Below the pieces are notes generated by a model, which was given only the letters and a program-made list of their open reading frames with translations, ran no database searches and was not told where the DNA came from. A program made the position numbers and the translations under genes. A DNA stretch of 27,104 nt. It comes from a virus. The DNA lies in the IMG/VR virus record IMGVR_UViG_3300021964_000423, positions 1 to 27,104 of that record; one strand, 5' to 3'. Positions within the stretch are counted from its first letter, which is position 1, and the number at the start of each line of letters is the position of its first letter. Shown here one piece after another: positions 1 through 27,104 of this stretch.

Positions 1-29
1 AGGGGCGGAGACCTTTTATCGACGCCCCT
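1..29 (-). terminator. Possible hairpin/terminator at window edge
   Basis: A 7-bp perfect inverted repeat (AGGGGCG at 1-7, CGCCCCT at 23-29) with a 15-nt loop lies about 46 nt beyond the stop codon of the last minus-strand gene. If it is an intrinsic terminator for that strand, the T-tract would lie outside the window, so this cannot be confirmed. It could equally be part of another gene. Confidence 0.3.
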
Positions 30-75
30 CACTTTGAATTAATGATTTAGCTTGCACTCAAATGTGTAGCTGTTA

Positions 76-402
76 TTAAGATTCTTGGGGGTGTCGGTTC
101 CGGCTGGCATCCTCACGATACTTCCTTACAGTTTTGTCATTGAGGCCCAAGAACAAAGCCGTAGATGTTACGCACCATCCCTTGCTTTGAAAGTATAGGA
201 TGTCATCTATTTCTTTTTGGCTAAGTGGATCGTTACGCCAGCCGCTGCCTCTTGTGGGCGCGGCTGTCGTCTCGATCTCTTTTGGCTTAGGCTCTGGTTC
301 TTTTGCTTTGGGTTCTGGTTTGCCGCCCCATTTATCACGATAGCGTTTGCGTATTTGTTTTGCATCATTAAGCATTGCTTGAAGCATTTGTTCCTGATTC
401 AT
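76..402 (-). CDS. Small helix-turn-helix-like protein, function unknown
   Basis: A 108-aa protein. The ATG at 402 is chosen because AAGGAG sits 6 nt upstream; a longer frame reaching 492 would run through a transcription terminator. The N-terminal half is charged, with a Lys/Pro/Glu-rich linker (about residues 27-42, KPEPKAKEPEPKPKE). The C-terminal part (about 60-100, from LSQKEIDDILYFQSKGW to LNDKTVRKYRED) has the pattern of a helix-turn-helix of the resolvase or sigma region-4 type. DNA binding is inferred from this pattern. It is separated from the SSB-like gene by a terminator, so it may be expressed by read-through or from its own promoter. No specific family recognised. Confidence 0.7.
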   Translation of the reverse strand: MNQEQMLQAMLNDAKQIRKRYRDKWGGKPEPKAKEPEPKPKEIETTAAPTRGSGWRNDPLSQKEIDDILYFQSKGWCVTSTALFLGLNDKTVRKYREDASRNRHPQES

Positions 403-414
403 TTGCAACTCCTT

Positions 415-441
415 AAAAAAAGACGCAGCCAAAGCTGCGTC
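415..441 (-). terminator. Rho-independent terminator after SSB-like gene
   Basis: Read on the minus strand, GACGCAGC-TTTG-GCTGCGTC forms a perfect 8-bp stem with a 4-nt loop, followed directly by seven Ts. It lies 62 nt past the stop of the SSB-like gene and ends just before the ribosome binding site of the next gene. It should close the recombination-gene transcript. Confidence 0.9.
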
Positions 442-502
442 AGTCAGGGAGGATTCTCGAGCAACGGGCAGATATGAATCCTCGGAGAACATTCTTAGCT
501 AA

Positions 503-889
503 CTAGAATGGTATCTTGTCGTCAAGGTTATTGTCATTACCTTGTGGATCAGATGCTAAGAACGAAAGGTAAGGTTTACCGTCTTTTGACCTACGCCACG
601 CAGCAATGCGTTTGTTTAAAGGCGGGTGAATGTAAGGCATTGTCTTATCTTCTGGGTTAAAGATCTTGCCTGTCCAATCTGGCGCTGATTCCTTTTCATT
701 GTCATTCTCAAACATGGCACCAATTTTCTCATAGATTTCGAGAATCTTTTTACCATCTCTTGTTTGCGTTTGAACAATTACAGTCTTTGACTGTCTGCCC
801 TCAACGCGAATCCTACCTTGTAAGATCATGCGTTGCTCTTCGAAGGGTGGGAATGTTGCGCCTGTATTTGAGTTGTCGTATTCTGCCAT
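503..889 (-). CDS. SSB-like ssDNA-binding protein with acidic C-terminal tail
   Basis: A 128-aa protein; start ATG at 889 with AAAAGGAG about 9 nt upstream. The chain has strand-rich segments (RMILQGRIRVEGRQSKTVIV, then a KDGKPYLSFLAS block near residue 105) like small phage DUF736-type or SSB-like proteins. It ends in LDDKIPF, which matches the acidic -DDxIPF tip that single-stranded-DNA-binding proteins use to recruit partners. It lies directly downstream of the ERF annealing protein and the YqaJ exonuclease, so a role coating ssDNA during recombination or replication is likely. No canonical OB-fold motif was confirmed by eye; the call rests on the tail and context. A 100-nt structured leader separates it from the ERF gene. 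Confidence 0.7.
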   Translation of the reverse strand: MAEYDNSNTGATFPPFEEQRMILQGRIRVEGRQSKTVIVQTQTRDGKKILEIYEKIGAMFENDNEKESAPDWTGKIFNPEDKTMPYIHPPLNKRIAAWRRSKDGKPYLSFLASDPQGNDNNLDDKIPF

Positions 890-989
890 GCTTCTGGCTC
901 CTTTTGCTAAGTTGTGGTGAGGGGTTCTTGGGAAACCTCCCCCTCGATAAGGTTATTAAGGTTGGAAAGGCACAACCTTTTCCCAAGAA
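890..989 (-). other. Structured spacer between ERF and SSB-like genes
   Basis: This non-coding gap holds an 11-bp perfect inverted repeat (TTCTTGGGAAA at 925-935, TTTCCCAAGAA at 979-989) that begins right after the ERF stop codon. Inside it is a second hairpin (AAGGTTG 958-964, CAACCTT 973-979, 8-nt loop). No T-tract follows the fold on the minus strand, so it is not a normal intrinsic terminator. A leader structure controlling the SSB-like gene, an RNA-processing site or a DNA site are all possible. Confidence 0.6.
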
Positions 990-1421
990 TTACCAATCTT
1001 CTACTTTGATTTTGCTTTTAGGTTGCGCTGAGTTTTTAGGTGCGCTTGCCTTGTTTGCATCATCATCGTCTGGGTTTTCATCTGGCTCCATACCAGCAAG
1101 ACCTAACAATCCATACCTCTTTGCATATGTTGTAGCACTGCCAATACCCTGCATATTTTGCCTGTCTAATTCAAGATAGACTTTGCTGGTAAATCTTTCT
1201 CCACTTTCGTGAACAAACTCTGTTGCTACAAAGTGACCAAATTCATCCTTGCCTCCAGCTTGGATCAATACAAATCCATTTCTGTGCAACGCTGGTTTGA
1301 TTGCATCAATACAACTCTGCAAGCTTGCATACTTATTTCTGAAGTGTGGATTGACAGCGTCCTTGTGCGGCGTTGCCATTTCTTGTTGCGCTTTAGCCAG
1401 CGCCTTGATTGCTTTATCCAT
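990..1421 (-). CDS. erf: ERF-family single-strand annealing recombinase
   Basis: A 143-aa protein that anneals complementary single strands during phage recombination. Family signs: N-terminal KALAKAQQEM helix, then NPHFRNKYASLQSCIDAIKPAL (residues about 25-46), where the NPxFxxKYA block is typical of ERF proteins, and QGIGSATTYAKRYGLLGLAG (about 91-110), the conserved GxxxTYxxRY motif. A DDDD run and a disordered tail follow, ending KVEDW. It is shorter than P22 Erf, which has an extra C-terminal domain. AAGGAG precedes the ATG by 7 nt. It sits 11 nt downstream of the YqaJ-like exonuclease, the usual exonuclease-annealing pair, so both are probably on one transcript. Confidence 0.92.
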   Translation of the reverse strand: MDKAIKALAKAQQEMATPHKDAVNPHFRNKYASLQSCIDAIKPALHRNGFVLIQAGGKDEFGHFVATEFVHESGERFTSKVYLELDRQNMQGIGSATTYAKRYGLLGLAGMEPDENPDDDDANKASAPKNSAQPKSKIKVEDW

Positions 1422-1432
1422 TGGTGTTCTCC

Positions 1433-2203
1433 TTATCGCTTGATTATCCTAAGTGATCCACGTTTATCGCGCTTAACTGTTACGTAGTCACAGTAAACTT
1501 CTCGTTCGTTATCACTGACCATTCCTTTGAGATCTTTCTTTGCGTTCTCAAAGATTCGGTTTTGTTCGTAGCCTTGAACGTAGGTAACGGCTGCATCGAC
1601 GAACTGATTGTCTGTTGAGGCGTCTCGTATGACCATGTTGTCCACCTCAACTTTTTCAGTTGAGAGTTGTGGGATGTCCACAGCAATTGGCTCTTCATCG
1701 CGTAACACGTAACCCCAGAAGTCTGACACCACCGCCCACATAGAATTGAAATAGTCGTTGTCCGCATTGACAAGTACAGACCTCCATTCACTGTTGCCAA
1801 AGATAGCTGATAGATAAATACCTTTTGCATTTGCTAGTCTGCAATAAAGTTGTAGCTGAGGCATGTAATAATCTATGAGCTTGTCAATGTTGTTGAAACT
1901 GTTTGTGTGTTTGGCTTCAACCAAGTTTGCTTCATGTCTTACAGCAGCATCAATTGTACCCTTGGCAACAACAGTGCCAATTGTTTCAATGAACTCACGC
2001 TGATGTGCAGCAAGCGTTACCTTGTGTTCTTTTTCAAACCAAGCAAGGTTAAAATCCTCAGTAAATCTACCAAGCTGCACAGCTAAATTGTTATCTAAAT
2101 TCTCAGGCTGATCTCTACCTGTTTTAATGCGCCAAAGACTGAGCCAATCACCTTGTATGATTTTAACACAGTCGCTGCCGCCAATGAATCCAACTCGATT
2201 CAT
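1433..2203 (-). CDS. YqaJ / lambda-exonuclease-like recombination nuclease
   Basis: A 256-aa protein of the YqaJ viral recombinase family (PD-(D/E)XK fold), predicted 5'-3' exonuclease supplying ssDNA to the ERF protein. Visible motifs: N-terminal FIGGSD (residues 6-11), LGRFTEDFNLAWFE (about 44-57) with the family's G-x-x-x-E helix, GTIDA (about 82-86) with the metal-binding Asp, EAKHTN (about 96-101) with the ExK pair, and MPQLQLYCRLA (about 114-124) with the downstream Q-x-x-x-Y helix. Start ATG at 2203 has AAAGGAG 7 nt upstream. The 52-nt upstream gap holds a TATAAT box and one copy of the CTGCA-N4-TGCAG dyad, so a regulated promoter is likely here. Confidence 0.9.
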   Translation of the reverse strand: MNRVGFIGGSDCVKIIQGDWLSLWRIKTGRDQPENLDNNLAVQLGRFTEDFNLAWFEKEHKVTLAAHQREFIETIGTVVAKGTIDAAVRHEANLVEAKHTNSFNNIDKLIDYYMPQLQLYCRLANAKGIYLSAIFGNSEWRSVLVNADNDYFNSMWAVVSDFWGYVLRDEEPIAVDIPQLSTEKVEVDNMVIRDASTDNQFVDAAVTYVQGYEQNRIFENAKKDLKGMVSDNEREVYCDYVTVKRDKRGSLRIIKR

Positions 2204-2235
2204 GGTGTTCTCCTTTGTTTTTATTATATATTTCT

Positions 2236-2251
2236 ACTGCATATTTGCAGC
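2236..2251 (-). promoter_or_regulatory. Dyad operator candidate before exonuclease gene
   Basis: The plus-strand sequence ACTGCATATTTGCAGC is a CTGCA-N4-TGCAG dyad. The same arms recur at 3576-3591 and 4840-4855. On the minus strand it lies just downstream of TTGACC and upstream of TATAAT (2224-2229), so it would sit within a promoter for the exonuclease/ERF/SSB-like genes. TTGACC to TATAAT is 25 nt, too long for a standard sigma-70 spacer, so the exact promoter elements are uncertain. Confidence 0.6.
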
Positions 2252-2255
2252 TGGG

Positions 2256-2525
2256 TCAATCGGAATTATATTTTGAGAAGTCTGAGGGTTTGCAATAGCC
2301 GAACTCAATCAATTCTTTTTTAAGTCTGCCTTTGAGCCAATTCTCACCAACCTTTTCACCGTTGATAATTCTTTGGGCGTTGACTTTATGGCTATCCATT
2401 ACCCATCCTTGAACCTTTTGATACTCTTTATTGTATGCATCATTAGATCCGCGCATAACACTAGCTTCCCATACATCATTCTCAATGTATCGGGAGATTG
2501 CTTTTGCTTCATTTTTCTTATGCAT
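2256..2525 (-). CDS. Small hypothetical protein
   Basis: An 89-aa charged, mostly helical-looking protein beginning MHKKNEAKAISRYIENDVWE, with KVNAQRIINGEKVGENWLKG mid-chain and a C-terminal LKKELIEFGYCKP. I do not recognise a family. The ATG at 2525 overlaps the end of the upstream HTH gene by 8 nt, and only a weak GGTG precedes it, so translation is probably coupled. Its stop is followed by the promoter-like gap before the exonuclease gene. Confidence 0.65.
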   Translation of the reverse strand: MHKKNEAKAISRYIENDVWEASVMRGSNDAYNKEYQKVQGWVMDSHKVNAQRIINGEKVGENWLKGRLKKELIEFGYCKPSDFSKYNSD

Positions 2526-2724
2526 TTGTCACCATGAAGTATTGAGCTACATACTTCCCGCTCTCAAGTTGAATCATTGTTTTGTCTACAGGATAACCAA
2601 GATCTTTTAGATCTTTGATTCTTGCTGAGAGACGAAAGCAATTGTAATTTAGCAATGCATCTATTGCTGTTATTGTTTTGCCCGATTCAAGGTGAGCTTT
2701 TATTTTTTTTGTTTGACTTTCCAT
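2518..2724 (-). CDS. Small helix-turn-helix protein (HTH_39-like)
   Basis: A 68-aa protein. The ATG at 2724 (MESQTKK) is preferred over an upstream alternative because GGAG lies 7 nt before it. The sequence KIKAHLESGKTITAIDALLN, then NCFRLSARIKDLKDLGYPVD, matches from memory the short phage helix-turn-helix family with the pattern LxxGxxITxxxAxxxxxxxRLxxRIxxLRxxG. DNA binding is expected. It overlaps the 3' end of the nuclease gene by 38 nt and is followed by a coupled small gene. Confidence 0.8.
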   Translation of the reverse strand: MESQTKKIKAHLESGKTITAIDALLNYNCFRLSARIKDLKDLGYPVDKTMIQLESGKYVAQYFMVTNA

Positions 2725-3046
2725 CTTTGTTCTCCATAAGATTTTGGAATGTGTCACCAGACATGATGACTAGAGTTTGTGGCTTGCCTCGCCGCCGTTT
2801 ATAGAAAGCAATGTCTCTGCTTTCTAAGACTGAGAATGGACTAGGGAAGTTTGATTTGTCTCTGTACTTTACTTCTCCTACCAATCTATCTCCGTTGATT
2901 GTGAGGTGGATGTCACCTGTATACTCTCCTCCCAAGCTTCCCGAGAGAGGGACGCGCTTCGCTTCGATCTTCGCTTTGATTTTGTTAAGCCAATCGACAA
3001 ACCACTTTTCGTGATAGGTTCCTTTGATTTTACTACGGCTTGCCAT
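2687..3046 (-). CDS. PD-(D/E)XK nuclease, Holliday-junction resolvase-like
   Basis: A 119-aa protein; ATG at 3046 (MASRSKIKG) has GGAGG 4 nt upstream. Order of motifs: GTYHEKWFVDWLNKI with the N-terminal Glu (residue about 13), RVPLSGSLGG (about 31-40), GDIHL with the metal-binding Asp (about 44), and LVGEVKYRD with the ExK pair (about 56-64). This is the archaeal Hjc-like or VRR-NUC-like layout, suggesting cleavage of branched DNA. It lies in the recombination/replication gene block, consistent with resolving recombination intermediates or debranching DNA before packaging. The last 38 nt overlap the HTH gene downstream. Confidence 0.75.
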   Translation of the reverse strand: MASRSKIKGTYHEKWFVDWLNKIKAKIEAKRVPLSGSLGGEYTGDIHLTINGDRLVGEVKYRDKSNFPSPFSVLESRDIAFYKRRRGKPQTLVIMSGDTFQNLMENKDGKSNKKNKSSP

Positions 3047-3195
3047 TTGTCCTCCCGATAGCAATTAAGACAAACATACCAATGCTTCTCCATGCTGCGA
3101 CCCGCATTGTTTTTAAGTATTGCAACAAACCAAATTGATTTCGTTTCACACGAAACACAGAATGCTGCCTTACCTTTTTTTGACTTCGATGTCAT
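2878..3195 (-). CDS. Zinc-ribbon protein with long out-of-frame overlap
   Basis: The 105-aa frame has a clear zinc ribbon in its first half: CVSC (residues 13-16) and, after HWYV, CLNC (about 42-45). The last ~56 residues are low-complexity Ser/Lys/Thr and overlap the nuclease gene by 169 nt in another frame, so they look like translation of that gene's DNA out of frame. The true product may be mainly the first 50 residues plus a chance extension. No good ribosome binding site precedes the ATG at 3195, but it overlaps the upstream XRE gene by 26 nt, which suggests coupling. Confidence 0.5.
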   Translation of the reverse strand: MTSKSKKGKAAFCVSCETKSIWFVAILKNNAGRSMEKHWYVCLNCYREDKWQAVVKSKEPITKSGLSIGLTKSKRRSKRSASLSREAWEESIQVTSTSQSTEIDW

Positions 3196-3409
3196 AGCCT
3201 AAAGCATCCAACCAACACATAAGAAGAAAGCCAGACGGTACTCTCTTGTGCTGTTCCCATTTGTGGATCAGCGAATCTGTACAACCAATTAACTCAGCTA
3301 GTTTTGGTTGGCTTAATTTTTTCTCGTGTCTTGCTGCGATTAGCATGGAAATCATTTGCTCGTAGTTCTTTGGCAGCAAGATTCTTGAGTTTCTTTTTGT
3401 ACTCTTCAT
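3170..3409 (-). CDS. XRE/Cro-family helix-turn-helix regulator
   Basis: A 79-aa protein with a classic XRE domain from about residue 19: MLIAARHEKKLSQPKLAELI, then GCTDSLIHKWEQHKRVPS and LLMCWLDALGYDIEV. The R-x(4)-LSQ-x2-LA-x2-IG-x5-I-x2-WE-x3-R-x-PS spacing is diagnostic. It likely represses or activates phage promoters. The start is uncertain: the ATG at 3409 has no Shine-Dalgarno and overlaps the preceding gene by 116 nt; ATG codons at 3355 or 3346 would still keep most of the domain. It could recognise the CTGCA dyads nearby. Confidence 0.75.
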   Translation of the reverse strand: MKSTKRNSRILLPKNYEQMISMLIAARHEKKLSQPKLAELIGCTDSLIHKWEQHKRVPSGFLLMCWLDALGYDIEVKKR

Positions 3410-3575
3410 CTAAGGCTTCGCTGATTTTAAAAGCAGTGTCATATCGCAGGTCGGTTGTTCCATTAACAGAACGATAGTATGTTGATGTTGGAATGCCAGC
3501 ACAACGAAAACCATCGAGAAGTTCGATGCCTAGTTCTTGCGAAATGTTTTGTAGTTGTTCCATGTAGCTTTTCAT
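3294..3575 (-). CDS. Second helix-turn-helix regulator
   Basis: A 93-aa protein starting at ATG 3575 (MKSYMEQL). Residues about 8-50 (ISQELGIELLDGFRCAGI, PTSTYYRSVNGTTDLRYDTA) look like a repressor-type HTH with the recognition helix at PTSTYYR. The C-terminal tail is Lys/Arg-rich and overlaps the next XRE gene out of frame by 116 nt. No Shine-Dalgarno is seen; the ATG is directly abutted by a copy of the CTGCA-N4-TGCAG dyad and follows a strong hairpin, so initiation and transcription here look controlled. Autoregulation is a reasonable inference. Confidence 0.7.
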   Translation of the reverse strand: MKSYMEQLQNISQELGIELLDGFRCAGIPTSTYYRSVNGTTDLRYDTAFKISEALDEEYKKKLKNLAAKELRANDFHANRSKTREKIKPTKTS

Positions 3576-3591
3576 ATTGCATGTATGCAGC
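3576..3591 (-). promoter_or_regulatory. Dyad operator candidate at HTH gene start
   Basis: ATTGCATGTATGCAGC shares both arms with the dyads at 2236-2251 and 4840-4855 except for one base (ATTGCA instead of ACTGCA). It ends exactly where the HTH gene's ATG begins, a position where a bound repressor would block its own gene. Confidence 0.55.
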
Positions 3592-3603
3592 AAGGTTATT
3601 CAT

Positions 3604-3638
3604 TTGACAAGGGGCTGCTATGAACAACCCCTTATCAA
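3604..3638 (-). other. 14-bp RNA hairpin upstream of HTH gene
   Basis: On the minus strand the arms 3625-3638 and 3604-3617 pair over 14 positions (12 Watson-Crick, 2 G-U) around a 7-nt loop, TTCATAG. On the plus strand the same two positions would be A-C mismatches, so the fold favours minus-strand RNA. It begins 5 nt after the stop of the zinc-finger gene. No T-tract follows, so it is more likely a processing or attenuation element than a simple terminator. Confidence 0.55.
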
Positions 3639-3643
3639 CTTTA

Positions 3644-3820
3644 TCAATTAGCTTCGCCAGTTCCCTGACACTCATAGCAAGTGTCATGTATTGTATCTAT
3701 ATAACCGACATCGCGTGTAAAACTTTGAGGTCTTGCTACCTCATACTCTACAGTCCCATCACCTAAGCAAACAGGACAGGTCTCCCGTTCAGTACGGTAT
3801 TCCGTCATCTTCGATAGCAT
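3644..3820 (-). CDS. DnaJ-type zinc-finger miniprotein
   Basis: A 58-aa protein; ATG at 3820 (MLSKMTEY) is chosen for the GGGAG 7 nt upstream. It contains two CxxCxGxG modules, CPVCLGDG (about residues 14-21) and CYECQGTG (about 48-55), the zinc-binding motif of the DnaJ cysteine-rich domain, but no J domain. In phages such isolated fingers occur in small early proteins of unknown function; protein or nucleic-acid binding is inferred. It overlaps the end of the upstream gene by 32 nt. Confidence 0.75.
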   Translation of the reverse strand: MLSKMTEYRTERETCPVCLGDGTVEYEVARPQSFTRDVGYIDTIHDTCYECQGTGEAN

Positions 3821-3983
3821 GCTTTTTCTCCCATGCTGCAACTGCACGTTGGATGAATTTGTCTCGATTGAAACGTGGATTGCGTTGCTGTAGATCGTCT
3901 GCAATCATTTCAATTGTGAGGGGTGAGAAAACTAGGGGGGCAATTGAATCTGCCACCCATTCAAAGTCTCTTCTTGTCATCAT
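3789..3983 (-). CDS. Small hypothetical early protein
   Basis: A 64-aa protein. ATG 3983 is chosen because GGGAGG sits 7 nt upstream and the start overlaps the DUF932 stop codon (ATGATGA). The body MMTRRDFEWVADSIAPLV and a central QRNPRFNRDKFIQRAVAAWE resemble short phage proteins of unknown role that begin with a MTRxDFxxIA segment. It ends DDGIPY. No catalytic motif seen. Confidence 0.7.
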   Translation of the reverse strand: MMTRRDFEWVADSIAPLVFSPLTIEMIADDLQQRNPRFNRDKFIQRAVAAWEKKHAIEDDGIPY

Positions 3984-4810
3984 CTTAATGCCTCCCATTG
4001 TTTAGAGCGCATAGCAAAGATGATCTTCTGCTCTCGCTCGATACGCGCTGCATGTGGGGAGCGCATGTCATCTGTGTGTGTGGCCCAATATGTTAAGCAA
4101 TTGTATAGCGCCCACATGTTTGCACCAAGCACAGCAGATTCATTCATCCAATAATCAAGCAGCTTATCGAGTTGCTTTTCATTGGTCTTGTTGACGTTGG
4201 GTTGTCTTGTTGATGCTTTGCAAACTGTTGCTTTGAGGAAGTCATTGACGTCTATGATTGAAATCTTTGACGCCATATAATCTTGCCACAGTTCTTTGTT
4301 GTGGAAGAATGTAGACACACCAATCTCTACCTTCTTAGCGGACGCTTCAACATTGAGAGATGCAGTGTGCTTGAAGCTGGTAAATGCAGCAACATCTCCT
4401 GTGACTTGACCGTTCTTGCAGACAAGGCGCAGTGCTGATGAGCGCATCATGTATGCCCACGATGCATCATAGCTGTTGAGGAAATCGACTTTAAACTTTG
4501 TTACGTCACCGACATTTGGTTCTACGCAGAGATCATTGTAGATAATTTCTCCACGCATCTTTGCGCCGTTCTCATAGACTTGATAATATATATCAAAGTC
4601 ATTTGATACATCGGCTCGCTTTGCAGCATCGTATGCAGCATTGATTACATCATCATGCGTGACTAGCTTGTATCTGGTGCCGTGTACGCCAAGTATTTCG
4701 TCTGTGTCTGTGCGTACTACCATCATGTGCTTTGGCGCTTCCTTGCCGCTCTGAGAGAAGCAAGGCTGCAATTCTACGGGAAACTCCGCGCTTGTAATAT
4801 CAAATGGCAT
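3980..4810 (-). CDS. DUF932 / phage-plasmid-like protein
   Basis: A 276-aa protein; ATG at 4810 (MPFDITSAEF) is chosen because AAGGAG lies 6 nt upstream. Marks of the DUF932 family: MMVVRTDTDEILGVHGTRYK (about residues 29-48) with the LGVxGxRYxxV motif, NGAKMRGEI, a central VDFLNSYDASWAYMMRSS, and ALRLVCKNGQV (about 127-137). Members are common on plasmids and phages; their function is not established, though they are often near recombination or replication genes. It has its own promoter candidate (TTGACA, 17-nt spacer) overlapped by two dyads. It probably heads the operon running to the recombination genes. Confidence 0.85.
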   Translation of the reverse strand: MPFDITSAEFPVELQPCFSQSGKEAPKHMMVVRTDTDEILGVHGTRYKLVTHDDVINAAYDAAKRADVSNDFDIYYQVYENGAKMRGEIIYNDLCVEPNVGDVTKFKVDFLNSYDASWAYMMRSSALRLVCKNGQVTGDVAAFTSFKHTASLNVEASAKKVEIGVSTFFHNKELWQDYMASKISIIDVNDFLKATVCKASTRQPNVNKTNEKQLDKLLDYWMNESAVLGANMWALYNCLTYWATHTDDMRSPHAARIEREQKIIFAMRSKQWEALR

Positions 4811-4839
4811 TGTGTTCTCCTTTATATCTGCCAGTTGGT

Positions 4840-4855
4840 ACTGCATTGTTGCAGC
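4840..4855 (-). promoter_or_regulatory. Dyad operator candidate before DUF932 gene
   Basis: ACTGCATTGTTGCAGC is the third copy of the AYTGCA-N4-TGCAGC dyad. It overlaps the candidate -10 box of the DUF932 promoter and lies 29 nt from the ATG, nearly the same distance as the exonuclease copy (32 nt). Confidence 0.6.
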
Positions 4856-4873
4856 TTTTATATCTAGTGTCAA
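4845..4873 (-). promoter_or_regulatory. Sigma-70-like promoter for DUF932 gene
   Basis: Minus strand: TTGACA (4868-4873), a 17-nt spacer, then AACAAT (4845-4850, 4 of 6 to TATAAT). The -35 box is a perfect consensus and lies inside a second dyad, CTAGT-N7-ACTAG (4864-4880). Predicted RNA start is about 25-30 nt before the ATG. Confidence 0.6.
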
Positions 4874-4887
4874 ATACTAGATTAGAT

Positions 4888-5112
4888 TTAAGGGTTTTTT
4901 CTTGGGCGTCCACGTTTGCGTTTTATTTCAACAAACTTTTCGGGTGTGTTTCTTTTTATTCTGGTATTCACACCAATATTGTGGTTCATTTCAGACAGAA
5001 ACTCCAAGGCTTCTTTCTTTGGATTGTCTGATTTCCAAATGCTTTCGACTCGATCAGTTACATAAAACATGCAGACTCTATCGTCGATTAGTGTAAGCGT
5101 TTTGTTTTGCAC
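4888..5112 (-). CDS. Small AT-hook protein
   Basis: A 74-aa protein starting at a GTG (5112) with AAAGGAG 7 nt upstream. The C-terminus KRKRGRPRKNP is an AT-hook (RGRP core), which binds the minor groove of AT-rich DNA. The N-terminal part (LTLIDDRVCMFYVTDRVESI) is strand-like and unassigned. It may be a nucleoid-type or transcription-modulating early protein. It is the first gene after the terminator at 5244-5276. Confidence 0.75.
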   Translation of the reverse strand: MQNKTLTLIDDRVCMFYVTDRVESIWKSDNPKKEALEFLSEMNHNIGVNTRIKRNTPEKFVEIKRKRGRPRKNP

Positions 5113-5243
5113 GTTGATTCTCCTTTGTGCTTTGAGGTTGATTCTTCTGGGTTGAATTGAAGCGATGGAAGAAAGGTGTTGTGTTGTGAATTGCCGAGGC
5201 TGAAGAAAGACCTAACCCCACCATCTGTAAGAAGTTCTAAAAC

Positions 5244-5276
5244 AAAAAAAAGGGCAGAGGCGTGAACCTCTACCCT
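5244..5276 (-). terminator. Rho-independent terminator after the first minus-strand gene
   Basis: Minus strand: AGGGTAGAGG (5267-5276), 6-nt loop, CCTCTGCCCT (5251-5260), then eight Ts. The 10-bp stem has one G-U. It lies just past the stop of the 177-aa gene and isolates that gene from the rest of the minus-strand operon. Confidence 0.9.
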
Positions 5277-5283
5277 GTGATGT

Positions 5284-5817
5284 TTAGGAAGCCTTCTTCT
5301 TGGTAGCTTTGGGTTCTATGAGGTCGTTAGCGGCCTCGATGCTGATACCCATTGCTGCGTCCATGTCTAGCAGTTCTTGCGGTATGTCTACCTCTTGCTG
5401 TGGTACGTTCTGCGTTCCGTATGAGTAACCAATTGGTGCGCCATACGGTGTGTACCATTCGCTATGTGCTGCAAACCATGCGTGTTGCAGGTCCTTGTAC
5501 ATCTCATCAAGCTGTTCGTGCTTGTACTGTGCAGCTTGTGATGCTCCGTATGAGCCGCGAATCCGCTGCATACTGATCTCTGTACCATCGTACATCTTGC
5601 GGTCTGCTTCGTAGCGGCTCTTCTTGTTGTTGGCGTTAATCTCTGTATCGACACCATTCTTGCCACCATATCTGAGGAAGTACAGGCCATCGAGCATCTT
5701 CTCCATCAGGACTCTGCGCACAAAGGTCATCTCGTCGTGTGGCAAGAAGTCTTTGGTGTCATAGTCAAAGCGGTCAAATTCAAAGGTAAGTTCATTGATC
5801 ATAGTAGCGATAGTCAT
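5284..5817 (-). CDS. Hypothetical protein, first gene of the minus-strand half
   Basis: A 177-aa protein; ATG 5817 (MTIATMINELTF) has AGGAG 8 nt upstream. Mid-chain RYGGKNGVDTEINANNKKSR and a Tyr/Gly-rich stretch (WYTPYGAPIGYSYG, about 126-139) stand out; the end is Lys-rich (ATKKKAS). I do not recognise the family. It is the promoter-proximal minus-strand gene, has its own terminator, and is thus probably made separately and strongly, as expected for an early host-takeover or DNA-binding protein. That role is inference. Confidence 0.75.
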   Translation of the reverse strand: MTIATMINELTFEFDRFDYDTKDFLPHDEMTFVRRVLMEKMLDGLYFLRYGGKNGVDTEINANNKKSRYEADRKMYDGTEISMQRIRGSYGASQAAQYKHEQLDEMYKDLQHAWFAAHSEWYTPYGAPIGYSYGTQNVPQQEVDIPQELLDMDAAMGISIEAANDLIEPKATKKKAS

Positions 5818-5864
5818 TGTTTGTTCTCCTATATTGTCTATCGAGTACACATTCTTCATGTACA

Positions 5865-5893
5865 AGTATAGGATCGGCAGCCGAATCTGATAA
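5865..5893 (-). promoter_or_regulatory. Promoter candidate for the 177-aa gene
   Basis: Minus strand: TTATCA (5888-5893), 17-nt spacer, TATACT (5865-5870, 5 of 6 to TATAAT). A TTGACT lies 6 nt further upstream within the same inverted-repeat arm. The spacer holds an imperfect dyad (GATTCGGC/GCCGATC). The predicted leader is about 40 nt. Confidence 0.5.
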
Positions 5894-6039
5894 AGTCAAA
5901 GCAAGCGCCAGCGCAGCCCAGCTTGGGTTTTTTGTCCGCCGTGACCTCGCAGCATGCACTTTATCTCAGGATGCGAGAACCCAACTATCAGCCGCGCAGA
6001 TGTATGAAAAAACCCGCACTTTGACTTTAGCTGATTCGG
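5881..6039. repeat. Long nested inverted repeat / candidate structured RNA
   Basis: Outer arms 5881-5901 and 6019-6039 pair at 19 of 21 positions. Inside, GGGTTTTTT (5925-5933) pairs perfectly with AAAAAACCC (6007-6015), and CTCGCA (5946-5951) with TGCGAG (5972-5977). The left side carries a 23-nt insert that can form its own short stem (AAGC/GCTT). Alternative pairings exist: GATAAAGT in the left arm can pair with ACTTTATC at about 5958-5965, and TTGGGTT (5923-5929) with AACCCAA at about 5979-5985. Confidence 0.65.
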
Positions 6040-6278
6040 AAGCCCAACTGGAAGTTATCATTAGAAGATGTGTGTGTGATGATAGATACATCGCTGATAA
6101 GGTGTCATGCAGACATACAAGACCCTCCTACGATCACTAGCATCAAGCCAGCTTTGTGTAAGCAAAGTGGCAGATGTGACGTGATTGGAGGCAGGGGCTG
6201 TGACTGCAATGACGCCGCAGAAGCGATAGCGATAAAATACAATAAACAAAATCATAAAGCATTTTAGCGCCACGGTCT

Positions 6279-6297
6279 TCATGGCTCGATGCCATGA
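6279..6297. promoter_or_regulatory. 19-bp dyad, operator candidate
   Basis: TCATGGC-TCGAT-GCCATGA, perfect 7-bp arms around a 5-bp centre. It sits between the AT-rich stretch at 6230-6265 and terS, so it could be an operator for plus-strand transcription. No second copy was seen in the window. Confidence 0.45.
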
Positions 6298-6345
6298 GGA
6301 ACGTGTCAATACTACATGTTGTGTCTGCGCGAACAATTAACACAA

Positions 6346-6360
6346 GTGACGCAACGTCAC
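6346..6360. promoter_or_regulatory. GTGACG-CAA-CGTCAC dyad
   Basis: Perfect 6-bp arms around CAA. The same sequence with one central change (TAA) occurs at 12827-12841 near the start of the scaffold gene, flanked by matching bases (A before, A after). Confidence 0.45.
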
Positions 6361-6434
6361 ATCTTGACTGCCACACAGAAAATGACGTCTAGATGGGGGG
6401 GAGAGAGGGAGAGGGGGGGCACAATGAGGTACTT

Positions 6435-6812
6435 ATGTCTGGTCTTGAAATAAAGAAAGTTACAGCGAAACAAGCTGCATTGGTGGATACACTCGTAGCA
6501 TCTGGTTGTACAATCAAAGAAGCTGCAGCACAAGCTGGATACGCTGCAGGTGAATCAGGAAGAGTGAGTGCTTCCAAGGCCTTACGCCAACCACACGTAC
6601 AACAATACATGATGCAAAGAGTCAGTGAGCAGATAGGATTGAATGCTACCACTGCTGCAGCTAGGGTTATGAAGTTAGCAACAGGTGCAAAGAGTGAATA
6701 TGTCCAACTTGAAGCGAGTAAGGATATATTAGATAGGGCTGGGTTCAAACCGATAGATAGAAGTCAGGTGCAAGTAGCTGGGGATATACGGGTATCCATT
6801 GATCTCGGCTAG
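6435..6812 (+). CDS. terS: Terminase small subunit
   Basis: A 125-aa protein. ATG at 6435 (MSGLEIKKV) is chosen over an upstream alternative because GAGG lies 5 nt before it. KKVTAKQAALVDTLVASG, CTIKEAAAQAGYA and ASKALRQPHVQQYM (about residues 7-60) form the N-terminal DNA-binding HTH region typical of small terminases (LTxKQxxFVxxxxxxGxxxxAAxxAGYS...AxxLLRxPxV). The C-terminal part with IGLNATTAAARVMKLATG and KDILDRAGFKP also fits. It recognises phage DNA for packaging with TerL. Unusually, it is separated from terL by about 2.2 kb of small genes. A polypurine tract lies just upstream. Confidence 0.88.
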   Translation: MSGLEIKKVTAKQAALVDTLVASGCTIKEAAAQAGYAAGESGRVSASKALRQPHVQQYMMQRVSEQIGLNATTAAARVMKLATGAKSEYVQLEASKDILDRAGFKPIDRSQVQVAGDIRVSIDLG

Positions 6813-7104
6813 GTGTATATGGGCGTTACCCTCCTTCGTCGGGTCGGGCTGTCGTGAACCAAGCCCTTACGGTCTTGGCCCTGTCGGGCTTCCATCCCTA
6901 ACGCAGGTTTTGCTGGGCCATTTGTGTATGGTAGCAACCTCTATAGCTAGGTGGGGGTTCAAAACTGCGAGTGTTATTGTTGCTAGTGGTCAATCTCTCT
7001 TATTTTTTTTTGAAAAGGTTTTTTGTGTGTTTGTAAAAATATTTTTTTGTTGTAGGGGGATTGTATGCGTGTGGGTGTAATGTCTGCTGTTAGAAGGATT
7101 CATT
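6813..7104 (+). other. GC-rich structured gap between terS and small-gene cassette
   Basis: No convincing gene. It holds arms GCGTTA (6823-6828) and TAACGC (6899-6904) enclosing a hairpin at 6859-6878 (CCAAG/CTTGG plus CC/GG, TTAC loop), an 8-bp direct repeat GTCGGGCT (6843-6850, 6883-6890), and 7-bp arms TAGCAAC (6932-6938) and GTTGCTA (6979-6985). T-rich runs follow (7002-7049). A structured leader RNA or a packaging site are possible; neither is shown. Confidence 0.5.
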
Positions 7105-7419
7105 ATGGCGAAGACGGCTGCTTGGCAGAGGAAAGAGGGTCAGAATCCCAAGGGGGGATTAAACGAGAAGGGTCGTGCGTCTTACAAGCGGGAGACGGGC
7201 GGGACGTTAAAGCCTCCGGTAAAGGGCGGCGACAATCCAAGGCGGGCAAGTTTCTTGGCGAGGATGGGCGCGGCGAGTGGTCCAGAGCGGGACAGCAAGG
7301 GAAGGCCGACTCGTCTTCTTCTAAGCTTACAGGCGTGGGGCGCAAGCAGCAAAGCAGACGCAAAGGCAAAGGCAAGGGCGATTAGCAGAAGAAACAAAGC
7401 GAAGAAGGATAAAGCGTAA
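7105..7419 (+). CDS. Conserved basic phage protein (DUF6321-like)
   Basis: A 104-aa, strongly basic protein; ATG at 7105 with AAGGA 6 nt upstream. MAKTAAWQRKEGQNPKGGLN, GRASYKRETGG, NPRRASFLARMG, GPERDSKGRPTRLLLSLQAW and a Lys/Arg-rich tail match a conserved phage family that I recall as DUF6321. Function unknown; the composition suggests nucleic-acid binding. It opens a chain of start-stop overlapping small genes. Its DNA is clearly more GC-rich than the structural genes downstream, and long shadow frames exist in it for that reason. Confidence 0.8.
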   Translation: MAKTAAWQRKEGQNPKGGLNEKGRASYKRETGGTLKPPVKGGDNPRRASFLARMGAASGPERDSKGRPTRLLLSLQAWGASSKADAKAKARAISRRNKAKKDKA

Positions 7420-7553
7420 TGCCAATGGGTAAAGGAACGTATGGTTCAAAGGTTGGACGTCCATCAAAGGAGTCAGCGTTAAAGGGTAAGCAGAAGTCAT
7501 TGCCGCCTGCATTGAAGCGTAAGATTTTAGCTGCCAAAAAGAAGAAGGCATAG
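7419..7553 (+). CDS. 44-aa basic phage protein
   Basis: ATG at 7419 overlaps the previous stop (TAATG). Translation reads MPMGKGTYGSKVGRPSKESA and continues to a KKKKA end. The N-terminal GKGTYGSKVGRP block is one I associate with tiny phage proteins found beside similar basic genes. About a third of residues are Lys or Arg. It lacks an independent strong ribosome binding site, so translation is probably coupled. Function unknown. Confidence 0.75.
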   Translation: MPMGKGTYGSKVGRPSKESALKGKQKSLPPALKRKILAAKKKKA

Positions 7554-7555
7554 AC

Positions 7556-7900
7556 ATGTGTTTTGGTGGTAGGAAGAAGAAGGTTGTAACTGAGGCAGCG
7601 GCGCCTGATCAGGTTTCTAAGAAGAAGGATGAGGGTGCTGGTGTTAAGAAGAGTGATGCACAGCGTCTTCGTGAATCTTATATGATTGCAGAGGGGAGGA
7701 TGAAGATGCCTTCTGATGCGAGTGATAAGATGAAGGAGGAGGTTGCTCGCGCTAGGCGTGATGTGAAGAAGTTTGGTCCGCGCACAACTTTGTCTCCGTC
7801 TCAGGGTTTGAAGATGACAGGCAAGGCTCTTAAGTACACAGGCAGGTCTTTAATTCGTGGTCTTACTGGGAAGTCTACTCTGGGTGGAAGTGGAAGGTAA
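7556..7900 (+). CDS. MCFGG small protein, copy 1
   Basis: A 114-aa Lys-rich protein opening MCFGGRKKK, the same five-residue start as the gene at 10641. The middle is charged and helical (QRLRESYMIAEGRMKM, MKEEVARARRDVKKF), and the end (RSLIRGLTGKSTLGGSGR) is Gly/Ser-rich. Many T7-like podoviruses carry a short MCFGG protein near the terminase and portal; its role is not known. Only 2 nt separate it from the previous gene and it ends in a TAATG overlap with the next. Confidence 0.75.
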   Translation: MCFGGRKKKVVTEAAAPDQVSKKKDEGAGVKKSDAQRLRESYMIAEGRMKMPSDASDKMKEEVARARRDVKKFGPRTTLSPSQGLKMTGKALKYTGRSLIRGLTGKSTLGGSGR

Positions 7901-8169
7901 TGGCTGACGCTCTTCAGAAGCAGTACGAGGAAATTAGCAAGCAGGTTGATGAGTTTGAGCAACAATTCAGAAACCGTGGTTTGAAGCGTGTTCGCAATGC
8001 TATTCTTAGCAGACTTGGAAACAAGGCCAAGGATTACCTTCAGGACATTCAGGAGGCTGAACGCTCTGGGCAGCGTGCGATTCCTAAGAAACACTTTACT
8101 CTTCTTCGCAAAATGGAAGCTTTAGAACGGCAGTTTATTAGGGAAGGTAATAAAAATGGCGGTAAATGA
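7900..8169 (+). CDS. Small helical hypothetical protein
   Basis: An 89-aa protein starting in a TAATG overlap. It looks coiled-coil for most of its length (LQKQYEEISKQVDEFEQQFR; then YLQDIQEAERSGQ and FTLLRKMEALERQFI). No family recognised. It overlaps the next gene by 14 nt. It may be an oligomeric head-assembly or DNA-binding helper, but that is only inferred from position. Confidence 0.7.
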   Translation: MADALQKQYEEISKQVDEFEQQFRNRGLKRVRNAILSRLGNKAKDYLQDIQEAERSGQRAIPKKHFTLLRKMEALERQFIREGNKNGGK

Positions 8170-8323
8170 AGCTGGCAATTATACTAAGCCTAAGATGAGG
8201 AAATCTTTGTTTCGCAGGATTAAGGCGAAGGCAACACATGGCACTGGTGCTGGTCAGTGGTCGGCACGGAAAGCGCAGTTACTTGCGAAAGAATACAAGA
8301 AACGTGGTGGAGGATACCGATAA
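8156..8323 (+). CDS. 55-aa conserved small phage protein
   Basis: Translated directly: MAVNEAGNYTKPKMRKSLFR followed by RIKAKATHGTGAGQWSARKA and ending KRGGGYR. The block GQWSARKAQLLAKxY...GGGY is recurrent in small phage proteins of unknown function. AAGG lies 8 nt before the ATG. Too short for most gene callers, but the start-stop overlaps on both sides and the conserved-looking motif support it. Strongly basic. Confidence 0.78.
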   Translation: MAVNEAGNYTKPKMRKSLFRRIKAKATHGTGAGQWSARKAQLLAKEYKKRGGGYR

Positions 8324-8625
8324 TGAATGCTTTTGACGCATATCAAGAAGAGTTAAATAGAAAACTAAGAAACGATAAGTCATTAATACGTTTTTTGCGC
8401 AAAGTAATATCGTCAACAAAAAATGATAAAATAAAGAAAGATGCTAAAGTTAAGCTCAAAGATGTGCAAAATAACATTGATTTGGGCAAGAGCAAAAAAA
8501 CTTATAGAGATTCTGTAACTGGGGAGCTTAAGTTGCGACCTAGAGGTGGCGGTGCTATGACTGATCTTTCTCAACGTACTGGTGCGACTGCAAAAGGCAC
8601 ACTGTTTAAAAAGAAACTTAACTAA
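8323..8625 (+). CDS. Small basic hypothetical protein
   Basis: A 100-aa Lys-rich protein. ATG at 8323 (MNAFDAYQEELNRKL) overlaps the previous stop (TAATG) and has GGAGG 9 nt upstream. The C-terminal half has RPRGGGAMTDLSQRTGATAK. Its coding DNA is more AT-rich than its neighbours. No family recognised. Confidence 0.7.
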   Translation: MNAFDAYQEELNRKLRNDKSLIRFLRKVISSTKNDKIKKDAKVKLKDVQNNIDLGKSKKTYRDSVTGELKLRPRGGGAMTDLSQRTGATAKGTLFKKKLN

Positions 8626-8861
8626 TGAAATCTTCTCAGAAATCTTTGCTGGATTGGGGAAAGCAGAAGTGGCGAACCAAGTCTGGCAAGAAGTCTAGTG
8701 AAACTGGTGAGCGGTACTTACCTAGCGCGGCTATTGCTGCTCTTAGTTCTTCTGAATATGCAGCTACAACCAGAGCTAAACGAGAGGGTAAGGCAAAGGG
8801 TAAGCAATTTGTGGCTCAACCGAAAGCGATTGCTCGGAAAGTAAGGAAGTATAGAACGTGA
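8625..8861 (+). CDS. Conserved basic phage protein
   Basis: A 78-aa protein starting in a TAATG overlap. SLLDWGKQKWRTKSGKKSSE, GERYLPSAAIAALSSSEYAA and a Lys/Arg tail form a pattern I recall from other phage small proteins, function unknown. It belongs with the other basic proteins of this cassette. It ends in a 4-nt overlap with the next gene. Confidence 0.75.
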   Translation: MKSSQKSLLDWGKQKWRTKSGKKSSETGERYLPSAAIAALSSSEYAATTRAKREGKAKGKQFVAQPKAIARKVRKYRT

Positions 8862-9058
8862 GTTTTGTTTCTACTTTAAAGTCAGAAGAGCTTGAAATGC
8901 TTCGCAAGATAGTGCGCAAGGTTCATTTTGCCTATGTGATAGATAAGATGGGTGAAAATTTTATTGACAACTACAAGTGCGATCAGTTGATTGATAGCAT
9001 TGCTCCTGAGACTATACAGGAGATGATTCGGTTTGGAGTAGATAAAGGGCTTCGATAG
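8858..9058 (+). CDS. Small hypothetical protein before terL
   Basis: A 66-aa protein with a GTG start (8858) that overlaps the previous stop (GTGA). Sequence: LKSEELEMLRKIVRKVHFAY, then CDQLIDSIAPETIQEMI. Unlike its neighbours it is not strongly basic. Its stop overlaps the terL start (TAGTG), so it is translationally tied to terL. No family recognised. Confidence 0.7.
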   Translation: MSFVSTLKSEELEMLRKIVRKVHFAYVIDKMGENFIDNYKCDQLIDSIAPETIQEMIRFGVDKGLR

Positions 9059-10581
9059 TGGTTGATTTTAAGTACAAGCCTGATGGTGCTGTGCTAAAGT
9101 CCTTTATGAAAGATAATACTTTCTTTCGTGGCATTAGAGGGCCAGTAGGATCTGGCAAATCTGTGGCTTGTTGTGTGGAGGTTTTTCGTCGTGCGCTTGA
9201 GCAAGCAAAAGGACCCAACGGGATTAGAAAATCTAGATGGGCTATTATCAGAAACACAAACCCACAGCTTAGGACAACCACAATCAAGACTTGGTTGGAT
9301 TGGTTCCCAGAGAACGATTGGGGGAAATTTACTTGGTCGGTTCCGTACACTCATCATATTAAAAAGGGTGAGATTGAGCTTGAGGTTATTTTCTTGGCGC
9401 TTGATAGGCCAGAGGACGTTAAGAAACTTTTGTCGCTGGAGCTTACGGGTATTTGGATTAATGAGGCCAGAGAGATACCCAAGTCGATCATCGACGCTTG
9501 TACTATGCGGGTTGGTCGTTACCCTTCTATGCGTGATGGTGGTCCTAGTTGGACCGGCGTTATAGCTGATACCAACGCGCCCGAAGAAGATCATTGGTGG
9601 CCTATTATGTCTGGTGAGGTTCCAATCCCAGATCATATTCCAAGAGAGCAAGCTCGGATGCTTGTGAAGCCCAATAACTGGCAGTTCTTCACTCAGCCTT
9701 CAGCAATGTTAGAAATCAAAGATGAAGAGGGTGAGATCCAAGATTACCAGCCAAATAAAAGCGCTGAGAATCAAAGGCACATGCTTTCAGCATATTACCC
9801 AAATCTTATAAGAGGTAAAACAAAAAGCTGGATTGATGTCTATGTAATGAATAGACTTGGCACAATACAAGATGGAAAGCCAATATATCCTATGTTTGCT
9901 GCAGAAACACACATTGCAAAAGAGGAAATTGCAGTCGCTGCAGGAGCGCCGTTGTATGTAGGTTTAGATTTTGGACTTACGCCAGCAGCTACATTAGGGC
10001 AGAAAGTAAGGGGAAGATGGCTTATTCAATCTGAAATTGTTGCTTTTGATATGGGGATTGTTAGATTTGCTGAAGTCCTTAGGGAAGAGATTGCAACACG
10101 TTTTTCAGAAGCCTCTGATGTTTATATTTATGGAGATCCAGCAGGAGATTTTAGAGCGCAGACTGATGAATCGACCCCGTTTCATATTCTGCGCGGCGCT
10201 GGCTTGAGGGCGTTCCCTGCGCCTTCCAACTCTGTTGACCTTCGCCTTGAGGCTGTCTCTTCCCAGCTAACAAAGATGACTGAAGGGAAGCCAGCGTTTT
10301 TAATAGACAGGCGATGCCAGCAGCTTATCAAAGGGTTTGAGGGTGGCTATCAGTATAAGCGTATGGAAGTAAGTGGAGAGAGGTATGCTGATAAGCCTGA
10401 CAAGAATATGTATTCACATATTCACGATGCTCTTCAATATATGATGCTTGGTGCGGGTGAGGGCAGAGCATTAATAAATGGTCAAAAACCTGCGAGGCCT
10501 GTGGTTGCTAATCGAAGCTTTGATGTTTTTAGAAAGACACCAAGCAAACAAAGAAGGCAGGGCCTTTGGGCAAGAATGTGA
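9058..10581 (+). CDS. terL: Terminase large subunit
   Basis: A 507-aa packaging ATPase and nuclease. GTG start at 9058, overlapping the preceding stop. Walker A is GPVGSGKS (residues 28-35); the Walker B region is LTGIWINEARE (about 129-139) with the catalytic Glu. The C-terminal RNase-H-like nuclease has metal-binding acids in YVGLDFGLTPA (about 300-310), YIYGDPAGD (about 354-362) and HIHDALQYM (about 454-462). It docks at the portal and, with TerS, cuts and pumps DNA. Its stop codon coincides with the start of the first ATTTGTGCGTTGCAAT motif. Confidence 0.96.
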   Translation: MVDFKYKPDGAVLKSFMKDNTFFRGIRGPVGSGKSVACCVEVFRRALEQAKGPNGIRKSRWAIIRNTNPQLRTTTIKTWLDWFPENDWGKFTWSVPYTHHIKKGEIELEVIFLALDRPEDVKKLLSLELTGIWINEAREIPKSIIDACTMRVGRYPSMRDGGPSWTGVIADTNAPEEDHWWPIMSGEVPIPDHIPREQARMLVKPNNWQFFTQPSAMLEIKDEEGEIQDYQPNKSAENQRHMLSAYYPNLIRGKTKSWIDVYVMNRLGTIQDGKPIYPMFAAETHIAKEEIAVAAGAPLYVGLDFGLTPAATLGQKVRGRWLIQSEIVAFDMGIVRFAEVLREEIATRFSEASDVYIYGDPAGDFRAQTDESTPFHILRGAGLRAFPAPSNSVDLRLEAVSSQLTKMTEGKPAFLIDRRCQQLIKGFEGGYQYKRMEVSGERYADKPDKNMYSHIHDALQYMMLGAGEGRALINGQKPARPVVANRSFDVFRKTPSKQRRQGLWARM

Positions 10582-10596
10582 TTTGTGCGTTGCAAT
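10581..10596 (+). promoter_or_regulatory. Candidate late promoter motif, copy 1
   Basis: ATTTGTGCGTTGCAAT begins at the last base of the terL stop codon, in one of the few real gaps (59 nt) of the plus-strand array. It is identical over 16 nt to the copy at 13978 and over the first 12 nt to the copy at 25991. It would drive the MCFGG, portal and scaffold genes. Confidence 0.6.
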
Positions 10597-10640
10597 AAAT
10601 CTTTTTCTCTGTTTAGGGATAGGTAAGCAAGGAGATTACT

Positions 10641-11003
10641 ATGTGTTTTGGTGGAAGACGACGCAGCAGTCAAAAAGTAGACGAAGAGCAAGCAAAAGCT
10701 GAAGCTGAAGCCAAAGCTGCAAAAGAAGCAGCAGCAGCAGAAGCTGAACGCAAAAGACAAGAAGAGCTTGAAAAAGAACGTCAAGCAGCAGCAAGTGCAG
10801 AAGAGCAGCGTCGAGTTCAGGAAGAGCAGAGGAAACGTCAAGCCGAATTAGCTGGTGCGGTTATTGGCGAAGTTGATGGTGCTGGTCGCGCTGTGCCTTC
10901 AGCACTTATGCAAAGAAGATCTATTCGTGGCGCAAGACAAGGACGCAGAAGTTTAATTACTTCCTCAGGGAGTGGTCAGGGATATTATTCAAGGTTTCTA
11001 TAA
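10641..11003 (+). CDS. MCFGG coiled-coil protein, copy 2
   Basis: A 120-aa protein; AAGGAG lies 6 nt before the ATG. After MCFGGRRR comes a long Ala/Glu/Lys/Arg/Gln coiled coil (about residues 14-72), then a Gly/Ser end, RRSLITSSGSGQGYYSRFL. The C-terminal SLITSS...G(Y/F)Y motif recurs in small proteins beside podovirus portal genes. It may be a minor head or connector protein. The start of the gene shares ATGTGTTTTGGTGG with the gene at 7556, so the two may be diverged copies. Confidence 0.8.
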   Translation: MCFGGRRRSSQKVDEEQAKAEAEAKAAKEAAAAEAERKRQEELEKERQAAASAEEQRRVQEEQRKRQAELAGAVIGEVDGAGRAVPSALMQRRSIRGARQGRRSLITSSGSGQGYYSRFL

Positions 11004-12542
11004 ATGATAACTGATCCAATTGCTAAGGCGTATTTGAAAAGATACGAGACTGCAAAAGCAAAGCGGACAAACTTTGTTGATGTATTTGAAGAGTGCTATG
11101 AGTACGCGCTTCCTCAACGTGAGTCCTTTTACTATGAGGTTTCTGGAGAAAGGCGCGACGATAAAATCTTTGATGAAACTGCTGTTGTAGGTGTTCAAGA
11201 GTTTGCATCTCGCTTGCAGTCTGGATTAGTTCCTAACTTTGCACGGTGGGCTGATCTTACTTCTGGCTCTGAAGTTCCACCTGAACAGAGAGATATGGTC
11301 AATAATGACCTTGATGAAGTTACTGAGTATGTTTTTGAAGTTATTCAAAACTCTAACTTTTCACAAGAAGTGCATGAATCATTTATGGATTTGGCAGTGG
11401 GTACTGGCGTTCTTTGCATTGAAGAAGGCGATGCTATAAATCCTATTCGGTTTAGCGCAATACCTTTACCGCATGTAATTCTAGACACTGGCCCAGATGA
11501 TAATATTGATCACGTTTTTCGTGAGCGCAAAAATATAAGATTTGATCAGCTTGATATTCTTTACCCACGTGGTGAGTTTGATCAGCAAGTCTTGAACATG
11601 ATAACAAATGGTAAAGACTCGACAACTACAGTTCTTGAAGTTGTTTGCAAAGATTACAGTAAACGAAATGAAAGCGCCTATCTGCATTATGCAATCTGCA
11701 TGACAACGAATACAGTTCTTATGAAGCGCGAGATGAAGGGCTTAGGGTCGAACCCATTTGTTTGTTTTAGATGGTCAAAGTGTGCGGGTGAAGTTTATGG
11801 ACGTGGCCCACTGTTCAATGCGTTAAGCGCAATTAAAACAACCAATCTTACTGTAGAGTTAATTCTCGAAAATGCTCAGATGTCTATCTCTGGCATTTAC
11901 CAAATGGAGGATGATGGTGTTGTTAATGTTGATACAATTAACTTAGTCCCTGGAACGATTATACCTAAAGCTATGGGCAGTGCTGGGCTTCAGCCAATAA
12001 ATGCGGCTGGAAGTTTTGATGTTGCTCAACTTGTTCTAAACGACATGCGCAATAATATTAAACGCGCTTTGTATAATGACATGCTTGGAGATCCCAACCG
12101 AACACCAGCTTCAGCAACAGAGGTTGCAGAAAGAATGGCTGATTTGTCTAGACGAATTGGCGCAGCATTCGGTCGGTTACAAGTAGAGCTTGTACAGCCT
12201 GTGCTTCAACGTGTTATATACATTCTTAAAAAACAAGGCCGAATAGATTTGCCTACTGTTAATGGTAGGGAAGTAAAAATTAAATCTGTTTCTCCTCTTG
12301 CTCAAGCCCAAGCAAATCAAGACATTACTGCGGTATCTAGGTTTCTTGAGCTTGCACAAAATGCATTTGGCCCAGAACTTATGAACCTATTAATTAATAG
12401 CGAAGAAACTGCTGTTTATCTTGCGAAGAAGTTTGGTGTTCCAGATAGTTTGATTCGAGATCCAGCTGAACGTGAACAAATAGTTGCAATGATGCAGCAA
12501 ATGCAGCAAAGTCAGGTTCAAGCGCCACAACCAATGGAGTAA
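11004..12542 (+). CDS. Portal (head-to-tail connecting protein)
   Basis: A 512-aa protein that forms the dodecameric connector at the packaging vertex. Features of the podovirus head-tail connector family: N-terminal AYLKRYETAKAKRTNFVDVF and CYEYALPQRESFY (residues about 9-42), EFASRLQSGLVPNFARWADL (about 65-84), FSQEVHESFMDLAVGTGVL (about 114-132), and a C-terminal TPASATEVAERMADLSRRIG followed by a helix-rich tail ending Gln/Met-rich. Length is in the T7 gp8 range. It starts immediately after the previous stop without a gap. Confidence 0.95.
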   Translation: MITDPIAKAYLKRYETAKAKRTNFVDVFEECYEYALPQRESFYYEVSGERRDDKIFDETAVVGVQEFASRLQSGLVPNFARWADLTSGSEVPPEQRDMVNNDLDEVTEYVFEVIQNSNFSQEVHESFMDLAVGTGVLCIEEGDAINPIRFSAIPLPHVILDTGPDDNIDHVFRERKNIRFDQLDILYPRGEFDQQVLNMITNGKDSTTTVLEVVCKDYSKRNESAYLHYAICMTTNTVLMKREMKGLGSNPFVCFRWSKCAGEVYGRGPLFNALSAIKTTNLTVELILENAQMSISGIYQMEDDGVVNVDTINLVPGTIIPKAMGSAGLQPINAAGSFDVAQLVLNDMRNNIKRALYNDMLGDPNRTPASATEVAERMADLSRRIGAAFGRLQVELVQPVLQRVIYILKKQGRIDLPTVNGREVKIKSVSPLAQAQANQDITAVSRFLELAQNAFGPELMNLLINSEETAVYLAKKFGVPDSLIRDPAEREQIVAMMQQMQQSQVQAPQPME

Positions 12543-12545
12543 TGC

Positions 12546-12830
12546 TTGAATCAGAAAATTAATGTAGGCATTGATGGGATACAGCGCCCACTAAAAGATG
12601 ATCGTGAGATAAGCCAAAACATTGCTTATTTGTTTGCAACTGACACAGGTAAGTCTGTTTTGAAATACTTGCGATCTATTACTATTGAAATGGTACACGG
12701 TCCAAATGTAACTACAGAAGAACTGCGTCACATGGAGGGTCAGCGATATATTGTTGGCCTTATTGAGAACCGTGTTGCTCATGCACATAAGGTAAAGAAT
12801 GATGGAAGAACAACAAATTCAAGAAAGTGA
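12546..12830 (+). CDS. Small Bbp19-like structural-module protein
   Basis: A 94-aa protein with a TTG start at 12546 supported by GGAG 6 nt upstream; a nearby ATG in another frame stops after six codons. YLFATDTGKSVLKYLRSITI, then a linker and GQRYIVGLIENRVAHA, fits the pattern of the Bbp19-type small phage proteins encoded beside portal and scaffold genes (from memory, moderate certainty). Role unknown. It overlaps the scaffold gene by 32 nt. Confidence 0.75.
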   Translation: MNQKINVGIDGIQRPLKDDREISQNIAYLFATDTGKSVLKYLRSITIEMVHGPNVTTEELRHMEGQRYIVGLIENRVAHAHKVKNDGRTTNSRK

Positions 12831-13533
12831 CGTAACGTCACAAGACTCACCAGCTACACTTGATAGCATTAATGAAACTTCTGAGAGACCTGAGTGGTTG
12901 CCAGAAAAATTTAATACACCAGAAGATCTTGCAAACTCTTACAATTCACTTGCGGCAAAGTTAGGTGAAAAAGAAGATTCACTTCGTGAGAAACTTCTTT
13001 CTGAGTTGCAAGAAGAGGCAAGCGAAGGGGTTCCAGAAACGGCTGGTGGCTATGAGCTTCCTGATTTTGTTGATGTCGAAGAGGCTGTTGATAATGAACT
13101 GTTAAAGAGTTGGGCTGAACATTGTCATGAGAATGGCTACACGCATCAAGAGTTTCAAAAAGGTCTTGAGCTTTATGCTGAGGCTATGGGACCAATGCCT
13201 GATCTTGATGCTGAGGCGGCACGTCTTGGGGAAAACAGTGAGGCTCGAATAGAAGCTGCTAGTCTTTTTGCTAATCAGTTTTTTAACGAGGAAACACTTC
13301 CAGCAATAGAAAAGTTATGCGAAACTGCAGAGGGCATATTTGCATTGGAGCAAATTATGGACGCAATAAAAGGGCCATCAACATCTGAGCAGACAAGTGT
13401 TGCTGCAAACTTCAATGAAATAGAGCTTCGAGAAATGCAAAAAGACCCACGATATTGGGATGCAGCAAGACGAGATCCAGCTTTTGTTAAGAGAGTTGAC
13501 GATGGATACCAACGATTACACAACAGAACTTAG
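12799..13533 (+). CDS. Scaffold (capsid assembly) protein
   Basis: A 244-aa very acidic protein. ATG at 12799 has AAGG 6 nt upstream. It has ERPEWLPEKFNTPEDLANSY (about 29-48), the common opening of podovirus scaffold proteins, ELPDFVDVEEAVDN, a helical middle, and a basic C-terminal end (DPRYWDAARRDPAFVKRVDD) expected to touch the capsid protein. It guides procapsid assembly and leaves before DNA fills the head. A GTGACG-TAA-CGTCAC dyad lies in its start region. Confidence 0.9.
   Translation: MMEEQQIQESDVTSQDSPATLDSINETSERPEWLPEKFNTPEDLANSYNSLAAKLGEKEDSLREKLLSELQEEASEGVPETAGGYELPDFVDVEEAVDNELLKSWAEHCHENGYTHQEFQKGLELYAEAMGPMPDLDAEAARLGENSEARIEAASLFANQFFNEETLPAIEKLCETAEGIFALEQIMDAIKGPSTSEQTSVAANFNEIELREMQKDPRYWDAARRDPAFVKRVDDGYQRLHNRT
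12827..12841. repeat. Second GTGACG-N3-CGTCAC dyad
   Basis: GTGACGTAACGTCAC differs only in its central base triplet (TAA for CAA) from the dyad at 6346-6360. It is inside the scaffold coding sequence, encoding SDVTS. Confidence 0.4.
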
Positions 13534-14044
13534 AATCATAGAGCGAGGGGGTTATTACTTAACCCCCTTTCAACGGCATCATATAAAAGAGTTTTTGCCA
13601 AGGCTGTCTAATGAGAATATAAAAGAGCTTATAGAGTTGGGCCACACCAATATTAATGAAGCTCTGCATGAAATGGTAGATATTAGTGAAGTCTATCTTG
13701 TTCGTGATAGGGCTATGGGAATTGTTTTTGTTGGTGGGATTATGTATTCTTCACCAGAAGATGTTGGTCAAATGTTTGCTCTTTTTACAAATGACATCAA
13801 AAAGAACTTCAACGTATTAGCTAGGGGTTCAAAAATGTTAATGAGTTATTTTGACAAGACTCACCCCATGTTAGAAATGACAATAAATGCTCGATACGAT
13901 ATGATGGTTCAGTGGGCAACTTGGCTTGGATTTGAGATTGTTGGTATATCTGAGCACGAAAATAACCAATATGTTGAATTTGTGCGTTGCAATCCAATGG
14001 AAAAAAATGTTTCACATGAAACATCAAGGCCCGTAATGCACTGA
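13502..14044 (+). CDS. GNAT-like protein (T7 gp13-like, DUF2833-like)
   Basis: A 180-aa protein; ATG 13502 (MDTNDYTTEL) is chosen as the nearest start to the scaffold end (32-nt overlap), though an upstream in-frame start cannot be excluded. The arrangement of a self/host-related strand (YLVRDRAMGIVFVGG), a long helix (FALFTNDIKKNFN), and TINARYDMMVQWATWLGFEI followed by the final strand resembles the acetyltransferase fold and T7 gp13, a virion-assembly protein. In T7 gp13 lies after the tail genes; here the gene is between scaffold and capsid. A late promoter motif and a parS-like palindrome fall in its 3' end. Confidence 0.65.
   Translation: MDTNDYTTELRIIERGGYYLTPFQRHHIKEFLPRLSNENIKELIELGHTNINEALHEMVDISEVYLVRDRAMGIVFVGGIMYSSPEDVGQMFALFTNDIKKNFNVLARGSKMLMSYFDKTHPMLEMTINARYDMMVQWATWLGFEIVGISEHENNQYVEFVRCNPMEKNVSHETSRPVMH
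13978..13993 (+). promoter_or_regulatory. Candidate late promoter motif, copy 2 (capsid)
   Basis: ATTTGTGCGTTGCAAT, 16 of 16 identical to the copy at 10581. It lies in the 3' end of the GNAT-like gene, 130 nt upstream of the major capsid gene, the place where T7-like phages put a strong capsid promoter. Confidence 0.6.
14007..14024. other. parS-like palindrome
   Basis: ATGTTTCACATGAAACAT has 8-bp perfect arms. Its inner 16 bases, TGTTTCACATGAAACA, match the widely conserved bacterial chromosomal parS site TGTTTCACGTGAAACA at 15 of 16 positions. It is within coding sequence (NVSHETS) of the GNAT-like gene, 100 nt before the capsid ATG. A weaker match is at 3142-3157. Confidence 0.5.
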
Positions 14045-14123
14045 GAAGCCCGACAGGATACCTTCGTTGAGGATGCGGCGCGGATACCCAAGATGCCCGA
14101 AAACTTAACATAGGAACTGTAAA

Positions 14124-14936
14124 ATGGCTAACACTATTGATGTAGCATTTATTAAGCAGTTTGAAGCAGATGTGCATCTCGCTTATCAGCGTATGGGTTC
14201 TAAACTAAGGAACACTGTTCGCACAGCGAATGTAACTGGTTCAACTGTTCGTTTCCAAAAGATTGGTACTGCGGAAGCAACTACTAAATCTCGGAACGGT
14301 AACGTAACTCCAATGGAGCTTACACACACCACAGTAGAAGCAACGATGAGGGATTTCTACGCAGCCGAATATATTGATAAGTTGGATGAAATAAAAACCA
14401 ACATCAATGAGCGTCAAGCAATTGCAACATCTGCTGCTGCTGCTCTTGGTCGTAAGACTGACAGCATTCTAATTACTGCAATGGATGCTGGAGCAAACTC
14501 AACTCAAATCCACGATACAGGCTCTGCTGTTGAAAAGGCTGACTTGTTGATTGTATTTGAAACATTCGGCTCTGCTGATGTCCCAGAGGACGGTGGTCGT
14601 TATATTGCGATGCACCCAAAAGGTTATGCAGACTTGTTTGCAATTACTGAGTTTGCATCATCTGACTTTGTTGGTGATCAGAACCTGCCTTACGCTGGCG
14701 GCATGTCAATGAAAGAGTTTCTTGGATTCAAGATCTTTTCAACCTCTGCAGTATCTGCTGGTAAGAGCATGTGCTATCACACAACTGCTGTTGGACTTGG
14801 CATTAATTCAGACGTTAAAACTGAGGTGAACTATGTGCCTGAGAAGGTATCTCACCTTGCAACATCTATGATGTCCATGGGCGCCACTGTCATTGATGAC
14901 AATGGTGTTTATGAACTCTTAGATAACAATACATAG
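14124..14936 (+). CDS. Major capsid protein
   Basis: A 270-aa protein; AGGA 8 nt before the ATG. It lies directly after the scaffold block and before the tail tubular genes, the position of T7 gene 10. KLRNTVRTANVTGSTVRFQK (residues about 27-46), a central TSAAAALGRKTDSILI (about 102-117) and GGRYIAMHPKGYADLFAI (about 156-173) follow the podovirus HK97-fold capsid family pattern. It is shorter than T7 gp10A. It should be the most abundant product of the window, consistent with a dedicated promoter motif upstream and a terminator after the next gene. Confidence 0.92.
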   Translation: MANTIDVAFIKQFEADVHLAYQRMGSKLRNTVRTANVTGSTVRFQKIGTAEATTKSRNGNVTPMELTHTTVEATMRDFYAAEYIDKLDEIKTNINERQAIATSAAAALGRKTDSILITAMDAGANSTQIHDTGSAVEKADLLIVFETFGSADVPEDGGRYIAMHPKGYADLFAITEFASSDFVGDQNLPYAGGMSMKEFLGFKIFSTSAVSAGKSMCYHTTAVGLGINSDVKTEVNYVPEKVSHLATSMMSMGATVIDDNGVYELLDNNT

Positions 14937-14946
14937 GAGATGAGCA

Positions 14947-15210
14947 ATGGCTTTTGATGCAGCAAATCTTACTCGTATTGGTGGAGCCTCAAATGGCGAT
15001 CTTTGGTTTTATAGCTCTGCAGATGCTATAGCTACTGTTCGCGCATCTGGTTACTTTAACAGTGCAGCAAACATGTTGTCTGTTCGTGATGTAATTATTG
15101 TTACTGACACAAACACACCAACAACTCACTTGTGCAATGTTCTTTCAAACACAGGAACTGTTGTTGATGTTTCTGATGGTACAGTAATTGTTGAAACCGA
15201 TACTGATTAA
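14947..15210 (+). CDS. Small capsid-associated protein
   Basis: An 87-aa beta-rich protein; AGGAGATGAGCA precedes the ATG. MAFDAANLTRIGGASNGDLW, then GYFNSAANMLSVRDVIIVTD and a Thr/Val/Asp-rich end, resembles a short family that follows capsid genes in many phages. A capsid decoration or stabilising role is inferred from position and fold type. It shares the capsid transcript, which ends at the hairpin just downstream. Confidence 0.8.
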   Translation: MAFDAANLTRIGGASNGDLWFYSSADAIATVRASGYFNSAANMLSVRDVIIVTDTNTPTTHLCNVLSNTGTVVDVSDGTVIVETDTD

Positions 15211-15212
15211 TA

Positions 15213-15240
15213 GGTTGGGGCTTCGGCCCCACCTCTCTTT
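15213..15240 (+). terminator. UUCG-loop terminator after capsid genes
   Basis: GGGGC-TTCG-GCCCC with a T-A extension and, beyond a 1-nt bulge, two more G-C pairs, followed by TCTCTTT. The T-tract is modest, so partial read-through into the tail genes is expected, as with the terminator after T7 gene 10. Confidence 0.75.
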
Positions 15241-15251
15241 GAGGATTTAAT

Positions 15252-15845
15252 ATGGCAGTTTCAAGCACTCACGCAAATTCTGCAGTAGAAGTTTCAAGCC
15301 GTGCGCTTATTTTAATAGGTGCGGAGCCTATTACTTCATTTGCTGATGACAACAATGAGGCTTTGATTGCATCTAATTTATATGAAGATGTAGCGCGTTC
15401 AGCGCTTGTAAATTGCAGATGGAGATTTGCAACAAACCAAGCAGTGCTTAATAGATTAAGCGATGCTCCAACTGGTCGCTATGATGCAGCATATCAATTG
15501 CCAAGTGATTGGTTAATGACACATGCTGCTACGGTAAATGATATACCAATTGTATATCAAACATATGGAAATAAATTATTCTGCGATGAAGATGCGTCTG
15601 CGCAGATTGTTTTAGATTACAGTTATCGTGCTAATGAAGTTGATTGGCCTTCGTATTTTACTGTTGCTGTAGAGTATGAGGTTGCATCTGTGTTTGCTAT
15701 TGCCTTAGCTAGAGATAAAGAGTTGGCGCAACTTATGTCTCAGCAAGGAGCTATAGCCATGTCAAAAGCTCGAATGCTAGACTCACAACAACAGACAACA
15801 AGGAAGCTCGCAACAAGCAGGTTTGTAACTCAAAGGCGATCATAA
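15252..15845 (+). CDS. Tail tubular protein A (T7 gp11-like)
   Basis: A 197-aa protein; GAGG 8 nt before the ATG. VEVSSRALILIGAEPITSFA (residues about 13-32), ALVNCRWRFATNQAVLNRL and YDAAYQLPSDWLM (about 78-90) are the hallmarks of podovirus tail tubular protein A / gatekeeper proteins. It forms the ring between portal and nozzle. The last base of its stop overlaps the start of tail tubular protein B (TAATG). Confidence 0.95.
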   Translation: MAVSSTHANSAVEVSSRALILIGAEPITSFADDNNEALIASNLYEDVARSALVNCRWRFATNQAVLNRLSDAPTGRYDAAYQLPSDWLMTHAATVNDIPIVYQTYGNKLFCDEDASAQIVLDYSYRANEVDWPSYFTVAVEYEVASVFAIALARDKELAQLMSQQGAIAMSKARMLDSQQQTTRKLATSRFVTQRRS

Positions 15846-18088
15846 TGAGAAAGATAAGAGTACCTTTGTCAAACTTTACATTTGGTGAGGTTAGTTCTTC
15901 TCTTTTATCAAGGACTGATACACCTATATATACACAATCTGCACAACGAGTTGAAAACTTTTTCTTACGCGCTGAAGGTGGCGTAATCAAACGGTCTGGC
16001 CTTCAATACTTGTATGAGTATGACACAACAATTGACACATCTAAAACGCAGCAATGTCGGCTTTTGCCATTTATTTTTTCTGATGATGAGCAGTACATTA
16101 TTTCACTTGAAAATGCGAAAGTCAGAGTTTTCCAAATATCTCCAACGACAGGTGCAGTTAGTTTAATACAAACGATAACAGCTGATGTTGATGCTGCAGC
16201 TTTGAAGTTTGATGATGATTATTTGCATGAGTATACATATGCACAGGCGGGTGATGTTATGTTTATCTGCCATCAGCTTTTTGTGCCTCAACAGATTGTT
16301 CGAACATCACTGACAAACTTTCAAGTTGAAAGCTTTCAGTTTGATCAGAGGTCAGACAATAAAGCTATATTCCAACCATACTTTCCTTTTCAAACAGGTG
16401 GAACAACCCTTGATCCATCAGCAACATCTGGAAGTGGTGTTACACTTACAACAAGTGCTGCTTACTGGAATACAGATTCTCCATCTAAACACATTGGAAC
16501 AACCATTAGATATAATGGGAATGAGATCGAGATTACTGGTGTAACAAGTAGCACAGTTGCTACTGGTGACATATTAGACTCCTTGAAAGTTACATTGTTA
16601 GCAAACTCATTAAAAGTTGATGAGGGGTCTACGTCAATTGAAGTAACAATGGTTAATCATGGATTTAGTGTTGGTGATGGATTTACCGTTTCAAATGCTG
16701 GGACTATTGGCGGTATTTCAATAAATCAAATTAACGGCGCAAGAACAGTTGCTTCAATTATAAGTGAAGATAAATTTACTTTTACAGCAGGGGCTTCTTC
16801 AAATTCATCTGAAGTTGGGGGTGGTACACCTGACATTACAAGTCATGCGCCTACAACAAGTTGGGATGAACAATCTTTTTCTGCGCTTCGAGGGTATCCT
16901 GCGGCTGTAACCTTCCACGAAAACAGATTAGTGTTTGCTGGAACTCTTGCTCAACCAGATACTTTATTCTTTAGCAAGTCTGCAAAATATTACAACTTTG
17001 ATGTTGGCACGGCTGCAGACAATGATTCCATACAAATAACTGCTGCTATTGGTGAGATTCAACAAATACGTCATATTGTTTCAAATCGTGATCTTCAAGT
17101 ATTTGCTGCATCTGCTGAATTGTATATACCATCTTTCCAGAACCAAGCTTTAACGCCGACGAATGCTCAAATAAGACGTCAAACTCCATTTGGTTCTACA
17201 TTCCAAAGACCTCAGATTATTGATGGAGCCACCTTGTTTGTTCAAAAGGGAGGCCAAATTGTTCGTGAGTTTGTATTTAGCGATAGTGAAGCTGCGTATG
17301 TTGCAAATGCAATATCATCTTTATCTTCGCATTTAATTAAAACTCCAATTGAAATGAACACTCTTTATGGGGCGCTATCGAGATCAGAAAGCTATGTATT
17401 TGTTTTGAATAATGATGGTACTCTTGCTGTCTTTAATTCTAATAGAGCAGAGCAAAGAGCGGGATGGGTTGAGTTTACTACAAATGGCAAGTTTCATTCT
17501 ACAGTAACAATAGATGATCGTGTATTTGCAAATGTAGAATATGACCTTGGAGATGGAACTTCTAAGATTATCCTTACTGAATTTGATTCAACATATAACC
17601 TAGATATGGCAAAGGTTTACACTGGTACGGCTGGTGTGTTTGATGTTTCTGGTGAGTTTAATAATGGGGCTGTATTGCAAGTTATAGATGGGAATAATTT
17701 TGTTGGGCAGTTTACAGTAGCTAGTGGTAACATTGATGTATCATCTGTTGATGCAACCCTTACTTCTGCTGAAATTGGCTACAAGTTTGATGTTGAGTTA
17801 AAGACAAATCCAATAGATGCAAATCTAGGTACGGGTCCAATGACAGGTGAGCCAAGATCACTAGGCAGTGTTTTCTTAGACTTAAACAATACTCTTTCTT
17901 GTACAGTAAATAACACTTCTATGATTATTAGAAATGTAACCGATGACTTATCTCTTGAGCAATCAAAGTTCACAGGCAAAAAAGAATTTAGATTGTTAGG
18001 ATATAGTCGTGATCCTCAAGTTACTATAACTCAGAATGCCCCATTAGAGCTACAAATTAATGGGATGGTAGTGGAGATGATAATCTAA
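15845..18088 (+). CDS. Tail tubular protein B (T7 gp12-like nozzle)
   Basis: A 747-aa protein that forms the tail nozzle. The opening LSNFTFGEVSSSLLSRTDTP, then RVENFFLRAEGGVIKRSGLQ (residues about 7-60), is typical of this family, as are FSDDEQYIISLEN and the central RGYPAAVTFHENRLVFAGT with QPDTLFFSKSAKYYNF (about 350-385). The middle region has a Ser/Thr/Gly-rich insert (about 185-340). Start by TAATG overlap; the stop overlaps the next gene by the same TAATG, so the tail genes are tightly coupled. Confidence 0.95.
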   Translation: MRKIRVPLSNFTFGEVSSSLLSRTDTPIYTQSAQRVENFFLRAEGGVIKRSGLQYLYEYDTTIDTSKTQQCRLLPFIFSDDEQYIISLENAKVRVFQISPTTGAVSLIQTITADVDAAALKFDDDYLHEYTYAQAGDVMFICHQLFVPQQIVRTSLTNFQVESFQFDQRSDNKAIFQPYFPFQTGGTTLDPSATSGSGVTLTTSAAYWNTDSPSKHIGTTIRYNGNEIEITGVTSSTVATGDILDSLKVTLLANSLKVDEGSTSIEVTMVNHGFSVGDGFTVSNAGTIGGISINQINGARTVASIISEDKFTFTAGASSNSSEVGGGTPDITSHAPTTSWDEQSFSALRGYPAAVTFHENRLVFAGTLAQPDTLFFSKSAKYYNFDVGTAADNDSIQITAAIGEIQQIRHIVSNRDLQVFAASAELYIPSFQNQALTPTNAQIRRQTPFGSTFQRPQIIDGATLFVQKGGQIVREFVFSDSEAAYVANAISSLSSHLIKTPIEMNTLYGALSRSESYVFVLNNDGTLAVFNSNRAEQRAGWVEFTTNGKFHSTVTIDDRVFANVEYDLGDGTSKIILTEFDSTYNLDMAKVYTGTAGVFDVSGEFNNGAVLQVIDGNNFVGQFTVASGNIDVSSVDATLTSAEIGYKFDVELKTNPIDANLGTGPMTGEPRSLGSVFLDLNNTLSCTVNNTSMIIRNVTDDLSLEQSKFTGKKEFRLLGYSRDPQVTITQNAPLELQINGMVVEMII

Positions 18089-18528
18089 TGGACCCTTTGA
18101 TGATAGCACAGATTGCTTTAGGTGGATTCCAAGCCATCTCCACAATAAGTGCAGCAAGAGCGCAAGCAGTAACAGAAGAGCAGCAAGCAAGGCAAATGGA
18201 GATTGACAGAGTCATTGCTGAAGCTGAAGCGATTCAAAAGCAAAATGCTAGAATGGATGCATACATTGCTGCAACAAATGTTAATGAAGCAATGTTTTCT
18301 TTTAGCGAGGGCGAAACAGCTATTGTTGAAGATGCATTTTATGCTGCAGAAGAAAAGGTAGTTGGAAAAGACATATCTACAGCGCAAACTGTTTCAAGTT
18401 TAGATAGCCATTCAAGAACTGTTGGTGCGCTTATCCAAAAAGAAAAAGCAAAGAATACTCTAATGGCGGGTTACTTTAATGCCATAGATGCCTTTGCAAG
18501 TGGTTACATCAGAGCAAAGAGTATCTAA
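18088..18528 (+). CDS. Internal virion protein B-like (T7 gp14-like)
   Basis: A 146-aa protein. A short hydrophobic N-terminal segment (PLMIAQIALGGFQAISTISA) is followed by a long Ala/Glu/Gln helix, as in T7 gp14, the ejected protein that makes the pore in the outer membrane. Position between tail tubular B and two very large internal proteins supports this. It is somewhat shorter than T7 gp14 (196 aa). Confidence 0.75.
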   Translation: MDPLMIAQIALGGFQAISTISAARAQAVTEEQQARQMEIDRVIAEAEAIQKQNARMDAYIAATNVNEAMFSFSEGETAIVEDAFYAAEEKVVGKDISTAQTVSSLDSHSRTVGALIQKEKAKNTLMAGYFNAIDAFASGYIRAKSI

Positions 18529-18529
18529 T

Positions 18530-21500
18530 ATGCCAGTAATTAGACAAGAGAGACAGTTTTATTTATCGCCCGTAGGCGTTCGATCTTTTGATACTGGCGC
18601 TCAAAGGGTAGGCCAAGCTGTAACTAATTTTGCTCAAACAGTGAGTGATGAGTTGTTTCGTGAAGCTGCATCCCTTGGTCAGCAAGAAGCACAAGATGCC
18701 GCACTTGCAATTAATAAATCTGATTTCTTTGAATTTGATGAAGAAGGTAAACCTGTACCTTTAACTGTTCCGAAAGAATATGGGCGGATTCGAAGGGAAG
18801 TATATCTTGATGTGGTCAACAAAAGATATGACCAAGAGATTCAAGATGAAATAGTAGCCAAGTCTAATGAATACGCTCAAAAATATCCATCTGTTGCTGG
18901 TTATACAAAAATGATGGATGGGTATATTGAGGCAACTTTTGGTGCTGCAGAGGGTCGTTTTAAGCAATCTGTTCTTAAATCTTCGGCAGATGTTGTTGCG
19001 AAGACAACAGCAAACTTACGAATACAAGAAGAGAAGGCTCGTATTGCTGCAGCTAAAAGGGCTGCAACATTAAATGTTATATCAGCAAGGCAAAAATACT
19101 TAGGCTATGTTAGAACTGGGTCTACTGGTGTTGATGCAACGGTTGCACTTGCTGCATATGAGAAATCAATTCTTGAAGAGTTTCAGCTAACAGATAATGT
19201 TACTGCCTTTAATAGAAACATGGAGGAGCTTTTAAAAACAAAAGCTTTTGAATCAATTGGTGCTCTGTATGAACAAACTCAAGGACTTAGTGATTCCCAA
19301 AGAACAATTATTTCTGAAGCTTTAGAGAACCCTTCATTTGCTCAAGCAATAGAAGATACTGAACTCCGAGCAAAAGTTGTTCAGCTTCAAATAGAATTTT
19401 CTTCTTTGCCCATTGGGACTTTGAAGAATGCTTATTCAAGTAAGATTTCATCTGGCGAAGCTATAAAAGAGGTTCTTGATTCTGAATGGCTATCTACCAA
19501 TCTACCTAAAATTAATAAAGACTTAGCAAAACTTTCAGCAGATTTCAGTGCAGCAAACGCTGTTAAAAATTTAATTAAATATCATTATGAAATAAAAGAT
19601 TCAGCGCCTGATGAAGAACAGATGAAGCTTGCTACAAATGAAACATTTGATGCAATTAGGGCTGAGTTTGTAGAGGTTATAGATAATATTCCAGCTAATC
19701 AGTTTGATTCTGAGTTAGCCGATAGGATGTTTGCTGCATTAGGTCAGGACTCTGTAGATTCTAGAATTTTTGATGAAGTTAAGGAAAATATGGATTCTCC
19801 AAGCGGACGACAGGTGGTTACTGTCTTGGAAGCATTAATAGAAAATCTTTCTTTTGAAGATAGGCAAGAGTTAGTTAAAAATATTACACCTTATGTAACA
19901 AATAGAGTTCAAGCGGAAGCTAGTGCAGATAAAAGAGAAAGCGACGAGGCAGCAAGAAAAGCCGCTCATTTTAAAGCTATTCGTGATGCTAAGTTACTTG
20001 AAGCTAAAACTAGAAGAGAAGCTATAGAAACAGCAGAAAAAAATGCAAATGCTGTTTTGCTTGCTGAGGTAAAAGCTGACTTTGACTTTTATATGAGCCC
20101 TGAAAACTTAGATGAGGAAAAAGCAAGGGCTGCTTTGGCTCGCCTTAATGATCTTGGTCTTAGTACATTAACTCCTACTCAGCTTGCTGATATTGCTACC
20201 CTTCAAAAACAAGGTGAGCGTATTGGTGTTAAAATTGATCAGGCTGCAGCAAAGGGACGGGTAGAAGAATCAATACGTAGTATTTCAGCAAATGTTGAAT
20301 TGTTGATTTCCTCAGACCTAACAGAAGGTGGCATTCCTAGAGGGATTGAAATGCTTAGGTCTCAAATTAGAGACAACCCTATTTTTAATAATCGTGAATC
20401 TGAGAGAAATAGGTTGCTAAATCAGCTTAGAGATTTTGATAGTAAGTATCAGACGCACATTGAAAAGAATCAAAAACAAGGTGTAATAGATAACTTTGAT
20501 TCTACTTTAATGAGCACTCAAGATTTGGTGCGAGATAACGCTGCAACTGCAGATGATATAAGAATTTTAAAGAGCACTGTTTCTACGCTTCCAGTTTCTG
20601 CACAAAGAAAAGCCCTTGAGTCTGTTTCAAAAATAGAGGCTGAGTTTCTAACACAACAAGTCTTTCAGGAGTTTTCTAGTTTTAATCAGAAAGGATATAG
20701 CTCAGACATTGCAGACTTAATAAACTTGCGCCTTGGTGGTGATACTTCAGTTTCTTTTGCTGATGCTGGGCTTCAAAGCTATGTTAATAAATTGGTTGAG
20801 CTTGAACAAACAGGTCTTAATATTCAACCTACACTTTCCAAGCTACATGAAATTGCAAAAAAACGTAATGCAGCCTACATTAAGACTAAAGATCTTGATA
20901 ACAGTGTAAAGAATGTTGAGGCTGTTGGGATTTCTGCATCAAAAGAAGATGTTGATAATTTTGAGGAAGCCAAACTGTTTCCAGTTTTAAATGTCGACTC
21001 TTCCGCTTCTGCGGCTCAAGCTGTTTTAAGCAAACCAAATCTTATTTACTCTGAGCAACAAGGGCAGTTGCAACTTACTAAGTATGGTCAAGAGTTAAGT
21101 AAATTATTTTCAAAGGGCGTTGTTCCAAAACATGTCATTGATGTTTTAAACTTTGGGGCAAAGACTCCAAATTTAAGTAGCGTTGGTTTTGAGAACCTTA
21201 GACAACTTTATGGAATGGTTTCTAATTTAGATGCGGCTGGTAATGCATTTAATATTATTAACAACCAAGGAATGCCTTATTCACTTGATGAGCAATCACT
21301 AGCTATTCTAAGTATAGCTGCATTTAACCATGATGTTTTAAAAACAAATGAAACATTTGCTCAATCATTGCTAGAGGTTTCTAGCTCAATTAATGAGTTG
21401 GGAGTTGACAATATTGAGCAACATCTTGAGGCAGTCTTAGGTAAGAAAATAAACAAGTTTGTTGTTGATAATTATCCTGATGTAAACCCTGCAGGTCGTA

Positions 21501-22384
21501 GATTTGTATTGAATGCTGCTAGATCTTTAGCAAATGGCGCTTTGAGTGAAGATGATTTAAAAGCAAAGATAGATTATGTAATTGAACAAAACTTTGGTTA
21601 TGATGAAAAGATAATTGGAACAACTGTTGGGTATAGATCAAGAGATAAAAAAATACCTTTAGTATTTGGCGCTCGCTCTAGTTTAGATGCTAGTTCAATT
21701 GCTGCTATGGATGCTGATGTAGAGCAACGAATTATTAGAACACTTAGTTCTTCAGATCAAATAATGCTTACTGCTCAACTTGGAATTGGCACTGCTTCAA
21801 GACTTTATCAAAAAGCAGCTATAGAGGGACGTGAAACAAGAGGTGTTGATCCGAGTCTAGAAGAAATTAATCTTGGATTATTTGGGCCACTTCAAGAGGG
21901 CGCTCAAGCAGATGAAAGCTTAAGAGACTTTCTTGTTGGGTCAAGGCTTACAGCAAAATGGGGATATATTCCTAATCGAAATGATCCAAACCTGCTGACT
22001 GTTGTTCTTCGAAGAGAAAATGGAACATATCAACCAACTATCTTAACTGTAGATGTTCGTGAATATGCACCAATAGATAATGCATTAAGTGAAGTTGTAC
22101 AGAGCATGTACACTAATTATCGCGCTGCTGTACAAAACTCTCCATCATCTGTTGATATGAGATCAGTTGAAGACCTTATGTTATTTAATGATGATGTTGC
22201 GTTTAATAATCTTATTGCTGAGAATAATGTTGTCAAACTTTTTTATTTAGCTACGCATCTTGCAAGAAATCCTGAACTGATTCAAAGCGAAGACCATCTT
22301 AACAGGCTAAACACAATGGTTGAAAAGAATATTTTCAGCAAGCGGCAAGCAGAGATAATCAGAAAGGCGTCAGGTTTTGAGTGA
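18530..22384 (+). CDS. Large internal virion protein (gp15-like)
   Basis: A 1284-aa protein; ATG at 18530 (MPVIRQERQFYLSPVGVRSF) is chosen because it follows the previous stop by one base; an upstream in-frame start would overlap. It is overwhelmingly helical and charged (for example the coiled region about 455-520, KRESDEAARKAAHFKAIRDA). By position it corresponds to T7 gp15, but is much longer (T7 gp15 is about 750 aa). No lytic transglycosylase motif was seen. Expected to be ejected with the DNA and to line the periplasmic channel. Confidence 0.8.
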   Translation: MPVIRQERQFYLSPVGVRSFDTGAQRVGQAVTNFAQTVSDELFREAASLGQQEAQDAALAINKSDFFEFDEEGKPVPLTVPKEYGRIRREVYLDVVNKRYDQEIQDEIVAKSNEYAQKYPSVAGYTKMMDGYIEATFGAAEGRFKQSVLKSSADVVAKTTANLRIQEEKARIAAAKRAATLNVISARQKYLGYVRTGSTGVDATVALAAYEKSILEEFQLTDNVTAFNRNMEELLKTKAFESIGALYEQTQGLSDSQRTIISEALENPSFAQAIEDTELRAKVVQLQIEFSSLPIGTLKNAYSSKISSGEAIKEVLDSEWLSTNLPKINKDLAKLSADFSAANAVKNLIKYHYEIKDSAPDEEQMKLATNETFDAIRAEFVEVIDNIPANQFDSELADRMFAALGQDSVDSRIFDEVKENMDSPSGRQVVTVLEALIENLSFEDRQELVKNITPYVTNRVQAEASADKRESDEAARKAAHFKAIRDAKLLEAKTRREAIETAEKNANAVLLAEVKADFDFYMSPENLDEEKARAALARLNDLGLSTLTPTQLADIATLQKQGERIGVKIDQAAAKGRVEESIRSISANVELLISSDLTEGGIPRGIEMLRSQIRDNPIFNNRESERNRLLNQLRDFDSKYQTHIEKNQKQGVIDNFDSTLMSTQDLVRDNAATADDIRILKSTVSTLPVSAQRKALESVSKIEAEFLTQQVFQEFSSFNQKGYSSDIADLINLRLGGDTSVSFADAGLQSYVNKLVELEQTGLNIQPTLSKLHEIAKKRNAAYIKTKDLDNSVKNVEAVGISASKEDVDNFEEAKLFPVLNVDSSASAAQAVLSKPNLIYSEQQGQLQLTKYGQELSKLFSKGVVPKHVIDVLNFGAKTPNLSSVGFENLRQLYGMVSNLDAAGNAFNIINNQGMPYSLDEQSLAILSIAAFNHDVLKTNETFAQSLLEVSSSINELGVDNIEQHLEAVLGKKINKFVVDNYPDVNPAGRRFVLNAARSLANGALSEDDLKAKIDYVIEQNFGYDEKIIGTTVGYRSRDKKIPLVFGARSSLDASSIAAMDADVEQRIIRTLSSSDQIMLTAQLGIGTASRLYQKAAIEGRETRGVDPSLEEINLGLFGPLQEGAQADESLRDFLVGSRLTAKWGYIPNRNDPNLLTVVLRRENGTYQPTILTVDVREYAPIDNALSEVVQSMYTNYRAAVQNSPSSVDMRSVEDLMLFNDDVAFNNLIAENNVVKLFYLATHLARNPELIQSEDHLNRLNTMVEKNIFSKRQAEIIRKASGFE

Positions 22385-25300
22385 GATTAAATTTGAGCCT
22401 TGGCGCCCTACTCCACCAACAAATGAAATTGGGTTAGATAAAAATGACCCTACGTTTTTAGACACCTTTCGAGCAAATACTACTCAGTATTTTCAGAATG
22501 CTGTTTCTGATACAATTCAAGAAGCTAAAGGGCTACCAGCACCTGATCTAGATTTTGATATAGAAGAGTTTATTAAAGAAACTGGTGTCGATCCTTTTGG
22601 CACTGTAGCACGTCAGCTTCGCTCTAGAGCAATTAATAAATCTGAAGCAGAAAGAATATTCTGGAACGCAACCAAAAACTTAAAGTCACAAGAGGTTTTA
22701 GAAAAGAGTGGCTTTGTAAAATCTATGATTGCTGATCCGTTGTTTCTTTTTGAGTTAAGCTCTCTTGGCGCATTAAATAAAGGTGCAAAGTTTTTTGGTA
22801 AGCAAGCATTAGCGCGTGAAGCAAGAACTGGTCCTGACCCATATTTTGGCCCTTTAATTACAGCAAAGATAAATGAAACATATGCAAAGAAGGGATTTAG
22901 ATTAGCTAATCTTGAAACTGCTTTTTACTTTGGAACTCCCAATGCTTTGACATTTGCTGATGCATTGGCTCAAGGCGAGGATGCGGAGAAAGCAACTATT
23001 GATGCGGTAACAAATCAATTACTTGCTCAAGGTTTTGCCAGTGTTGTTGGTGGCGGCATAGGTAAGGCTGTTGATATTACAAACCGCAAGGCTTTTAATG
23101 ATGCATTTCGACATGCTCAAGAGGTTCATCAAAGCGCAAAGAAACCTATTGACACAACATCAGTAACGCCAAAGCCAGCCCCAGAAACTGATGCTGTTCC
23201 AACTTCAATTACAGCTGAACCCCTTCCAGAAGTAGAGGCTGGTGAGCTAGACTTTATGGGTACTTGGTTTACTGATTCTATTTTTTATAAGAGCTTACCC
23301 ACTCCAGTTAAAAGCGTAATGAACTCAGATGCCCCAGATGAAGTTAAGCTGATGTTTATGAGGCTGATTAATGATGGTGGTGTTGGATTTAAAATGAATC
23401 AAGCTGGTAAGGTTTTTGGGCGCTCTGTTGCTCAAGAATCTGGTGAGCTTGCTGGTAAGTGGGGTGAGACTTATCAAGAGTTGCATAGTATTTGGAGTGA
23501 GGTAAATCCTAGAGGTGGTGCTGCGCCACTTGATATGCCTATCCAAAATACAATTGAGTATCTTAGAAAAGTTACAGGTAAGGATTCCTTAACATTTGAA
23601 GACTTTGGTAAACATATTGTTGATCTTTATATAAATCAGAAAACTCCTAAGACAGAGTACGAAGCGAGAGCATTGAAAGTTGTTCGGGAATATTTTGATC
23701 AATGGGATCAGGCTTTAAATGATGTTGGGTTGCTTAACAATCAGAGCGCATTGCTTTCCCGAGCGCAAAAGGTAGAGGGTAGAATTACCAGTATTGATAA
23801 TGTTATTACTGATATAATTAAATCAAACCGCGATTTTTTGGAAACTCAAGTAACTAAAAACTTAGATAAGATTGATGATCTTGAGGCTAAGTTTAAATCA
23901 AAAGGTTTAACGAAGAACCAGCAAGACTTACTTACAAAACTTAGAGCGGAGCGAGATGCTTACTCAACTGCGTTAGAGGCATCTTATAATATTAGAAGCT
24001 CTAGTGATGTGTTAAATTATGTAAACAATATAAAAGCCAGTGTAAAACAAGAGAAAGCATTAACTAATCTTGTCAACCATTTAGATAACATGAAGGCAAG
24101 ATACGATAACTTGCAATCTTATTTAGATGGCTCTGCTGTGGACAAGGGGTTAAGAGAACCTTTCTTCCCTAGATATTTTAATCGTCAATACATTGCTAAG
24201 AACAGAGATAAGTTTGTTTCTGTTTTAACAAAAGAGTATCAAGAAAACCCTCTTGTTTGGAAGTGGGATAGCAAAACAAAAAGATATGTTCAGGTAAGGC
24301 TTGATACAGATTATCAATCGGCAAAGCTTCGTGCAGAGCAAACTGCAGATGAAATCCTAGACATGGTTGATGATGATGGATTCAACGATGAGTATGCCTA
24401 TTTTGGCGCTGGCAAATCTAAACATCTTCTTCATCGCAAGCTTGATATATCAAACTCTAAGCTTCAAGAGTTTATGATTACAGATCTTAAACAGGTTTTG
24501 ATTGCTTACAATAGTAAGGTTGCTCCTAAGTATGCTTTTGCTAAAGCATTTCGGAATCCTGATACGGGTGGTCCGGCTTCGATAGAGGATGTTATTGATG
24601 ATATTACTAAGAAGATGGAGAAGGCTGGTTTATCGCAAGATCAAATAAACATGGTCAACAAAGAGTTTAATGCTTCTTACGATAGGATTGTTGGCAGAGT
24701 TTTAACGCAACCAGATACAATAAATACTAGGATTGCTCAGTGGCTACAAACAGCTACGCAGTGGACATATCTTGGTGGTGCTGGGGTTGCTGCTATTTCT
24801 GATTTTGCAAATGTTTTTATGGACAATGAATTAAGAACTATCGGGAAGGGTATGCTTTCTTTGATGGATGATAACAGCATTAAGATGTCTAGGGGAGAAC
24901 TTCTTAAATCTGGCGATGGCTTTGAGATTATTGGTGGCACATATTCTATGAAATTTATGGAATCTTTATCATCTGATCCATTTAGAAATGGTTTAACTGA
25001 CAGAATAAACAATGGGTATTATCAGTTTAACTTGTTAATGCAAATGACTTTGCTTGCTAAAAATATGGAGTCTATGTTTAAGGGGCATACAATTATTGAG
25101 TCTGCTTTGAGGCTTGCTTATCCAGATAAGTATGGAAAGCCAAAAGAATGGGAGATTACTTTCTTAGCTCGATATAACATTACTCCAGAGCTTGCGAAAA
25201 GAATTGCTGATTCACCTCATCAGGCTACAAAGAATGGCTTCATCTTACCGAATACAACTGAATGGACAGATGAATCGGCTCTTACTGCATTTAGGAGTGC

Positions 25301-25991
25301 ATTGCGCTCAAATGTAATGAATAGAGTTATTATGGGAACACCTGCTGATAAACCTTATGCAATGAGCGGCAAAACCTATATGCCTATTCACATTGCTAAG
25401 ATGATGGGGCTTTCTGAATCTAAAAGATTTAAGGGGTATGCTGAAATAGAATCTCCTTACCTTGCTTTGCCGTTTACTTTTTACACCTACACTGTTGGCG
25501 CATTTAACAAGATAACAACAAACTATGCACAAGGCTTAACAAGAAATCCTGCAGCGCATTTTATTGTAGCTATGTTCTTGGGTTATCAAGTTATGAACGC
25601 CCGAACTCCTAATTGGGCTATGGAGAAAATGGACGCAGAAGACAAAGTATTGCGTACTTTTGATTACTCTGGTCTTGCAGCGCTTTATAGTGATTTGGTT
25701 TATCGCGGTTTAGAAATGGGTATGGCGTTTGATATTTCAAATCCAACACCATTTGAGCCTAGATTTACTGAAGATCCTGATGCTATTGGTGGTGTTGTTT
25801 CTATATTTGGGGCACCCGCAGATTACTCATATGGATTTGTAAAGTCCTTGCAAAACTTTGCTAGAGGAAATTATGAAGATGGAATGGAGCAAGCTGTTAG
25901 CCAAATTCCATTGATAGGAAACTTTATGATTAAAGAATGGACAAACGATTTGAAGCAAGCTCTAGGAGATTTTGCTGCTGGCTTTGAATGA
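22377..25991 (+). CDS. Large internal virion protein (gp16-like)
   Basis: A 1204-aa protein with a TTG start (22377) that overlaps the previous gene by 8 nt; AAAGG lies 9 nt upstream and no good ATG exists for over 100 codons. By order and size it matches T7 gp16 (1318 aa). It lacks an obvious N-terminal transglycosylase domain. A coiled region (about 490-570) is followed by LREPFFPRYFNRQYIAKNRD (about 590-609), and a hydrophobic stretch, WTYLGGAGVAAISDFANVF (about 797-815), could enter a membrane. Its stop coincides with the third late promoter motif. Confidence 0.82.
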   Translation: MSEIKFEPWRPTPPTNEIGLDKNDPTFLDTFRANTTQYFQNAVSDTIQEAKGLPAPDLDFDIEEFIKETGVDPFGTVARQLRSRAINKSEAERIFWNATKNLKSQEVLEKSGFVKSMIADPLFLFELSSLGALNKGAKFFGKQALAREARTGPDPYFGPLITAKINETYAKKGFRLANLETAFYFGTPNALTFADALAQGEDAEKATIDAVTNQLLAQGFASVVGGGIGKAVDITNRKAFNDAFRHAQEVHQSAKKPIDTTSVTPKPAPETDAVPTSITAEPLPEVEAGELDFMGTWFTDSIFYKSLPTPVKSVMNSDAPDEVKLMFMRLINDGGVGFKMNQAGKVFGRSVAQESGELAGKWGETYQELHSIWSEVNPRGGAAPLDMPIQNTIEYLRKVTGKDSLTFEDFGKHIVDLYINQKTPKTEYEARALKVVREYFDQWDQALNDVGLLNNQSALLSRAQKVEGRITSIDNVITDIIKSNRDFLETQVTKNLDKIDDLEAKFKSKGLTKNQQDLLTKLRAERDAYSTALEASYNIRSSSDVLNYVNNIKASVKQEKALTNLVNHLDNMKARYDNLQSYLDGSAVDKGLREPFFPRYFNRQYIAKNRDKFVSVLTKEYQENPLVWKWDSKTKRYVQVRLDTDYQSAKLRAEQTADEILDMVDDDGFNDEYAYFGAGKSKHLLHRKLDISNSKLQEFMITDLKQVLIAYNSKVAPKYAFAKAFRNPDTGGPASIEDVIDDITKKMEKAGLSQDQINMVNKEFNASYDRIVGRVLTQPDTINTRIAQWLQTATQWTYLGGAGVAAISDFANVFMDNELRTIGKGMLSLMDDNSIKMSRGELLKSGDGFEIIGGTYSMKFMESLSSDPFRNGLTDRINNGYYQFNLLMQMTLLAKNMESMFKGHTIIESALRLAYPDKYGKPKEWEITFLARYNITPELAKRIADSPHQATKNGFILPNTTEWTDESALTAFRSALRSNVMNRVIMGTPADKPYAMSGKTYMPIHIAKMMGLSESKRFKGYAEIESPYLALPFTFYTYTVGAFNKITTNYAQGLTRNPAAHFIVAMFLGYQVMNARTPNWAMEKMDAEDKVLRTFDYSGLAALYSDLVYRGLEMGMAFDISNPTPFEPRFTEDPDAIGGVVSIFGAPADYSYGFVKSLQNFARGNYEDGMEQAVSQIPLIGNFMIKEWTNDLKQALGDFAAGFE

Positions 25992-26002
25992 TTTGTGCGT
26001 TG
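25991..26002 (+). promoter_or_regulatory. Candidate late promoter motif, copy 3 (tail fibre)
   Basis: ATTTGTGCGTTG, 12 of 12 identical to the core of the other two copies; CAAT occurs two bases later than in them. Like copy 1, it begins on the last base of a TGA stop and lies in a real gap (56 nt) before the tail fibre gene. Confidence 0.55.
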
Positions 26003-26047
26003 TTCAATTTGTTTGCCATTGTTATGCGTTAAAAAAAGAGGTCAAGC

Positions 26048-27104
26048 ATGACAATTAATCTATCTGATAATACGCCACGGGTATCTTATGCTGTTGCTGA
26101 GGGGGTTTCTCAATCAGCATTTACAGTTTCGTTTGAGTTCTTTGATAACGATGATCTTAATGTGTATGTTGATGGGACATTAAAAACTTTAACAACGGAT
26201 TATACTGTAACGGGGGGAGATGGCTCAACGGGTACAGTTAATTTTGTATCTGCTGTTGTGGGTGCTACAGGTGGATCTACTGTTGTTATTACAAGAGACA
26301 TTGATCTTGATAGAACGACTGACTTCCCATCTTCCGGCCCTTTTAATATTGCCTCTTTGAACACTGAGCTTGATAGATTTGTTGCTATTGCTGCAGATTT
26401 AAAAGACCAAGCAGATCGTGCGCTACAGCTTACTGATTATGATTCTGCGGTATCATTAGTCTTGCCTAATGTTAATAGTCGTAAAGGTACAGTGCTTGCG
26501 TTTAATTCTACAACTGGTGCTGTTGAAGCTGGCCCTATTACAACCAATGTTAATCAGCTTGCTGATATTTCTGATGATATTGCCACACTTGCAGACATTG
26601 AAGATGGCACAGATGCAACGGATGCTATTCAAACTGTTGCTGGAATATCAAGTAATGTTACGACAGTTGCTGGCAATTCAAGTAATGTTACAACGGTTGC
26701 TGGGATTTCTGCCAATGTGACAACTGTAGCTGGTATTAGCTCTGATGTTACAGCCGTTGCTGGGGATGCAACTGATATTGGGACAGTGGCAACAAACATT
26801 GCTTCCGTAAATACTGCTGCAACAAATATTGTTGATATTCAAAACGCTTCAACAAATGCCGCAACAGCAACGACAAAAGCTGGAGAAGCGGCAACTTCTG
26901 CAAGTAATGCTGCAACGTCAGAAACAAATGCAGCAACATCGGCAACAAATGCGGCGACTTCTGCATCGGCTGCGGCAGCATCACAGACTGCGGCGGCTGC
27001 ATCGGCTGCATCTGCGGCGTCTGCTTTTGATAACTTCGATGATACTTACCTTGGCAGCAAAACATCTGATCCAACAACGGACAATGATGGTGATCCGTTG
27101 AATG
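26048..27104 (+). CDS. Tail fibre protein, N-terminal part (cut by window end)
   Basis: Open from ATG 26048 (GAGG 6 nt upstream) to the window end, 352 codons with no stop. The N-terminus has the T7 gp17-type anchor: SYAVAEGVSQSAFTVSFEFF, LNVYVDGTLKTLTTDYTVTG and VVITRDIDLDRTTDFPSSGP, then LNTELDRFVAIAADLKDQAD (about residues 105-124). Six 10-residue repeats follow (about 196-255), then a long Ala/Thr/Ser helix, then YLGSKTSDPTTDNDGDPLN, a motif preceding the trimeric shaft in many fibres. The host-binding tip lies beyond the window. Confidence 0.93.
   Translation, partial: MTINLSDNTPRVSYAVAEGVSQSAFTVSFEFFDNDDLNVYVDGTLKTLTTDYTVTGGDGSTGTVNFVSAVVGATGGSTVVITRDIDLDRTTDFPSSGPFNIASLNTELDRFVAIAADLKDQADRALQLTDYDSAVSLVLPNVNSRKGTVLAFNSTTGAVEAGPITTNVNQLADISDDIATLADIEDGTDATDAIQTVAGISSNVTTVAGNSSNVTTVAGISANVTTVAGISSDVTAVAGDATDIGTVATNIASVNTAATNIVDIQNASTNAATATTKAGEAATSASNAATSETNAATSATNAATSASAAAASQTAAAASAASAASAFDNFDDTYLGSKTSDPTTDNDGDPLN
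26633..26812 (+). repeat. 30-bp coding repeats in tail fibre
   Basis: Six tandem 30-bp units encode TVAGISSNVT-type decapeptides: TVAGISSNVT, TVAGNSSNVT, TVAGISANVT, TVAGISSDVT, then two diverged units. DNA identity is high in the first three and decays after. These are typical shaft or coiled-coil repeats and can vary in number by recombination. Confidence 0.85.

Follow-up and report, generated by a model that had tools for sequence, protein, structure and literature searches.

We suggest that a small Cro-like protein, HTH1, very likely represses three early units of an uncultured marine phage, namely the DUF932 unit, the exonuclease unit and its own, by binding to a dyad placed on the predicted sigma70-type promoter of each. 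The proposal builds on the computed sites, their conservation, their overlap with promoter-like boxes, their loss together with HTH1 and their co-variation with its recognition helix.

Gene layout of the window

The window analysed here is the entire virus record IMGVR_UViG_3300021964_000423 (27,104 bases). Its left third carries minus-strand early genes, which include a DUF932-type gene, small genes, HTH1, HTH2, a resolvase-like nuclease, a RecE-like exonuclease (exo), an Erf-like annealing protein and SSB, and its right part carries plus-strand packaging and structural genes (Table 1). The name DUF932 was taken from the initial annotation; the gene's own database match is phrog_1221. A DNA search of the phage database with the window gave a single short match and nothing else. 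Most early genes in this common group of uncultured marine phages are without known function.

Table 1. Early genes, operators and predicted promoter boxes of the window.
Feature	Position	Strand	Remarks
exo	1433..2203	-	RecE-like recombination exonuclease; phrog_434, E 3.8e-24; first gene behind O-exo
O-exo operator	2236..2251	-	coding strand GCTGCAAATATGCAGT; exonuclease ATG (2201-2203) 32 nt downstream
exo promoter, putative -35 TTGACC	2254..2259	-	dyad fills 17-nt spacer; putative -10 TAGAAA at 2231-2236
HTH2	3170..3409	-	79-aa XRE-type HTH protein; HTH_3 24.6 bits; overlaps HTH1 3' end
HTH1	3294..3575	-	93-aa small HTH protein, putative repressor; recognition helix ~ residues 30-37 (TSTYYRSV)
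O-hth1 operator	3576..3591	-	coding strand GCTGCATACATGCAAT; adjoins HTH1 ATG (3573-3575), 0 nt gap
HTH1 promoter, putative -35 TTGTCA	3605..3610	-	-10 CATACA at 3582-3587, inside operator, 6 nt before ATG
DUF932-type gene	3980..4810	-	phrog_1221, E 4.5e-24; first gene of unit behind O-932
O-932 operator	4840..4855	-	coding strand GCTGCAACAATGCAGT; DUF932 ATG (4808-4810) 29 nt downstream
DUF932 promoter, putative -35 TTGACA	4868..4873	-	17 nt before AACAAT (4845-4850), hexamer inside operator; read from sequence

Three dyads and the predicted promoters that they overlap

The window contains exactly three matches to AYTGCA-N4-TGCAGC, at the positions and distances to the start codons given by the initial annotation, against a mean chance expectation of 0.01, and none of 100 dinucleotide shuffles reaches three. 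The symmetric writing of the arms, RYTGCR-N4-YGCARY, fits better. The form RYTGCA-N4-TGCARY has four matches against 0.14 expected. The fourth, at 12483-12498, lies in the portal gene, where it follows codons for a conserved VA(M/L)MQQ peptide. Bar one first-codon change it also occurs in a relative that lacks HTH1 (L014), and it is therefore treated as a coding coincidence. With three mismatches allowed the window holds 64 matches against 63.9 by chance, hence only strict matches are informative. The motif was picked after inspection of the sequence, so its conservation in other phages serves as the independent test. We conclude that the three dyads are very probably real regulatory sites.

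All three dyads overlap putative sigma70-type promoter elements. At exo a TATAAT further downstream (2223-2228) is an alternative -10 element; the dyad would overlap the promoter whichever -10 is right. Among the 26 non-redundant relatives, a TTGACA-like (TTGAC) box stands exactly 8 nt before the exo dyad in 16. In these the dyad fills a 17-nt spacer and is followed by TAGTCT-like hexamers, and many of these putative promoters also have a TATAAT further downstream.

In 24 of the 27 non-redundant relatives a TTGAC-like box precedes the HTH1 dyad by 19-20 nt. This puts the predicted -10 hexamer (mostly CATNNN) inside the operator and the transcription start at or near the ATG. Because the predicted -10 ends 6 nt before the ATG, the HTH1 mRNA is expected to be leaderless and is probably translated as such; a Shine-Dalgarno-like motif precedes the ATG in only 2 of the 27 relatives. 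In one lineage (L095, L100 and L108) the promoter has moved relative to the site, giving a short leader and placing the operator in the spacer. The operator thus stays while the promoter shifts, which argues against its being merely a promoter element. At the DUF932 gene the TTGACA-17-AACAAT spacing is not conserved among the relatives examined.

Conservation of the dyads in related phages

Relatives were collected via DUF932, terminase, exonuclease and resolvase. Diverged marine phages carry RYTGCR-N4-YGCARY at equivalent places. At exo it mostly stands 40-66 nt ahead of the ATG, as measured from the first base of the dyad, and at HTH1 it directly adjoins the ATG even where HTH1 identity is as low as 35-60%. 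Once near-copies are set aside, 27 HTH1 sites and 26 exo sites remain; 22 of the 27 relatives have the HTH1 dyad 16-17 nt ahead of the ATG, and an equivalent of O-exo precedes exo in most HTH1-bearing relatives. The dyad upstream of DUF932, the least conserved of the three, occurs in some relatives and is missing from others (31 sites, 11 of them non-redundant, up to 450 nt upstream). It often lies a few hundred bases upstream there, before another small gene.

With the HMMs and the consensus left unchanged, 141 further loci were then scored for a dyad at most 140 nt upstream. It was found at 58 of 85 HTH1 and 71 of 116 exo upstream regions, the reversed pattern at none of either, and no dyad was found upstream of res, g2878, ssb and g3789 in this set. 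Many HTH1 genes that scored negative have a form with two mismatches, TTTGCATAGTCGCAGT, in nearly the same position. A divergent HTH1 clade (L080 type) is without the standard dyad, and L094 and L027 have no dyad at exo. The motif search across related phages, proposed in the initial annotation as a check, found the dyads at the exo and HTH1 positions of diverged relatives, contrary to the absence from syntenic relatives that the annotation had named as refuting. The small autoregulated regulon that it had envisaged is supported at these two places, with the DUF932 site being the least constant member.

HTH1 as the predicted binder

The AlphaFold model of HTH1 is all-helical (pLDDT 84), with residues 30-37 forming the recognition helix. 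The domains nearest to it in Foldseek are mostly of the Cro/C1 type; the probability reaches 0.99, yet the best E is only 0.11. The protein scores 18.7 bits against Pfam HTH_3, below the gathering cut-off of 23, therefore we term it Cro-like and do not file it as a member of HTH_3; no clear family emerged when its sequence was searched against PHROG and PDB. HTH1 proteins have about 64-94 aa (64 aa in L088), thus they are Cro-sized, and have no C-terminal sensor domain.

Both HTH proteins had been named as candidate binders, and only HTH1 fits. The loci were sorted by the presence of HTH1 and HTH2 and then scored for dyads. Where both proteins are encoded, a dyad occurs in the HTH1 region in 71 of 73 loci. 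Where HTH1 stands without HTH2, the dyad is present at HTH1 in 11 of 13 loci and at exo likewise in 11 of 13; the two HTH2-less loci that lack the standard HTH1 dyad have a related palindrome instead. With HTH2 and no HTH1, the dyad occurs in 0 of 16 loci at either place and, in the later set, in 0 of 31 scorable exo regions. On the exo tree the main HTH1-less group, which has also lost all dyads, forms a single clade with full support nested among HTH1-bearing phages, while HTH2 changes four or more times and the dyads stay. A larger tree gives the same direction and never the opposite one. Sign tests on the trees, including that on the helix-operator pairs described below, give p 0.25 to 0.5, as the independent evolutionary events are too few for significance to be reached.

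We considered HTH2 as the binder, either by itself or sharing the sites with HTH1 as a CI/Cro-like pair. HTH2 has the clearer Cro/C1-type domain and its gene lies right beside that of HTH1. However, it is retained in phages that lack both HTH1 and the dyads, while the dyads persist in its absence, and HTH2 as the binder is rejected by this pattern of presence and absence; we regard this reading as very unlikely. HTH1 is the likely binder, and is chosen over HTH2 because of the co-loss and of the co-variation described below.

Co-variation of the recognition helix and the operator

The dipeptide at the start of the HTH1 recognition helix co-varies with the second base of the half-site in 142 of 143 phages, the base being the one found in most of the four half-sites of the exo and HTH1 operators. 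A helix start of Pro-Thr or Pro-Ser, followed by S-T-Y, is paired with RCTGC half-sites in all 127 phages, and other dipeptides go with RTTGC in 15 of 16: Ser-His, Cys-His, Ser-Asn and Ala-Val do so in 15 of 15, and one very distant phage, with Asn-Asp, breaks the rule. The rule was noticed on inspection of the groups. Independent pairs on supported branches of the tree agree in three cases of three, also for the exo operator alone. The sharpest case is that of L188/L179 and L132/L133, which have nearly the same exonuclease and different HTH1 proteins, with both operators changed. L188 and L179 are without HTH2, yet their operator base still tracks the HTH1 helix, which speaks further against binding by HTH2. 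In the structure model the co-varying dipeptide, Pro29-Thr30, forms the N-terminal end of the recognition helix, and in Cro/CI proteins this end is among the DNA-contacting residues.

The same data bear on whether the dyads are sites of a host transcription factor exploited by the phage. Such factors often control phage early promoters. However, the sites vanish in relatives without HTH1, and the second base of the half-site follows the HTH1 recognition helix, so we give this explanation hardly any weight.

DNA site or RNA hairpin

The dyads might also act in the mRNA as small hairpins with a stem of 5-6 bp and a 4-nt loop, for example as translational operators. The exo and DUF932 dyads indeed fold better than shuffles (z of -2.35 and -2.61, respectively), whereas the HTH1 dyad of the window folds no better. 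In 48 distinct sites the half-sites vary independently within the R/Y classes, and paired positions show A-C or C-A mismatches (8 inner, 4 and 2 outer), a pattern that fits independent DNA half-sites and that RNA pairing would not allow; these sites were picked by pattern with at most one mismatch, thus the invariance of the TGC core is partly built in. Moreover, with transcription from the predicted promoters the exo and HTH1 dyads would lie outside of the transcript. We therefore consider the hairpin highly improbable and prefer recognition of the dyads as DNA.

Proposed mechanism and lifestyle

We propose the following order of events. Early in infection host RNA polymerase would transcribe the three units, and HTH1 would be translated from a leaderless mRNA. 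As HTH1 accumulates, a dimer would bind the dyad with each recognition helix on one RYTGCR half-site. At exo the operator occupies the predicted -35/-10 spacer, whereas at HTH1 it covers the predicted -10 and at DUF932 the likely -10. The bound protein would block the polymerase and turn down the recombination unit (exo/Erf/SSB), the DUF932 unit and the hth1 gene itself. The dyad that adjoins the HTH1 ATG and covers the gene's own putative -10 would provide the autoregulation.

A variant of this explanation is that HTH1 binds but activates, or that it is a CI-like immunity repressor, keeping a dormant state. The specificity change between close relatives (L188/L179 versus L132/L133) resembles immunity divergence. 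However, sites over the -10 or in the spacer are in the position for repression, which speaks against activation, and HTH1 is short and has no sensor domain. Searches for a tyrosine integrase (PF00589) in 16 records (25-44 kb) and for a serine recombinase (PF00239) or ParA (PF13614) in 11 gave no match; the records may be incomplete. A prophage search in genome contigs found close terminase relatives only in contigs of metagenome-assembled genomes, and isolate genomes gave only distant terminases (43-44%, Vibrio). We regard the variant as unlikely, though less so than the other alternatives. Since no integrase was found, we favour early turn-off by a Cro-like repressor of a lytic phage over a lysogeny switch.

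In its broadest form, the proposal is that a widespread, integrase-less lineage of marine phages times its early genes by a Cro-like autorepressor that stands alone, has a leaderless mRNA and acts on three dispersed operators, and that close relatives swap the repressor-operator specificity in concert, like the immunity of temperate phages, though nothing points to lysogeny; we hold the chances of this to be about even. If the phages are lytic, the concerted change of repressor and operator raises the question of what selects new specificities without lysogeny. The results give a common group of uncultured marine phages a predicted regulator, operator and regulon, and supply a protein-DNA specificity rule that is ready for test.

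Comparison with known systems

Phages with small repressors that act on palindromic operators, and with leaderless repressor mRNAs, are already well known (PMC4488713, PMC8630535). No description of the operator was found in the literature searched, with partial coverage; the operator family, the regulon and the rule that links helix and operator appear to be undescribed. The nearest annotated relative found, Pelagibacter phage EXVC031P Hodr (OQ414635), has a terminase 65% identical to that of the window and a distant exonuclease (33%). Unlike the window, it has neither HTH1 nor the dyads.

434 Cro (2cro) and P22 c2 are among the Foldseek neighbours of HTH1, and the likeness to these and to the lambdoid Cro-CI systems extends to a small, Cro-like HTH protein and a palindromic operator of about 16 bp with a variable centre and promoter overlap. 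Unlike in the lambdoid phages, here single operators are dispersed over three co-oriented units, no integrase was found, and HTH1 has no sequence match above curated cut-offs. The lambdoid divergent cI/cro switch with its shared multi-operator region is absent, HTH1 and HTH2 being encoded in the same direction and overlapping.

In the telomere phage PY54, a temperate plasmid-prophage, Cro is a lytic repressor that acts on one 16-bp palindrome, OR3, and the cI and cro mRNAs are leaderless and start at the AUG (PMC4488713). Our system has one 16-bp palindrome per site as well, and its repressor mRNA is likewise predicted to be leaderless. However, PY54 Cro was suggested not to repress its own synthesis (PMC4488713), whereas here a site lies on the repressor gene's own promoter. 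In the PaaR2/YdaS region of CP-933P, a cryptic prophage with a toxin-antitoxin module, the operators are clustered in one divergent intergenic region (PMC8630535), unlike the dispersed operators described here. It has, however, a leaderless repressor gene with palindromes overlapping its promoter (PMC8630535), and in this it resembles the arrangement that we propose for HTH1.

Palindromes outside the HTH1-dyad pairing

Besides the 16-nt dyad (RYTGCR-N4-YGCARY), the presumed operator, a second palindrome, GTGACGTNRCGTCAC, is conserved. In many relatives it is found in the gap that separates g5284 from the small terminase gene; many also carry it a short way upstream of the dyad of the DUF932 unit, the genes behind the third dyad. 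Some phages without HTH2, the 79-aa XRE-type protein, have it as well. It is found upstream of the RecE-like exonuclease gene, exo, in the relative loci L014, L124 and L119, and in the clade lacking HTH1, the putative 93-aa repressor, it lies 72-93 nt before exo, close to the expected place of the dyad. Upstream of exo in the HTH1-less L014, L119, L124, L130 and L165 there is a different inverted repeat (e.g. GTTACCCTATCGTTTGTGGTAGGGTAAC), which may be a terminator or may stand in for the dyad as operator.

L306 and L324 are an exception, with a dyad and no detectable HTH1: a dyad with one mismatch (GTGGCATATATGCAAT / GTGGCATGTATGCAAT) directly precedes the HTH2 gene, at a distance of about 70 nt from the HTH2 match.

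HTH1 gene and its surroundings

Two adjacent dyad-like palindromes precede the HTH1 gene of L199, a very distant relative found in a Kordiimonadaceae assembly. In several relatives HTH1 is shorter and HTH2 is absent. The small cysteine-rich protein encoded immediately upstream of HTH1 is conserved.

Coordinates of the palindromes and of features around HTH1
Feature	Position	Remark
L199 palindrome pair	about 16373-16413	HTH1-bearing strand
HTH1/HTH2 gene overlap	window 3294-3409	116 nt, different frames
Small cysteine-rich protein	window 3644-3811	resembles DnaJ zinc-finger domain, below Pfam cut-off
Second palindrome, GTGACGTNRCGTCAC	window 6346-6360 and 12827-12841
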